64,000 bases of DNA from Salegentibacter sediminis (lineage in GTDB: Bacteria; Bacteroidota; Bacteroidia; Flavobacteriales; Flavobacteriaceae). Positions within the stretch are counted from its first letter, which is position 1, and each line of letters starts with the position of its first letter. The notes beneath the pieces were generated by a model. The model was not told where the DNA came from. It saw only the letters and a list, made by a program, of their open reading frames with translations, and made no database searches. The stretch spans positions 93,922 to 157,921 of the forward strand of contig NZ_MSJR01000005.1 of assembly GCF_002078605.1 (NCBI RefSeq). Reading direction: 5' to 3'. A program made the position numbers and the translations under genes. Below are positions 1-64,000 of this stretch, one piece after another.

Positions 1-1029
1 ATCGGCAATAAAGGCAGGGAGGTTTGAAAAGCCGCCTCCATAACAACTTACCACCAAAAATATTAAAATCTGAAAGATGATCACACTGGTAATAATGGGT
101 AAGCTTAAAAATGTAACCAGCTGAATTATGAAAAAGCTAATAAAAACTGCCGGTCTGGAAATATAATCTGAAGCAGCTGCCCAACCAATTCTGCCGCCAC
201 CGTTAAATATACCCATAAGTCCTACCATTGTGGCTGCTGCTCCAGCCGATAGCCCTACTACCTGTTGAGCCATTGGGGAGGCTACCGAGATCATCATTAT
301 ACCAGCACTTGTGTTTATGAGCATCATTGTCCATAACATCCAAAAATGTTTTGTGTTCACCGCTTCTTTACCGGTAGATTGGCTGAGATCCAGTTTAATC
401 TCTTTTGTACCGGCTTTAACCGCTTCTTTCATACCAGCAGGTAACCAACCTTTTATGGGTGGTGCAATATATAAGGCAGCCAGCAACATGAATATGAAAT
501 AACAAATTCCAAGAATGTAAAAAGTGGTTGGGATGCTAAAGGCTTCCATTAAAGTAGCTGCAAGGGGAGCGGTGATAAGCGCCCCTGTACCAAAGCCCAG
601 AACTGCCATTCCGGTTGCCAGACCGCGACGATCGGGAAACCATTTTACCAGGGTAGAAACGGGCGAGATATATCCGATACCCAGTCCAAATCCACTCAGT
701 ATTCCGTAAGTAATAAGAAATAGCGGAAGAGACTCTAAGGCAACCGCCAGACCAGAGCCGGCCTGTCCCAGACCAAATAAAATAGCCGCCAAAATCGCAG
801 ATTTTCGTGGTCCACTTCTTTCAACAAACCTTCCAAATAACGCAGCCGATCCACCTCCCAACACCATCATTATTGTGAATGCCATGGTTACGGAAGAAAC
901 CGACCAACCCAAGGTTTCGGTTAGTGGAATGATATAAACACTGTAAGCGTAAGCAGCACCAATGGATAGGTGAATTCCAATAGCCGAGAGGGCAATAAGC
1001 CAACGGTTTTTGGTTGAAGAAGTTTTCAT
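1..1029 (-). CDS. OFA-family MFS transporter (oxalate/formate antiporter-like), C-terminus truncated by window edge
   Basis: Reverse translation from ATG at 1029 reads MKTSSTKNRWLIALSAIGIHLSIGAAYAYSVYIIPLTETLGWSVSSVTMAFTIMMVLGGGSAALFGRFVERSGPRKS..., open to the left edge. Not in the ORF track because it has no stop inside the window. Confidence 0.88.
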   Translation of the reverse strand, partial: MKTSSTKNRWLIALSAIGIHLSIGAAYAYSVYIIPLTETLGWSVSSVTMAFTIMMVLGGGSAALFGRFVERSGPRKSAILAAILFGLGQAGSGLAVALESLPLFLITYGILSGFGLGIGYISPVSTLVKWFPDRRGLATGMAVLGFGTGALITAPLAATLMEAFSIPTTFYILGICYFIFMLLAALYIAPPIKGWLPAGMKEAVKAGTKEIKLDLSQSTGKEAVNTKHFWMLWTMMLINTSAGIMMISVASPMAQQVVGLSAGAAATMVGLMGIFNGGGRIGWAAASDYISRPAVFISFFIIQLVTFLSLPIITSVIIFQILIFLVVSCYGGGFSNLPAFIAD

Positions 1030-1053
1030 AGACTAAGTTTTTGCTAAGAATTC

Positions 1054-1065
1054 TGATAATGATCA
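1054..1065. promoter_or_regulatory. FNR/CRP-type box TGATAATGATCA upstream of the OFA transporter
   Basis: TGAT-N4-ATCA, extended CTGAT-AATG-ATCAG, centred about 30 nt upstream of the MFS start codon; 13-mer TGATAATGATCAG identical to the site at 58867. Confidence 0.5.
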
Positions 1066-1140
1066 GGGAATTGTTTAGAAGGAAGATAGTTTTTTAATAA
1101 AAAAACAAGAAATATTAGTAAAAACCGCTTTTGCTGAATA

Positions 1141-1170
1141 AAAAAAATCCTGCCATATTTAGGCAGGATT
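1141..1170 (-). terminator. Rho-independent terminator downstream of the DUF4369 lipoprotein gene
   Basis: Stem AATCCTGCC/GGCAGGATT followed by a T-run on the minus strand. Confidence 0.7.
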
Positions 1171-1192
1171 ATGTAATAGAAAAGGAGAATTA

Positions 1193-1951
1193 TTAACTGA
1201 TGTCCTCCTGAGCCTTAGTGTTTTCTTCCTGAAGTTCCCTTTGAACTTTTTCTTCCTCACGCCTTTCTTTTAAAAAACGTTCTAATTCCTTTCCGTATAA
1301 AGACTTTTGCACCTTCTTGTCTAAGGAAGTGTAAATGGTATCCAAGTACTTGATATTAGCATCGAATACTTCAGAAAGCGCTAGATAAGGGGCGATCTCC
1401 AGGTCCTTATTGTTAATCGCATAATTTACGGTATAAAGATATCGGCGTTTTAGCAGGTTCTCATATTTCTTATCGATCTCCATTAATCGCTCTTCATCCC
1501 CATCTTTTTCAGCTTCAAAACTTTCCTTGATAAGATCGAGGTTTCTGTCATTAAATCTTTTCTGAATCTTGCGGTATTCAATAAGTTTTTCCTGGTTGCG
1601 GGAGCCTATAATCTTGGCGTCTTCTTCAAATTTTTCGAGGCTTGTAGTGATGATCACTTCGCCTTTATCTGCGAAGAAATCCAGGCGATCATTGAATTCA
1701 GAATTATCTACTTTGTCCAGAGAAAGATACATCATTTGCGGACTTTCGATATATGTTTCCAGCTGGAACTCAGAATTTCCATTGATCACTACTGAATCTA
1801 AATTTACCAAAAGGGTGTCTTCTATCTTTTGAAGATATACCGTACCTTTTTTCAGACCTTTAATATTGGTCTTCACCACCAGGTTACTTTCCTTGGTTGA
1901 ACAGGCCGAAACCCCAATTAGGATCAATAAAAGAAGGCTTAATTTTTTCAT
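1193..1951 (-). CDS. DUF4369-type lipoprotein
   Basis: Signal plus lipobox MKKLSLLLLILIGVSACSTKE; NIKGLKKGTVYLQKIEDTLLVNLDSVVINGNSEF resembles DUF4369. Start moved to internal ATG at 1951. Confidence 0.75.
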   Translation of the reverse strand: MKKLSLLLLILIGVSACSTKESNLVVKTNIKGLKKGTVYLQKIEDTLLVNLDSVVINGNSEFQLETYIESPQMMYLSLDKVDNSEFNDRLDFFADKGEVIITTSLEKFEEDAKIIGSRNQEKLIEYRKIQKRFNDRNLDLIKESFEAEKDGDEERLMEIDKKYENLLKRRYLYTVNYAINNKDLEIAPYLALSEVFDANIKYLDTIYTSLDKKVQKSLYGKELERFLKERREEEKVQRELQEENTKAQEDIS

Positions 1952-2003
1952 TTTTAGTTTAGGATTTAGGGGGCGCAAATATCTTATAATTTTCGGTTTT
2001 AAA

Positions 2004-3266
2004 CTAACTCCCGGCTGCGATTTGCATTAAAATAGTAGTAAGAATAGCGCCATAGGTTCCCACCACATAACCGAAAACGGCAAGCAATACACCTACTGTT
2101 GCGAGTGATGGGTGAAAAGCCGCGGCTACCACCGGCGCCGATGCTGCACCGCCTACATTCGCCTGGCTTCCTACGGCCAGGAAAAAGTAAGGAGCCTTTA
2201 TGATCTTGGCCGTTAAGAAAAGTACGACCACGTGAATAGACATCCATACCAGACCAATCCCAATTAAGCCGGGGTTGTCAAAAACCATGGTAAGGTCCAT
2301 TTTCATCCCTATTGTTGCTACCAGTATATAAATAAAAATACTGCCCAGTTTACTTGCTCCGGTACCTTCATAACTTTTAAGTCGTGTGAAAGAGAAGCCA
2401 ATACCAATGGCAGTGGCGATAGTGATCATCCAGAAGAAATCGGAAGAAAAGGAAGAAAGAGCACTTTTCTTATCGGTAAATACTTCGAAATTGGATGATA
2501 AATATGCTGAAATCTCATCGGCACCAAAGTGCGCAATACCCACAGCACCAAAAGCCAAAGCCAACATGATCATGTAATCTGGCAAGGCCGGGTTTCTCGT
2601 TACGCTGGCCGCATAGTTGGAAACTTTGTTCTTAAGATCTTCTATTGCCGAATTATCGGCTTTTAACCAGCGGTCTATTTTGTCGGTTTTACCTATTCCC
2701 ATTAATAAGCCGGCCATTAAAAGGTTGGCAACAACGATATCTACCAGTACCATTCCTCCATAGAGATCAGGATTATATTCGTAGATTTCTAACATAGCAG
2801 CCTGGTTTGCTCCACCACCAATCCAGCTTCCTGCAATGGTAGAGAGTCCTCTCCAGATGGCATCAGGGCCAACTCCTCCCACGGTTTCAGGAGAAAATGT
2901 GGAAATAATCAAAATAGCCAAGGGTCCACCAATTACTATTCCTATGGTTCCGGCAAAAAACATAATTAATGCTTTTGGTCCCAAATTAAAAATTGCCTTA
3001 AGGTCGATACTGAGGGTCATAAGGACCAGGGCAGCTGGTAAAAGGTAGCGACTGGCTACAAAATAAAGTTGCGAAGATTGTTCATCTATTAGTCCCAGGG
3101 AATTGAAAATAGCCGGAAGTAGATAGCACATTAAAAGTGCTGGTACTACCGAATAGAATTTTTTCCAGAAACCTTCTTTTTGGGAGGAAGTGTAAAAAAC
3201 AAATCCAAGGGCTATCATTAAAAGTCCGAAGACTATCGCATCATTGGTAAAAAGGGCATTTTCCAT
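2004..3266 (-). CDS. DUF819 family multi-pass membrane protein
   Basis: Long hydrophobic ORF with GGANQAAMLEIYEYNPDLYGGMVLVDIVVANLLMAGLLMGIG and SQANVGGAASAPVVAAAFHPSLATVGVLLAVFGYVVGTYGA motifs. Confidence 0.8.
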   Translation of the reverse strand: MENALFTNDAIVFGLLMIALGFVFYTSSQKEGFWKKFYSVVPALLMCYLLPAIFNSLGLIDEQSSQLYFVASRYLLPAALVLMTLSIDLKAIFNLGPKALIMFFAGTIGIVIGGPLAILIISTFSPETVGGVGPDAIWRGLSTIAGSWIGGGANQAAMLEIYEYNPDLYGGMVLVDIVVANLLMAGLLMGIGKTDKIDRWLKADNSAIEDLKNKVSNYAASVTRNPALPDYMIMLALAFGAVGIAHFGADEISAYLSSNFEVFTDKKSALSSFSSDFFWMITIATAIGIGFSFTRLKSYEGTGASKLGSIFIYILVATIGMKMDLTMVFDNPGLIGIGLVWMSIHVVVLFLTAKIIKAPYFFLAVGSQANVGGAASAPVVAAAFHPSLATVGVLLAVFGYVVGTYGAILTTILMQIAAGS

Positions 3267-3381
3267 AAGAATAATTGATATAGGGCCGCCAAAATACAAT
3301 TTTTATTAAACTATTCTTAAAAGCAGAACCAGCATTTTTTAAGAAATTCCTGGAACTCTCCCTTGCGCTTAGAAAGGTATT

Positions 3382-4191
3382 TTAAAGCTTGAAAAGCTTT
3401 TTTAGGGAAGTAGCAACTCCATCCTCTGTTCCTGCATCGGTAACCATATTGGCGACTTCCAAAACTTCCCTGCGCGCATTGGAAACGGCTACCCCCATTC
3501 CTACGCCATTTATCATCTCCACATCGTTATAATTATCGCCAAATGCGATGCAGTCCTGGGGAGTTAGGTTAAAGTGATTGTCCAGCAAATACTGAATGGC
3601 CGTAAATTTTGAGATATTCTTATTGGCGATTTCCAGGTAAGTGGGTTTAGAGCGGTAGAGGTGTAATTGATCTGGATATTCTTCCTTCAAAAAATCCCTG
3701 ATGGCATCAATTTCAGCCTCGGTACCCATCGCCATTATTTTATGCGCACTTTTGCTTTCTGATTTCCATTTTTCAAGGACCTCAGCGTTGGATTTTATTT
3801 TTGGGGAAACCTGGGTATTGTGTTCTTCCCTTGCCGCCCAACGGTCCTGCTGGGGTACATACCATTCGTCATTATGATAAAGACTTAGATGGCAGTTAAT
3901 TTTCTTATTGAATTCGGAAAGGCCTGCCAGAGTGGCAAATGGAATTTCGGTAGAACTCACTGGTTGTCCATTAACCAGGATAAGTCCGCCATTATAACTT
4001 ATTATAGGCTGATCTTCAATTTCCAAATCCCGTTGAAGGTGTCGCATGGCAGCGGGCATTCTTGCAGAAATAAGCACTACCGGAAGTTTTTCCTTTACCT
4101 GTTTTAAGGTTTCGATAGTCGATGGAGAAAGCACACGGTCCCTGTTGAGTAAGGTGCCATCTATATCAGAAAAGATAATTTTGTATTGCAT
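3382..4191 (-). CDS. Cof-type HAD-IIB family hydrolase
   Basis: FSDIDGTLLNRDRVLSPSTIETL N-terminus and FGDNYNDVEMI motif. Confidence 0.9.
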   Translation of the reverse strand: MQYKIIFSDIDGTLLNRDRVLSPSTIETLKQVKEKLPVVLISARMPAAMRHLQRDLEIEDQPIISYNGGLILVNGQPVSSTEIPFATLAGLSEFNKKINCHLSLYHNDEWYVPQQDRWAAREEHNTQVSPKIKSNAEVLEKWKSESKSAHKIMAMGTEAEIDAIRDFLKEEYPDQLHLYRSKPTYLEIANKNISKFTAIQYLLDNHFNLTPQDCIAFGDNYNDVEMINGVGMGVAVSNARREVLEVANMVTDAGTEDGVATSLKKLFKL

Positions 4192-4231
4192 TAGAAATCT
4201 ATGTTGTAATCCTGGCGCGCAAGATATAAAT

Positions 4232-4393
4232 CTATTTTTTGTTTTTGGGATGTCTTTTGGCTTCTTTCAGGGTTTTATTAAGCATCCATTCTATCTGGCC
4301 GTTAGTACTTCTGAATTCATCAGCGGCCCATTTTTCGATGGCTTTCAACATCTCTTCATCTACCCTTAATGCGAATGCTTTTTTGTTGCCCAT
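4232..4393 (-). CDS. Arc-like ribbon-helix-helix DNA-binding protein
   Basis: MGNKKAFALRVDEEMLKAIEKWAADEFRSTNGQIEWMLNKTLKEAKRH resembles an Arc/RHH domain; start trimmed to MGNKKA. Confidence 0.7.
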   Translation of the reverse strand: MGNKKAFALRVDEEMLKAIEKWAADEFRSTNGQIEWMLNKTLKEAKRHPKNKK

Positions 4394-4397
4394 ACTA

Positions 4398-5339
4398 TTA
4401 ATTATCAAGATTTTTAACGAACTCAACCAGAGTCGGAATCAGATTTGGGTGTAAAGGGCGCTTAGGCTCGTTATACGATTTAGTGTTTACCAGGGCATCA
4501 TTATCCCTAATTTCCCTGAAAACGTGGTTCATATCCTGGAGCAGCACTAAATTTGAATTAGGAGCGGCCTCGTGTAATATTTTTGCTTCTGAAGTATCTA
4601 CCTGTATATCGGCGGTCCCCTGAATTATGATTACTGGAATTTCAAGTTTTGCAATTTCTTCAGCCGGATTATACTGTATCCACGAGAGCATATAAGGTTG
4701 GACGCTCGGCCTGAAAATTGATCCCAGAACCGGTTCGTAGCTGTTGGTACTTCCTTTTTCAATCAATTCATCAAAAGATTCTCTTGTATTCTGCTTAAGC
4801 CCGGGGGCCTGTTTCCCGATCTGGTCTACCACGATCTCATCGATGCTGCGGCCGGCTCCGGCAAGAGAAATAAGAGCATCTGTATTTTCGTTTGCCGCGA
4901 GAATCCCTATCAGGGAGCCTTCACTATGGCCTGCGAGAATGATCTTGCTGAATTCTCCTCTTTCCTTGAAATAGGCGGTGATGGATTGAACATCTTCTAC
5001 AAAATCTTCAAAACGCAAATCTTCTTCCTTGATTTTTAACTTGTTCATTTTAAAGATCCGCTTGTCGAACCTGAAGCTGGCAATTCCTTGTTCTGCAAGC
5101 TGATGTGTAATCTTTTTAGCAAAATCACTTTTCATCATGGATTGATTTCCATTCCGGTCGGTAGGTCCCGATCCCTGGATGAAAATCACCAATGCTTCAT
5201 TTTGGTTGACAGCGGGTTGGGTTAAAGTACCATCAATAAATTTATTGATGCTTATCTCTGTCTCTCTAAATGATTCAGTTTGTGCCAGAGCAAAATTAGT
5301 GCTCAACAGGATTATTAGCAGGAGGAGTTTCTCTTTCAT
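4398..5339 (-). CDS. alpha/beta hydrolase, secreted
   Basis: Signal peptide; GHSEGSLIG nucleophile elbow; QGTADIQVD and MNHVFR C-terminal catalytic regions. Confidence 0.85.
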   Translation of the reverse strand: MKEKLLLLIILLSTNFALAQTESFRETEISINKFIDGTLTQPAVNQNEALVIFIQGSGPTDRNGNQSMMKSDFAKKITHQLAEQGIASFRFDKRIFKMNKLKIKEEDLRFEDFVEDVQSITAYFKERGEFSKIILAGHSEGSLIGILAANENTDALISLAGAGRSIDEIVVDQIGKQAPGLKQNTRESFDELIEKGSTNSYEPVLGSIFRPSVQPYMLSWIQYNPAEEIAKLEIPVIIIQGTADIQVDTSEAKILHEAAPNSNLVLLQDMNHVFREIRDNDALVNTKSYNEPKRPLHPNLIPTLVEFVKNLDN

Positions 5340-5377
5340 AATTCTATGGTCGTATTTAAATGAAATCGCTTTCAGGA

Positions 5378-6055
5378 TTAGTGATTTAAGGTTCCTGCAT
5401 TTACCACAGGAGTAGCATCTTTATCACTACACAGTACAACCATCAAATTGCTTACCATAGCCGCTCTACGTTCAGCATCAAGATCAACAAGTTCTTTTTC
5501 ACTTAATTGGTGTAAAGCCATCTCTACCATACTTACTGCACCTTCCACAATCTTATGCCTGGCTGCAACAATTGCTGTTGCCTGCTGGCGCTTAAGCATT
5601 GCGCTGGCGATCTCGTTGGCATAGGCAAGATATCCTATTCTGGATTCTAAAACTTCTATCCCCGCGATCTCCAGGCGTTCTTCCAGCTCATTTTCCAGAG
5701 CTTCGCTTACTTCGTTTACACTGGAACGCAGAGTAATATCTTCATCTAAACCTTCATCGGCAAAATTGTCATAGGGGTAGAGGCTGGCGAGTTTTCTCAC
5801 AGCGGCATCGGTTTGTACAACCACAAAATTCTCATAATTATCTACATCAAAGGAGGCTTTGTAAGTATCACGTACCCGCCACACCAGAATGGTACTAATC
5901 ATTACCGGATTGCCCAGCTTGTCGTTCACCTTTAATCTTTCACTGTCGAAGTTCCTTGCCCGTAGAGAAACTTTCTTTTTGGTGTAAAAAGGATTCACCC
6001 AAAAAAGTCCGTTTTTTTTCACTGTGCCTTTGTAATCGCCAAATAAAAGGAGCAC
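5378..6055 (-). CDS. SPFH/Band 7 domain protein; N-terminal part lies in another frame up to 6237 (apparent frameshift)
   Basis: [52 protein letters not shown]...[14 protein letters not shown] is a typical SPFH domain. Upstream N-terminus MNLERDLKPFNGYVMLFVFFILFIGSIAVFAILENAWFLAIAFSLF starts at 6237 in a different frame. Confidence 0.8.
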
Positions 6056-6336
6056 TCTGGAGCCATTGGGATTTACCAGGATGAGCCCGGGGAGTATAAA
6101 AAGAGAGAAAATGCAATTGCCAGAAACCAGGCATTTTCAAGAATTGCAAAAACTGCAATACTCCCTATGAATAAAATAAAAAAAACAAACAGCATAACAT
6201 AGCCGTTGAAGGGTTTAAGATCTCTTTCCAGATTCATAATATTAATGGATTAGTTGATATTATTTTGATATCATAAAAATATAATATTAAATTCAATAAT
6301 GAATAAGAATTAACATTTAAATAATTCAGTCTTGTT

Positions 6337-6344
6337 TACCTTTG
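6337..6344 (+). promoter_or_regulatory. Bacteroidetes -7 element candidate (TACCTTTG)
   Basis: Matches TAnnTTTG, 18 nt before the ATG of the S1/P1 nuclease gene; no clear -33 element seen. Confidence 0.35.
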
Positions 6345-6362
6345 TCTAAAATTAAATACTTC

Positions 6363-7142
6363 ATGAGGAAATCAATTTTTATTTTATTTGCGTTACTTCT
6401 TACTAATCTTAGCTTTGCCGATAGTGACTGGGGTAAAACCGGGCATCGGACCACCGGGGAAATCGCCGAAAAACATTTGAGCAAAAAAGCCCAAAAGGCA
6501 ATAGATAAACTTCTGGATGGCCAAAGCCTCGCTTTTGTCTCTAATTATGCCGATGACATAAAGAGCGATCCCGATTATCGTAAATATGGTCCCTGGCATT
6601 ACGTGAATATCGATCCGGAAGACGAGAAATATGATCGTGAAAAGGCTAATAAAGGGGGCGATCTTATCCAGGCAATCGAAAAAAGTGTGGAGGTTTTGAA
6701 GGATAAAAATGCTTCCCGGGAAGACAAACAATTTTACCTCAAAATGCTGGTTCATTTTATGGGAGATTTGCATCAGCCGTTTCATGTAGGGCGTAGCGCC
6801 GATAAAGGCGGGAACGATATACAGGTGAGATGGTTTAATGAAGGCTCTAACATTCATAGGGTTTGGGACAGCCAGATGATCGATTCTTACCAAATGAGCT
6901 ATACCGAATTAACCGAAAACCGCAAGGAATTGACCCGGAAGGAGTTAAAGGAGATTGAAGCTGGCAGGCTACACGATTGGGTTTATGAATCGCGGGAAAT
7001 GGCCGATGTGCTTTACGATTCTGTGCAAATTGGTGAAAAATTGGGCTATGAGTACATGTACAAATGGTTTCCGAAAGTGAGGGAGCAGTTGCATAAGGGC
7101 GGAGTGCGTTTGGCAAAGGTTTTAAACGAGATCTACGGCTAA
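6363..7142 (+). CDS. S1/P1 nuclease, secreted
   Basis: Signal peptide, W-G-xTGHRTTGEIAEKHLS, HYVNIDP, FMGDLHQPFHVGRSADKGGNDIQVRWF, NIHRVWDSQMID. Confidence 0.92.
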   Translation: MRKSIFILFALLLTNLSFADSDWGKTGHRTTGEIAEKHLSKKAQKAIDKLLDGQSLAFVSNYADDIKSDPDYRKYGPWHYVNIDPEDEKYDREKANKGGDLIQAIEKSVEVLKDKNASREDKQFYLKMLVHFMGDLHQPFHVGRSADKGGNDIQVRWFNEGSNIHRVWDSQMIDSYQMSYTELTENRKELTRKELKEIEAGRLHDWVYESREMADVLYDSVQIGEKLGYEYMYKWFPKVREQLHKGGVRLAKVLNEIYG

Positions 7143-7157
7143 GAAAATATAAGCAAT

Positions 7158-7187
7158 AGGAAAGGCTGCCGGTTGACGGCCTTTTTT
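7158..7187 (+). terminator. Putative terminator after the S1/P1 nuclease gene
   Basis: GGAAAGGCTGCCGGTTGACGGCCTTTTTT: imperfect hairpin followed by a T-run. Confidence 0.5.
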
Positions 7188-7211
7188 AATATATTTTTCT
7201 AAAGGTAAGGT

Positions 7212-7769
7212 TTAGCCGCGGCCCAATCCTTTTTTTGTCCTGGGTAATTGATGTTTCCAGTGGTGTTGGGTGGGTCCTTCCATTATTAGAAGGCTGCCGT
7301 GCTTTAGCTGAATTTTTTCTTTCGAAACTTTATCGGTTTTGTGTTTGAGATGGAAGATCCTTTCGGCGCCAAAGCTAACCGAAGCGATTACGGGATTTTT
7401 GCCTAGTTCTTTTTCATCGTCAGAATGCCAGCCCATGCTATCCTGGCCGTCACGGTAAAGATTGGCAAGGCAGGAATTAAAAGTGAGTCTGGAGTAGGCT
7501 TCAACCCTCTTTTTGATCTGAACAATTTCTTTTGAAAAATCCTGAGGCTTCAGTTTGAGGCCTGAATATGTATAGTTCAAATCCTTTTCAGCAAAGAATG
7601 CACTTAATCGGGGTTGAAGATGTTCTTTGCCAAAAAGCCTGATCTTATCCTGTTTCCAGGGAATTTCCTGCTGTAGTTTTTCAAAATAAAACCTGGCTTC
7701 TTCAGAATTAAAGAATTCGGGAATATATCGAAGCCGGGCATCCTTTAAATCAAAAATTTCTGTTTTCAT
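7212..7769 (-). CDS. AlkB-like 2OG-Fe(II) dioxygenase (alkylated DNA repair)
   Basis: NLYRDGQDSMGWHSDDEKELGKNPVIASVSFGAERIFHLKHK...GSLLIMEGPTQHHWKHQLPR. Confidence 0.9.
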   Translation of the reverse strand: MKTEIFDLKDARLRYIPEFFNSEEARFYFEKLQQEIPWKQDKIRLFGKEHLQPRLSAFFAEKDLNYTYSGLKLKPQDFSKEIVQIKKRVEAYSRLTFNSCLANLYRDGQDSMGWHSDDEKELGKNPVIASVSFGAERIFHLKHKTDKVSKEKIQLKHGSLLIMEGPTQHHWKHQLPRTKKGLGRG

Positions 7770-7771
7770 TC

Positions 7772-8131
7772 TTAAATTTTAAGGTAAAACCAGGCCCACC
7801 AAATTAGGAAAAACTGTAGAGGAATTCTTAGCCATAAAGCCCATTTCGGGATTCCAGCCCCTGCTTTGGTTGAGCTAAGCATATAAAAATGAACGCTGAA
7901 AAATAGTATCAACATTAAAATTAAACCATAAATGGCGATATCTTTTGTTGCAGGGAAAAAGAGCCCGAGGCCAAGGATTATTTCGGCAAACCCGCTTAAG
8001 TACACTAGCGATTTATGCTTTGGGAGATATCGTGGCATTATGCGCATATACATTTTTGGCTTTAGAAAATGTAAAACACCCGCGAGAATATACATTAAGG
8101 CCATTGCGTACAAATGCCAGGGATAGTTCAT
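7772..8131 (-). CDS. DoxX-like family membrane protein
   Basis: GVLHFLKPKMYMRIMPRYLPKHKSLVYLSGFAEIILGLGL motif, four hydrophobic segments. Confidence 0.8.
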   Translation of the reverse strand: MNYPWHLYAMALMYILAGVLHFLKPKMYMRIMPRYLPKHKSLVYLSGFAEIILGLGLFFPATKDIAIYGLILMLILFFSVHFYMLSSTKAGAGIPKWALWLRIPLQFFLIWWAWFYLKI

Positions 8132-8274
8132 AGGTAGAAATTGATTATTTATAAAACTAACGGGCTGAACCGGAAATCAATAAAATTTAAGTTAGTTTTA
8201 ACAACTGTATTGGATATTAGGGATAAAAAACTTAAATTTCAGCTGCCTTAAAAAGATTTATCAAACCTGCTATT

Positions 8275-10485
8275 TTGAGAAAAATTTTTCTTTCGCTTGT
8301 ACTTTTCTGTGCCGGCCTGGTCTTTTCCTTCGCACAGGAAAAAAAAGTAGTAAGGCAGGATAGTCTGGAAAAACTACTTGATCAAACCGCGGGTTTTCTT
8401 AATAAATATAGCTATCATGAAGGAATTGATGAGGCTTTAAAGCTTTTGGAAGCCTCAAAAGTTGTTGGAAGTGATTATTATCATTTTCACGCGCATAATT
8501 TCCTGGGCCTTGCTTACACTGAACTGGATGATACCATTAGAGCAAAGAAAAATTATGAATATGCTCTGGAGTTTGCTGAAAAAACTAAAAATGATACCCT
8601 AATTCTCTGGGCCTACAATAATCTGGGAAATATATATTCAGAAAATCCTCAAACTGTTAATAAGGGGATAGAAATGTACGAGAAAGTAATTCTGCTTTCG
8701 GAAGAGACCGCTATGCCCCAGGAAGGACTGGCTCCAAAAATAAATATAGCCTGGACTTATCTTGACCTGAAGAAACCTCACAAGGCTATTCCTTATTTAA
8801 AGGAATCGGTGAATATGTTGAAGGATAAAGAAGATAATTATGTGCGTTCGCAATTGTATATGTTATTGGGTAGATATAACAGGGCAATTTCGAGACCAGA
8901 CTCTGCAGAGGTTTATTTAGCTGAAGCCTTTAAACTCGCAGAAAAAGATTCGCTAATACTTCCGGCCTCAGAAATAGCAAAGGAATACGCAGCTTTGCTT
9001 TTTGAAGAAGAGCGTTACCGCGAGGCCTATATTAATCTTTCCAGGTATGAAGAGTATAAATCAAAGATTTTTGAAAAGGAAAAGCTGGAACAGGTTGAGG
9101 CAGCAAACGCCAGGTTTGACGTAAGCGAATACCAGAAAAATCTAGAGATTGCCAAAAAGGAACAGGTATTCCAGGAGCAGATTATCAGCAAGTCTAACGA
9201 GAAAGTCATGGTGATGGTGATCTCTTCATTTGTGTTAATGATTATTCTTTTAATACTGAACAAGATCAACCAGGACAGGAAACAACTTATTTATCAACTG
9301 CGGTCAAAAAACCGACAGTTACAGGAGGCCAAAGAAAATGCCGAAAGATTAACCAGGCTTAAAACCCAGTTTTTTTCAACGGTAAGCCACGAGTTAAGAA
9401 CTCCGCTTTACGGGGTAGTGGGAATTACCTCCTTGTTACTGGAAGAGAAAGGACTCAAAAAACATCATAATGACCTTAAATCGTTAAAATTTTCAGCCGA
9501 TTATCTCCTGGCCCTTATTAATGATGTGCTGCAGATGAACAAAATGGAATCCAACCTTGTTTCTCTGGAGCATATTAATTTTAATCTTGAAGAGTTGATG
9601 TTAAGCATCGTAAAAAGTTTTGAGTTCACCCGACTTCAAAATCATAATAAAATACATTGCGAGATTGATGAGGAGATCCCAAAAACCTTAAAAGGTGATC
9701 CGGTAAGGTTATCTCAAATCCTTATGAACCTTGTAGGAAATGCGATGAAGTTTACCGAAAGGGGAGATATTTATATTTCAGCCCGGCTGGAAGAGTTGAA
9801 AGATACTAAGGCAGAGATCTGTTTTGAGGTTGAAGATAATGGGATTGGGATTCCGCCGGGCAAGCAGAAGCTTATTTTTGAAGAATTTGCCCAATTAAAA
9901 AGCACAAATTACAATTACCAGGGCACCGGGCTCGGCCTGCCCATAGTGAAAAAATTGCTTAAACTGTTCGGGTCTGAAATTCACCTTGATAGCGAAGAAG
10001 GTGAGGGCGCTGCCTTTAGTTTCAGGATTCTTTTTGAAATAGTTTCTACTAATTATTCTGAAATCACAAAGACAGAAGCACTTCCAAAAGATTATACCGG
10101 CCATAAAAAAGTGCTTATCGTGGATGATAACCGAATAAACCAGGTGGTAACCCAACGTATTCTTGAAAAGAAAAACTTCACCTGTGAGGTGGCTGCCAGT
10201 GGGGAGGAAGCAATAAAAAAAATCAGGGAGCACGCTTATAACCTGGTGCTTATGGATGTGAATATGCCCGGAATTAGTGGGCTGGAAGCGACGAGAAAAA
10301 TTCGGGAATTTGATAAAAATGTACCTGTAGTAGCTCTTACCGCAGTGGAAATCGAAGAGATAAGAAATAAAATCTTTGAGGCCGGGATGAATGATATTAT
10401 TGTTAAGCCCTACGATGTGCAGCAATTCTACCAGATCGTTTACCGAAATCTTAGGCTAGAAACAATAAAAGAATTGCACCCCTAA
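8275..10485 (+). CDS. TPR-containing hybrid sensor histidine kinase/response regulator
   Basis: Signal peptide, TPR region, TM segment, FFSTVSHELRTPLYGVVG H-box, HATPase N/G boxes, C-terminal receiver KVLIVDDNRINQVV...NLVLMDVNMPGISG. Start codon TTG. Confidence 0.9.
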   Translation: MRKIFLSLVLFCAGLVFSFAQEKKVVRQDSLEKLLDQTAGFLNKYSYHEGIDEALKLLEASKVVGSDYYHFHAHNFLGLAYTELDDTIRAKKNYEYALEFAEKTKNDTLILWAYNNLGNIYSENPQTVNKGIEMYEKVILLSEETAMPQEGLAPKINIAWTYLDLKKPHKAIPYLKESVNMLKDKEDNYVRSQLYMLLGRYNRAISRPDSAEVYLAEAFKLAEKDSLILPASEIAKEYAALLFEEERYREAYINLSRYEEYKSKIFEKEKLEQVEAANARFDVSEYQKNLEIAKKEQVFQEQIISKSNEKVMVMVISSFVLMIILLILNKINQDRKQLIYQLRSKNRQLQEAKENAERLTRLKTQFFSTVSHELRTPLYGVVGITSLLLEEKGLKKHHNDLKSLKFSADYLLALINDVLQMNKMESNLVSLEHINFNLEELMLSIVKSFEFTRLQNHNKIHCEIDEEIPKTLKGDPVRLSQILMNLVGNAMKFTERGDIYISARLEELKDTKAEICFEVEDNGIGIPPGKQKLIFEEFAQLKSTNYNYQGTGLGLPIVKKLLKLFGSEIHLDSEEGEGAAFSFRILFEIVSTNYSEITKTEALPKDYTGHKKVLIVDDNRINQVVTQRILEKKNFTCEVAASGEEAIKKIREHAYNLVLMDVNMPGISGLEATRKIREFDKNVPVVALTAVEIEEIRNKIFEAGMNDIIVKPYDVQQFYQIVYRNLRLETIKELHP

Positions 10486-10501
10486 TCAGTACAGAAATAA
10501 A

Positions 10502-10532
10502 AAAACAGGCTGTCTGCAAGACAGCCTGTTTT
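10502..10532. terminator. Bidirectional terminator between the hybrid HK and htpG genes
   Basis: AAAACAGGCTGTCT-GCA-AGACAGCCTGTTTT, near-perfect hairpin. Confidence 0.8.
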
Positions 10533-10554
10533 GAATTATTATATTCCTGATTTA

Positions 10555-12444
10555 CTATTTCACCATATCAAAACTGCGTTTGATGAAGGCAGTTAGCTCT
10601 TCTCCTTTTAACAGGTTTTGAGATAGTCTTGCCAAATCAAGAGACTGTTTGATCAATCGCTCTTGTTTCTTGGCTGTTTTGGTGTTTAGGATATCTGAGA
10701 TAAGCGGGTGATTGGTATTCACTACCAGGTTGTACATCTCCGGCATATTGCCCATTCCAAACATGCCGCCACCTCCGGTTTGCTGCATTTCCTTCATTCT
10801 TCTCATAAACTCGGGTTGAGTAATAAGAAGAGGAGCCGCATCGCTGTCCATTGCTTCTAACTGTACTGTATATTTCTCCTTCGGAATTACGTTTTCAAAA
10901 TCGGTTTTGAGTTTTTCCTTTTCCTCATCAGAAAGTTTTGAAATCTTTTCCTCGTCTTTTTTAATGAGGTTATCTACGTGGTCGGCATCTACCCGAACAA
11001 AAGAGATCTTTTCTTTTTCGCTTTCCAGTTTTTGAAGTAGGTGAGAAACAATTGGAGAATCCAGCATTAAAACTTCATAACCTTTGGCCTTTGCAGCCTC
11101 AATGTAACTGTGCTGAGAATCTTCATTAGAAGCATATAAAATCACCATATTCCCGTCTTTATCGGTTTGGTTATCTTTAATCTTCTCTTCCAGTTCAGTG
11201 TAAGTGTAATACTTTTTATCTACCGTTGGGTATAAAGCAAAATCATCGGCTTTCTTAAAGAATTTATCTTCGGAAAGCATTCCGTATTCAATTACGATCT
11301 TGATATCGTCCCATTTCTTTTCAAAATCCTCACGGTTATTGTTGAAAAGTGACTTCAGCTTATCGGCTACTTTTCTTGAAATGTAACTTGCGATCTTTTT
11401 CACGTTGCTATCTGCCTGGAGGTATGAACGCGAAACATTAAGAGGAATATCCGGTGAATCGATAACTCCGCGAAGCATCGTTAAGAACTCAGGAACGATC
11501 CCTTCTACATTATCGGTTACGAAAACCTGGTTTTGATACAACTGAATTTTATCCCGCTGAATATCCATATTCCCTGTTAATTTCGGGAAATAAAGAATCC
11601 CAGTTAGGTTAAATGGATAATCTACATTCAGGTGGATATGGAATAATGGTTCTTCGAATTGCATAGGGTACAACTCGCGGTAGAATTCCTTGTAATCTTT
11701 ATCCTCTAACTCGTTAGGCTGCTTTGTCCAGGCCGGGTTCGGGTTGTTGATGATGTCATCAACGGTTTTGGTTTCCGGCTTGGCATCTTCCGGAGCATCT
11801 TCAGGAAGTGGTAAAGATTCTTCTCTTGTCCCGAATTTGATCGGGATTGGCATAAATTTGTTATACTTGGTTAGCAACTCCCGGATGCGGGCTTCTTCCA
11901 AAAACTCTTTATCATCTTCATTGATATGAAGAATAATTTCTGTTCCGTGCTCTTTTTTATCGGCGCCTTCAAGGGTGAATTCGGTAGTACCTTCACATAC
12001 CCAGTGGGCTGCAGGCTCATCTTTAAAAGATTTGGTGATGATCTCCACTTTGTTGGCCACCATAAAAGCAGAATAAAAACCAAGACCAAAGTGACCTATA
12101 ATTCCGCTGTCTTTAGCAGAATCTTTATATTTTTCCAGGAATTCCTCGGCTCCGGAGAAAGCTACTTCGTTGATGTATTTCTCAACTTCCTCCTTGGTCA
12201 TACCCACACCCTGATCTATTACGTGAAGGGTGTTGTTTTCTTTATTGATCTTTACTTCAATCCTTGGATTTCCGTATTCAACTCCCCCGGCTTCCCCAAT
12301 ATCGGTGAGGTGTTTTAATTTCAGGGTTGCGTCAGTCGCATTGGAGATTAGTTCCCGTAAAAAGATCTCGTGGTCGCTATAAAGGAATTTCTTTATCAGC
12401 GGAAAAATATTCTCAACAGATACATTAATGTTTCCGGTTGCCAT
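10555..12444 (-). CDS. htpG: Molecular chaperone HtpG (Hsp90)
   Basis: FLRELISNATDATLKLKHL, GVGMTKEEVEKY, IGHFGLGFYSAFMVA, NVSRSYLQ. Confidence 0.97.
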   Translation of the reverse strand: MATGNINVSVENIFPLIKKFLYSDHEIFLRELISNATDATLKLKHLTDIGEAGGVEYGNPRIEVKINKENNTLHVIDQGVGMTKEEVEKYINEVAFSGAEEFLEKYKDSAKDSGIIGHFGLGFYSAFMVANKVEIITKSFKDEPAAHWVCEGTTEFTLEGADKKEHGTEIILHINEDDKEFLEEARIRELLTKYNKFMPIPIKFGTREESLPLPEDAPEDAKPETKTVDDIINNPNPAWTKQPNELEDKDYKEFYRELYPMQFEEPLFHIHLNVDYPFNLTGILYFPKLTGNMDIQRDKIQLYQNQVFVTDNVEGIVPEFLTMLRGVIDSPDIPLNVSRSYLQADSNVKKIASYISRKVADKLKSLFNNNREDFEKKWDDIKIVIEYGMLSEDKFFKKADDFALYPTVDKKYYTYTELEEKIKDNQTDKDGNMVILYASNEDSQHSYIEAAKAKGYEVLMLDSPIVSHLLQKLESEKEKISFVRVDADHVDNLIKKDEEKISKLSDEEKEKLKTDFENVIPKEKYTVQLEAMDSDAAPLLITQPEFMRRMKEMQQTGGGGMFGMGNMPEMYNLVVNTNHPLISDILNTKTAKKQERLIKQSLDLARLSQNLLKGEELTAFIKRSFDMVK

Positions 12445-12606
12445 ATATATTTAAAGTTTAAATTAATCTCGTTTGGTCTTCAGAGGTCAAAAAAAATACC
12501 ATTCCCCACGCGCTGACAAACTGACAGCGAATCTGTAATACAAAGAAGTCTCTTCCGTCTAACAAATTGGTTGCTAAACTTTCTACATAATATTTAACAA
12601 ACATTT

Positions 12607-12622
12607 TGTTTAAATTTAAACA
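12607..12622. promoter_or_regulatory. Perfect 16-bp palindrome TGTTTAAATTTAAACA, candidate operator
   Basis: Self-complementary over 16 bp, followed by a second GTTTAAAC at 12628-12635; lies just upstream of a TAnnTTTG match (TATCTTTG, 12642-12649). Confidence 0.5.
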
Positions 12623-12665
12623 TATAAGTTTAAACAAAACTTATCTTTGAAAAAGAAAATTTGCT

Positions 12666-13337
12666 ATGAGTACCACTAAAAAAAATACCCCCACTAAAAA
12701 AACTCTTACCAGCGATAAGCTGATTTCGCTTTATATGGATTATGTTCTGGAGAATGAAAGAACTCCAAAAAGCGTTTACAAATTTTGTAAAGAGAATAAG
12801 ATAAAAGAGGAGCAGTTTTATAATTTCTTCGGAAGTTTTGAAAGCTTGGAGAAAGGAATCTGGAAGCGGTTTTTTGAGCATACCTTAAATGTGCTGGAAA
12901 CAAGCCCTGAATATCATGATTTCACCAACCGTGAAAAAATGTTAACCTTTTATTACACCTTTTTCGAAATGCTTACTGCCAATCGTAGTTTCGTCTTATT
13001 TAGCCTGAGAAAACATGAAAACAAATTGAAAAATCTCGAGCAGCTAAAAGGCTTGAGGAAACAGGTGAAGCATTTTGCACAGGGATTGATCAAAGAAGAA
13101 AATGAAAGTAAAACCCTGAAAGCGCTGAAACAATCTGAAGCTATTTTTTCTGAAGCCGCATGGATTCAGTTGTTGTTTTTGATAAACTTCTGGATGGATG
13201 ATAATTCGGCAAAATTTGAAAGTACCGATGTGGCCATAGAGAAGTCTGTAAACACCGTTTTTGATGTTTTCGACAATACTCCTCTGGAGCGGATAATAGA
13301 TTTTGGAAAATTCCTGTGGAAAGAAAAGATGGCTTAA
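12666..13337 (+). CDS. TetR-family-like transcriptional regulator
   Basis: N-terminal HTH-like KLISLYMDYVLENERTPKSVYKFCKENKIKEEQFYNFFGSFESLEKGIWKRFFEHTL; followed directly by an ABC1 kinase gene. Confidence 0.75.
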   Translation: MSTTKKNTPTKKTLTSDKLISLYMDYVLENERTPKSVYKFCKENKIKEEQFYNFFGSFESLEKGIWKRFFEHTLNVLETSPEYHDFTNREKMLTFYYTFFEMLTANRSFVLFSLRKHENKLKNLEQLKGLRKQVKHFAQGLIKEENESKTLKALKQSEAIFSEAAWIQLLFLINFWMDDNSAKFESTDVAIEKSVNTVFDVFDNTPLERIIDFGKFLWKEKMA

Positions 13338-14648
13338 ATGAAGACAATAGATAAAATACCCACAGGCAAACTGGGGCGAACTTCGAAAATGGTCACAACC
13401 GGGGTGAAGGTTGGGGGTAACTACCTGAAGTACTACGGTAAAAAGGCTTTCAATTCTGAACTTACCCGGGAAGAATTAGATCAAAGTAATGCCGATGACA
13501 TATATGATGGTTTGAAAAGTCTTAAAGGGAGTGCCCTAAAAGTGGCCCAGATGCTTTCTATGGAAAAGAGTTTATTGCCGGGCGCTTATGTCGAGAAATT
13601 TAGCCTTGCCCAATTTAGTGTGCCACCCCTTTCGGCACCTTTGGTGAGAAAGACATTTAAAAAATACAACGGAAAATATCCTGAAGAACTCTATGATACT
13701 TTTACCAGCCAGAGCGTGAACGCCGCCAGTATTGGTCAGGTGCATCGCGCCGAAAAAGATGGGAAAAAACTTGCTGTGAAAATCCAATATCCGGGCGTGG
13801 CAGATAGTATAAGTTCAGATCTCGCGATGGTTAAACCCATCGCGACCAGGATGTTCAACCTTCAGGGAAAAGATTCGGATAAATATTTTAAGGAAGTTGA
13901 AGGCAAGCTACTCGAAGAAACCGATTATTTGCTGGAAGTACAGCAAAGCAAGGAAATATCTGAAGCCTGCGCACATATTCCAAATCTTAAATTCCCAAAA
14001 TATTACGAGAAATTATCCAGTGAGCGCATCATCACGATGGACTGGATGACCGGAGTTCACCTTAGTGAATGGGCTAAGGCAAATAGAGATCAGGAGAAAG
14101 CTAATAAAATTGGACAGGCGCTTTGGGATTTTTATATGTACCAGATGCATGGTTTAAAAGCCGTACATGCCGATCCGCACCCCGGTAATTTCCTTATCGA
14201 TGAAGAAGCTAACCTTATCGCCATAGATTTTGGTTGTATCAAAAAAGTACCTGAGGATTTCTATAAGCCTTATTTTGAGCTTGCCAAAAAAGAAAATATC
14301 AATGATCCGGACTTCTTCAATTCAAAACTATTTGAATTGGAAATTTTAAGAAAAGACGACTCTCCAAGAGAAGTGGAATATTTCTCAGAGCTGTTCTACC
14401 AGATGCTAAATTTATTCACCAGCCCGTTTCATTCCGAAACTTTCGATTTTGCCGATGAATCCTTTTGGAACTCTATTACCGATTTAAGCGAAAAATACAG
14501 TAAAGATACCGAATTAAGGAAAATGAACGGGAACCGGGGAAGTAAGCATTTCCTGTATATAAACCGTACGTTTTTTGGACTATACAATTTGCTTCACGAT
14601 TTGAAAGCAAAAGTGAAGATTAATAAGTTCCACGATTATCTGTCATAA
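13338..14648 (+). CDS. ABC1/AarF/UbiB family atypical kinase
   Basis: KGSALKVAQMLSMEKSLLPGAYVEKFSLAQFSVPPLS, VNAASIGQVHRAEKDGKKLAVKIQYPGV, HADPHPGNFLIDEEANLIAIDFG. Confidence 0.93.
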   Translation: MKTIDKIPTGKLGRTSKMVTTGVKVGGNYLKYYGKKAFNSELTREELDQSNADDIYDGLKSLKGSALKVAQMLSMEKSLLPGAYVEKFSLAQFSVPPLSAPLVRKTFKKYNGKYPEELYDTFTSQSVNAASIGQVHRAEKDGKKLAVKIQYPGVADSISSDLAMVKPIATRMFNLQGKDSDKYFKEVEGKLLEETDYLLEVQQSKEISEACAHIPNLKFPKYYEKLSSERIITMDWMTGVHLSEWAKANRDQEKANKIGQALWDFYMYQMHGLKAVHADPHPGNFLIDEEANLIAIDFGCIKKVPEDFYKPYFELAKKENINDPDFFNSKLFELEILRKDDSPREVEYFSELFYQMLNLFTSPFHSETFDFADESFWNSITDLSEKYSKDTELRKMNGNRGSKHFLYINRTFFGLYNLLHDLKAKVKINKFHDYLS

Positions 14649-14678
14649 TTGTAGGTTTTATTTATTGGTTAGGTTGTA

Positions 14679-14719
14679 GAAAGCCTGAACGCCTTAATTG
14701 CGATCAGGCTTTCTTTTTT
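14679..14719 (+). terminator. Terminator after the ABC1 kinase gene
   Basis: GAAAGCCTGA...TCAGGCTTTC followed by a T-run. Confidence 0.7.
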
Positions 14720-14822
14720 CGCAACAATTGATATTTCCTTATCGAATTAAAAAAGCTGCAAATTCCACCGATCCTAAATCAGCGAAATTTACAGCTTAAG
14801 AAAAATCTCTAATATCCCGGAA

Positions 14823-17279
14823 TTAGTCTTTTAGCATCTCCGATTTATTTTCTACGGTATTCTTGTCTTTATCTTTTACATATTTTTCCAGCCATCTATC
14901 CTGTTCCCATAAAACGTGCAAAACAGATTCTTTGGCGCTATAGCCGTGACTTTCCTTAGGAAGCATTACCAATCTTGCGGTAGCGCCAAGACCTTTTAAC
15001 GCATTGAAGTAACGCTCGCTCTGCATTGGGTAGGTCCCCGAATTATTATCGGCCTCTCCGTGAATAAGAAGGAGGGGTGTCTTCATTTTATCGGCGTGCA
15101 TAAATGGTGACATATTGTAATAAACTTCGGGTGCTTCCCAATAGTTTCTTTCTTCACTCTGAAAGCCGAATGGCGTAAGGGTTCTGTTATAGGCTCCACT
15201 ACGGGCGATCCCGGCAGCAAAGAGGTTAGAATGCGACAGTAAGTTGGCAGTCATGAAGGCACCATAGCTATGTCCTCCAACGGCAACGCGTTCTCTATCT
15301 ATATAGCCTAGCTCGTCAACTGCATCGATAGCCGCTTTGCCATTGGCTACCAATTGATCTCTAAAAGTATCGTTGGGTTCTTCTTCGCCTTCCCCAATAA
15401 TTGGAAAGCTGGCATCATCCAGTACCACATATCCACGGTTTACCCAGTAAATTGGGGAGCCATAATACGGATAGGTGAAATCGTTAGCGTTAGAAGTATT
15501 TTGAGATGCAGAGTTTTTATCCTTAAACTCCCTTGGATAAGCCCAAATAATCATTGGTAATTTCTCGGGGTTTTCCTTGTCATAACCGGCAGGAAGGTAA
15601 AGGGTGCCATTAAGCTCCAGTCCGTCTTCTCTTTCATAGGTGATTACCTCTTTGCTAACATTTTCCAGGCTTTCAAAAGGATTCTTAAAAGAGGTGATCT
15701 GATTAAGTTCTCCTGAATTCAGATCTCTAATATAATAATTGGGATATTCTGCTGAAGATTCAATTCTTACCAGAATTTTACCCTCTTCAATGTCCAGGGC
15801 TTCTACCAGGCTTTCTTTTTTATCGTTATATCCAGACTGATAAAGGCGCTCGGTTTCTCCGTTCTCCAGGTCGATCTTATCAGCAAAAGGGAACTGACCC
15901 TCTTCTGTAAATCCTGCACCAAGTAAGAATGCGTGTTCATCATCCAACTTTAATACATCCTGACCCCACTCATTTTTAGTGGTAACAAATCTTCCCGGAT
16001 CGCTATATCGATCCTGGTAATTTCGGTCGAAGATCGCATCCGGTTCTCTGGAAGGCTCGGAAGGATTGAAAACATAAGTGCGGGTATTCCTGTTATTCCA
16101 CCAATAATCATTGGCAATAGCTATTTCATCTGTACCCCAGATAACTCCACTAAAACGATCTTTGGTTTTTAGAATGGACTTTCCTTCACCATTAAATGAA
16201 GCTTTTAATACGAAAACTTCATCACGAAATTCTACTTCATTTTCCGGATCCCCTTCATCCAGCGCTTCAACGTACATTAGAGTCGAAGCTTTATCACTGC
16301 GCCACTGCAAGTTTCTTCTTCCCGTTTGGGTTGCCATAAATCCCTTCGGAAGGTCTTCCAGTAAGGGTTCGTCATTTACTTTGTTTACCAGATTCCCATT
16401 TGCATCATAAATATTGGTTTCCGAAGGGAATCTATAATAAGGCACCAGATAAGAAAAAGGTTTTTTGATGTGGGAAACCATTACGTACTCTCCGTTTGGA
16501 GAAAAGCTTATGCTATTAAACATTTTAGCATCCATCCATTTCTGGCTGCTACCATCAAGATTAACTTTTACCAGTTCGGCACGAGCCAGTTGTTCAAAAT
16601 TATATTCATCGTTAGGATTCTTTAAAAGATCCTGATAAGTACGATTTTGGGCTTCTTTTCCATCACTTACAGAAACAGTTGGCCCGGTGGGAACAGCTGT
16701 TTTGGTGTTTATAAGTTCTTTGCGGTCTTCGGGCAACATTTTTACCAAAATTGCTGAATTATCCTTAAACCAATTAATGACATCGCGCATGTTGGCATTA
16801 AGCCGGGCCTCGGTAAGTTTCTTTGCTGAAGCTGTTTTAATATTGGCAACCCAAAGTTCTACGCCAGAATCGGTGGTGTGAGTAAAAGCTATTTTTGATT
16901 CATCAGGAGACCATGAAAAATTGGTAAGTCGTGGCTCCTCAGGCAAACCTGTAATTTGTTTGGGCTCATCTTCATCGATGGTTTTTACTTCAAGATTGTT
17001 AAAGTAGGTGGCGCGGCTGTTGATATTGGTAACAGGGTTTATTCTTAATCCCCCCAAACGTAGTTCTTCTTCACTCAGTTCAGCGATAGACTTATACTGG
17101 TCTCGGTATAGGAAGACCATCATTTCTCCTTTACTATCTATAATAGTACTTGGTGCCAAAGGCACATCTACAAGCTCCAGGATTTCCTGCGGTGGTTTTT
17201 GATAGGTGAGGTTTTCCTGTGCCTGAAGACTTCCCAGTACAAGAAAAAAACTAAAAATACTTAGGCTAAGTTTTTTCAT
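14823..17279 (-). CDS. S9 family peptidase (prolyl oligopeptidase/glutamyl endopeptidase-like), secreted
   Basis: Signal peptide; GGHSYGAFMTANLLSHS catalytic serine; HGEADNNSGTYPMQSERYFNALK; KESHGY histidine. Confidence 0.92.
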   Translation of the reverse strand: MKKLSLSIFSFFLVLGSLQAQENLTYQKPPQEILELVDVPLAPSTIIDSKGEMMVFLYRDQYKSIAELSEEELRLGGLRINPVTNINSRATYFNNLEVKTIDEDEPKQITGLPEEPRLTNFSWSPDESKIAFTHTTDSGVELWVANIKTASAKKLTEARLNANMRDVINWFKDNSAILVKMLPEDRKELINTKTAVPTGPTVSVSDGKEAQNRTYQDLLKNPNDEYNFEQLARAELVKVNLDGSSQKWMDAKMFNSISFSPNGEYVMVSHIKKPFSYLVPYYRFPSETNIYDANGNLVNKVNDEPLLEDLPKGFMATQTGRRNLQWRSDKASTLMYVEALDEGDPENEVEFRDEVFVLKASFNGEGKSILKTKDRFSGVIWGTDEIAIANDYWWNNRNTRTYVFNPSEPSREPDAIFDRNYQDRYSDPGRFVTTKNEWGQDVLKLDDEHAFLLGAGFTEEGQFPFADKIDLENGETERLYQSGYNDKKESLVEALDIEEGKILVRIESSAEYPNYYIRDLNSGELNQITSFKNPFESLENVSKEVITYEREDGLELNGTLYLPAGYDKENPEKLPMIIWAYPREFKDKNSASQNTSNANDFTYPYYGSPIYWVNRGYVVLDDASFPIIGEGEEEPNDTFRDQLVANGKAAIDAVDELGYIDRERVAVGGHSYGAFMTANLLSHSNLFAAGIARSGAYNRTLTPFGFQSEERNYWEAPEVYYNMSPFMHADKMKTPLLLIHGEADNNSGTYPMQSERYFNALKGLGATARLVMLPKESHGYSAKESVLHVLWEQDRWLEKYVKDKDKNTVENKSEMLKD

Positions 17280-17420
17280 TAAGTATACTTTTATTGATGA
17301 ATAAAATAATTAAGCAGCCATTGAATAGAGATTATTAATCTTTGCTATATTGCTGGCTCATATTTTATGAAATGCTTAATTTTAATAATGATATTTTCTA
17401 AATATACTAAAGTTTAAATT

Positions 17421-18431
17421 ATGTTTCAATCTAAAATAGCCGGGCTAGGTAGTTATGTGCCAGAAAATGTGGTTACCAACGATGATCTGGCAAAACTTAT
17501 GGATACCAGCGATGAATGGATTCAGGAGCGAACCGGTATTAAGGAACGCCATCACATTAAAAAAGGAGATGGCAATACTACTGCCACAATGGGGGTGAAA
17601 GCGGCAAAGATCGCATTGGAAAGAGCCGATATCTCCAAGGACGATATAGATCTTATCGTTTTTGCCACCCTAAGTCCCGATTATTATTTCCCTGGCTGTG
17701 GGGTGCAGGTGCAGGAAATGTTGGATATAAATACCTGTCCTGCCTTAGACGTTAGGAACCAGTGTAGTGGTTTTGTGTATGCGCTATCTGTTGCAGACCA
17801 GTTTATCAAAACCGGAATGTATAAAAATGTACTTGTTATTGGAAGTGAGAATCACAGCGGGGGCTTAGATTTTACCACTCGTGGACGTTCGGTTTCGGTA
17901 ATTTTTGGAGATGGCGCCGGAGCTGCTGTCCTTACCCGAAGCGATCATAACGGAGAAGGGATCCTTTCTACCCATCTGCATTCTGAAGGGAAACACGCAA
18001 AGGAACTTTCGCTCGAAGGCCCAAGTACTATGCACTGGGTCCCTGAGATTATTGCTGAAAATCCGCAAGGAGACCATATCCCGTATTATCCATATATGAA
18101 TGGACAATTTGTTTTTAAACATGCGGTTCAGCGTTTTTCTGAAGTTATTATGGAAGGCCTGGATGCAAACGGGCTTGAGGTAAAGGATATCGATATGCTT
18201 ATTCCACATCAGGCGAATTTGCGCATCTCCCAATTTATTCAACATAAATTTAAACTGAGTGATGAGCAGGTATATAATAATATTCAGAAATATGGAAATA
18301 CCACGGCAGCCTCTATTCCAATTGCTTTAACCGAAGCCTGGGAAAAAGGTAAGATCAAAGATGAAGATGTGGTGGTGCTTGCTGCTTTCGGTAGTGGTTT
18401 CACCTGGGCCAGCGCAATTATTAGCTGGTAA
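17421..18431 (+). CDS. 3-oxoacyl-ACP synthase III family protein (KAS III)
   Basis: GSYVPENVVTNDDLAKLMDTSDEWIQERTGIKERH; DVRNQCSGFVYAL active-site Cys; IPHQANLRI; GNTTAASIP; GSGFTWASAII. Confidence 0.93.
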   Translation: MFQSKIAGLGSYVPENVVTNDDLAKLMDTSDEWIQERTGIKERHHIKKGDGNTTATMGVKAAKIALERADISKDDIDLIVFATLSPDYYFPGCGVQVQEMLDINTCPALDVRNQCSGFVYALSVADQFIKTGMYKNVLVIGSENHSGGLDFTTRGRSVSVIFGDGAGAAVLTRSDHNGEGILSTHLHSEGKHAKELSLEGPSTMHWVPEIIAENPQGDHIPYYPYMNGQFVFKHAVQRFSEVIMEGLDANGLEVKDIDMLIPHQANLRISQFIQHKFKLSDEQVYNNIQKYGNTTAASIPIALTEAWEKGKIKDEDVVVLAAFGSGFTWASAIISW

Positions 18432-18454
18432 GGCACAATTGATATATAAATAAG

Positions 18455-18480
18455 AGAAGCCGGAATTTCCGGCTTCTTTT
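18455..18480. terminator. Bidirectional terminator
   Basis: AGAAGCCGG-AATTT-CCGGCTTCTTTT hairpin between convergent genes. Confidence 0.75.
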
Positions 18481-18676
18481 ATTTTCCAGTAAAATATTTA
18501 TACAAATCGTAAATCCCCAATCCTACAAATGCTATGGCCAGGATGAGGCCAAAGGTGTCTGTTTCGACGCTATTTAAATGATAATATAGTCTATAGGAAC
18601 CATAACCAGTAAAAGCAATTCCCAGAATTAGGTTCCAGATATTTCGTTGAGTAGGTTGGTGTTCATTATTCGTCAT
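18479..18676 (-). CDS. Small two-TM hypothetical membrane protein
   Basis: 65-aa ORF with two hydrophobic stretches, overlapping the upstream DUF2007-like gene by 11 bp. Confidence 0.6.
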   Translation of the reverse strand: MTNNEHQPTQRNIWNLILGIAFTGYGSYRLYYHLNSVETDTFGLILAIAFVGLGIYDLYKYFTGK

Positions 18677-18941
18677 CGGTATAATCTTTCGGGAAGGTTG
18701 TTTTTGCGATTTTCAGGGCTTCGTCATAATGGCTTTTGATAACAAAAAGCTGTACCTGCCCCGGGAGCCCTCCCCCGAAGCCTGCTCTTAGGCCCGAGTC
18801 AAAATCGTTTCTAACCCGCGAAGAAATACCGGACTTGTCGAAGATTTCCTGTAGATATTGGACATTGGTTTCAGATCCTGTATAGACCCGTTCGTAACTG
18901 TCTTCAGTACTCATGATTGATTGGTTTTTGTTACTAACCAA
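18666..18941 (-). CDS. DUF2007-like putative signal-transducing protein
   Basis: YERVYTGSETNVQYLQEIFDKSGISSRVRNDFDSGLRAGFGGGLPGQVQLFVIKSHYDEALKIAK. Confidence 0.75.
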   Translation of the reverse strand: MVSNKNQSIMSTEDSYERVYTGSETNVQYLQEIFDKSGISSRVRNDFDSGLRAGFGGGLPGQVQLFVIKSHYDEALKIAKTTFPKDYTDDE

Positions 18942-18991
18942 AATACGAATTCCCCTGCTTACGGCATAGGTTTTATACAGAGTTTAACGTT

Positions 18992-19714
18992 CTAAGCATT
19001 GTAATACCGGCTTTGCCAGATAGCCGAATTAAAATTTTTACCGAATTTGACTCCGTAGAAAATAGAGAGCCCTGCGATCCATTTAAAGACAAAAAAGAAA
19101 ATTATAAAAAACTGGGTGGTGGTTTGCTTAGGGGAGAACAATCCATCTGGTACCATTAGAGCGAGGAGAAAACTACAGACCAATAGGCTTAAAACAAAAT
19201 TTTCCATACACTTAAATGGCCACATAAGGAGTTTTCGCAAGGGGTGAAGGTCGGTGCCCCATTTATGGATTAGGTAGAAATAATTATTCCCCATAGGAGC
19301 GAAAAGCAAAGGATCGTCGGCATTGTCGAGCTTTAATAGTTTTGATGGAGCAATAATTTTAAATCCTTTCAGGCTGGTGCGATGCTGTTTTTCAAGGTTC
19401 TTTATTTCTGAAATCGCCTCTATGGGAATTTCAGCTTTAAAAAAGCTGGAGTCTAAAAACCTGAGGCGATAGTCTATGCAGATCTTTTCAATATCAGAAA
19501 GATGATATATTCTTCCACTTTCCAGAAGGTCGAAATTAAAAGTATTGATATGATCCCCGCTCCCGTGGCTAAGGGTCTCTTCAATTTGTTGGTCTTTGCG
19601 TAGTTCCTCTTCGAAAATCTCCTTAACCTGATCCAGAATATTTTTCTCTGCAGTTCTTCGGTTTCTTACTTTTTGCAGCTGATTTTCAATATTTGTACGT
19701 GGTAATTTCAACAT
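18992..19714 (-). CDS. Hypothetical protein with two C-terminal TM segments
   Basis: 240-aa ORF; soluble N-terminal region then two hydrophobic segments; no family recognised. Confidence 0.6.
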   Translation of the reverse strand: MLKLPRTNIENQLQKVRNRRTAEKNILDQVKEIFEEELRKDQQIEETLSHGSGDHINTFNFDLLESGRIYHLSDIEKICIDYRLRFLDSSFFKAEIPIEAISEIKNLEKQHRTSLKGFKIIAPSKLLKLDNADDPLLFAPMGNNYFYLIHKWGTDLHPLRKLLMWPFKCMENFVLSLLVCSFLLALMVPDGLFSPKQTTTQFFIIFFFVFKWIAGLSIFYGVKFGKNFNSAIWQSRYYNA

Positions 19715-19884
19715 CTTCTCTTCCTCTTTAGAATAAATCTAAAAATAAATAATTTGTAGAAAACAATCGATAATTAAAAGTTAAAGCAGAAATCGCCCTG
19801 TTAAATTATATTAAAAGAGCTGGAAATCCTTTTGGGATTAAGGCTTTCAGGCTATATTGAATTTATATAAAAAAGAAAAATTCT

Positions 19885-20463
19885 ATGAAAAAATTACAGA
19901 TCACTATGCTTGGTTTAGTCTCCGTCCTAATGCTGGCCGCTTGTGGTGCGGGGCGTAAACTCACAGATGAAGCAAAAGCTTTAAGAAATTATAATTCCTA
20001 TGCCTTTTTGCCTAATAATGATACTATTATGAGCCGGGCTTATGATAATAAAAGGGTAAATGAGGCCATAGTTTCTACTATTAATGCGAACATGAAGGAT
20101 GAGGCTTATATTCTTGATACGCGTCAACCTGATGTGCTAATCTATGTGCATACAATGTTTGATGAAAAGGCCGATGTGAATGCTAATCCCGTGTATACCA
20201 ATTACAGCTATTACCGTCCGGGCCTTTATATTGGGCCTTATGTTGAAGATTATGTATATCAGGATTATTATACCATTCAACGTTTAAGCGGAAATAGTAT
20301 AAAGCAATTGCCATACCGGGAGCGAAGTATCGTGATAGATTTTATAAACCGAAGAAGTAAGGAGATCATTTGGCGGGCTACTTCTGATGCTGAAATAGGA
20401 ACACGCCGTATGGATAGGGATATAAGAAATTATGTAGATGAAATTTTCAAAAACTTTCCCTGA
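19885..20463 (+). CDS. DUF4136-like lipoprotein
   Basis: Lipobox MLAACGAG; NSYAFLPNNDT...VNEAIVSTINANMKDEAYILDTRQPDVLIYVH...GSIVIDFINRRSKEIIWRATSDAEIG pattern. Confidence 0.7.
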   Translation: MKKLQITMLGLVSVLMLAACGAGRKLTDEAKALRNYNSYAFLPNNDTIMSRAYDNKRVNEAIVSTINANMKDEAYILDTRQPDVLIYVHTMFDEKADVNANPVYTNYSYYRPGLYIGPYVEDYVYQDYYTIQRLSGNSIKQLPYRERSIVIDFINRRSKEIIWRATSDAEIGTRRMDRDIRNYVDEIFKNFP

Positions 20464-20484
20464 TTCTTAAGCTTAAGAAAAATA

Positions 20485-20523
20485 AAAAAATCCGTGGCTT
20501 TTATTAAAACCACGGATTTTTTT
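20485..20523. terminator. Bidirectional terminator
   Basis: AAAAATCCGTGG...CCACGGATTTTTTT hairpin. Confidence 0.75.
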
Positions 20524-20546
20524 ATGTCATAAAATTATGGAATATC

Positions 20547-22973
20547 TTATCTCAATTCAGCCTTAAGATCGCTTTCAAATCTTTGCTGGAGTTTACTCAT
20601 CATCTTGTCTACCTGTTTGTCGGTTAAGGTTTTGTGCTCGTCCTGGAACAAAAAGCTTACCGCATAACTCTTTTTACCTTCCGGTAGGTTGCTGCCCTGG
20701 TAAACATCAAAGAGGTTAACTTCTTTAAGCATTTTTTTACCGGTTTGTAGCGCGATATTCTCAATCTCTTCGTAAGAAACCGATTCGTCTAACAGAAGCG
20801 CGAAATCACGTCTTACAGCAGGGTATTTTGGGATAGGATCAAATTTCTTTCTTTGTGCCGTAGCCTCCTCAACTATAGCTTCCCAGTTAAAATCAGCAAA
20901 GAGCACTTCCTGTTGAATATCGAAATGCTTCAAAATAGATTTCTTTACGACACCAAATTCCACAAGTTTCGCTTTCTTAGAGCTCATAGTGAGACCTTCA
21001 GAAAACAAATCGCTTTTTGTAGCCGAGGTTTTGCTGCTCTTAACCCCAAGCCGATCCAGGATGGCTATAATGATGCCTTTTAGATAGAAGAAATTACCGT
21101 TAATAGGTGTAATATTCCAGTTCTCTGCCTGCCTCTTTCCGGTTACAGTAAGGGAGAGGTGTTTTGTCTCGTTTCTACCGCTTACAAAACTGTGATAAGT
21201 CTTCCCGAATTCGAACAGTTTCAAGCTGTTTCGCTTTCGGTTAATATTATAGCTGGCGGCCTCAAGTGCTGAAAATAACATGGATTGACGCATAACCGAA
21301 AGGTCCTGGCTAAGCGGGTTGAGCATTTCTACATTATACTCTTCCTTAATCTGTTCACTTAGTTTAGTATATGCCGGCGTGGTTAGTGAATTGGCCATAC
21401 TTTCGTAAAAACCCTGTCCTACCAATTGGTTGGAGATGAGGTTCTGTAATTTGTAGTCTTCAAATTTAGAAGAAATAGCTACAGAGGCATTTAGCTTATC
21501 GCTAAATTTTATATTGTTATACCCATAAACTCTCAGTATCTCTTCAATTACATCGGCCTCGCGCATTACGTCTACCCGATAGGAGGGAATGGTTAGGCCC
21601 ATTCCGGTTTCGGTTACATTATTCACTCTGATTTCAAGACTTGCCAGAATAGATTTTATGGTTTCTTCTTCCAGGTTTTCACCAATGAGTTTATTTACCT
21701 TGTCGAAAGTAAGGAAGACCTGAAAGTCTTCTATTTTTTTGAAATAAAGGTCGTCTATATCACTGGTGACCTCTCCGCCCGCAATTTCTTTTATGAGAAG
21801 TGCAGCTCTTTTTAGCGCATATTCTACGGAATTAATATCAATTCCACGTTCAAACCTAAAAGAAGCATCGGTGTTTAAACCATGTCTTTTTGCTGTTTTT
21901 CTAACGCTAACAGGATTGAAATAAGCACTTTCCAGGAATATTGCGGTGGTGTTTTCTGTTACGCCGCTGGTGATACCGCCAAAAACTCCTGCAATACATA
22001 GTGGTTTTTCGGCGTCACAAATCATAAGATCCTCTTCGTGTAATTCCCGTTCCACTTCATCTAAAGTGATGAATTTGGTACCCGACTTTAAGGTTTTAAC
22101 CTGGATCTGGTTTCCGGCAATTTTTCCCGCGTCAAAAGCATGTAAAGGCTGGCCGAGTTCATGCATGACGTAATTGGTAGCATCTACCACGTTATTTTTT
22201 GGGGTAATCCCAATGGCCTTAAGCCTGTTCTGAAGCCATTTGGGAGAGCTTTCAACCTTAATATCTGAAATGGTCACCCCGCAATACCTTGGTGCCAGGT
22301 TGGAATCTTCCACTTTAATTGGGATCTTCAGGCTGCGACTGTCTACGTGAAAACTGCTGACCGATGGGGTGATAAGTTCCAGGGTTTTACCTTGTTGTTG
22401 ATAGCCGGCTTTCAGGTCGCGGGCTACTCCCCAGTGACTCATCGCATCGGCTCGGTTGGGGGTTAAACCTATTTCAAAAACCTGATCATTTTCAACCTCA
22501 AAAATTTCAGCTACGGGTTTTCCCGGTTCCAGATCATCTTTCATTACCATGATCCCCTGGTGATCCTCACTTAATCCAAGCTCTTTTTCAGAACATATCA
22601 TTCCAAAACTGGCTTCCCCACGTATTTTTCCTTTTTTTATTGGCCAGGCTTCCCCTTTTTCATCATAGAGGGTAGTCCCTATCGTGGCAACCGGCACCTT
22701 CTGTCCGGTGGCAATATTTGGAGCGCCACAAACTATCTGTACCTGCTCTCCATTGCCAAGAGCAACGTTGGTAAGCTTTAATTTATCTGCGTTGGGGTGG
22801 TCTTCACAACTAAGAACGTGTCCCACAACGATTCCCTGTAATCCTCCTTTTACGCTTTGAAATTCCTGAATGCCTTCTACCTCCAGGCCAAGGTCGGTAA
22901 GTAATTCGCCTGTCTCCTCAGGCTTTTCCGGGAGTTTGATAAATTGCTTTAACCAGTTATATGAAATCTTCAT
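20547..22973 (-). CDS. pheT: Phenylalanine--tRNA ligase beta subunit
   Basis: MKISYNWLKQFI, tRNA-binding domain HPNADKLKLTNV, B3/B4 domain, C-terminal anticodon-binding FDX-ACB. Confidence 0.97.
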   Translation of the reverse strand: MKISYNWLKQFIKLPEKPEETGELLTDLGLEVEGIQEFQSVKGGLQGIVVGHVLSCEDHPNADKLKLTNVALGNGEQVQIVCGAPNIATGQKVPVATIGTTLYDEKGEAWPIKKGKIRGEASFGMICSEKELGLSEDHQGIMVMKDDLEPGKPVAEIFEVENDQVFEIGLTPNRADAMSHWGVARDLKAGYQQQGKTLELITPSVSSFHVDSRSLKIPIKVEDSNLAPRYCGVTISDIKVESSPKWLQNRLKAIGITPKNNVVDATNYVMHELGQPLHAFDAGKIAGNQIQVKTLKSGTKFITLDEVERELHEEDLMICDAEKPLCIAGVFGGITSGVTENTTAIFLESAYFNPVSVRKTAKRHGLNTDASFRFERGIDINSVEYALKRAALLIKEIAGGEVTSDIDDLYFKKIEDFQVFLTFDKVNKLIGENLEEETIKSILASLEIRVNNVTETGMGLTIPSYRVDVMREADVIEEILRVYGYNNIKFSDKLNASVAISSKFEDYKLQNLISNQLVGQGFYESMANSLTTPAYTKLSEQIKEEYNVEMLNPLSQDLSVMRQSMLFSALEAASYNINRKRNSLKLFEFGKTYHSFVSGRNETKHLSLTVTGKRQAENWNITPINGNFFYLKGIIIAILDRLGVKSSKTSATKSDLFSEGLTMSSKKAKLVEFGVVKKSILKHFDIQQEVLFADFNWEAIVEEATAQRKKFDPIPKYPAVRRDFALLLDESVSYEEIENIALQTGKKMLKEVNLFDVYQGSNLPEGKKSYAVSFLFQDEHKTLTDKQVDKMMSKLQQRFESDLKAELR

Positions 22974-23058
22974 CGAATTGTTTTTTCAGGCAGCAAAGAT
23001 AGTATTACGAACGGTTTTGGCATAATTTGAAATTTTAATTTTCATCTAATTACAAATT

Positions 23059-23088
23059 AAAAAGAGAAGCGGAAAGCTTCTCTTTTTG
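23059..23088. terminator. Terminator
   Basis: AAAAAGAGAAGC-GGAAA-GCTTCTCTTTTT hairpin. Confidence 0.75.
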
Positions 23089-23110
23089 GAATCGGGTTAA
23101 AATACCTGGA

Positions 23111-24028
23111 TTAGGTTTTTCTTTTAAATCTCATTTGGTTCACTAGCTCCCATTCATTATCAGTTTCATTTTGAAGATATACATTCCATTCAATGTTATC
23201 ATTTCCATTACGGGTTATTTCGTGCCTTGCCAATTTTTTTTCATTGTCCTGGTGATATTCCTCCATCATTTCGAATCGGTTTTCTCCAAGATCTTTAATA
23301 TCCAAATTGGAGATTTCTATTCCGGAGGGATTGCTGGCGTTAATATAAGCCATCTCGTACCTTTCTTCTAAGGCATCGTAGGCGATTAATCGCTCGCAGC
23401 AGGGATTGTTTTGTGCGTTGGTGTGCTTGACTCGCAAAACAGCGTCACCTGGCAGATAGGTGATGCTCTGGGTGCTGCTCGGAACATCTATAGCATTCCC
23501 TTCGCGATAACCGGTTTGTTCCATAATCCATTCCCCGGCTAGGAAATCGAGTTTACGGTGTTTGTTTTCCAGTTTTGAGAGTTTAGCCTTGGAGCCGGCA
23601 AGAATTCGGGTTTTTTCGTCTTCGTTGGAACTGTTTTGAGCTATCTCGATAGATTTTTTCAAGTACTCTTTAGCCATTTCAGGTTCTCCTTTTTCGATGA
23701 GGTAATCGGCGTAGGAGTCGTTGGGGTTTGCTGCCTCAGGATACTCTTTCATATTGTATTTAAAAACTTTTTCTGCAGCCGCCATATCATTTTCTTCCAT
23801 AAGTTTATAGCCTATGGCATTCAATTCCCATTCATCCCAATTGTATTTCTCCTTTTTCTCTTTTTTTAGCTTTTCATAATGGGTCAGAGCAGCGTCTATG
23901 CCATTTTCTTTATACTGTTCATAGACAGTTTCTCCAATAGAGTTTTTCTCCTTTTCTTCCTGCGCGATTGCACTAGTAACCAGACTCATAAAAAAGATCC
24001 CGGTTAACATCAATAATCTTGTCTTCAT
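23111..24028 (-). CDS. Secreted TPR-containing hypothetical protein with DUF1579-like C-terminus
   Basis: Signal peptide, TPR-like AAEKVFKYNMKEYPEAANPNDSYADYLIEKGEPEMAKEYLKKSIEIA; C-terminal LDFLAGEWIMEQTGYREGNAI. Confidence 0.65.
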   Translation of the reverse strand: MKTRLLMLTGIFFMSLVTSAIAQEEKEKNSIGETVYEQYKENGIDAALTHYEKLKKEKKEKYNWDEWELNAIGYKLMEENDMAAAEKVFKYNMKEYPEAANPNDSYADYLIEKGEPEMAKEYLKKSIEIAQNSSNEDEKTRILAGSKAKLSKLENKHRKLDFLAGEWIMEQTGYREGNAIDVPSSTQSITYLPGDAVLRVKHTNAQNNPCCERLIAYDALEERYEMAYINASNPSGIEISNLDIKDLGENRFEMMEEYHQDNEKKLARHEITRNGNDNIEWNVYLQNETDNEWELVNQMRFKRKT

Positions 24029-24349
24029 AACTCATAGATTTAATAGTTAACCTCATAAATTTACGAATTATCTCAGCTTTTAGCACCTGGGTATGAGGCT
24101 CCGAATAATGTTTACCGGGATGAAAACCCTCGAATTATACACTGCTGATTAGTTTGCGGAATCTTTATTTAAAGGGTTTTGGAAGAAATTGACTTAAATT
24201 TTTGGAAGTAATAAAGAGGGGATAATTTAGGTTAAAAATACAGGAAAGCCCGTAGGTACTTTTAGGACTTTTGAAAGTTTGGTAGAGTATGGTCTTTCTT
24301 TCCTGTCATAGTTTTTTATTTTGAAAAAGGAAACCGTGGATAGAATAGC

Positions 24350-26449
24350 CTAACTGATATAATTCCAGATTGTTTTCTTTTTTGAAATTTGAGCGAAAGT
24401 GTGGTGCAGGATCCTGTTTTTTTCTAATTGAAGATTGGGGTCTTCTTTTAAGATTTTAGTTGCGAGATGTCTGGCTGCTTTTAAGATATCGTTGTCTTTT
24501 ACGATATCGGCAATTTGTAGATTTAGCACTCCGCTTTGTTGAGTTCCCATGAGGTCTCCGGGACCACGGAGTTTTAGATCCACCTCTGCGATCTCGAAAC
24601 CGTCGTTAGTGCCCGTCATGGTTTGCAAGCGTGTTTTGCTGTCTTCCGATAGTTTGTGGCCGGTCATAAGAATGCAAAAGCTCTGTTCGGCCCCACGACC
24701 CACCCTGCCCCGAAGCTGGTGTAGCTGGGATAGGCCAAATCGTTCGGCGCTTTCAATAATCATTAAACTGGCATTGGGAACGTTAACGCCAACCTCAATT
24801 ACGGTGGTGGCTACCATAATTTGGGTTTCTCCTCGAACAAAACGATCCATCTCATAATCCTTTGCCTCTGCTTTCATTTGGCCATGAACTATGGAAATTT
24901 GAAATTCAGGAAACTCCCTGGCAATACTTTCGTAGCCGTCCATCAGGTCTTTGTAATCCATAGTTTCTGATTCCTGTATTAACGGATAGACGATGTATAC
25001 CTGTCTGCCTTTTTTGATTTCTTCCCTTATAAAAGCAAATACTTTTAGTCGATTGGCATCATACCGATGCACGGTTTTTATCGATTTCCTTCCCGGAGGT
25101 AGTTCATCGATAACCGAGATATCCAGGTCGCCATAAAGACTCATCGCTAAAGTTCGTGGAATTGGGGTAGCAGTCATCACAAGGATGTGAGGAGGGAGGT
25201 CGTTTTTCTTCCATAATCTCGCCCTTTGGGCCACCCCAAACCGATGTTGTTCATCAATAACTGCCAGCCCTAAATTCTTAAATTGCACCTTGTCTTCCAG
25301 TAAAGCGTGAGTACCAATTAGGATGTCTATTTCACCATTTTTCAGTTTTTCGTGAATCTCTCTTCTTTTTGAAGTTTTGGTTGAGCCAGTGAGCAGTTCT
25401 ATACTGGTATTTAAGTTCTTACATAAATCAACCAAGCCGTTGTAGTGTTGTACTGACAAAATTTCAGTAGGAGCCATAAGACAAGCCTGGAAACCGTTGT
25501 CAAGTGCTATAAACATTGACATTAGAGCAACAATGGTCTTTCCTGAGCCCACATCCCCTTGCAAAAGCCGATTCATTTGTGCGCCACTGCCTAAATCATT
25601 TCTTATTTCTTTAATTACTCTCTTTTGTGCCCCGGTTAAATCGAAGGGTAAATGTTCATTATAGAAGTTGGTGAAATTATCTCCAACTTTTTCGAAAACA
25701 TATCCCTTAATTTTCTTTTTATGAAGAAGGTTTTTCCTGATGAGTTGAAGCTGTATGTAAAAAAGTTCTTCAAACTTTAAACGGAATTGTGCCTTTGCAA
25801 GCAGTTCCTGACTTTTGGGAAAATGGATATTGAAAAGCGCTTCAGACTTGGAAATCATTTTAAATTCCTGCAAAATTTCTTCTGAAAGACTTTCAAAGAA
25901 TCTTCCTTTAGCTTCCAGAAAAAGTTGCTGCATTATTTTATTGATTACCCTGTTAGAAATACCGGCTTTTGCAAGTTTTTCGGTTGAGGGATAAATGGGC
26001 TGCATCGCGGTACGCAACTGCTTTTTATAATCTTCAACCAGTTCCATTTCCGGGTGAGGCATGCTAAAAGTCCCGTTGAACCAATTGGTTTTTCCGAAGA
26101 TCACATAGGGGGTGTTGAGTTTAAGGTTTTCCTTTATCCATTTTTGGCCTCGAAACCACACCAATTCCATCTTTCCAGTACTGTCTATAAAATCGGCGAC
26201 AAGGCGTTTTCCACGTTTTTGTTCCACGCTTTTTATATGGGTGATCTTACCAACAACCTGCACGTCTGCAGAATTACGCTGCAATTCATTTATTTTATAA
26301 AAACGGGTTTTATCTAAATAGCGGTTCGGGAAAAAGTTGAGCAGATCGCCATAGGTTTGAATGCCCAATTCCGTTTTCAGGACTTTCGCCCGGTTTGGGC
26401 CAACACCTTTGAGATAATCTATGGGAGTTTGAAGCAAATTGGCATTCAT
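24350..26449 (-). CDS. recG: ATP-dependent DNA helicase RecG
   Basis: LKGVGPNRAKVLKTELGIQTYGDLLNFFPNRYLD, RLLQGDVGSGKT, VIDEQHRFGV, MTATPIPRT, QLRGRVGRG. Confidence 0.97.
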   Translation of the reverse strand: MNANLLQTPIDYLKGVGPNRAKVLKTELGIQTYGDLLNFFPNRYLDKTRFYKINELQRNSADVQVVGKITHIKSVEQKRGKRLVADFIDSTGKMELVWFRGQKWIKENLKLNTPYVIFGKTNWFNGTFSMPHPEMELVEDYKKQLRTAMQPIYPSTEKLAKAGISNRVINKIMQQLFLEAKGRFFESLSEEILQEFKMISKSEALFNIHFPKSQELLAKAQFRLKFEELFYIQLQLIRKNLLHKKKIKGYVFEKVGDNFTNFYNEHLPFDLTGAQKRVIKEIRNDLGSGAQMNRLLQGDVGSGKTIVALMSMFIALDNGFQACLMAPTEILSVQHYNGLVDLCKNLNTSIELLTGSTKTSKRREIHEKLKNGEIDILIGTHALLEDKVQFKNLGLAVIDEQHRFGVAQRARLWKKNDLPPHILVMTATPIPRTLAMSLYGDLDISVIDELPPGRKSIKTVHRYDANRLKVFAFIREEIKKGRQVYIVYPLIQESETMDYKDLMDGYESIAREFPEFQISIVHGQMKAEAKDYEMDRFVRGETQIMVATTVIEVGVNVPNASLMIIESAERFGLSQLHQLRGRVGRGAEQSFCILMTGHKLSEDSKTRLQTMTGTNDGFEIAEVDLKLRGPGDLMGTQQSGVLNLQIADIVKDNDILKAARHLATKILKEDPNLQLEKNRILHHTFAQISKKKTIWNYIS

Positions 26450-26557
26450 GGAAACGAAGATATTAAAATCAGGTTTTTTGGCTTCGATTTTCTTAAAAAA
26501 ATATCCCGTTGTTCAAGGGGTAGGTTTTTCGTAATTTGCAAGCCATATAACTTCTGT

Positions 26558-28672
26558 ATGAAATATCTTTTTCTAAGCATTTTACTGCTCAATTTCAGCG
26601 GGGTCTTTTCCCAGGATTATATTTCTTCCCAGCTCAAGAATATCAATTTTGCAAATATTGACGCCAGTATTGCAATTACTCCCGATTCCGGAAAGCTTAA
26701 GGGAAAGGTGGTTTACCGTTTTGATGTTTTAAACCAGGTGGATTCCATCTATCTTGATGCTCAAAATATGAAATTTTCAGAAGTGGTAATTAATGGAGAA
26801 AGCATCCCAACTAATAATACCGGGAATGTTCTTTGGTTAAAAACTAAACTTGAACCTTCTGAGGAAAACGAGATCAGGTTAAAATATTCGGCTAAACCCC
26901 AACAAGCGATGTATTTTATAAACTGGGATGTCCCACAGGAAATCACAGCTTCAAGGCAGGTGTGGACACAAGGTCAGGGAAAGAATTCTTCCCACTGGAT
27001 CCCGGTAATTGATAATTTAAATGAAAAGGCGGTTTACGAGCTCAGTTTTGATTTCAAGAAAGGCTATGAGGTGATTTCTAACGGAGAATTAACTTCGGTA
27101 GCAGTCTTAAATGATTCGGTTTCCCGATGGGATTTTAAAATGCAGAAACCGATGAGCAGCTATTTACTGGCCGTGGCGGCAGGGAAATTTGAAAAAGAAG
27201 AGTTGAAATCGGCCTCCGGAGTCAGCATGGAGTTATACCTGGAAGAAGACGAGGATTCTCTACGGGAACCAAGTTATAGGTACAGCCAGGAGATATTTGA
27301 TTTCCTGGAAGAAGAAATAGGAGTAAAATATCCCTGGCAGAATTACAAACAGGTGCCTGTGCAGGATTTTCTCTATGCGGGAATGGAAAACACAGGGATT
27401 ACCATTTTTTCCAGGGCTTTGCTTACCGATGAGGTGGGTTTTAAGGACCGCAATTATGTAAATGTGAATGCCCATGAACTGGCCCACCAGTGGTTTGGGA
27501 ACCTTGTAACCCAGGAGGAAGAAAAACATCATTGGCTGCATGAAGGTTTTGGGACTTATTATGCGCTGCTTGCCGAAAAGGAAATTTTTGGAGATGATTA
27601 TTATTACTGGAAATTGTATGAATCGGCAGAGAGGTTAAAAGAATTAAGCGACTCGGGTAGGGGAGAAGTATTGATGAGAAAGGGTGGCAGCTCCCTAACT
27701 TATTACCAGAAAGGAGCCTGGGCCTTGCATATCCTGAGGGAAAAAGTGGGAGATGAGGCTTTCAAAACAGCGGTTAAAAATTACCTGGAACTCTATGCCT
27801 ACCAAAATGTGAACACCGATAATTTTATAGCTGAGGTGGAAAGGGCCTCCGGGCAGGATCTTTCTGAGTTTATAGCCAATTGGCTTAAGCAAACAGCCTT
27901 CCAGGGTACAGAAGCGCTAAATTCCCTGAAAAAATCTGAATTTATACGGAATTATCTCGATATAGCTGCTTTAAGGGAAAGTACATTGGAGCAGAAGGCC
28001 CCTTTTTTAAGAAGTGCGCTTCAGAAGCCTGTAAATGATTATATAGGACAGGAAGTGGTCTTTCAGCTTGCGGGAGAAACTTCCACTGAAGCCTTTCAGC
28101 TTTATAAACTGGCCTTTCAAAGTGAAAACATTTTTGTGCGGCAGGCTATTGCCTTGAGTATGGATGAAATTCCGCCGCAATTAAAACCTGAATATGAGTC
28201 ACTGTTACAGGACGAATCCTGGTTGACCATAGAAGCTGCGCTTACCAATCTTTGGATGCAATTTCCGGAGGAAAATACTAGATACCTCCAGGAAACAAAG
28301 GGTTTGGTAGGCTTTACTGATAAAAATATAAGGATTCTTTGGTTAACCCTTAACCTGGCGACACCCGCTTATGAGCCCGAAAAGCAGCAGAAATATTACA
28401 AAGAGCTTTCCGGTCACACAGCCCCGCACAGGCCATTTGGAGTTAGGAAAAATGCCTTTGGTTATCTCTACCAGATAAACGCTTTTAGCGATAAAAATCT
28501 TAAAAATTTGTTGGAAGCAACACAACACCCTAACAGCCAGTTCAGGAAATTTAGCCGGGAATTGCTTTCAGAATTAATGAAAAATCCTGATTATCGCCTG
28601 CAGTTCCAAATGCTTAAAGAGAATCTACCGGAACGGGAGAGGCTTTATTTGGAAAAAAAATTAGAGAGTTAA
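26558..28672 (+). CDS. M1 family metallopeptidase (aminopeptidase), secreted
   Basis: Signal peptide MKYLFLSILLLNFSGVFSQ (start corrected from 26357 to 26558); GMENTG; HELAHQWFGN...E zinc motif. Confidence 0.93.
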   Translation: MKYLFLSILLLNFSGVFSQDYISSQLKNINFANIDASIAITPDSGKLKGKVVYRFDVLNQVDSIYLDAQNMKFSEVVINGESIPTNNTGNVLWLKTKLEPSEENEIRLKYSAKPQQAMYFINWDVPQEITASRQVWTQGQGKNSSHWIPVIDNLNEKAVYELSFDFKKGYEVISNGELTSVAVLNDSVSRWDFKMQKPMSSYLLAVAAGKFEKEELKSASGVSMELYLEEDEDSLREPSYRYSQEIFDFLEEEIGVKYPWQNYKQVPVQDFLYAGMENTGITIFSRALLTDEVGFKDRNYVNVNAHELAHQWFGNLVTQEEEKHHWLHEGFGTYYALLAEKEIFGDDYYYWKLYESAERLKELSDSGRGEVLMRKGGSSLTYYQKGAWALHILREKVGDEAFKTAVKNYLELYAYQNVNTDNFIAEVERASGQDLSEFIANWLKQTAFQGTEALNSLKKSEFIRNYLDIAALRESTLEQKAPFLRSALQKPVNDYIGQEVVFQLAGETSTEAFQLYKLAFQSENIFVRQAIALSMDEIPPQLKPEYESLLQDESWLTIEAALTNLWMQFPEENTRYLQETKGLVGFTDKNIRILWLTLNLATPAYEPEKQQKYYKELSGHTAPHRPFGVRKNAFGYLYQINAFSDKNLKNLLEATQHPNSQFRKFSRELLSELMKNPDYRLQFQMLKENLPERERLYLEKKLES

Positions 28673-28757
28673 AGGCTGAACTTATATCTTCGTTTTAAAT
28701 CAATCACTTATTTTGGTAAGATATAATTGATGCCAGAATATAAAAAGAAAACAGGTA

Positions 28758-29681
28758 ATGCGAGCATTGGTAATATCTGGAGGTGGGAGTAAAGGTGCTT
28801 TTGCCGGAGGGGTGGCCCAATATTTAATTCAGGAAGAAGGAAGAAAATATGATATGTTCCTGGGAACTTCTACTGGGAGTTTGCTTATCCCGCATCTTGC
28901 TGCGGGAAATATTGAAAAGGTATATGATATTTATACCAATGTAAACCAGCACAAAATCTTCAGTGTTAATCCCTTTATTGTCAAGAAAAAAGAAGGCCGT
29001 GAGTATGTAACCATTAATTACCTGAATACTTTCTGGCAATTTATTCGCAAGAAAAGAACCTTTGGGGAAAGCCAGAATTTAAGAAAGCACATAAAACGTA
29101 ATTTTTCACCCGAAGAATTTGAATTGTTGCAGACTTCGGTAAAAGATGTAGTGGTTACTGTTTCTAACCTTTCCAGAAACCGGGTAGAGTATAAGTCTAT
29201 TCATGATTTTTCTTATGAAGATTTTTGTGACTGGATTTGGATAAGCTGTAATTACATTCCGTTTATGAGCCTTGCCCAAAAAGACGGTTTTGAGTATGCC
29301 GATGGTGGCCTGGGTTGCGTTATCCCAATTAGGGAAGCTATAAAACGCGGTGCAAAAGAAGTGGATGCCATTATTCTTGAGGCCGAAAATATGGAATACA
29401 ATAAAGTGCTGGGGAAAAATCCATTTTCGTTGATGATTAATCTGTTTGGATTTTTACAAGACCAGGTAGAATATCATGACATCGTGGAAGGTAAGCTCGC
29501 TGCCCTGAATAAAAAGGTGAAGCTCAATACTTACTACACCCCCACCAAACTCACCGAAAATTCATTGGTTTTCAATAAACACTTAATGGCTGAGTGGTGG
29601 CAACAGGGTTTTGATCACGCCCGGGAAAGGCATATGCAATACCTGGAACAACGTAAGAAAAACTTCTTCGGATTCTTTTAA
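28758..29681 (+). CDS. Patatin-like phospholipase family protein
   Basis: GGGSKGAFAGGV oxyanion hole, GTSTGSL nucleophile, DGGLG catalytic Asp. Confidence 0.93.
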   Translation: MRALVISGGGSKGAFAGGVAQYLIQEEGRKYDMFLGTSTGSLLIPHLAAGNIEKVYDIYTNVNQHKIFSVNPFIVKKKEGREYVTINYLNTFWQFIRKKRTFGESQNLRKHIKRNFSPEEFELLQTSVKDVVVTVSNLSRNRVEYKSIHDFSYEDFCDWIWISCNYIPFMSLAQKDGFEYADGGLGCVIPIREAIKRGAKEVDAIILEAENMEYNKVLGKNPFSLMINLFGFLQDQVEYHDIVEGKLAALNKKVKLNTYYTPTKLTENSLVFNKHLMAEWWQQGFDHARERHMQYLEQRKKNFFGFF

Positions 29682-30199
29682 ATAAAGGATTTTACTTCTT
29701 TTTTAATAAAAGCGATTGCCGCATCTGTAGGCGCCGGTTTTTCCATCAGGTTTTTTAATATGGTTTCCCGCAAAGCGTCGGCTGTAGTTACTTCGTCTAG
29801 ATCTTTTGCTTTTCTAATGAGCCCGATGGTGGCATTCTTTGCTGTTTTGATGTAATCCCAGCAATCTCCGCTAAGGTAAATTTGTTGGGCCAGGTTATGT
29901 TCAAATTCCTGTTCTATGGTTTTTATAAGCAATCCTTCATAGAGAGCCGGATCATCTGAATTCGGTTTTACCCTGAATAAAATTTTGCCTGGGGAGATTC
30001 TCTCCAGGAAGAGCGTCATTCTTTCGTAGGCTTGCAGCCGTATTGGTAATGCCGTCTTCTGGTTGTCTTTTACCAGGAGGAACCGCCGTCGGCCTTCCTC
30101 GCTTTTGATAAATGTTCTGAAAAAATAATAAGCCAAAACACCAACAATAAGTGCTGGTAAAAGTGCTAAGAGTAGTTGTGAAAGTTCTATCTGATTCAT
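29678..30199 (-). CDS. DUF7935-like protein with N-terminal TM helix
   Basis: 173-aa ORF overlapping the start of downstream-read gene 30196 (ATGA-type coupling); sequence pattern RLQAYERMTLFLERISPGKILFRVKP. Confidence 0.65.
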   Translation of the reverse strand: MNQIELSQLLLALLPALIVGVLAYYFFRTFIKSEEGRRRFLLVKDNQKTALPIRLQAYERMTLFLERISPGKILFRVKPNSDDPALYEGLLIKTIEQEFEHNLAQQIYLSGDCWDYIKTAKNATIGLIRKAKDLDEVTTADALRETILKNLMEKPAPTDAAIAFIKKEVKSFI

Positions 30200-31818
30200 T
30201 CTTTTTTATCGTAAACCGAAGTATCTTCGGTCTCTGCTTCTTTGGTTTTAACTTCTTTTTCTTTGTATTTTCCACCTAAATGAGGACACTCCAGGTGTTC
30301 TTTTATACTGCCGAAAGGTACTTTTTCTTTGTGATACGTAAAAGTTGAAGCCAAATTTTCTGCCAGGTTCTTGTCACTAAGGTTAATTTCCACATCATAC
30401 ATCGTAAATTGGCAGGGGTGTTCATAACCGCAGGCGTGGGTAATTTCCAGAAGTTCTTTTCTGAATTTTGTGAAGTAATAATTAACCCGTCTTGCCTTAT
30501 CTTTTACATTCAAACCAGATTGCAGCCATTTATTCTGGGTAGCTATCCCTGTGGGGCAGGTGTTGTTATGGCAGGATTGCGCCTGGATGCAACCAATGCT
30601 CATCATAGCCTCTCTGGCCACATTTATACAATCGGCACCCAGGGCGAAAGCCATTGTGGCTTTGGCTGGGAATCCCAGTTTCCCACTGGCTATAAAAACG
30701 ATCCGGTTGGTGATCCCTTCATTTAGAAAAATTTTATAAACTTCAGAAAAAGCATAGATCCAGGGCAGGGAAACGTGATCGGCAAAACTCGGTGGTGCTG
30801 CTCCTGTTCCGCCTTCGCCGCCATCTATAGTTATAAAATCGGGGCCTCGTTGTGTTTTTGCCATAATAGAAGCCAGTTCTTCCCATTGACCTAATTTACC
30901 CACCGCTGATTTAATTCCTACAGGCAACCCGGTAGCTTCTGCAATATCTTCAATGAAATCTATCATTTCAGGAATCGTGCTGAAGGCCGAATGATTAGGA
31001 GGGGAAAGCACATCTTTTCCCAGGGGTACGTGTCGGATTTCAGAGATTTCCTGAGTGATTTTTGAAGCTGGTAAAACCCCGCCTTTCCCCGGTTTAGCTC
31101 CCTGAGATAATTTTACTTCTATAGCTCTTATCTGGGGATTTTCCTCCACCAGTTTCACCATTTTTTCCATTGAAAAATTTCCGTTTTCATCCCTGACTCC
31201 GAAGTAACCGGTCCCGAAATGAAATACCACATCAGCCCCTTTTCGGTGGTATTGAGATAGTCCACCTTCACCCGTATTGTGATAGGCAGCGGCTTCTTTG
31301 CATCCCTTGTTCAGGGCTTCTGTCGCCCTGGCCGAAAGTGAACCAAAACTCATCGCCGATACATTGATAACCGATGCCGGCCGGAAAGGACGCTTTCTCT
31401 TGTTGAATTCCCCCATTACCTTTGCGCAGGCAATAAAACCGGGGTCTTCCCTGTGGGGATGATTTTCACCTACCTTAAAAGGTAACATCGCATTATTGAC
31501 AAATATATAATGATTGGAATAAATATCCTGGTCGGTTCCGAAGCCTTCATAGTTATTCTCGTTTTTTGCCGAAGCGTAGATCCAGCCTCGTTCTGTTCTG
31601 TTAAAAGGTAGTTCCTCCCGATTGCTGGCCACGATGTACTGCCTAAGTTCAGGACCAATGCTTTCCAGCAAATACCTGAAATGACCCACAATGGGGAAAT
31701 TGTGTTTTATAGTGTGTTCCCGGCTGATGAAAATATCTTTTAGGGCTACAAGGACGAGAAAAATAAGGATCCATCCCCACCAGCTTATAGCTGAGAGGAA
31801 ATTCAAAACTTCATTCAT
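30196..31818 (-). CDS. FMN-binding glutamate synthase-family protein (stand-alone GltB FMN domain, membrane-anchored N-terminus)
   Basis: INVSAMSFGSLSARATEALNKGCKEAAAYHNTGEGGLS, ITIDGGEGGTGAAPPSFADHVSLPW, CIQAQSCHNNTCPTGIATQ. Confidence 0.92.
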   Translation of the reverse strand: MNEVLNFLSAISWWGWILIFLVLVALKDIFISREHTIKHNFPIVGHFRYLLESIGPELRQYIVASNREELPFNRTERGWIYASAKNENNYEGFGTDQDIYSNHYIFVNNAMLPFKVGENHPHREDPGFIACAKVMGEFNKRKRPFRPASVINVSAMSFGSLSARATEALNKGCKEAAAYHNTGEGGLSQYHRKGADVVFHFGTGYFGVRDENGNFSMEKMVKLVEENPQIRAIEVKLSQGAKPGKGGVLPASKITQEISEIRHVPLGKDVLSPPNHSAFSTIPEMIDFIEDIAEATGLPVGIKSAVGKLGQWEELASIMAKTQRGPDFITIDGGEGGTGAAPPSFADHVSLPWIYAFSEVYKIFLNEGITNRIVFIASGKLGFPAKATMAFALGADCINVAREAMMSIGCIQAQSCHNNTCPTGIATQNKWLQSGLNVKDKARRVNYYFTKFRKELLEITHACGYEHPCQFTMYDVEINLSDKNLAENLASTFTYHKEKVPFGSIKEHLECPHLGGKYKEKEVKTKEAETEDTSVYDKKE

Positions 31819-31820
31819 AA

Positions 31821-33101
31821 TTAATGCTTTAAATAGTCTATGGCTATTTGAGACATGGTTTTTACTCCTAACAAAAGGCCACTTTCATCGATAAAGAAAT
31901 CGGGGGTGTGGTGCGGCGCAGTCTCAGAAGCGTCCAGGGGTTTTCCTCCAAGAAAAAAATAGAACCCGGGTATTTCTTCCTGAAAGAAAGAAAAATCTTC
32001 TCCCCCGGTTGTGGCTTTCACCAATTCTACTTTATCCTTCCCGGCAACTTTTTCCAACGTTGGAAGCATTTGGCGGGTAAGCTCCGGGTCATTATAAGTA
32101 ATGGCGGTATTATTCTGGATGTCAATAGTAGCTTCTCCACCATAAGCTTCTGCAAGGGCTGGAATCATTTCGCGCATCCTTCCCAGGATCACTTCTTTCA
32201 TTTTGGGATCAAGGGTACGCACCGTGCCTATCATTTCAGCAGATTCAGGAATGATATTGAACCTTACGCCACTGGTGATCTTTCCTATAGTTATAACTGC
32301 GGCTCCATCTACCAGTTTGGCATTGCGACTGATAATAGTTTGCAAGCCGTCAATGATTTTGGCCGAAATAAGAATTGGGTCGATACCGCTCCAGGGTGCC
32401 GAACCGTGGGTTTGTTTTCCTTTTACGTTTATTACAAAACGCTCTACGGCTGCCATAGTTCCTTCGGGTTTGTAGCGAATTGTTCCTACCGGAGTTTCAG
32501 AATTAATATGAAGTCCGAAAATAGCATCAACATCGGGGTTTTTTAGCACTCCTTCTTTTATCATAAGCCCGGCGCCACCATCTTCCCCGGGAGGCGGACC
32601 TTCTTCGGCGGGTTGAAAGATAAATTTTACCGTTCCATTGATCTTGTCTTTATTTTGAGAAAGTACTTCGGCAACACCCATTAAAATTGCCACGTGCGTA
32701 TCGTGACCGCAGGCATGCATAACTCCGGTTTGAGAGCCTAAGAATTCTGTGGTAACTTTAGATTTGAAGGGAAGGTCGTTGCGCTCGGTAACAGGCAAAG
32801 CATCCATATCGGCGCGCAAGGCAACGGTTTTTCCCGGATGATCTCCCTTTAAAACTCCAACCACTCCTGTTTTCGCTACTCCGGTTTGAGTTTCAATTCC
32901 CAGTTTCTCGAGATGTGCCGCAATTTTTTCCGCGGTTTTAAATTCTCTATTGGAAAGTTCGGGGTTTTGATGAAAATCCCTTCGCCAGGAGATTACCTGT
33001 TCTTCAAGATTTTCAGCAGCGGTATTGATTTCAGGATCGATTTCCTGGGCGGTAATGCCTAAGCCGAAAAGGGCAAAGAAGGCAAGGCTAATTTTTTTCA
33101 T
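31821..33101 (-). CDS. M20 family amidohydrolase (IAA-amino acid hydrolase/hippuricase-like), secreted
   Basis: RRDFHQNPELSNREF, ALRADMDALPV, MHACGHDTHVAILMGVA, FQPAEEG, GGEDFSFF. Confidence 0.93.
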   Translation of the reverse strand: MKKISLAFFALFGLGITAQEIDPEINTAAENLEEQVISWRRDFHQNPELSNREFKTAEKIAAHLEKLGIETQTGVAKTGVVGVLKGDHPGKTVALRADMDALPVTERNDLPFKSKVTTEFLGSQTGVMHACGHDTHVAILMGVAEVLSQNKDKINGTVKFIFQPAEEGPPPGEDGGAGLMIKEGVLKNPDVDAIFGLHINSETPVGTIRYKPEGTMAAVERFVINVKGKQTHGSAPWSGIDPILISAKIIDGLQTIISRNAKLVDGAAVITIGKITSGVRFNIIPESAEMIGTVRTLDPKMKEVILGRMREMIPALAEAYGGEATIDIQNNTAITYNDPELTRQMLPTLEKVAGKDKVELVKATTGGEDFSFFQEEIPGFYFFLGGKPLDASETAPHHTPDFFIDESGLLLGVKTMSQIAIDYLKH

Positions 33102-33251
33102 AATAGTTTAGTGAGCATTGAGCTTTAAATATATTTAAATTATAGGTTTTTGCCATTGCATCTTAGGGATTTGTTTAAAAAGAATAGTCCTGTGGGTTTA
33201 ATTTTCAGGGCATTTTGGTTAAATTCACCCCTTTAAAAAACTGAAGGAAAT

Positions 33252-35570
33252 TTGGAAAATTATTTAGCCGAATTAAATGAGGCTCAGCGAGCTCCGGTCC
33301 TGCAGAAGGACGGTGCTATGATTGTAATTGCAGGGGCAGGATCGGGAAAAACCCGGGTGCTTACCTACAGGATCGCCTACCTGATGAGCCAGGGGGTAGA
33401 TCCCTTTAATATTTTGTCACTCACTTTTACCAATAAGGCGGCCCGGGAAATGAAAAGCCGTATCGCTAAAATCGTGGGAAACTCTGAAGCAAAAAATCTG
33501 TGGATGGGGACTTTTCACTCCATCTTTGCTAAGATCCTGCGCTTTGAAGCCGATAAACTTGGGTATCCTTCCAATTTCACGATTTATGATACTCAGGATT
33601 CCCAAAGCGTGATAAGGGCAATTATAAAAGATATGCGCCTGGATAAGGATGTTTATAAATACAAGCAGGTTTATAACAGAATCTCCTCTTACAAAAACAG
33701 CCTTATCACGGTTAAAGCCTATTTTCAGAATCCTGAACTTAAGGAGGCCGATGCGATGTCTAAAAAACCTCGTTTAGGTGATATTTATAAAGAATATGTA
33801 GAGCGTTGTTTTAAGGCCGGCGCTATGGATTTTGATGACTTGCTGTTAAAGACCAACGAACTCTTAAACCGGTTTCCCGAGGTGCTTCAGAAATATCAGA
33901 ATCGCTTCAGGTACATTTTGGTGGATGAGTACCAGGATACCAACCACTCCCAGTACCTTATCGTGAAAGCGCTTTCAGATAAATTTCAGAATATATGTGT
34001 GGTTGGGGATGATGCTCAAAGTATTTATGCTTTCAGGGGAGCCAACATCAATAATATTTTAAACTTTCAGAAAGATTATCCCGATGTACAGATGTACAGG
34101 TTGGAACAGAATTACCGCTCTACCAAAAATATTGTGAATGCGGCGAATTCTATAATCGAGAAAAATAAAACCAAACTTGAAAAAGTGGTTTGGACCGAAA
34201 ATGAAGATGGGCCAAAAATTGTGGTAAACCGCTTACTTACCGATGGGGAGGAAGGGCGTTTTGTAGCAGGATCCATCTTTGAAAACAGAATGCAGCATCA
34301 GCTTAAAAACAGTGATTTTGCGATTTTATACCGCACCAATGCTCAGAGTAGGGCAATGGAAGATGCCCTGAGAAAAAAAGAGATTCCGTACCGAATTTAT
34401 GGTGGACTCTCATTTTATCAGCGCAAGGAGATCAAAGATGTGCTGGCATATTTACGTTTGTTGATCAACCCGAAGGACGAGGAAGCTATAAAACGGGTGA
34501 TCAATTATCCTGCACGGGGAATTGGCCAGACCACTATGGATAAATTAACCATTGCTGCGAATCAATACGGACGTTCGATCTTTGAGGTTATTGAAAATAT
34601 CGATCAACTTAATTTAGGTATAAACAGTGGTACCCGCACTAAGCTCAAGAACTTCGTGAATATGATTAAGAGTTTCACGATTCTTGCTGAAAATGCCGAT
34701 GCTTTTACGGTTGCTGATACGGTAACAAAAAAGTCTGGTTTGGTCCAGGAGTTCAAAAAAGATGGTACTCCCGAAGGAATTGCCCGTATAGAAAATATCG
34801 AGGAATTGCTGAATGGGATCAGGGACTTCGTGGAGGAACAAAAAGAACTGGCCGATGCTAATGGTTCTCTGGCTGAATTTCTGGAAGATGTTGCCCTGGC
34901 TACCGATATGGACAAAGACTCCACCGATGATGACAGGGTTGCCCTGATGACTATTCACCTGGCGAAAGGCCTGGAGTTTCCGTATGTATATATTGTAGGA
35001 TTGGAGGAAGATCTGTTTCCTTCAGCAATGAGTATGAATACCAGGAGCGAATTGGAGGAAGAGCGCCGGCTTTTTTACGTAGCCTTGACAAGGGCTGAAA
35101 AACAAGCTTATTTGACCTACACCCAATCGCGATACCGATGGGGTAAATTGGTGGATGCTGAGCCCAGTAGGTTTATCGAGGAGATCGATAATGAGTTTAT
35201 GGATTATATGATTCCACAAGATGATTATAAATATAAACCGCTTATAGATACCGATATTTTTGGAGAGGTAGATAAATCAAAGCTTAGGCAATCTAAGCCT
35301 AAAAACGGTACTCCGCCACCGGCACATAAACCCACGGAATCACAATTAAGAAAACTGCGAAAACTTAAACCCGCTGCCCCTGAACCTGAAAAGGCAAAAA
35401 ATTCTATAAAACTGGAAGCCGGCAACGAGGTGGAGCATATGCGTTTTGGGAAAGGGAAAGTATTAAGTATAAGCGGAGTAGGACAGGATAAAAAAGCTGA
35501 GATCGATTTTGAGAATGGTGGAATAAAGAAACTTCTCTTGAGATTTGCAAAATTAAAACTGCTTAGCTAA
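33252..35570 (+). CDS. pcrA: UvrD/PcrA-type ATP-dependent 3'-5' DNA helicase
   Basis: LNEAQRAPVLQKDGAMIVIAGAGSGKTRVLTYRIAYL, FTNKAAREMKSRI, VDEYQDTNHSQY, VALMTIHLAKGLEFPYVYIVGLEEDLFP. Start codon TTG. Confidence 0.94.
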   Translation: MENYLAELNEAQRAPVLQKDGAMIVIAGAGSGKTRVLTYRIAYLMSQGVDPFNILSLTFTNKAAREMKSRIAKIVGNSEAKNLWMGTFHSIFAKILRFEADKLGYPSNFTIYDTQDSQSVIRAIIKDMRLDKDVYKYKQVYNRISSYKNSLITVKAYFQNPELKEADAMSKKPRLGDIYKEYVERCFKAGAMDFDDLLLKTNELLNRFPEVLQKYQNRFRYILVDEYQDTNHSQYLIVKALSDKFQNICVVGDDAQSIYAFRGANINNILNFQKDYPDVQMYRLEQNYRSTKNIVNAANSIIEKNKTKLEKVVWTENEDGPKIVVNRLLTDGEEGRFVAGSIFENRMQHQLKNSDFAILYRTNAQSRAMEDALRKKEIPYRIYGGLSFYQRKEIKDVLAYLRLLINPKDEEAIKRVINYPARGIGQTTMDKLTIAANQYGRSIFEVIENIDQLNLGINSGTRTKLKNFVNMIKSFTILAENADAFTVADTVTKKSGLVQEFKKDGTPEGIARIENIEELLNGIRDFVEEQKELADANGSLAEFLEDVALATDMDKDSTDDDRVALMTIHLAKGLEFPYVYIVGLEEDLFPSAMSMNTRSELEEERRLFYVALTRAEKQAYLTYTQSRYRWGKLVDAEPSRFIEEIDNEFMDYMIPQDDYKYKPLIDTDIFGEVDKSKLRQSKPKNGTPPPAHKPTESQLRKLRKLKPAAPEPEKAKNSIKLEAGNEVEHMRFGKGKVLSISGVGQDKKAEIDFENGGIKKLLLRFAKLKLLS

Positions 35571-35590
35571 GCCGTTAAACTTCTGTTATT

Positions 35591-35618
35591 TAAAGCCGCG
35601 AAAAGCGGCTTTATTTTT
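35591..35618 (+). terminator. Terminator after the helicase gene
   Basis: AAAGCCGC-GAAAA-GCGGCTTT-ATTTTT. Confidence 0.75.
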
Positions 35619-35767
35619 ACCTTCAAGCTAAATTATTCTATATAGTTTTTCCTGAGTTTAAAAATTTGCCGGCCACAGGAAGAAGGAATCAAAACGAATT
35701 AAGCTTAAATAATAATCTGAAAACACCTAGAATTTTGTAAATTTTAGGGTATTTTAAATATGTAATT

Positions 35768-36388
35768 ATGGCGGAACTAATAAGAATTTACGAAGAGAAC
35801 CCAAGTCCAAAATTAATTAATAAGGTGGTTGAAGTCCTTAGAGATGGGGGGCTTGTAATTTACCCTACGGATACAGTTTACGGGTTGGGCTGTGATATCA
35901 CCAATACTTCGGCCCTGGAAAAGATCGCTCAAATCAAAGGGGTTAAATTAGAAAAAGCAAACTTTTCTTTTATTTGTGAAGATCTTAGTAACCTTTCAGA
36001 CTATGTGAAACAAATAGATACGGCAACTTTTAAAATTCTTAAAAGGACGCTTCCGGGGCCTTATACCTTTATTCTGCCGGGGAATAACAACCTCCCTAAC
36101 GTTTTTAAAAAGAAGGAAACAGTAGGTATTAGGGTGCCTGATAACAATATTTGTAGAGCCCTGGTCTCGGCTTTGGGAAATCCTATAGTGTCAACATCAA
36201 TAAGAGATGATGATGAAGTCCTGGAATACACCACAGATCCAGAGCTTATCAAAGAGAAGTGGGATAACCTGGTAGATATTGTTATTGATGGGGGTTATGG
36301 AGATAACATTCCTTCTACGGTAATAGACTTAACCACAGCAGAACCTGAAGTTATAAGGGAAGGAAAGGGAAGCATTGAGATTATGTAA
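35768..36388 (+). CDS. L-threonylcarbamoyladenylate synthase (Sua5/YciO/YrdC family)
   Basis: GGLVIYPTDTVYGLGCDITN, LPGPYTFILPG, VGIRVPDN, IVSTSIR, STVIDLT. Confidence 0.93.
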   Translation: MAELIRIYEENPSPKLINKVVEVLRDGGLVIYPTDTVYGLGCDITNTSALEKIAQIKGVKLEKANFSFICEDLSNLSDYVKQIDTATFKILKRTLPGPYTFILPGNNNLPNVFKKKETVGIRVPDNNICRALVSALGNPIVSTSIRDDDEVLEYTTDPELIKEKWDNLVDIVIDGGYGDNIPSTVIDLTTAEPEVIREGKGSIEIM

Positions 36389-36406
36389 GCAGAATTTTTA
36401 TAAAAT

Positions 36407-36438
36407 AAAAAACCCTCGCCTTGGCGAGGGTTTTTTTT
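36407..36438. terminator. Bidirectional terminator
   Basis: AAAAAACCCTCGCCTTGGCGAGGGTTTTTTTT. Confidence 0.85.
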
Positions 36439-36459
36439 GAAATCATATATGGTTTCAAA

Positions 36460-37293
36460 TTATTCGGCTGCTTTCATTCCTTCTTCGATCATTCCGTAGA
36501 ATTGGTCAAGTTTTGGAAGTACTACGATACGGGTTCTGCGGTTTTTCGCACGACCTTCAGCAGTTTCATTGGTAGCTACAGGGATGTAGTAACTTCTACC
36601 TGCTGCAGTCATTCTTGCTGGCTCTACACCAAATTCATCCTGAAGGATACGAACTACAGAAGTTGCACGTTTTACAGAAAGATCCCAGTTGTCTTCAAAC
36701 ATAGAAGTTTTAATTGGCTTGTCGTCGGTATGACCTTCAACCATAAATTCTATTTCCGGACGGTTCTTTACAACAGTTGCAACTTTTCCAAGTACTTCTT
36801 TAGCACGTGAAGTCACATTGTAACGTCCGCTGTCGAATAGCAATTTATCGGAAATAGATACGTAAACCACACCTTTTTCAACATTGATTTCGATGTCTTC
36901 GTCGCTCATATTTCCAAGAGCTCCTTTTAGGCTTGTAACAAGAGCAAGGGTTACAGAATCTTTTTTGTTGATAGCATCACGCATTCTGCTGATGGCTAAA
37001 TCTTTTTCTTTAATGCTTTCCAAAGAACGCTCAAGGTTTTCAGCTTCTTTTTTAGAAAGGGTTGCCAAATCCCCAACGTTGTTTAATAGGGCGGCATTGG
37101 TGTTGTTTAGCGTTTTGATTTGCCTGTTCAGGCCTTCTTTCTCCTCTAAACAAGAATTTAATTTAATGGTGGCCGTGTTTAACTGGTCCTGGGTTTCTTT
37201 TTGCTTGGCTTCCAACTCTGAATATTTCTTCTGGGAAACACAAGAAGAAAGTAATACAGCAACAGTAGCCGATAAAAGCATGATTCGTTTCAT
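36460..37293 (-). CDS. OmpA family lipoprotein with coiled-coil
   Basis: Lipobox LLSSCVSQ; coiled-coil; DKLLFDSGRYNV...EFMVEGHTDDKPI...NWDLSVKRATSVVRIL...NRRTRIVV. Confidence 0.92.
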   Translation of the reverse strand: MKRIMLLSATVAVLLSSCVSQKKYSELEAKQKETQDQLNTATIKLNSCLEEKEGLNRQIKTLNNTNAALLNNVGDLATLSKKEAENLERSLESIKEKDLAISRMRDAINKKDSVTLALVTSLKGALGNMSDEDIEINVEKGVVYVSISDKLLFDSGRYNVTSRAKEVLGKVATVVKNRPEIEFMVEGHTDDKPIKTSMFEDNWDLSVKRATSVVRILQDEFGVEPARMTAAGRSYYIPVATNETAEGRAKNRRTRIVVLPKLDQFYGMIEEGMKAAE

Positions 37294-37386
37294 AACTTGT
37301 AATTATTATTAATGTTAGATGTCCCAAAAGTATCAAAAAAATATAAAGGGGAAAAGAAGCTTTAACATTAGTTTGTAAATGTTTTG

Positions 37387-38409
37387 CTATAAATCAGAAA
37401 ATTTCCTCTTACCGCCTATGAAATAAGAGATAACAATAGATTTTTGACTAAAATAATCTTTGGTTTTCGGTAAATTATTACGTTTTTCCAAAAGTATCCT
37501 GATGTTTCTGTAAAAGCTGAGATGAGCCTGGAAAATAGCGTAGAAATGAGCGAATTTACCAGCTGCAATAAATTTTAGGGCTGCAAGGGCATCAAGACTC
37601 ATCCGTAAAAAGATAATGAAAAAGCTTAGGGTGCCCGGCGTATTTTTAAGTAGGGAGTATAAACTATTTCTAAAATTAAAAAAAGTCTTTCGAGGATTCA
37701 TAGCGTTAAGGGTGGCTCCACCCAGGTGATAAACCCTGGATCCTCCTGTGTATTTAATTTTATAACCCAGGTTATGCAGTCTCCAGCAGAGGTCGATTTC
37801 CTCCTGATGCGCAAAATAGGTTTCATCAAGTCCTCCGGCCTCATAAAAAGCCAGGTTTCTAATGGCCAGGCAGGCGCCACTTGCCCAAAAAATATAAGTA
37901 TCGTCATTATACTGGCCGTGATCTTCTTCCAGACTTTCAAAAATACGGCCCCGGCAATAAGGATAGCCCAGCATATCTATAAAACCACCGGCCGCCCCGG
38001 CATATTCAAAATAATTTTTGTTTTTGTAATCCAGTAATTTTGGTTGTACCACCGCGGTATCCGGTTCGGTGTAAAATATGTTGAGGATCGGTTCAAGCCA
38101 GTTTTCAGTAACTTCCACATCAGAGTTCAGCAGGATAAAAACATCTTCCTTGAGATGTTTCAGGGCATCGTTGTAGCCTTTGGCGTAACCTCCATTTTCT
38201 TTATTCTGAATAAGCTTTACCATAGGGAATTCTTCCCTTATTATGGAAACCGAATCGTCGGTGGAAGCATTGTCTGCCACATAAATATTTGCTGTTTGAG
38301 AATGCGCTATCACAGAAGGCAGGAATTCCCGGAGCAGGTCTCTTCCATTCCAGTTTAGGATAACTACAGCAATGCTGAGGCTTTTGTTTTTACCAGCTTC
38401 AGTTTTCAT
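37387..38409 (-). CDS. Glycosyltransferase family 2 protein
   Basis: VVILNWNGRDLLREFLPSVIAHS, VADNASTDDSVSII, LLNSDVEVTENWLEPIL, HQEEIDLCWRLHNLGYKI. Confidence 0.92.
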   Translation of the reverse strand: MKTEAGKNKSLSIAVVILNWNGRDLLREFLPSVIAHSQTANIYVADNASTDDSVSIIREEFPMVKLIQNKENGGYAKGYNDALKHLKEDVFILLNSDVEVTENWLEPILNIFYTEPDTAVVQPKLLDYKNKNYFEYAGAAGGFIDMLGYPYCRGRIFESLEEDHGQYNDDTYIFWASGACLAIRNLAFYEAGGLDETYFAHQEEIDLCWRLHNLGYKIKYTGGSRVYHLGGATLNAMNPRKTFFNFRNSLYSLLKNTPGTLSFFIIFLRMSLDALAALKFIAAGKFAHFYAIFQAHLSFYRNIRILLEKRNNLPKTKDYFSQKSIVISYFIGGKRKFSDL

Positions 38410-38866
38410 CGGCTTCGTTTTTTGTTCTCCAATCGGGAAGTTTCTTTAGAAAATTGTAGCTTTCCTTTTCGTAATCCATCTGGCAGTAATAGTGTTCAAG
38501 CCCATTGCTAAGCATTAAATACTCGGCCTTTAGACTTAGATTATACCGGGCAATCTGGTCAAAGGTATCCTGGCTTATCTTCACGCCGGGAGCCTTGCAT
38601 TCAACAATAAGAAAAATACTACCATCAGGATTATACACTATAAGGTCATATCTTTTTATAAGTTTTCCCAGTTTTAACTGCTTTTCGGCATTGATAAGAC
38701 TTTTTGGATATTTTTTATCTTCGATTAAAAACCGAATGCAATGCTGCCTCACCCATTCTTCGGGAGTTAAGACTACGAATTTTTTCCGCAGTTCATCAAA
38801 AACGGCTATTTTATTTTCATTATTTTTGAACCGAAACCGGTACCGGGGAAAATTGAGGTCAAGCAT
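38399..38866 (-). CDS. HsdR N-terminal-like (PD-(D/E)XK fold) nuclease-domain protein
   Basis: TPEEWVRQHCIRFLIEDKKYPKSLINAEKQLK...RYDLIVYNPDGSIFLIVECKAPGVKISQDTFDQIARYN. Confidence 0.85.
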   Translation of the reverse strand: MLDLNFPRYRFRFKNNENKIAVFDELRKKFVVLTPEEWVRQHCIRFLIEDKKYPKSLINAEKQLKLGKLIKRYDLIVYNPDGSIFLIVECKAPGVKISQDTFDQIARYNLSLKAEYLMLSNGLEHYYCQMDYEKESYNFLKKLPDWRTKNEADEN

Positions 38867-38952
38867 AGGCCCAAAAATAGCAAAGTCAGAAGATTATTTT
38901 GTACCAGATTATCAATTAAATTCCAAAACTACCAGCGGAACTAAATCTTTAC

Positions 38953-39957
38953 ATGGAAGAAGCAAAGCAAATTGTGAACAGCATCAGGCAGGGGAACATC
39001 AGTCCCATTTACTTTCTGATGGGGGAAGAGCCATATTATATAGATAAGATCTCCGATTTTATTGCAGAAAATATCCTCGCCGAGGAAGAAAGGGGCTTTA
39101 ACCAGATCGTGATGTATGGCCGGGATAGCACTATTGATGAAATTGCCAGCAATGCCCGCCGTTACCCGATGATGGCAGAACGCCAGGTGATAATTGTAAA
39201 AGAAGCTCAGGACCTTTCCCGAAGCATTGAGAGTTTGACCGCTTACGCCGATAATCCGCAACCTACTACGGTATTGGTGATGTGTTACAAATACAGGAAG
39301 ATAGATAAGAGGAAGAAATTATATAAATCGGTAAAGCAAACCGGGGTAATTTTTGAAAGTAAACGCCTGTATGATAATCAGGTGGGGCCCTGGATTCAAA
39401 AAACCTTAAAATCGAGAGGCTACAGTATATCCCCTAAAGCTGCCCAGATGCTGGTGGAATTTCTGGGAACCGATCTTGGCAAGATCGACAACGAACTGGA
39501 GAAGCTTCAGCTTATCACCCCAACGAACACCCAAATAACTCCAGAGCTTATTGAAGAGAACATAGGTATTAGTAAGGATTTTAATAACTTCGAACTGCGT
39601 AATGCCATAGGAGAGCGGGATGTTGTGAAAGCGCATCGTATTATCAATTATTTTGCTCAAAACCCCAAAGACAATCCTTTGGTGATGACTATCTCTTTGT
39701 TGTTTGCCTATTTTTCACAGGTGCTACAATATCATGGCTTGCCGGATAAATCCAAGGCAAATGTGGCAAAACAATTAAAGGTTAACCCATATTTTGTGGG
39801 AGATTATGTGATAGCAGCAAGAAATTATCCTATGAAAAAAGTGAGCCGGGCGATTGACCTTTTACATCAAACCGATGCAAAGAGCAAGGGGGTTGGGGCA
39901 GCCAATGTTTCCCAGGGTGACCTGTTAAAAGAACTACTGGTTAAAATAATGAATTGA
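38953..39957 (+). CDS. holA: DNA polymerase III subunit delta
   Basis: SPIYFLMGEEPYYIDKISDFI...RRYPMMAERQVIIVKEAQ...FLGTDLGKIDNELEKL; position and length fit HolA. Confidence 0.92.
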   Translation: MEEAKQIVNSIRQGNISPIYFLMGEEPYYIDKISDFIAENILAEEERGFNQIVMYGRDSTIDEIASNARRYPMMAERQVIIVKEAQDLSRSIESLTAYADNPQPTTVLVMCYKYRKIDKRKKLYKSVKQTGVIFESKRLYDNQVGPWIQKTLKSRGYSISPKAAQMLVEFLGTDLGKIDNELEKLQLITPTNTQITPELIEENIGISKDFNNFELRNAIGERDVVKAHRIINYFAQNPKDNPLVMTISLLFAYFSQVLQYHGLPDKSKANVAKQLKVNPYFVGDYVIAARNYPMKKVSRAIDLLHQTDAKSKGVGAANVSQGDLLKELLVKIMN

Positions 39958-40859
39958 TGAAGAAATTAAACTCCTGGATAAACGCTGCCCGCTTAAGAAC
40001 CCTTCCGTTATCGGTTTCTGGAATTATAGTTGGAACTACTATCGCCGTGCAAAACGGATATTTTAATATAGCTATTTTTAGTCTGGCCCTGGGAACAACT
40101 TTAGGCCTGCAGGTGCTCTCCAATTTTGCCAATGATTATGGGGATGGAGTAAAAGGAACCGATAACGAAAACCGGGTAGGGCCACAACGTGCCCTACAAA
40201 GTGGCTTGATTACAAGGGTAGAGATGAAACAGGGGATTATCATTACCGCAATAGGCACCTTGTTGTTGGCTATCTTACTTATCTACGCTGCCTTTGGAAG
40301 AGAAAATTTACTTTTCGCATTAATGTTTTTTTTCCTGGGTATTGCCGCTATTGCTGCAGCCATAAAATACACCGTAGGAGAATCGGCTTATGGTTATCGC
40401 GGTTTGGGAGATGTGTTCGTATTTCTTTTCTTTGGATTAGTGGCGGTTTATGGCTCATATTTTCTGTATTCACATGAGTTTAAATGGGAGGTTTTACTTC
40501 CTGCCTGTACAATAGGTATGTTAAGCATGGGAGTCCTGAACCTCAATAATATGCGCGACCGGAATTCTGATGAGAAAGCAGGAAAAAATACACTTGCTGT
40601 AATTCTTGGCGATAGAAAAGCGAAGAATTATCATTATTTTCTGATTCTAACCGCGATTTTTTGCCTGGTGGTTTATACGGTCCTTAGTTTAGATGGCTTA
40701 AGTGATTTTCTTTATTTGCCTGCGCTGGTGCCACTGGTGCTTCACCTAAAGAGGGTCGTTGAAAATGAAAATCCAGTGCTGCTGGATCCCGAATTAAAGA
40801 TCCTGGCACTTACCACATTTGCTATAGCAATCCTCTTTGGGATTGGGCAGATTATCTGA
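39954..40859 (+). CDS. menA: 1,4-dihydroxy-2-naphthoate polyprenyltransferase
   Basis: WINAARLRTLPLSVSGIIVGT, SNFANDYGDGVKGTDNENRVGPQRALQSG, NNMRDRNSDEKAGKNTLAV. Confidence 0.94.
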   Translation: MMKKLNSWINAARLRTLPLSVSGIIVGTTIAVQNGYFNIAIFSLALGTTLGLQVLSNFANDYGDGVKGTDNENRVGPQRALQSGLITRVEMKQGIIITAIGTLLLAILLIYAAFGRENLLFALMFFFLGIAAIAAAIKYTVGESAYGYRGLGDVFVFLFFGLVAVYGSYFLYSHEFKWEVLLPACTIGMLSMGVLNLNNMRDRNSDEKAGKNTLAVILGDRKAKNYHYFLILTAIFCLVVYTVLSLDGLSDFLYLPALVPLVLHLKRVVENENPVLLDPELKILALTTFAIAILFGIGQII

Positions 40860-40976
40860 GTTTTTAACAAAATTATATAAAACCGGGGCCATACAGAAAA
40901 TGCCTAATGCTTAAATTTACAGATAAGGCTGGTATAGCTGTTTTTAGTGTTATTATTCAAACAAAAATTTATTAAG

Positions 40977-41657
40977 ATGAAAATCAGTTTTTACGGACAA
41001 AGTTGCCTGGGATTGAAGATAGGAGAGACGTACGTTCTGGTAGATCCTTTTATCACAGGAAACCAACTTGCAAAAGATAAAATAGATATAGAAGAGCTTA
41101 AAGCAGACTATATATTGCTTACTCACGCGCATCAGGATCATACCCTGGATGCCGAAGCTATTGCCAAAAGAACAGGGGCCGTAATTGTAAGCAATTTTGA
41201 AATTGCCAATCATTACGAAGCAAAAGGTATTGAGGTACACCCAATGAATCATGGCGGAAGCTGGGATTTCGATTTTGGAACCGTGAAGTATGTGAACGCC
41301 ATCCATACCAGCTCTTTTCCTGATGGTTCTTATGGTGGACAACCTGGAGGTTTTGTAATAGAAGGGGAACATAAAAATATTTATATTGCCGGGGATACGG
41401 CCTTAACGATGGATATGAAACTCATCCCGATGCAAACCAGCCTGGATTTGGCCATTTTGCCAATTGGGGATAATTTCACGATGGGAATTGATGATGCAAT
41501 TATTGCCAGTGATTTTGTGGAGTGCGATAAGGTGTTAGGGTGCCATTATGATACCTTTGGCTATATCGAAATTGATCACGAAGAAGCTAAGCGTAAATTT
41601 TACGAAAAAGGAAAAGATCTGATGCTTCTTGAAATTGGAGAAAGCATAGAATTATAA
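40977..41657 (+). CDS. UPF0173-type metal-dependent hydrolase (MBL fold)
   Basis: MKISFYGQSCLGLKI, LLTHAHQDHTLDAEAIA, YIAGDTALTMDMKLI, IGDNFTMGIDDAI, GCHYDTF. Start corrected to 40977. Confidence 0.92.
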   Translation: MKISFYGQSCLGLKIGETYVLVDPFITGNQLAKDKIDIEELKADYILLTHAHQDHTLDAEAIAKRTGAVIVSNFEIANHYEAKGIEVHPMNHGGSWDFDFGTVKYVNAIHTSSFPDGSYGGQPGGFVIEGEHKNIYIAGDTALTMDMKLIPMQTSLDLAILPIGDNFTMGIDDAIIASDFVECDKVLGCHYDTFGYIEIDHEEAKRKFYEKGKDLMLLEIGESIEL

Positions 41658-41675
41658 ATAAAAACAATCCTGTAA

Positions 41676-42722
41676 ATGCAGGCAAAATACAAGAAATATA
41701 TTTTAAATTTTAAACGCCCCAGCGGAACTTCCCGGGGCGTTCTTACTACCAAAGAAACCTGGTTGCTGCAAATTAGCGATGGGAAGAATACGGGAATTGG
41801 AGAATGCGGGATCCTTAGAAGTTTGAGTGTAGACGATCGCCCCGATTATGAGGAAAAGCTAAAATGGGTCTGTGCCAATATTAATACCGGTCCTGAATTT
41901 TTGTGGGAAGAATTAAAGGAATTTCCGAGTATTCAGTTTGGGGTAGAAATGGCTTTTAGGTCCTTATATTCTGAAAATAAATTTGAACTTTTTCCTTCAG
42001 ATTTCACCCGGGGGGAAGCTTCCATTTCTATCAATGGTTTGATTTGGATGGGTGATAAATCTTTTATGAAGCAGCAGATTTCCGAAAAGATAGAAGCGGG
42101 CTTTGATTGTATCAAGATGAAGATAGGCGCTATCGATTTTGAAACAGAACTCGAACTTCTGAAATATATCCGGAGAGAATTTTCTTCCGAAGAAATTGAA
42201 TTAAGGGTAGATGCCAACGGAGCTTTTTCTGCGGAAGAGGCTTTAGAAAAGCTGAAACAGCTTAGTGAATTTCAGTTACACAGTATAGAACAGCCTATTA
42301 AGCAGGGACAATGGGAGGTAATGGCAAGCTTATGTGCGAAAACTCCTCTTCCAATAGCTTTGGACGAAGAGCTTATCGGGATTTTTGACCCGAAGGGAAA
42401 AGCAGAAATGTTGGAGGTCATAAATCCCCAGTATCTTATATTGAAACCCAGTTTAATAGGTGGATTTAAAGGTACCCAGGAATGGATCGATCTTGCAGAA
42501 AAACAGAAAATCGGTTGGTGGGTAACCAGTGCCCTTGAAAGTAATATAGGCTTGAATGCCATAACACAATGGACTTATACCCAAAACACAAGAATGCCAC
42601 AGGGACTAGGCACAGGAAGCCTTTATACCAATAATTTTGAAAGTCCGCTGGAAGTAAAACACGGTCAAATTCACTATAATCCCGGGCAAAAATGGGATTT
42701 TAATTTTAACACATGTATATAG
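41676..42722 (+). CDS. menC: o-succinylbenzoate synthase (enolase superfamily)
   Basis: CIKMKIGAIDFETELELLKYIR, LRVDANGAFSAEEALEKL, SIEQPI, IALDEEL, LKPSLIGGF; next to menA and menE. Confidence 0.88.
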   Translation: MQAKYKKYILNFKRPSGTSRGVLTTKETWLLQISDGKNTGIGECGILRSLSVDDRPDYEEKLKWVCANINTGPEFLWEELKEFPSIQFGVEMAFRSLYSENKFELFPSDFTRGEASISINGLIWMGDKSFMKQQISEKIEAGFDCIKMKIGAIDFETELELLKYIRREFSSEEIELRVDANGAFSAEEALEKLKQLSEFQLHSIEQPIKQGQWEVMASLCAKTPLPIALDEELIGIFDPKGKAEMLEVINPQYLILKPSLIGGFKGTQEWIDLAEKQKIGWWVTSALESNIGLNAITQWTYTQNTRMPQGLGTGSLYTNNFESPLEVKHGQIHYNPGQKWDFNFNTCI

Positions 42723-43654
42723 CTGAAGCTTTTAAATATCACCACGAATTCTGGCGATATATTCTGGGAACTCTTTTAGTAATAGCCGGCGTAGTTATTG
42801 GCCAAATTCCTCTAGCTGTGGTAATCTTTCTTTCCGGAGGCATGGAAGTCATGGGGATGGATGAATCCCAGATTATGCAGATTCTCGAACCAAACCTCAA
42901 TCTATTTCTAATGCTGCTAACTTTTGCTGTTGGCCTGGTGGCGGTTTTTCTGGCGGTTAAATTCCTTCACGGGCAAAGCCTGAAATCTCTTACCACAAGT
43001 AGAAAAAAAATAGACTGGAGTAGGGTTTTCTTTGCTTTTGGACTTGTGGCTGTTCTAACAGTGCTGTTAAGTCTGGCAGACTATTATGCTAACCCCGAGG
43101 ATTTTGTGGTGAATTTTAAACCGGTTCCTTTTTTAATTCTCACTTTGATTGCGATAGTGATGATACCCCTACAAACAAGCTTTGAAGAATATTTTTTCCG
43201 GGCTTATCTAATGCAGGGTATAGGTGTTTTTGCGGGAAACAGATGGCTTCCGCTTATAATTACCTCGGTTGTATTTGGTGGGCTTCATTTTTTTAATCCG
43301 GAGGTAACCCAGATGGGCAATATTATTATGACTTATTACATAGGTACCGGTTTTATGCTGGGCATCATGACTTTAATGGATGAAGGTCTGGAGCTCGCTC
43401 TTGGTTTCCACGCAGCTAATAACCTGGTGGCCGTTCTCCTGGTCACCGCCGAATGGACTGCTTTCCAAAGTCATTCTATTTTAAAGGATGTTTCTGAACC
43501 AACTGCAGGGTGGGATGTGCTTATCCCTGTATTTATAATTTACCCTGCGCTATTATATATTATGGCGAGAAAATATGGCTGGACGGACTGGAAACACAAA
43601 CTTTTTGGTAAAGTAGAGGCGCCGCAAACCTTAAAACTTTCTGAAGAAGCTTAA
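42713..43654 (+). CDS. CPBP family intramembrane glutamic metalloprotease (CAAX/Abi)
   Basis: Multi-TM; SFEEYFFRAYLMQG (EExxxR), SVVFGGLHFFNPE, LGFHAANNL. Confidence 0.92.
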   Translation: MYIAEAFKYHHEFWRYILGTLLVIAGVVIGQIPLAVVIFLSGGMEVMGMDESQIMQILEPNLNLFLMLLTFAVGLVAVFLAVKFLHGQSLKSLTTSRKKIDWSRVFFAFGLVAVLTVLLSLADYYANPEDFVVNFKPVPFLILTLIAIVMIPLQTSFEEYFFRAYLMQGIGVFAGNRWLPLIITSVVFGGLHFFNPEVTQMGNIIMTYYIGTGFMLGIMTLMDEGLELALGFHAANNLVAVLLVTAEWTAFQSHSILKDVSEPTAGWDVLIPVFIIYPALLYIMARKYGWTDWKHKLFGKVEAPQTLKLSEEA

Positions 43655-43715
43655 AATTTTCACAACTATTTGGTAACTTTAGGTAATCAGTAAATCTCCA
43701 ACTTTGGTTCAACAA

Positions 43716-44813
43716 ATGGCAGATAAATATAAAGTCCCGGAAACGCATCCGGATTTCAAGCTTAACAAGCGCTATTTTTCCAATGCTGAACTTTATCAGG
43801 TTGCCTATAGTTTTATAAAAGAAGGGGAGCCTTTTGAAGAAAGAATTGGTAGTTTTATTCTGGACTGGATCAAGCCTGGATCCACTATAGAAGTCCAAAC
43901 CTCTGGCTCAACCGGGACCCCTAAAAAAATCAGGATCAAGAAGGAGTATATGATCAATTCGGCACTTGCTACTTCCAAATTCTTTGATCTCCCGGAGAAA
44001 ACCACTGCACTTATGTGTCTGCCCGCCGATTTCATTGCAGGAAAGATGATGTTGGTGCGGGCTATGGTTTTGGGATGGCATCTTGATCTTGTACCGCCAT
44101 CTTCCAATCCATTAGATCAGGTTTTTAAACGTTACGATTTTTGTGCAATGACCCCTTTTCAACTGGATAATTCCATAGGTAGGCTGCATCTTATTCAGAA
44201 ACTTATTGTTGGGGGAGGAGCGGTTTCACCACGTCTACAGAAAATGGTTCGGGGGTTGGAAACCAAGGTTTTCGAAACCTATGGTATGACTGAAACCGTT
44301 ACGCATATTGCTGCCAAAAGGATAAACCCAAAGAAAAAGAAAAAGCAACCCCGACCTTTTAAGGTGTTACCTAACATCAATATTTCCCAGGATGAAAGAG
44401 GTTGCCTGGTAATCAAGGCTCCAAAACTAGCCGATGAACCTATCATTACTAATGATATAGTAGAAATTCTTACTTATAAAAAATTTATTTGGAAAGGGCG
44501 CATAGATAATATGATCAATTCGGGGGGGATAAAGCTTTTTCCTGAAGAAATAGAACGAAAACTCGAAAAGATAATCGATCAACGTCTCTTTGTAACTTCA
44601 ATGCCCGATGATGCCCTGGGAGAAAAACTGGTGCTTTTTGTAGAAAGCGATTTTTCAGAAGAAATACTATCCGATTTACAGGAGCGTATAAGCAAGCTTA
44701 AAAGCCTGGATAAATATGAAGTTCCGAAAAAGATCTATCTCATTGAAAAGTTCGAAGAAACCCCAAATGGTAAAATTCACCGGGAGAATACTGTAAAAAG
44801 CAAGGTGGACTAA
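43716..44813 (+). CDS. menE: AMP-binding protein, probable o-succinylbenzoate--CoA ligase
   Basis: QTSGSTGTPKKIRIKKEYM, FETYGMTETVTHIAAKR, WKGRIDNMINSGGIKLFPEEIE, TPNGKIHR; men gene context. ATG at 43716 preferred over TTG at 43704. Confidence 0.87.
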   Translation: MADKYKVPETHPDFKLNKRYFSNAELYQVAYSFIKEGEPFEERIGSFILDWIKPGSTIEVQTSGSTGTPKKIRIKKEYMINSALATSKFFDLPEKTTALMCLPADFIAGKMMLVRAMVLGWHLDLVPPSSNPLDQVFKRYDFCAMTPFQLDNSIGRLHLIQKLIVGGGAVSPRLQKMVRGLETKVFETYGMTETVTHIAAKRINPKKKKKQPRPFKVLPNINISQDERGCLVIKAPKLADEPIITNDIVEILTYKKFIWKGRIDNMINSGGIKLFPEEIERKLEKIIDQRLFVTSMPDDALGEKLVLFVESDFSEEILSDLQERISKLKSLDKYEVPKKIYLIEKFEETPNGKIHRENTVKSKVD

Positions 44814-44873
44814 GCTCTGCCAAACGGAACTCCTTTTGATTCCGGTTGAGAAAGCTTCGAACTAAACTTTGGG

Positions 44874-45296
44874 CTACTGCCTCATTTTCATCATATAATC
44901 TGCCGAATGTTTTCCGGAGCCGTAGAATAGGAAAAACAGGCTGATCAAAAGGACAATGGCAGCTTCAAAAAGTCTTGCTCCGTTGAAATCTCCCATAAAA
45001 TTAATAAGGATTGCACCCAATAGGATGGGGAGTTGTGCCACGATCGCCCAGCGGGTCAACAAACCAAAAGCTATTAGCAAGCCTCCCACTAAATGGGCCG
45101 GAGCCACATAATGTATCGCAAGCATTGCCCCTCCATAGCCTTGTAAGGGCTCAAACAGATCAATCAAGATCTGACTTTGGGCAACAAAACTTATCCCTTT
45201 GATGAAAATAAATACTCCCAGAGCGATGCGAAGTATATCTAACGGATAATAAGTGTGCGCGTTGGCCCACTTATTCATTGATCTAATACTTAACAT
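44874..45296 (-). CDS. DoxX family membrane protein
   Basis: DILRIALGVFIFIKGISFV...HLVGGLLIAFGLLTRWAIVAQLPILLGAILINF. Confidence 0.85.
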   Translation of the reverse strand: MLSIRSMNKWANAHTYYPLDILRIALGVFIFIKGISFVAQSQILIDLFEPLQGYGGAMLAIHYVAPAHLVGGLLIAFGLLTRWAIVAQLPILLGAILINFMGDFNGARLFEAAIVLLISLFFLFYGSGKHSADYMMKMRQ

Positions 45297-45452
45297 ATCT
45301 TTATTTTTATATTAAATTACTGATTTTCATTTAATTATGAAAATTTTATTTTTTAATAAAAAATAAATATCTCTAAAGAAATTAAAATAGACTTAAGAAC
45401 AGGGGTGGAGGAAAACAGAGTAAGGAGGCTCTAAAAATTAGGGTTCAGAATA

Positions 45453-46385
45453 TTATTTCTTTTCCTTAAGCCATTTAAAAATAATTTCCACATCCTTTTT
45501 ACGACATAATTCGGTCCCTGGGGTTATTGTTGCGGCTGTACCCGAGGCCACTCCCCATTTTACCGCATCGAGTAAGGCATCTCCCCGGGAGAGGGATAAT
45601 ATAATCCCTGCCACCATCGAATCCCCGGCGCCAACTGTACTGTCCTGTTTCACTGTAGGAGGTATCACATAATCAACAGTCTCCTTTGTAACTAGCATTG
45701 CTCCCCGGGCGCCCAGTGAAACGATAAGGATGTTTGCCTTGCCCTGGTTTATTATCTTTTTTGCGATCTCTTCCTGTTCTATCCCCGAAATTTCTTCTTT
45801 TTTTGCCAACGTACTCAATTCACCTAAATTGGGCTTCATGATATAAACTCCCATTTCCGAAGCTTTCACTAAAGCCTCGCCTGAGGTATCTACCAGGCAT
45901 TTAATATTTTTACTTTTGGCAATTTTAGCAATCCTGCCGTAGAAATCATCGGGGGCATCAGGGGGCAGGCTGCCGCTGGCAACCAGGTATTCCACATCAT
46001 CGGGAAGACCCTTTATTATATTCAGGCATTGTTGCAGGACTTTCTCGCCTACTTTTGCTCCGGGCATCCCGAACCTGTATTGATTTCCGGTCGAACTTTC
46101 CAGAACCATCAGGTTTTCCCGGGTGTTATGTGGTATGTTTATACGCTGCTGATGTATACCTTCTAATTTCAGGAGTTCTTCAATTTTATCACCAACGGGG
46201 CCTCCACCTGCATAAATTGCCATGGAATCACCTCCCAGGATCTTTATGGCCCTGGAAACATTAATACCACCCCCTCCGGGATGATAGACAGGTTCTTTAC
46301 ATCGTAATTTCTTTTGGGCCTGCAACCTGTCTATAGATGTGCTTTTATCCAGGGCCGGATTTAATGTTAAGCTTACAATTTTCAT
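45453..46385 (-). CDS. 1-phosphofructokinase-family hexose kinase (PfkB)
   Basis: LTLNPALDKSTSID, HPGGGGINVSRAIKILGG, VASGSLPPD, DSTVGAGDSMVAG. Confidence 0.92.
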   Translation of the reverse strand: MKIVSLTLNPALDKSTSIDRLQAQKKLRCKEPVYHPGGGGINVSRAIKILGGDSMAIYAGGGPVGDKIEELLKLEGIHQQRINIPHNTRENLMVLESSTGNQYRFGMPGAKVGEKVLQQCLNIIKGLPDDVEYLVASGSLPPDAPDDFYGRIAKIAKSKNIKCLVDTSGEALVKASEMGVYIMKPNLGELSTLAKKEEISGIEQEEIAKKIINQGKANILIVSLGARGAMLVTKETVDYVIPPTVKQDSTVGAGDSMVAGIILSLSRGDALLDAVKWGVASGTAATITPGTELCRKKDVEIIFKWLKEKK

Positions 46386-46702
46386 AAGTGATTATTGATA
46401 TCTTCTATATATTAATTTTTGTTAGGTTTTATTTCCTGTTAGTCATTTGTTGCGATATTCCTTTTTTCTTTATTTGACCTCTTTTTAGGGAAGACCATTT
46501 TCAGGATTCGCAGAACTGCCACTGGAGTAATTTTAGAATTTTATTGATTGATGATTATGCTAACAATATTTCATAGCCCATACATGATTAATTTACCAAT
46601 AATTTCCTTAATTAACCTTGAATATTAGAGGATTAGAATAAATTTAACGCCACAGGGAGTAATGATTTTCTGCAGAAAATTGTGGTGTTGTTTTCAAAAT
46701 AA

Positions 46703-46739
46703 AACAAAAAAAACCTGCAGTTTTTTAATCCTGCAGGTG
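46703..46739 (-). terminator. Terminator of the downstream M1 peptidase gene
   Basis: On minus strand: ACCTGCAGGATTAAAAAACTGCAGGTTTTTTTTG. Confidence 0.75.
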
Positions 46740-46761
46740 AATCTTAATAATGATGTTTTTC

Positions 46762-48399
46762 TTATTTCATAAAAGAGACCTCTATATAGAACCCGAGATC
46801 GTTCACTTTTATATCGTCCATATCTTCGACTTCTGAATCAAAGAACTGCCAGTTTTCGCTGGGGAAAATTCTCTTTTCGGTTTCATCTATAAAAATATCT
46901 ACTGGCATGGCAAACTGGTCTACATCCGTTTGCCAGCGATAGGCGATTCGCCCATGTTCTTCTTTGAACTGGAGTACAGGTAGGTTAGTATATCGTAGAT
47001 ATTGATCAAAAACAGGCTGCAGGTCTATCTCGGTTGCTGTATTAAAAAATGCTTCAGTTTGGTTGGTATTTATAGTTTGATGTTTATAGGTTTCGGTGTA
47101 ATCTTTTAGGGTTTTCCACCATAGCGCATCATCGTTATAAATACTTCTGATGGTATTTAATAAATTAGCTCCTTTAGGGTACATATCTCCAGAACCTTCA
47201 CTATTCACACCATAATCCCCGATAATAGGTTTAGAATTTCCAATTCCCCGTCTTGTGCCTTTAAGGTATTCCAGAGCTTGCTCTTTTCCCCAGCGACACT
47301 CGATATAGACCGCTTCAGAATAGGAAGTGAAACCCTCGTGGATCCACATGTCGGCGATGTCGTTTGCGGTGATACTGTTGCCATACCATTCGTGTCCCGA
47401 TTCGTGAATGATGATGAAATCCCATTTCAAACCAATTCCGGTTCCCGATAGGTCGTTGCCCAGGTACCCCATCTTATATTCATTTCCATAGGCCACGGCG
47501 CTTTGGTGTTCCATTCCTAAATATGGAGTTTCTACCAATTTAAACCCATCTTCTACAAATGGATATTCCCCAAATTTATCATAAAAGCAATCCATCATGG
47601 GTTTTACCTCTTTAAACTGTTTTTTCGCTTTTTCAAGGTTATATGGCAAAACGTAATAATCGAGTTGCAGATCTTTATATGAATCTGAGAAATGCTCATA
47701 ATTCGCAATATTTATCATTACGTTGTAATTATTGATGGGATTAACCGTCTTCCAACTCCATTGAGTAAAACCATTGCCGAGATCTTTTTCTCCTAAAAAC
47801 TGCCCGTTGGATACATTCATAAGTCCGTTAGGCACCGCGATATCCAACTGAACTTCTTCCGGTTCATCGCTCTGATGATCTTTGTTGGGATACCAGAGGC
47901 TGGCGCCTGTTCCCTGAACGGCCACGCCAATCCAATGATCCCCGTTTTGGTCTTTATCCCATACAAAACCGCCATCCCAGGGTGCATTTTTAGCGATAAT
48001 GGGATGTCCCGAATAATGGAATACTAAAGAATCCAAAGAGCTTTTGGGAAGCGGCTCTTTAAATTCAACAAAAACAGCATTGTGTTTTCGGTTATATTGA
48101 AGTTTTTCTCCCTGATGAACTATGGAATCAACCTTCATGTTTTCGAAGAGATCTATCTGAATTGTGGATAGCTCTTTCTCAGGCCTGAAACTTATGGTGT
48201 TAGATCCCGAGATATATTTTTTATCCGGTTCAATTGTAAGCTTCAAATGATATTTCTGAACGTCATAAGCCCTTTCAGGCCGAAGTGTGCCCCTTAGAGT
48301 ATCGGCTTCGGAATATTTCCCTTCCTTATGGTTTAAAATCTGAGCGTTTAGGTTGAAGGTAAACGTTAAGAGTATAAAAGTAAATAGGCTTATTTTCAT
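46762..48399 (-). CDS. M1 family metallopeptidase, secreted
   Basis: Signal peptide; GMEHQSAVAYGN; IIHESGHEWYGNSIT...E zinc motif. Confidence 0.93.
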   Translation of the reverse strand: MKISLFTFILLTFTFNLNAQILNHKEGKYSEADTLRGTLRPERAYDVQKYHLKLTIEPDKKYISGSNTISFRPEKELSTIQIDLFENMKVDSIVHQGEKLQYNRKHNAVFVEFKEPLPKSSLDSLVFHYSGHPIIAKNAPWDGGFVWDKDQNGDHWIGVAVQGTGASLWYPNKDHQSDEPEEVQLDIAVPNGLMNVSNGQFLGEKDLGNGFTQWSWKTVNPINNYNVMINIANYEHFSDSYKDLQLDYYVLPYNLEKAKKQFKEVKPMMDCFYDKFGEYPFVEDGFKLVETPYLGMEHQSAVAYGNEYKMGYLGNDLSGTGIGLKWDFIIIHESGHEWYGNSITANDIADMWIHEGFTSYSEAVYIECRWGKEQALEYLKGTRRGIGNSKPIIGDYGVNSEGSGDMYPKGANLLNTIRSIYNDDALWWKTLKDYTETYKHQTINTNQTEAFFNTATEIDLQPVFDQYLRYTNLPVLQFKEEHGRIAYRWQTDVDQFAMPVDIFIDETEKRIFPSENWQFFDSEVEDMDDIKVNDLGFYIEVSFMK

Positions 48400-48456
48400 T
48401 CTTAGTCAATTATAATGATTTCCTGAAACAGTTTTTCCCTTTTAGGCGTAGTGCCC

Positions 48457-50085
48457 TTAAGTCTGGATTACGCCCATATTAAAGTCTTTCTCAATAGGAG
48501 CGTGGTTGGCAGCCTCAATTCCCATAGAAATCCATTTCCTGGTGTCTAATGGATCTATAACTGCATCTGTCCATAAACGAGCTGCTGCATAATACGGCGA
48601 AGTTTGCTCGTCGTACCTGGATTTTATTTTATTAAAAACCTCTTTTTCCTTTTCTTCATCAACTTTTTCTCCTTTTTTCTCCAATGCGGCGGTTTCGATT
48701 TGAGCAAGAACTTTTGCTGCCTGGGTTCCACCCATTACGGCGAGTTCGGCACTGGGCCAGGCTGCAATTAAACGGGGGTCATAGGCTTTTCCGCACATGG
48801 CATAATTTCCAGCCCCGTAGGAATTCCCCATAATAATGGTGAATTTTGGCACTACAGAATTACTTACCGCATTAACCATTTTCGCACCGTCTTTTATAAT
48901 TCCGCCGTGTTCGCTTTTACTTCCTACCATAAATCCGGTAACATCCTGGAGGAATACCAATGGGATTTTTTTCTGATTACAATTAGCAATAAACCGGGTG
49001 GCCTTATCGGCCGAGTCAGAATAGATTACACCGCCAAATTGCATTTCCCCTTTTTTGGTCTTTACAACTTTTCGCTGATTAGCAACTATACCCACGGCCC
49101 AGCCATCAATCCTTGCGTAGCCGGTGATAATGGTTTGCCCGTAGCCTTCTTTATATTCTTCAAAGTCTGAGCCATCTACCAGGCGGGAAATAATTTCCCT
49201 TACATCGTATTGGTCGCTGCGTTTTTTAGGTAAAATTCCGTAGATTTCTTCCTGTTTTTCTTTTGGTTTTATCGCTTTTTTATGGCTGAAACCGGCTTTG
49301 TCGAAATCACCCATCTTATCCATTATATTTTTAATCCGGGTAAGTGCGTCTTTATCATCTTTGGCCTTATAGTCTGTCACCCCACTAATTTCAGAATGTG
49401 TGGTAGCTCCGCCAAGGGTTTCGTTATCCACACTTTCCCCAATGGCAGCTTTTACCAGGTAACTTCCGGCCAGGAAAATACTTCCGGTTTTTTCAACAAT
49501 AAGCGCTTCATCGCTCATAATTGGCAGATAGGCTCCCCCTGCTACACAACTTCCCATCACTGCAGCAATTTGGGTAATTCCCATGGAGCTCATCACCGCA
49601 TTATTCCTAAAGATCCTTCCGAAGTGTTCCTTATCGGGGAAGATCTCATCCTGCATAGGCAGGTAAACTCCTGCGCTGTCTACAAGATAGATTATGGGCA
49701 GACGATTTTCAATAGCGATTTCCTGGGCGCGGAGGTTCTTTTTACCGGTAATGGGAAACCAGGCTCCTGCCTTTACAGTGGCATCATTAGCTACAATTAT
49801 ACATTGTTTTCCCGAGACATATCCAATCTTCACCACAACACCTCCTGAAGGGCATCCGCCGTGTTCCTCGTACATCCCCTCGCCGGCAAAGGCTCCTATT
49901 TCTATAGATTTAGATTTATCGTCCAGCAAAAAATCGATCCGTTCGCGGGCGGTCATTTTACCTTTGGCGTGGTGCTTTTCTATACGTTTTTCGCCACCAC
50001 CAAGTTTAACTCGTTTAAGTTTATGCTTTAATGAAGATACCAGAAGTTTATTATGGTCTTCATTCTTATTAAAGGTCATATTCAT
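48457..50085 (-). CDS. Acyl-CoA carboxylase beta subunit (methylcrotonyl-/propionyl-CoA carboxylase-like carboxyltransferase)
   Basis: HHAKGKMTARERIDFLLDD, GGCPSGGVVVKIGYVSGKQCIIVANDATVKAGAWFPIT, NSYGAGNYAMCGKAYDPRLIAAWPSAELAVMGGTQAAKVL. Confidence 0.93.
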   Translation of the reverse strand: MNMTFNKNEDHNKLLVSSLKHKLKRVKLGGGEKRIEKHHAKGKMTARERIDFLLDDKSKSIEIGAFAGEGMYEEHGGCPSGGVVVKIGYVSGKQCIIVANDATVKAGAWFPITGKKNLRAQEIAIENRLPIIYLVDSAGVYLPMQDEIFPDKEHFGRIFRNNAVMSSMGITQIAAVMGSCVAGGAYLPIMSDEALIVEKTGSIFLAGSYLVKAAIGESVDNETLGGATTHSEISGVTDYKAKDDKDALTRIKNIMDKMGDFDKAGFSHKKAIKPKEKQEEIYGILPKKRSDQYDVREIISRLVDGSDFEEYKEGYGQTIITGYARIDGWAVGIVANQRKVVKTKKGEMQFGGVIYSDSADKATRFIANCNQKKIPLVFLQDVTGFMVGSKSEHGGIIKDGAKMVNAVSNSVVPKFTIIMGNSYGAGNYAMCGKAYDPRLIAAWPSAELAVMGGTQAAKVLAQIETAALEKKGEKVDEEKEKEVFNKIKSRYDEQTSPYYAAARLWTDAVIDPLDTRKWISMGIEAANHAPIEKDFNMGVIQT

Positions 50086-50242
50086 ATTATCTTTTTTCTG
50101 AAGTAAACTGATTATTCCTTATTAAAATTTCAGATTTTAATTTAAATGTCGGCTCGATTTTGGCTAAAATACAAAATAGGTGGTATTTTTAAACTCTAAA
50201 TTATACTCAAAAAAATCTGATATTTACAATAAAGAATAGATT

Positions 50243-50422
50243 ATGGGAATGAATAAAAATACCATCTTCGCCTGGGCTTCTTTTGCGCTATTTATAATTG
50301 GTGCTGCCATTATTTTATTGGGCGTGCTTAAATACCGGGAGTATGCGATCGGGTTTTCGGTTACTGGAATAGGTTTCTTCGCAATTTCCTGGGCCTTTAA
50401 TGCGTTAAAAGGCAGGGTTTAA
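50243..50422 (+). CDS. CAL67264-family-like small membrane protein (59 aa; absent from the supplied ORF track)
   Basis: ATG at 50243 to TAA at 50420-50422: MGMNKNTIFAWASFALFIIGAAIILLGVLKYREYAIGFSVTGIGFFAISWAFNALKGRV; stop immediately abuts the next ATG (50423). Confidence 0.8.
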   Translation: MGMNKNTIFAWASFALFIIGAAIILLGVLKYREYAIGFSVTGIGFFAISWAFNALKGRV

Positions 50423-50908
50423 ATGGATTCTTCTACAGCTCGGAAACAATTGGTCAAGCATCTTCGGGGAGGCGAAGCTTTTATGGCTATTGATGACTTT
50501 ATTGACCAAATGGATTTTAAAATGCTGGGCAAGCGGCCGGAAGGCTTGCCTTATTCCTTTTACGAACTTTTCTATCACATAAGATATGCCCAGAAGGATA
50601 TCCTGGATTTTTGTGTCTCCGGAACTTATAAAACCCCGAATTGGCCGGATGATTACTGGCCCGGTTCGTTAGCTCCTAAAAATGCAACTGCCTGGGAAAA
50701 ATTGAAATCAGATTATTTTAAGGAGCGCGAAGAATTTGCTTCGTTTATTTTAAATGAAAACAATGACCTCTTAAGACCGGTGAAAAACGGTAAAGATAAA
50801 ACTTTGCTAAGAGAGCTTATGCTGGTGGTACAGCACACTGCTTATCATACAGGGCAACTTCTGCTTATTTCAAGGCTATTGGGAGTTTATTCAGCCAGGA
50901 ACTCTTAA
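50423..50908 (+). CDS. DinB family protein
   Basis: YSFYELFYHIRYAQKDILDFC...LRELMLVVQHTAYHTGQLLLISRLLG. Confidence 0.88.
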   Translation: MDSSTARKQLVKHLRGGEAFMAIDDFIDQMDFKMLGKRPEGLPYSFYELFYHIRYAQKDILDFCVSGTYKTPNWPDDYWPGSLAPKNATAWEKLKSDYFKEREEFASFILNENNDLLRPVKNGKDKTLLRELMLVVQHTAYHTGQLLLISRLLGVYSARNS

Positions 50909-50988
50909 ATTTCTGAGTTAATTTTATGATATTTGCATCACTTCAGAAATTAAACTTCTGAAGTCCAAACCATTAAAAATCAATTAAT

Positions 50989-52680
50989 ATGTCAGACGAT
51001 AAAAAAGTGATCTTTTCAATGTCTGGAGTGACTAAAACGTTTAAAAACGCAAACACTCCGGTTTTGAAGAATATATATCTGAGTTTCTTTTATGGTGCCA
51101 AAATCGGAATTCTTGGTCTTAATGGCTCGGGTAAATCTACTTTGCTGCGCATTATTGCCGGAGAAGACAAAAATTACCAGGGCGATGTGGTATTTTCCCC
51201 GGGATATTCTGTAGGATACCTGGAACAGGAACCTAAACTCGATGAAGATAAAACAGTACTGGAGGTAGTTAAGGAGGGAGTTGCTGAGACCGTAGAAATT
51301 CTCGATGAGTATAACAAAATCAACGATATGTTTGGTCTGCCAGAGGTATATGAAGATGCCAATAAGATGCAGAAACTTATGGATAAACAGGCCGTACTTC
51401 AGGACAGGATTGATGCCAGCAATGCATGGGAACTGGATACTAAATTGGAGATCGCGATGGATGCGCTTCGTACCCCGGAACCCGATAAATTCATAAGCGT
51501 ACTTTCGGGAGGAGAAAGAAGAAGAGTGGCTTTATGCAGACTTTTGCTTCAGGAGCCTGATATTTTGTTGCTGGATGAGCCTACCAACCACCTTGATGCC
51601 GAATCGGTGCATTGGTTGGAACATCACCTGGCGCAGTACAAAGGTACTGTGATCGCAGTAACCCACGACAGGTATTTCCTTGATAATGTTGCAGGTTGGA
51701 TCCTGGAGCTGGACAGGGGAGAAGGAATTCCGTGGAAAGGAAATTATTCTTCCTGGCTGGATCAGAAATCAAAACGATTGGCACAGGAGCAAAAACAGGC
51801 TAGCAAACGTCAAAAAACCCTGGAACGAGAATTGGAATGGGCAAAGATGAACCCCAAAGGTCGACAGGCCAAGCAAAAAGCCCGACTTAATAACTACGAC
51901 AAACTTCTTAGCCAGGACCAAAAGCAGGTAGATGAAAAGCTGGAAATTTATATTCCTAACGGGCCACGTCTTGGTACAAATGTTATCGAGGCGAAGGGCG
52001 TTAGCAAAGCTTTTGGCGATAAATTGCTTTATGAAGATTTGAATTTCAAATTACCCCAGGCGGGAATTGTTGGTATTATTGGTCCTAATGGAGCAGGTAA
52101 AACCACTATTTTTAGGATGATCATGGGGGAGGAAAAACCAGATAAAGGGACTTTTGAAGTTGGAGAAACTGCAAAAATCGCTTATGTAGATCAAGCCCAT
52201 TCGAACATCGCTCCGGAAAAAACTATTTGGCAAAACTTTAGCGATGAACAGGAACTCATTATGATGGGTGGCCGGCAGGTGAATTCCAGAGCTTATTTGA
52301 GCAGATTCAATTTTAGCGGAAGCGAACAGAATAAAAAGGTTAGTATGTTATCTGGCGGGGAACGTAACCGGCTTCATTTGGCTATGACCCTTAAGGAAGA
52401 AGGTAACGTGCTCTTGCTCGATGAGCCTACCAACGATTTAGATGTGAATACCCTACGGGCTTTGGAAGAAGGTTTGGAAAATTTTGCAGGTTGTGCTGTG
52501 GTAATCTCTCACGACAGATGGTTCCTGGATAGGGTGTGTACCCACATTCTGGCTTTTGAAGGTGATTCTCAGGTTTATTTCTTTGAAGGTAGCTTCTCTG
52601 ATTACGAGGAAAATAAGAAGAAGCGTTTGGGAGGTGATCTAATGCCTAAGCGAATTAAATATAAAAAACTGGTGCGCTAA
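50989..52680 (+). CDS. ettA: Energy-dependent translational throttle protein EttA (ABC-F ATPase)
   Basis: Two ABC domains (GLNGSGKST, LSGGERRRVALCRLLL; GPNGAGKTT, LSGGERNRLHLA), linker KQKARLNNYDKLL, C-terminal KRLGGDLMPKRIKYKKL. Confidence 0.95.
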   Translation: MSDDKKVIFSMSGVTKTFKNANTPVLKNIYLSFFYGAKIGILGLNGSGKSTLLRIIAGEDKNYQGDVVFSPGYSVGYLEQEPKLDEDKTVLEVVKEGVAETVEILDEYNKINDMFGLPEVYEDANKMQKLMDKQAVLQDRIDASNAWELDTKLEIAMDALRTPEPDKFISVLSGGERRRVALCRLLLQEPDILLLDEPTNHLDAESVHWLEHHLAQYKGTVIAVTHDRYFLDNVAGWILELDRGEGIPWKGNYSSWLDQKSKRLAQEQKQASKRQKTLERELEWAKMNPKGRQAKQKARLNNYDKLLSQDQKQVDEKLEIYIPNGPRLGTNVIEAKGVSKAFGDKLLYEDLNFKLPQAGIVGIIGPNGAGKTTIFRMIMGEEKPDKGTFEVGETAKIAYVDQAHSNIAPEKTIWQNFSDEQELIMMGGRQVNSRAYLSRFNFSGSEQNKKVSMLSGGERNRLHLAMTLKEEGNVLLLDEPTNDLDVNTLRALEEGLENFAGCAVVISHDRWFLDRVCTHILAFEGDSQVYFFEGSFSDYEENKKKRLGGDLMPKRIKYKKLVR

Positions 52681-52704
52681 GCTCCCGTCAATGTTTATTA
52701 ATTA

Positions 52705-52738
52705 AAAAACCTCTTTCATTTCTGAAGGAGGTTTTTCT
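52705..52738 (+). terminator. Terminator after ettA
   Basis: AAAAAACCTCTTTCATTTCTGAAGGAGGTTTTTC hairpin plus T-run. Confidence 0.65.
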
Positions 52739-52741
52739 TTT

Positions 52742-52996
52742 TTAATCCTGTTTCTTTTTCGGTTTTTTTTCAGGCATTGGCCCTCGAAGATGGATTATAA
52801 GACCGTTGAGGAAATTCCGCAGGAATTGGTCTCCACACTCCATATATTTAGGGTGATCTTCACTTCGGAAAATTGCTCCTATTTCACTCTTAGTTACCTT
52901 AAAATCTACCAGGGCACAAATTTTAACGATATCGTCATCGCGTAATTTGTGAGCCACTCTTAATTTTTTAAAAATATCGTTGTTTGTTAATCCCAT
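52742..52996 (-). CDS. DUF1456 family protein (YehS-like)
   Basis: TNNDIFKKLRVAHKLRDDDIVKICALVDFKVTKSEIGAIFRSEDHPKYMECGDQFLRNFLNGLIIHLRG. Confidence 0.85.
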   Translation of the reverse strand: MGLTNNDIFKKLRVAHKLRDDDIVKICALVDFKVTKSEIGAIFRSEDHPKYMECGDQFLRNFLNGLIIHLRGPMPEKKPKKKQD

Positions 52997-53021
52997 AGAG
53001 CAAAAATAAACTTTTCTTATT

Positions 53022-54317
53022 TCAGCGGTTAACTTTCAAATGTAATTTTTCTGAAAGTTCCCTGAGAAGCTTTTGATCTCCCTGATTGGAAATTTCCTGA
53101 AAGGCATCCTGCATCAAAGCTTTGGCCTCTTTGGTTATCACTTTATGATAAGCCTGGTCAATACTCTGTTGGTTTTCCAGGTATTGAAACATTAGACTTA
53201 ATTTCTGAATTATAATTATATCCTGTTTGCAATAGGTGCGTAGGGAAGCCATTACATTATACATTAGTTCACTAAATGTCACAACATTGAATTTAATTCT
53301 ATGCTCATTGTTGGTGATATGTACACTGGAGTCATTTTTTTGCATCCTCATGGCAAAAAGTTCGGTGAGGTAATCTATCCCATTCATTGCGGTTCCCGGA
53401 TCATTTATTCCCGGTGACATAGCTTTTACGATAATCTCGGTGATTTGTTTAAAAGCCAGGGCGTAATTTAGGGATACCAATTCTGCACGAGAAAAAACTA
53501 TAGCTTCCTGGATTTTCTTTATGGTTTCCTTTTCAAGTTTCTTAGAAGTTTTAAAAAGAGGGATCCCTTTTAAAACAAAAACCCCCTTCACCGGTAATAT
53601 TTGGAGATCTATTTCTTCCTGGTCACAGATGGCTTTTAAATTTTCCAGGTTCAGGTATTGAAAATATCCGCTCTTTTCGGCATAATATTCGGGCCATTCT
53701 TGTGTGTCAGGAAAATTCCCGGTAGTATCTGCAGGATCTTCGATTAAATAGTTAAGGCGCTTTTTGGCACTTTGATAAATACCATCCAGTATATTATTGA
53801 TTTGAATGCTTTGAGAGATGGTATGTATGAAATAAATAAAGGCCCATATACAAATCACTGTAAAAACGATACCCAGTAAAACTGAAAAGCCCGGAACCTG
53901 GTAATCTTCACCATGAGGCTGAATGGAAATTGCAATAAAAATACAGTAGAGAATCGTCGCAAGGTATACCCCAAGAATCACCTGATGTTTTTTATCAGAG
54001 ATCAAACCGGGTAAAAGCCTTGGAGAATAATTTGTTGAGGCCTGGTTTAGTAAAACCATTACCATAGAAAAACTGAAAACCATCATTGAAATAAGACCTG
54101 TAATACAGGCGCTGAGTATGGTTAAAGCCGTGTCACCATTATTAACAACCAGTGTAGGAATATTATCCATAAGATACGCTGAAATACCTCGGTTTTCGGC
54201 GTAGATCATTACAAAAGCGAGTAAAAATCCGAAGATAGCAAAGAGCGAAGGATAGAATGCGATTTTGCTCTGGATGGAGTGGAAAACACTACTGAGGTTT
54301 GACCAAATTTGCTTCAT
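53022..54317 (-). CDS. DUF2254-type membrane protein
   Basis: Four N-terminal TM segments; ILSACITGLISMMVFSFSMVMVLLNQASTNYSPRLLPGLISDKKHQ; KAMSPGINDPGTAMNGIDYL. Confidence 0.85.
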   Translation of the reverse strand: MKQIWSNLSSVFHSIQSKIAFYPSLFAIFGFLLAFVMIYAENRGISAYLMDNIPTLVVNNGDTALTILSACITGLISMMVFSFSMVMVLLNQASTNYSPRLLPGLISDKKHQVILGVYLATILYCIFIAISIQPHGEDYQVPGFSVLLGIVFTVICIWAFIYFIHTISQSIQINNILDGIYQSAKKRLNYLIEDPADTTGNFPDTQEWPEYYAEKSGYFQYLNLENLKAICDQEEIDLQILPVKGVFVLKGIPLFKTSKKLEKETIKKIQEAIVFSRAELVSLNYALAFKQITEIIVKAMSPGINDPGTAMNGIDYLTELFAMRMQKNDSSVHITNNEHRIKFNVVTFSELMYNVMASLRTYCKQDIIIIQKLSLMFQYLENQQSIDQAYHKVITKEAKALMQDAFQEISNQGDQKLLRELSEKLHLKVNR

Positions 54318-54503
54318 TTAAGTTTTAATTTGAACTAAGGTAGGAATTTCCCAAAATAACAGGTTCATTAATTTCAGGATCGATGTCAAAAATACAGGAT
54401 AAACCTCTGCAAATAAGACAAATAGTCATTAATATTTATTTGGAATTTAAATTGCTAATAAGTTTTAAGAAAAAATAATGTTCCACTATAAAATATATAA
54501 GCT

Positions 54504-54947
54504 ATGAGTTTAATTAAGAGAGATGAGACTAATTGGTTGCCATCGGTTTTTGATGATATGTTTAAAACCGATTGGTTAGGAGGTACTACTAATGTAAACA
54601 GTATCGGAACCAGTATTCCTGCGGTTAATATCCAGGAGGATGACGAGGCCTTCACCGTGGAAGTTGCTGCCCCCGGGAAGACCAAAGCCGATTTCAATAT
54701 CGAGCTTGATAATGATGTATTGACAATTTCTTCTGAAGAAAAGAAAGAAAAGGAATCTTCAGATAAAAATGGAAGATACACACGAAGAGAATTTAGCTAC
54801 AACAATTTTAAGCGTGCCTTCAGTTTGCCTGATTCTGTAGATACTGAAAAAATATCTGCTTCCTACAAGGATGGGGTTTTATTTATCGGGCTTCCTAAGC
54901 GCGAAGAAGCCAAGGTACAGGCCAAACGAATGATAGAGATCGCTTAA
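54504..54947 (+). CDS. Hsp20/alpha-crystallin family small heat shock protein
   Basis: IPAVNIQEDDEAFTVEVAAPGKTKADFNIELDNDVLTISSEEKKE...ASYKDGVLFIGLPKREEA. Confidence 0.94.
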   Translation: MSLIKRDETNWLPSVFDDMFKTDWLGGTTNVNSIGTSIPAVNIQEDDEAFTVEVAAPGKTKADFNIELDNDVLTISSEEKKEKESSDKNGRYTRREFSYNNFKRAFSLPDSVDTEKISASYKDGVLFIGLPKREEAKVQAKRMIEIA

Positions 54948-54976
54948 AAAGGACATTTTAATTTGGTTAGTTATTA

Positions 54977-55003
54977 AGGCGCCCGTTATGCGGGCGCTTT
55001 TTT
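54977..55003 (+). terminator. Terminator after hsp20
   Basis: AGGCGCCCG-TTATG-CGGGCGC-TTTTTTT. Confidence 0.8.
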
Positions 55004-55068
55004 ATGTTATAATCCAAAGCTACACCAAATCTGCATATAACATTTTAGTAGTTTTTAATATCATCCAG

Positions 55069-55086
55069 GTATGATATTGATCATAC
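55069..55086. promoter_or_regulatory. FNR/CRP-type palindrome GTATGAT-ATTG-ATCATAC upstream of iorA
   Basis: Perfect 7-bp arms with 4-bp spacer; core TGATATTGATCA differs by one base from the sites at 1054 and 58867. Confidence 0.55.
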
Positions 55087-55215
55087 TCTTTTAATCATGA
55101 TACTTTTAAATTAGTTCGCAAAACTGGAAGTATTTCATGAAGTGCTTATTAATCATTTTCCGATTGACCGGTGTGATTAGCATGGCATTCCATCCGACCC
55201 ATAAAAAAAATACAG

Positions 55216-56829
55216 ATGAAAAGTTTACTATTAGGTAATGAAGCACTTGCTCAAGGTAGTATTGATGCAGGTTTATCTGGTGTTTATGCTTACCCCGGCA
55301 CACCTTCAACTGAAATAACTGAATATATTCAAAAGTCAAAACTAGCTAAGGAATTAAAGATACATACCACCTGGTCGGTTAATGAAAAAACGGCCATGGA
55401 AGCAGCTTTGGGCATGTCCTATGTTGGGAAGAGAGCTATGGTGGTAATGAAGCACGTAGGATTAAATGTGGCTTCAGATGTTTTTATGAATATGGCGGTT
55501 TCCGGAGTAAATGGTGGACTCGTAGTTGTAGTAGCCGATGATCCTTCCATGCACTCCTCGCAGAATGAACAGGATTCTCGTTTTTATGGAAAATTTGCGA
55601 TGATCCCAATTCTTGAACCATCAAATCAGCAGGAAGCTTATGACGTTATGTCTTATGCCTTTGATCTTTCGGAAGAACTAAAACTACCTGTATTGTTAAG
55701 ACTGGTTACCCGTTTATCGCATTCGCGGGCAGGTATAGAAATAAAAGAAAGACGGAAGCCAAACGAAGTAAATTTACCCTCAGATACCTCACGATTTGCT
55801 TTACTACCAATGAATGCTAAAAAGCAGTTTGATTTACTGGTTAATAAACAGGATATTTTAATCGAGCATTCTGAAAATTCCAGTCTAAACAGCCTTAAGT
55901 TAAGTAACAACAGTAGCATAGGGATCATAGCCTGTGGGTTGGCCTATAATTATGTGATGGAAAATATAGGAGAAGATGAAAGCTCTTATTCTATTTTAAA
56001 GATCTCCCAATATCCATTACCCAAAGAAAAAATAAAGACCTTATACGGGCACTGCGATGAAATTTTCGTTATAGAAGAAGGCTATCCAATAGTAGAAGAA
56101 TTATTGCATAACTATTTTGATGAAAATGATAAAATAAAAGGAAAGTTATCGGGTGATCTTCCTCGAACCGGAGAACTGAATCCCAATATAGTTGGCCGTT
56201 CCTTAGGCCTTATTAAAGGTAGTGATAAACCTATTCCTTCAATAGTTACTCCCAGGCCACCACAACTCTGTGAAGGTTGTGGTCATACAGATCTTTTTAA
56301 TACTATAAATGAGGTGATTCCTGAAATTGGGAACAAAAATGTCTTCGGAGATATTGGTTGTTATGCCCTGGGGGCTTTGCCACCTTTGAATACCATAAAT
56401 GCGTTAATAGATATGGGAGCATCCATAACAATGGCAAAAGGAGCTGCAGATGCGGGGCTGGAACCTGCTATTGGGGTTATTGGCGATTCAACTTTCACCC
56501 ATTCGGGTATGACAGGGCTTTTGGATGCGGTCTATGAAAATTCACCTATTACGGTTATTATTTCAGACAACTCTGCAATTGCTATGACAGGAGCTCAGGA
56601 ATCAACTGCCGTAGGAAGATTACATAAGATTTGTTTAGGTATAGGAGTCCATCCCGATCACCTGAAAACTATAGTGCCTCTAAAAAAGAACCACGATGAA
56701 AATGTAGAAGTATTGCGGAATGAATTAAAATACAAAGGTGTGTCAGTCATTATTTCTGAAAGACCCTGCGTGAGACTATCCAGAGATCAAAAAGCAGAAA
56801 TTAAAGCAAGGATCGCTTCATTAAACTAG
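55216..56829 (+). CDS. iorA: Indolepyruvate (2-oxoacid):ferredoxin oxidoreductase, alpha subunit, lacking the C-terminal ferredoxin domain
   Basis: GNEALAQGSIDAGLSGVYAYPGTPSTEITEYI, HVGLNVASDVFMNMA, RPPQLCEGCGHTDLF, FGDIGCYALGALPPLNTI, MGASITMAKGA, IGDSTFTHSGMTGL (TPP site), ISERPCVRL; stop follows after 18 residues. Confidence 0.92.
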   Translation: MKSLLLGNEALAQGSIDAGLSGVYAYPGTPSTEITEYIQKSKLAKELKIHTTWSVNEKTAMEAALGMSYVGKRAMVVMKHVGLNVASDVFMNMAVSGVNGGLVVVVADDPSMHSSQNEQDSRFYGKFAMIPILEPSNQQEAYDVMSYAFDLSEELKLPVLLRLVTRLSHSRAGIEIKERRKPNEVNLPSDTSRFALLPMNAKKQFDLLVNKQDILIEHSENSSLNSLKLSNNSSIGIIACGLAYNYVMENIGEDESSYSILKISQYPLPKEKIKTLYGHCDEIFVIEEGYPIVEELLHNYFDENDKIKGKLSGDLPRTGELNPNIVGRSLGLIKGSDKPIPSIVTPRPPQLCEGCGHTDLFNTINEVIPEIGNKNVFGDIGCYALGALPPLNTINALIDMGASITMAKGAADAGLEPAIGVIGDSTFTHSGMTGLLDAVYENSPITVIISDNSAIAMTGAQESTAVGRLHKICLGIGVHPDHLKTIVPLKKNHDENVEVLRNELKYKGVSVIISERPCVRLSRDQKAEIKARIASLN

Positions 56830-56857
56830 AGTATTTGACTTAGAAAAAATTAAACAG

Positions 56858-57457
56858 ATGAAAACAAATATAATATTATCAGGTGTAGGCGGTCAGGGAA
56901 TTTTAACTATTGCTGCGGTTTTGGATACAGCTGCTTTAAGCGATGATTTGTTCATTAAACAATCAGAGGTTCACGGGATGAGCCAACGCGGCGGTGCCGT
57001 TCAGTCACACGTAAGAATATCTGACCAAGAAATATTTTCTGATCTCATTCCGGAGGGAAAAGCTGATTTAATTTTATCGGTAGAACCAATGGAATTATTA
57101 AGGTATATGCCTTTTCTGAAGAAGGATGGCTGGCTGGTCACAGATTCAGAATCTTTTGTAAATATTGCTAATTATCCTGAAAAAAATGATCTGTTTGACC
57201 AGATAAAAAAACACCCGAATCATGTAATTGTAGATGCCACCGAAATCGCTAAAAAGATCGGGAATTCAAAAGCGGCTAATATGGTATTATTGGGAGCGGC
57301 ATCAGCGATAATTCCTTTATCGGAAGAGAGCCTGATCGAAGCCATCAAAAAATTGTTTCAGCGTAAAAGTGAAAGAATCATTAAGCTGAATTTGGAAGCT
57401 TTTGCTGAAGGTAAAAAAGTAGCTGAAGGAATCACAGATCTAGCCACACATACATAA
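56858..57457 (+). CDS. iorB: Indolepyruvate (2-oxoacid):ferredoxin oxidoreductase, beta (gamma-domain) subunit
   Basis: NIILSGVGGQGILTIAAVLDTAALSDDLFIKQSEVHGMSQRGGAVQSHVRIS; immediately downstream of iorA. Confidence 0.93.
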   Translation: MKTNIILSGVGGQGILTIAAVLDTAALSDDLFIKQSEVHGMSQRGGAVQSHVRISDQEIFSDLIPEGKADLILSVEPMELLRYMPFLKKDGWLVTDSESFVNIANYPEKNDLFDQIKKHPNHVIVDATEIAKKIGNSKAANMVLLGAASAIIPLSEESLIEAIKKLFQRKSERIIKLNLEAFAEGKKVAEGITDLATHT

Positions 57458-57591
57458 ATTATTAAGGGATTTTGGAGAATTATAAAGATAAATAATATTC
57501 ATGCCGGGAATTAAATTCTTATTCTCGATAGAATTTTTTATAAATCCTTAAATAAATCTTTATTTGATATAAAAAACTGTAGATCAGGAAA

Positions 57592-58809
57592 CTATAAAGA
57601 TTCTATTTTAGAGTTCTCAAGTACTTTTTTTATGGCTTCAGATAAAATAATGACGCCTTTTTCTATACTATCCTTTGGCATATTTGAAAAAGAAAGTCGC
57701 AATCTGTCATCCTTTTTACTGGCAGGATCAAAGGTTCTGCCGGTTACAAATACAACCCCTTTAGTAACACTTTCGTTGAAGATTTCTGTTGATTTGATAT
57801 GAGACGGTAATTTAAGCCAGATGTAAAAACCGCCTTTTGGTTCATTCCAGGTGATCTCTTTCGGCATATAGGTTTTTAGATGTTTTTGAAGCAAATTCTT
57901 GCGCTCTAAATATTCATTTCTCAAAAACTTCAGATAAGGCTCGAGTTTATGCTGTGCTAAAAATTCATTTGCCAATATTTGCATGAAATTAGAGGTGCAG
58001 GCGTCCATTGCTTGTTTGACCGTTTCCGCTTTTTCGAAAATTTCTTCCGAAGAAAGCATAAAGCCTAATCTGAAACCAGGTCCCAATATTTTTGAAAATG
58101 AGCCTGTATAAATAATTTCTACATCCTTGGCACCATAGGATTTCATTGATTTGGTGAGGTGTTGTTCCTCTTCATTAAAATATAAGTCACTGTAAGCATC
58201 ATCTTCCAGTAATATTATTCCTGTACCAGCTAAAACTTCCAAAAGTTCTTTTTTCCTTTCAGGAGTGTAAATAATTCCCGCCGGATTGTGATAATTAGGC
58301 GTGACATATAGAAATTTAGGCTTTCGGTCTAAAGATTCAATTTTACTTTTCAGGGCTTCTATATCAATACCATCTTTATCAATTGGGATGCTATGTATCT
58401 CAGCTCTGGCAGTTTCAAACACAGACAGTGCTCCTAAAAAGCTAGGGTTTTCGGTTAATATAATATCCCCTTCATTAACAAATTCCTGAGTGATAATGGA
58501 AATGGCTTGAAGCGAACCGGTAGTGATTAAAATTCTATTGTCTTCAACTGCCAATCCCTTATTTTTCAAATAGCTTTCCAGGGATTTGATTAGAGGGGGA
58601 TAACCAGAGGTTGGACCATATTGAAAACATAATTTTTTTATGTCTTCAGGCAGGGAATTATAAATGTCATCAATTTGTTTTACGGGAAACAGATCATTGT
58701 TTGGCATACCCCCGGCAAATGAGATCAGGCTTTTTCCGGAAGCCTGTTTCATTAATTGTTTAATGTCTTCTGAATGCATGGAGTTAACTGCGTTCGAAAA
58801 TGCATACAT
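57592..58809 (-). CDS. Class-I PLP-dependent aminotransferase (aromatic/2-aminoadipate aminotransferase-like)
   Basis: ISFAGGMPNNDLFPV, FQYGPTSGYPPL, YVTPNYHNPAGI, LLEDDAYSDLYF, YTGSFSKILGPGFRLGF (PLP lysine), DRLRLSFSN. Confidence 0.92.
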   Translation of the reverse strand: MYAFSNAVNSMHSEDIKQLMKQASGKSLISFAGGMPNNDLFPVKQIDDIYNSLPEDIKKLCFQYGPTSGYPPLIKSLESYLKNKGLAVEDNRILITTGSLQAISIITQEFVNEGDIILTENPSFLGALSVFETARAEIHSIPIDKDGIDIEALKSKIESLDRKPKFLYVTPNYHNPAGIIYTPERKKELLEVLAGTGIILLEDDAYSDLYFNEEEQHLTKSMKSYGAKDVEIIYTGSFSKILGPGFRLGFMLSSEEIFEKAETVKQAMDACTSNFMQILANEFLAQHKLEPYLKFLRNEYLERKNLLQKHLKTYMPKEITWNEPKGGFYIWLKLPSHIKSTEIFNESVTKGVVFVTGRTFDPASKKDDRLRLSFSNMPKDSIEKGVIILSEAIKKVLENSKIESL

Positions 58810-58866
58810 ATCCTTAAAAGTTTTAACTGTCTTCTCAAAAGAACAATTTTTTAATTAAACAAATTG

Positions 58867-58878
58867 TGATAATGATCA
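58867..58878. promoter_or_regulatory. FNR/CRP-type box TGATAATGATCA in the divergent aminotransferase/ADP-ligase promoter
   Basis: TGAT-N4-ATCA centred about 60 nt from both divergent start codons; 13-mer TGATAATGATCAG identical to the site at 1054. Confidence 0.55.
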
Positions 58879-58932
58879 GCTAAAGTCCTTTTTTAAATGG
58901 TTTATTTTACAATTATTAAATCCCTTGTCTTT

Positions 58933-60990
58933 ATGCTTCATTCAAAATTAATTCATCCCAAAAGTATTGTTGTTGTTGGAGGGTCTGATAATATTCATAG
59001 TCCTGGTGGCAGAGTTTTAAAAAATTTAATCGATCATAAATTTAAAGGACGATTATTCGTGGTTAATCCCAGGCAGGATGTTGTTCAGGGGGTTATATCT
59101 TATAATAATATCAATGATATTCCCGAAGTAGATTTAGCCATAATTGCGATCTCAGCAAAATATGTTGTTGAAGCCGTTATGGTTCTTGCACAACAAAAGA
59201 ATACTAAAGGCTTTATAATTTTCTCTGCCGGTTTTAGTGAAAAAGATGAGTACGGCGCTAAGTTAGAAGAGGAAATTGTTGGATTAATCGATGAGGCAGG
59301 CGGAAATTTATTAGGTCCCAATAACATCGGATTAATAAATAAACATTATACGGGAGTTTTTACAACACCGGTGCCTAAACTAGATGAAAGCGGAGTTGAT
59401 TTTGTATCAGGTTCTGGGGCAACAGCTGTTTTTATAATTGAAGCGGCACAAAGAATGGGGCTTAGGTTCTCCAGTATTTATACCGTTGGAAACAGTGCCC
59501 AAATAGGCGTGGAGGAAATTTTGGAATATTTAGACCAATCTTTTAAAAAAGATATAAGTTCAAAAGTAAAACTGCTTTATATTGAAAGTATTAAGAACCC
59601 ACTTAAGTTTTTAAAACACACTACTTCGTTAATACGTAAAGGCTGTAAAATAGCGGCCATTAAGGCGGGTAGTTCAGAAGCAGGAAACAGGGCGGCTTCC
59701 TCACATACAGGCGCTATAGCTAATTCAGATGTTTTTATAGATACCCTGTTCAAAAAAGCCGGTATAATTCGTTGCTATGGCAGAAATGAACTTATTAATG
59801 TTGCCGGTATTCTCTTGCAGAAAGAATCTAAAGGAAAGAACATAGCCATCATTACTCATGCCGGAGGTCCTGCTGTAATGTTAACAGATGTGTTGTCAAA
59901 GAATGGTTTAAAGGTCCCACCTCTGGAAGGAAAAGATCACGATGTTTTGTTAGACCAGTTGTTTGATGGATCTTCTGTGTCTAATCCTATTGATTTCCTG
60001 GCAACAGGCAATGCTGAGCAGTTAGAAGCCATACTTGAACACTGTGAAAACAAATGTCCTGAAATTGATGCGATGGCTGTTATTTTTGGGAGTCCGGGCC
60101 TGATTGGGGTGGATGATGTGTATGAAGTGCTGGATAAAAAAATAAAGACCTCTAAAAAGCCGATCTATGCCATTCTACCTTCAGTGGTGAATGTGAAAAA
60201 TGAAATTCAGGAGTTTATAAAAAAAGCCAATATAGCATTTGATGATGAAGTTTTATTCGGAAGTGCCCTGGCTAAGGTATATAATCATACCTCAATTAGT
60301 GATGGGACTAAAAACGCTGAATTTAAATCTTTGCAAAAAACGAGACAACTGATCGATGCGCTTCCAAACGGATATATGCCAACAGAATCGGCCGTTACCT
60401 TGTTGGAGTATGCAGGAGTAAAATTTGCAACGCCATATTATGTTAAGAATAGAGAGGAATTAGAGAATGTTTTACAAACCGTTAAATACCCTTTAGTTCT
60501 TAAAGTTGAAGGACCTTTGCATAAATCTGATGTAGGTGGGGTTATTTTAAATATTGCAAGTGACACCGAATTAAAAAACAGCTTTCATAAGCTGATGCAA
60601 ATTGAGGGTGCAAATTCAGTTATAATCCAGCCTATGCTGAAGGGAATGGAGCTATTTATTGGGGCAAAAAAGGAAGCTAATTATCCTCACGTTATTTTAT
60701 GCGGCCTGGGTGGTATTTTTGTAGAGGTGTTAAAAGATGTGAGTGCTGCAATGATTCCTGTTTCACATGAAGATGCTCTAAAAATGGTTAATGATCTAAA
60801 AGCATATCCAATATTAAAAGGCGTTAGAGGTCAAAGTGGGATAAATATTGAATTTTTTGCCGAGACTATTGTCAACATTTCCAATTTGCTGATTATGGTT
60901 CCGGAAATTGCAGAATTAGACCTTAATCCTCTTATGGCTAATGAAAATGATGTGACTGCCGTGGATGTAAGAATTCGTTTAGAAAAATAG
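58933..60990 (+). CDS. Acetate/aryl-acetate--CoA ligase (ADP-forming), fused alpha-beta subunits
   Basis: CoA-binding domain HPKSIVVVGGSDNIHSPGGRVLKNLI, phosphohistidine loop AASSHTGAIANSDVF, ATP-grasp YPLVLKVEGPLHKSDVGGVILNI, ELDLNPLM. Start corrected to 58933. Confidence 0.92.
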   Translation: MLHSKLIHPKSIVVVGGSDNIHSPGGRVLKNLIDHKFKGRLFVVNPRQDVVQGVISYNNINDIPEVDLAIIAISAKYVVEAVMVLAQQKNTKGFIIFSAGFSEKDEYGAKLEEEIVGLIDEAGGNLLGPNNIGLINKHYTGVFTTPVPKLDESGVDFVSGSGATAVFIIEAAQRMGLRFSSIYTVGNSAQIGVEEILEYLDQSFKKDISSKVKLLYIESIKNPLKFLKHTTSLIRKGCKIAAIKAGSSEAGNRAASSHTGAIANSDVFIDTLFKKAGIIRCYGRNELINVAGILLQKESKGKNIAIITHAGGPAVMLTDVLSKNGLKVPPLEGKDHDVLLDQLFDGSSVSNPIDFLATGNAEQLEAILEHCENKCPEIDAMAVIFGSPGLIGVDDVYEVLDKKIKTSKKPIYAILPSVVNVKNEIQEFIKKANIAFDDEVLFGSALAKVYNHTSISDGTKNAEFKSLQKTRQLIDALPNGYMPTESAVTLLEYAGVKFATPYYVKNREELENVLQTVKYPLVLKVEGPLHKSDVGGVILNIASDTELKNSFHKLMQIEGANSVIIQPMLKGMELFIGAKKEANYPHVILCGLGGIFVEVLKDVSAAMIPVSHEDALKMVNDLKAYPILKGVRGQSGINIEFFAETIVNISNLLIMVPEIAELDLNPLMANENDVTAVDVRIRLEK

Positions 60991-60999
60991 ATTTTTCAC

Positions 61000-62214
61000 T
61001 CACTTATATAAGAGAAGCCATCGGTTACCAGCACTTTGAATAGTGAACACCTCATTGGAATTAATTTGATTTATCTGGGTATTAGATTTTAAATCCAAAA
61101 GATTATCGCCTGATTTAAAATTTAAATTTTTAGTCGCGTTGCCGGGCCAGTTAATTAATATAATTATCCTGCCCTTATTTGTGGAAGCATCTGGAATATT
61201 GATGCCTGAGACGTTATTATTAATCCTTAAGGTATAAGTTTCATCGGGTATATCATAGTTTCCTGTTGAGCTTGTAGTGGAAGAGTAAACTTTGTGCCCA
61301 CTATTTTTCCATTTAACCTCTCCGTTATTTTCAGCCATTAATACCTGGCCTTCAGTACCCCGGAGATCAGGTAGAACATAATCATTAGCCGGGTTACTCC
61401 CAATGCCAACCCGGCCTTCAAAATAACCTGCAAAAACCTCAGAACTGCTATTCCCCAGGGCTTTTGCATAAATTCCATAGATATTACCTCTCCCGGATGC
61501 TTCTCCTATTTCGGTATAAATTCCATAATTATGACTACTGGCTCCGTCTGTTCTTCCTACAGAATTATAGATTCCATAAATATCTGTGGTATTGAGGCCT
61601 TGAGAGGTTGTATTATAAATACCATATCGTATTCCGCCTCCATCACCTGTAACATGGTTTTTTATCCCATATTTAATATCATTGGTTTTACTGCTGTTTT
61701 TCACTTCTATGCCATAGGTGTTTCGGGTATCTTCCGAATTGCTGTTAACCACTTCAATTCCTTTTTTGATATCCAGGTCCACCCCGGGATTTATCGCGAT
61801 TTGAAGTTTGCTCACAATTTGTTCGGTTCCTATTCCAATATTTCCCTTTCTAAAAATTGGATCGTCCACGTTTCCCGGACTCTCCAATGTATTTTCTTTA
61901 TAAAAATTAGCAGCCTTAGCATCTGATACAATGGATTTCCATTCGGTATCCTGATTATGCCAGTAATAAAAACCTACCGGAAATTTCGGGAGATTATTAT
62001 TGAGATAGATTAACATCCCGTGTTGGGCGGCGCCTGGGTTCACAGCCGGAAAATTGTTGATCCGGGGAATTAAAAGTCCGTCAATATTCTCCGGATTAGA
62101 AGGATTTGAGGCTACGATATCCAATTGGGCGCCAGGAGTGGTGGTACCCACGCCCACCTGGGAAAAAACAGATAGTGACGATAAAAACAGAAAAAACAGT
62201 AGCGTACTCTTCAT
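61000..62214 (-). CDS. Secreted flavobacterial protein with QVGVGTTTP N-terminus and YGI(Y) repeats
   Basis: Signal MKSTLLFFLFLSSLSVFSQVGVGTTTPGAQLDI; tandem YGI(Y) repeats in the middle; beta-rich C-terminus. Confidence 0.75.
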   Translation of the reverse strand: MKSTLLFFLFLSSLSVFSQVGVGTTTPGAQLDIVASNPSNPENIDGLLIPRINNFPAVNPGAAQHGMLIYLNNNLPKFPVGFYYWHNQDTEWKSIVSDAKAANFYKENTLESPGNVDDPIFRKGNIGIGTEQIVSKLQIAINPGVDLDIKKGIEVVNSNSEDTRNTYGIEVKNSSKTNDIKYGIKNHVTGDGGGIRYGIYNTTSQGLNTTDIYGIYNSVGRTDGASSHNYGIYTEIGEASGRGNIYGIYAKALGNSSSEVFAGYFEGRVGIGSNPANDYVLPDLRGTEGQVLMAENNGEVKWKNSGHKVYSSTTSSTGNYDIPDETYTLRINNNVSGINIPDASTNKGRIIILINWPGNATKNLNFKSGDNLLDLKSNTQINQINSNEVFTIQSAGNRWLLLYK

Positions 62215-62326
62215 TTTCTTAAGAATTTAATGAAAGTTCGCTAAAATGTTATGGAGAATTTAAAAATAGCCTAAATTTTAAAACGGTCTTTTAAAAAATA
62301 AAATTTACGTGAAAACCCTAATAGAA

Positions 62327-64000
62327 TCAGGCCTTTTCCTTAGCTTTTTCCTGCAAGGTTTTAATTTCATCCCTTAGCCTGGCAGCTTCCATAAAATCCA
62401 GGTCTTTAGCAGCGGTCTCCATAGCCTTGCGTTTTTCCTTTATTTTTTTGTCGAGTTGAGGTTTGGTAAGGTAGGCCATTTCTTCCTCGGCAGCCTTTGT
62501 GGTTATTGGTTTCTCATAATCGTATACATCCAGTTTCTGCTTTACCAAAGCACTATCTATCTTTTTAACCAGTGGAGTAGGGGTGATATTATGTTCTTTG
62601 TTGTATGCAATTTGCTTTTCCCTGCGGTAATTGGTTTGGTCTATAGTCTTTTGCATACTGTCAGTTATCTTATCAGCATATAGAATTGCCTTTCCTTCTA
62701 CGTGCCGGGCAGCGCGGCCAACGGTTTGGGTGAGAGAGCGGTTACTACGAAGAAAACCTTCCTTATCAGCATCAATTATGGCTACAAGGGAAACCTCGGG
62801 AAGGTCCAGACCTTCCCGAAGAAGGTTAACTCCAATAAGGACATCAAAGAGACCTTTTCTCAGATCCTGCATAATTTCTACCCTTTCTAAAGTATCCACA
62901 TCAGAGTGTATATAACGACAGCGGATATCGATTCGGGTTAAATATTTAGTCAGTTCCTCTGCCATTCGTTTGGTGAGCGTGGTTACCAGGATGCGCTCAT
63001 CTTTTTCTACCCGAACATGAATTTCCTCAACAAGATCATCGATTTGGTTTAAACTCGGCCGCACTTCAATTACCGGGTCAAGCAATCCCGTTGGACGTAT
63101 TACCTGTTCCACATAAACCCCTTCAGATTTCTGAAGTTCGTAATCGGCTGGCGTGGCGCTAACATACACCACCTGATTCTGTAAGGCCTCAAATTCTTCA
63201 AATTTCAACGGTCTGTTATCCATCGCAGCAGGTAGTCTAAATCCATAATCCACCAGGGTTTCCTTTCGGGAACGGTCTCCACCATACATCGCGTGTACCT
63301 GGGGAATAGTTACGTGACTCTCGTCTACTACCATTAAATAGTCATCGGGGAAATAATCCAAAAGACAGAAAGGGCGTGTGCCGGGTTTCCTTCCGTCCAG
63401 GTACCTTGAATAATTTTCAATCCCGGAACAGTATCCCAGCTCCCTAATCATCTCCAGGTCGAAGTTAGTTCTTTCATCGAGGCGTTTGGCTTCCAGGTGT
63501 TTCCCAATATCCCTGAAATAATCGACCTGTTTAACCAGGTCATCCTGAATCTGATGAATCGCACCCTGTAGCACATCAGGCGAAGTCACAAACATATTGG
63601 CAGGATAAATATTCAGACGCTCATATTTCTCGATCACGTCATTGGTGCCCGGGTCGAAGGCTTCAATCTCTTCGATTTCATCTCCAAAAAAATGTATTCT
63701 GAAGGCGTTGTCAGCATAACTTGGATACACATCTACCGTATCTCCTTTAATTCTGAAATTCCCATGAGAGAATTCTGCTTCAGTTCTGGAATAGAGACTC
63801 TGGACAAGTTGATGCAATAATTTTGTGCGGGAAATATTCATATCCCTTTCAATAGAAACCACATTTTTACGAAACTCCACCGGGTTACCAATACCATACA
63901 AACAGGAGACCGAAGCCACCACAAGCACATCTCTTCTTCCGCTTAACAGAGAAGAAGTGGTACTAAGTCGGAGTTTCTCGATCTCTTCGTTTATGGAAAG
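62327..64000 (-). CDS. uvrB: Excinuclease ABC subunit UvrB (N-terminus beyond window edge)
   Basis: LRLSTTSSLLSGRRDVLVVASVSCLYGIGNP, VDESHVTIPQVHAMYGGDRSRKETLVDYGFRLPAAMDNRPL, GVNLLREGLDLPEVSLVAIIDADKEGFLRS, QTVGRAARH, UVR motif near C-terminus. Frame open to position 64000. Confidence 0.97.
   Translation of the reverse strand, partial: LSINEEIEKLRLSTTSSLLSGRRDVLVVASVSCLYGIGNPVEFRKNVVSIERDMNISRTKLLHQLVQSLYSRTEAEFSHGNFRIKGDTVDVYPSYADNAFRIHFFGDEIEEIEAFDPGTNDVIEKYERLNIYPANMFVTSPDVLQGAIHQIQDDLVKQVDYFRDIGKHLEAKRLDERTNFDLEMIRELGYCSGIENYSRYLDGRKPGTRPFCLLDYFPDDYLMVVDESHVTIPQVHAMYGGDRSRKETLVDYGFRLPAAMDNRPLKFEEFEALQNQVVYVSATPADYELQKSEGVYVEQVIRPTGLLDPVIEVRPSLNQIDDLVEEIHVRVEKDERILVTTLTKRMAEELTKYLTRIDIRCRYIHSDVDTLERVEIMQDLRKGLFDVLIGVNLLREGLDLPEVSLVAIIDADKEGFLRSNRSLTQTVGRAARHVEGKAILYADKITDSMQKTIDQTNYRREKQIAYNKEHNITPTPLVKKIDSALVKQKLDVYDYEKPITTKAAEEEMAYLTKPQLDKKIKEKRKAMETAAKDLDFMEAARLRDEIKTLQEKAKEKA

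Follow-up and report, generated by a model that had tools for sequence, protein, structure and literature searches.

Salegentibacter sediminis carries, side by side, genes for a two-subunit indolepyruvate (2-oxoacid) oxidoreductase (IorAB), a class I aminotransferase and an ADP-forming acyl-CoA synthetase (ACD). The question raised by this locus is whether it serves the conversion of aromatic amino acids into aryl acetates with formation of ATP, and under which conditions. The window, that is, the whole stretch of DNA analysed, comprises 64,000 nucleotides of contig NZ_MSJR01000005.1 (positions 93,922 to 157,921).

Gene layout and distribution of the locus

The four open reading frames reported in a preliminary description were all present at 55216-60990 (Table 1). 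The enzymes and their adjacency were confirmed, with the correction that the aminotransferase gene lies on the opposite strand; the locus is thus made up of iorAB plus a divergent aminotransferase gene and ACD, and is not one operon. The true start of ACD is probably the ATG at 58933, giving a protein of 685 amino acids, since the same start is kept in relatives. An Rfam scan gave no match above threshold.

Table 1. Features of the locus, with positions in the window
Feature	Position	Strand	Basis or remark
FNR-like palindrome TATGAT-ATTG-ATCATA	55070..55085	.	146 bp 5′ of iorA ATG
iorA, indolepyruvate (2-oxoacid) oxidoreductase alpha, 537 aa	55216..56829	+	TIGR03336, 2.6e-157
iorB, oxidoreductase beta (gamma-type domain), 199 aa	56858..57457	+	NF005324, Pfam POR
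Class I PLP aminotransferase, KAT-II/LysN group, 405 aa	57592..58809	-	Closest solved chains
FNR-like core box TGAT-AATG-ATCA	58867..58878	.	Between divergent aminotransferase and ACD genes
ACD, fused alpha-beta ADP-forming acyl-CoA synthetase	58897..60990	+	Domains, motifs, 8wzu match

Analysis of gene neighbourhoods bore out the co-conservation of the enzymes across relatives: iorB adjoins iorA in 80 of 80 loci, and iorAB stands next to ACD in 57 of the 59 named Flavobacteriia loci despite differing flanks, these loci being related by descent and their counts therefore not independent. The aminotransferase was found in 25 Flavobacteriia loci. This linkage of iorAB with ACD, together with dN/dS values below 0.1 for iorA, iorB and the aminotransferase gene (each against two relatives), indicates that the locus is more than a chance arrangement. 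The iorAB-ACD unit is rare in the order (about 4 of 298 genomes) and cleanly absent from a sister species; in the same set, ACD was carried by all four genomes with the IorA clade and by 2 of the 294 genomes without it. Altogether, the locus is a discrete four-gene unit, held by some lineages and missing in others.

The closest relatives found for both IorA and ACD belong to Bacteroidota. A recent transfer from archaea received no support from an IorA tree without archaeal rows and an ACD comparison restricted to plasmid records and to genomes from the order. The term 'archaeal-style' applied earlier to this pathway fits its reaction logic; archaeal descent is not supported by these relatives, nor by an IorA without the ferredoxin domain of the TIGR03336 model and of clostridial IorA.

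Enzyme features and candidate substrates

IorA matched positions 1-541 of the 595 of profile TIGR03336 with 524.7 bits, under the cut-off of 650.9, and the final 54 profile positions are absent from the protein. It contains the Pfam domains POR_N and TPP_enzyme_C, and IorB contains POR and scored 288 bits against NF005324, over the cut-off of 222; the two proteins show the architecture of a two-subunit IOR, with a fused ThDP alpha chain and a gamma-type IorB. Residues Cys352, Cys355 and Cys382 are conserved in 80 of 80 IorA sequences and Cys518 in 79, with one gap; we take these four cysteines to be the ligands of the proximal [4Fe-4S] cluster near ThDP. The motif of the C-terminal 2[4Fe-4S] domain (CxxCxxCxxxC) was found in none of the 80 Bacteroidota-type IorA relatives, and the domain is present in three clostridial or negativicute IorA proteins. 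Its loss was considered as an adaptation to aerobic life, an idea rejected because Bacteroidales, including Bacteroides, are also without it. An AlphaFold model (pLDDT 71.7) was left unused, its Foldseek ranking mixing ThDP decarboxylases with OFORs.

The ACD protein contains the domains CoA_binding_2, Succ_CoA_lig and ATP-grasp_5, and its closest solved structure is 8wzu, aligned over residues 15-693. The phosphohistidine loop SSHTGA described previously was found at residues 268-273 and is conserved, as SSHTGA or ASHTGA, in all 57 ACD copies. A second histidine lies in the ATP-grasp part within LHKSDVGG, whose HKSD is kept in most copies, a few being gapped or frame-broken. Members of the ACD clade are also found in Bacteroides and Parabacteroides, where they are not directly linked to iorAB. 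Given the reversibility of ADP-forming enzymes, the presence of ACD does not fix the direction of the reaction. Regarding the aminotransferase, the closest solved chains were 1x0m and 3aov (PH0207), 1wst, a multiple-substrate aminotransferase, and 2egy, an alpha-aminoadipate aminotransferase.

One study found no sequence motif predictive of indolepyruvate use (PMC13290082). The assignment of arylpyruvates as substrates of IorAB is plausible, since in a Bacteroides relative whose IorA is 57% identical the pair adjoins a phenylacetate-CoA ligase at the place where ACD stands here. The nearest characterised kin are in fact the Bacteroides IOR and its arylacetate-CoA ligase: the activity of this ligase and a role of the B. 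thetaiotaomicron IOR in the conversion of phenylalanine to phenylacetate have been reported (PMC13285125). The proposed chain from arylpyruvate to aryl-CoA and then to acid plus ATP is supported as regards its enzyme set and logic. The emphasis on auxin fared less well, as indole-3-acetate production was quantifiable in none of 66 gut Bacteroidota strains (PMC13290082). A literature search on ADP-forming synthetases with substrate-level phosphorylation in Flavobacteria returned nothing.

FNR-like boxes and genome context

The core box TGAY-N4-RTCA precedes iorA in 55 of 58 Flavobacteriia loci, where about 1 was expected, and in 0 of 19 loci from Bacteroidales and other relatives. It was also present in every one of the 25 intergenic regions between the aminotransferase and ACD genes (0.28 expected). 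The strong palindrome occurs only six times in the whole genome, the iorA copy included, with 0 occurrences in the reversed control; the other copies front the ferredoxin-PFOR/KorAB genes, the N2O-reductase (nos) operon, PEPCK and a globin-like gene. In Lutibacter maritimus, boxes were located at nrfHA, nosZ, a likely norCB, the cbb3 oxidase and an FNR-like regulator. This regulator, which combines a box and an FNR-like score with a position by the cbb3 genes, shares 34% identity with one of the six regulators of CRP/FNR type encoded by S. sediminis. Since both promoters share an FNR-like box with PFOR/KorAB, the nos operon and PEPCK, expression of iorAB and of the aminotransferase/ACD pair is probably induced by low oxygen. 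The conserved boxes suggest that the unit is used when oxygen runs out and not in normal aerobic growth.

The genome encodes PFOR, KorAB, ferredoxins and N2O reductase; an initial view of IorAB as the sole ferredoxin-linked oxidoreductase, based on a single match in the IorA search, was dropped once PFOR and KorAB were found. The complex I cluster comprises nuoA-D and nuoH-M (A, B, C, D, H, I, K and L by HMM, J and M by reading). NuoE, NuoF and NuoG are absent from this cluster, and a search of the rest of the genome, directed at NuoF, gave no complex I-type protein, the sole NuoF-type match adjoining the formate dehydrogenase FdhF. Neither PaaA nor HgmA was found in the genome, so two known aerobic routes for aryl acids are missing: entry of phenylacetyl-CoA into the Paa pathway was rejected for lack of PaaA, and the homogentisate route for lack of HgmA. 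The proposed conversion of aromatic amino acids had been called unusual for a presumably aerobic heterotroph, a picture that finds no support in this gene inventory or in the box that the unit shares with PFOR/KorAB and the nos genes.

On balance, we favour the interpretation that the unit decarboxylates 2-oxoacids oxidatively under oxygen limitation and has arylpyruvates as its most likely substrates, with ferredoxin delivering electrons to complex I and ACD forming ATP. The aminotransferase would provide phenyl-, hydroxyphenyl- or indolepyruvate, which IorAB would convert with CoA to arylacetyl-CoA and CO2. Electrons would leave through the single proximal [4Fe-4S] cluster, whose ligands are present, to a separate 2[4Fe-4S] ferredoxin. 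The gene set would allow re-oxidation of this ferredoxin by the NuoEFG-less complex I and passage of electrons through the quinone pool to N2O reductase or a terminal oxidase. ACD, which retains its catalytic residues, would form arylacetate, CoA and ATP from arylacetyl-CoA, ADP and Pi, and a regulator binding the boxes at both promoters would switch the unit on at low oxygen.

Known systems and competing explanations

The locus would be a variation on a known pathway. Peptide fermentation in Thermococcales follows the same sequence of transamination, CoA- and ferredoxin-dependent oxidative decarboxylation by IOR (Mai and Adams 1994, as cited in PMC13285125) and ATP formation by ADP-forming synthetases, such as those of P. 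furiosus (PMC3942289). The flavobacterial system differs in its IorA without the C-terminal ferredoxin domain, its ACD of one fused alpha-beta chain, its Bacteroidota relatives, and its probable coupling to respiration under an FNR-like box. In clostridia, IOR or HpdDEFG with a kinase or ligase likewise yields arylacetate, ATP and reduced ferredoxin from arylpyruvate in the oxidative Stickland reaction, and ADP-forming ligases (PF13607) have been reported beside some PFOR homologues (PMC13285125). These Firmicutes are, however, fermentative, have a longer IorA with the ferredoxin domain or a four-subunit enzyme, and often use phosphotransacylase and kinase in place of ACD. The iorA-iorB-paaK unit of Bacteroides (B. 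finegoldii) is closer, with a short IorA of the same clade, the same iorA-iorB order and a common arylacetyl-CoA intermediate, but it has the AMP-forming PaaK instead of ACD and no aminotransferase, and none of the examined Bacteroidales loci showed a box of the FNR-like type 5′ of iorA.

In Bacteroides and Selenomonas relatives iorAB is accompanied by PaaK, and a biosynthetic role has been argued for the Bacteroides system (PMC13285125). By analogy, the flavobacterial unit might run in reverse in anoxia: ACD would activate environmental arylacetates, IorAB would carboxylate arylacetyl-CoA with reduced ferredoxin to arylpyruvate, and the aminotransferase would form Phe, Tyr or Trp from it, like the salvage suggested for methanogens and Bacteroides. 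ACD could support this direction and PFOR would supply the reduced ferredoxin. We consider it unlikely, as the ADP-forming enzyme found at the PaaK position weakens the pull towards activation, and a box common to energy genes suits catabolism better.

Slightly less probable still is a main role in the oxidation of branched-chain or other non-aromatic 2-oxoacids to isobutyrate, isovalerate and similar acids. KAT-II/LysN aminotransferases have a broad substrate range, and ACD scores below every curated substrate-specific NCBIfam cut-off while matching general acetate and 4-hydroxybutyrate ligases. The substrate of an OFOR is unreadable from its sequence, VOR-like enzymes overlapping with aryl ones (PMC13290082). 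The two-subunit IorAB, however, has the IOR model as its best full-length match, and its relatives are linked to phenylacetate-CoA ligase. That the genes are loosely connected housekeeping neighbours and the palindrome a general CRP-family site with no oxygen link is very improbable given the scarcity of the strong box and the genes that it fronts here and in L. maritimus, even though the genome has six CRP/FNR-type regulators and the core box also precedes about 14% of the remaining genes in these loci, largely through a single hemA/AraC site.

Returning to oxidative use under oxygen limitation, we tentatively propose a wider scenario in which Flavobacteriia swapped PaaK for the ADP-forming synthetase, one lineage adding the aminotransferase, and put the unit, together with N2O reductase and PFOR, under FNR-like control. 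Aromatic amino acids might then yield ATP twice in anoxia, through ACD and through ferredoxin-driven complex I, with release of aryl acetates, possibly auxins, in sediments and on algae. This would, if true, make these bacteria a further source of aryl acetates in marine sediments and on the surfaces of algae. The data suggest that flavobacteria usually called aerobic may hold a hidden programme of anoxic amino-acid oxidation tied to N2O reduction. Bacteroidota IorAB enzymes accompanied by PaaK or by ACD offer a direct test of the natural direction of the enzyme, which matters for the phenylacetate of Bacteroides, a gut metabolite.

A gene beside iorB in some Bacteroidales, at first suspected to encode PaaK, proved to be a serine palmitoyltransferase. 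A further aryl link was found in Melioribacter, where iorAB stands with PaaK, an ACT-domain-like protein, an aminotransferase and an ACD-like gene.

FNR-like boxes upstream of the unit

The main new result of this analysis is the predicted regulation, through an FNR-like box, of the unit formed by iorA and iorB (2-oxoacid/indolepyruvate oxidoreductase), a KAT-II/LysN-type aminotransferase and a fused ADP-forming acyl-CoA synthetase (ACD). Promoter alignment revealed the palindrome GTATGAT-N4-ATCATAC upstream of iorA; the classical FNR box, TTGAT-N4-ATCAA, has identical spacing and half-site. The core sequence TGAY-N4-RTCA was found upstream of iorA in 27/27 aminotransferase-type and 28/31 Lutibacter-type loci, with about one match expected overall, and in none of 19 loci of Bacteroidales and other relatives. 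It was also present in all 25 aminotransferase-ACD gaps. The background upstream of other genes in the same loci was 80/570, and 52 of these 80 boxes belonged to two side-by-side gene families, hemA-like and AraC-like, probably representing one common conserved site. In almost every Lutibacter locus (L043-L075, for example) the core precedes both the hemA-like and the AraC-like gene, which suggests that haem synthesis may fall within the same regulon. Three further copies lie at positions 1054, 8472 and 20115 of the window.

The strong form of the box occurs six times in the whole 3.26-Mb genome (reversed-pattern control, 0). The NosZ encoded behind one of these copies scored 926.7 bits with the Sec-dependent model TIGR04246 (cut-off 625).

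Features of the unit and strong boxes in the genome of the window (G000)
Feature	Position in window	Strand	Remarks
IorA-like gene	55216-56829	+	
IorB-like gene	56858-57457	+	28 bp after the IorA-like ORF
Aminotransferase	57592-58809	-	
ACD	58897-60990	divergent from aminotransferase	called ORFs separated by 87 bp
Strong box 1			upstream of iorA
Strong boxes 2-3			two between ferredoxin-PFOR and KorAB
Strong box 4			before the N2O-reductase operon cytochrome c-fasciclin-NosZ-NosL-NosD (contig C20, L141:1-5640)
Strong box 5			before UspA-symporter-PEPCK
Strong box 6			before small protein and globin-like gene

S. flavus showed the same set plus one, and an iorAB-less congener had the strong box only at nosZ. 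In Lutibacter maritimus, strong boxes precede nrfHA, nosZ, modABC and a likely norCB, the latter two identified by reading, and also FixI/cbb3 genes that have an FNR-like regulator next to them. The reversed pattern gave several chance matches in more AT-rich genomes, where lone sites are weaker evidence. The preliminary description had assumed an aerobic setting; the conserved boxes at iorA, common to PFOR/KorAB and the nosZ operon, argue against it, and the unit would probably operate, and respond, under oxygen limitation.

A candidate regulator responding to oxygen or redox state lies near the box-bearing globin-like gene: a PAS histidine kinase adjoins a response regulator that carries a fused CRP/FNR-type DNA-binding part (contig C16, L140:1311-4972). 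In Salinimicrobium catena, a strong box lies 73 bp ahead of the gene for a 598-aa protein with no NCBIfam match (L170:3545-5338).

Gene arrangement and distribution

The four ORFs lie exactly where first described, and HMM and PDB matches bore out their names. An ATG at 58933, common to relatives, gives an ACD of 685 aa, the usual family length. The unit is rare: of 298 genomes of the order, 5 encode IorA (E < 1e-50), including one divergent copy (32% identity); ACD occurs in 4/4 genomes with close IorA vs 2/294 others (counts uncorrected for relatedness). Among named genomes, iorB directly follows iorA in 80/80 loci, and ACD comes next in 57/59 Flavobacteriia loci (one exception is a contig end), supporting the co-conservation proposed as a check. 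Since flanks differ among the Salegentibacter/Salinimicrobium, Lutimonas and Lutibacter lines, the iorAB-ACD link is more than shared neighbourhood.

In the IorA tree, Flavobacteriia clustered with support of 84, and a 28-row subclade (support 100) is the one in which iorB and ACD are separated by the inverted aminotransferase. In an iorAB-less species of the genus, hsp20 directly adjoins the 404-aa gene that follows ACD in the window, which makes it a clean empty site. Values of dN/dS were below 0.1 for iorA, iorB and the aminotransferase. At L033, L086 and L087, iorA or ACD is seemingly broken into two ORFs, by decay or assembly error.

IorA anatomy, electron flow and substrate

IorA aligned with TIGR03336 only up to position 541/595, below the curated cut-off. 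Across 80 sequences (window and 79 named relatives), Cys352, Cys355, Cys382 and Cys518 (one gap in the latter) were kept, presumably as ligands, and the CxxCxxCxxxC ferredoxin motif, present C-terminally in three IorA of Clostridia and Negativicutes, was found in none. IorA therefore likely carries a single proximal cluster and uses an external ferredoxin. Aerobic adaptation as the reason for this short form is ruled out, because Bacteroidales, Bacteroides included, have it too.

In the genome, the gene for a 2[4Fe-4S] ferredoxin precedes that for PFOR, with KorAB divergent from them, and a nuoABCD-HIJKLM cluster contains no nuoEFG; ferredoxin-fed complex I would be a natural electron sink for IorAB. 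The single NuoF-type protein adjoins formate dehydrogenase (contig C12, L105: alpha subunit and NuoEF-like partner) and might be misread as the NuoF of complex I. As neither PaaA nor HgmA was found in this genome, aryl acids look like end products.

The closest kin found were Bacteroidota, not archaea. The aminotransferase-IorAB-ACD logic of the proposed archaeal-style pathway is plausible. A bacterial IOR beside ACD is not new in itself, since ADP-forming ligases adjoin some Firmicutes homologues (PMC13285125). The iorA-iorB order is shared with Bacteroides finegoldii, whereas phenylacetate-CoA ligase there occupies the place of ACD; the Bacteroides enzyme is an arylacetate-CoA ligase (PMC13285125), and work cited in that paper involves the B. 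thetaiotaomicron IOR in conversion of Phe to phenylacetate. Selenomonas has the order iorAB-paaK-ACT, and one Melioribacter contig unites PaaK, an ACT-domain-like protein, aminotransferase, iorAB and an ACD-like gene. None of 66 Bacteroidota strains yielded quantifiable indoleacetate (PMC13290082), which would make phenylacetate or hydroxyphenylacetate a likelier product than auxin, one of those suggested earlier, were the unit to run towards acid formation. The gene context of relatives, rather than the sequence itself, points to an aryl-acid substrate.
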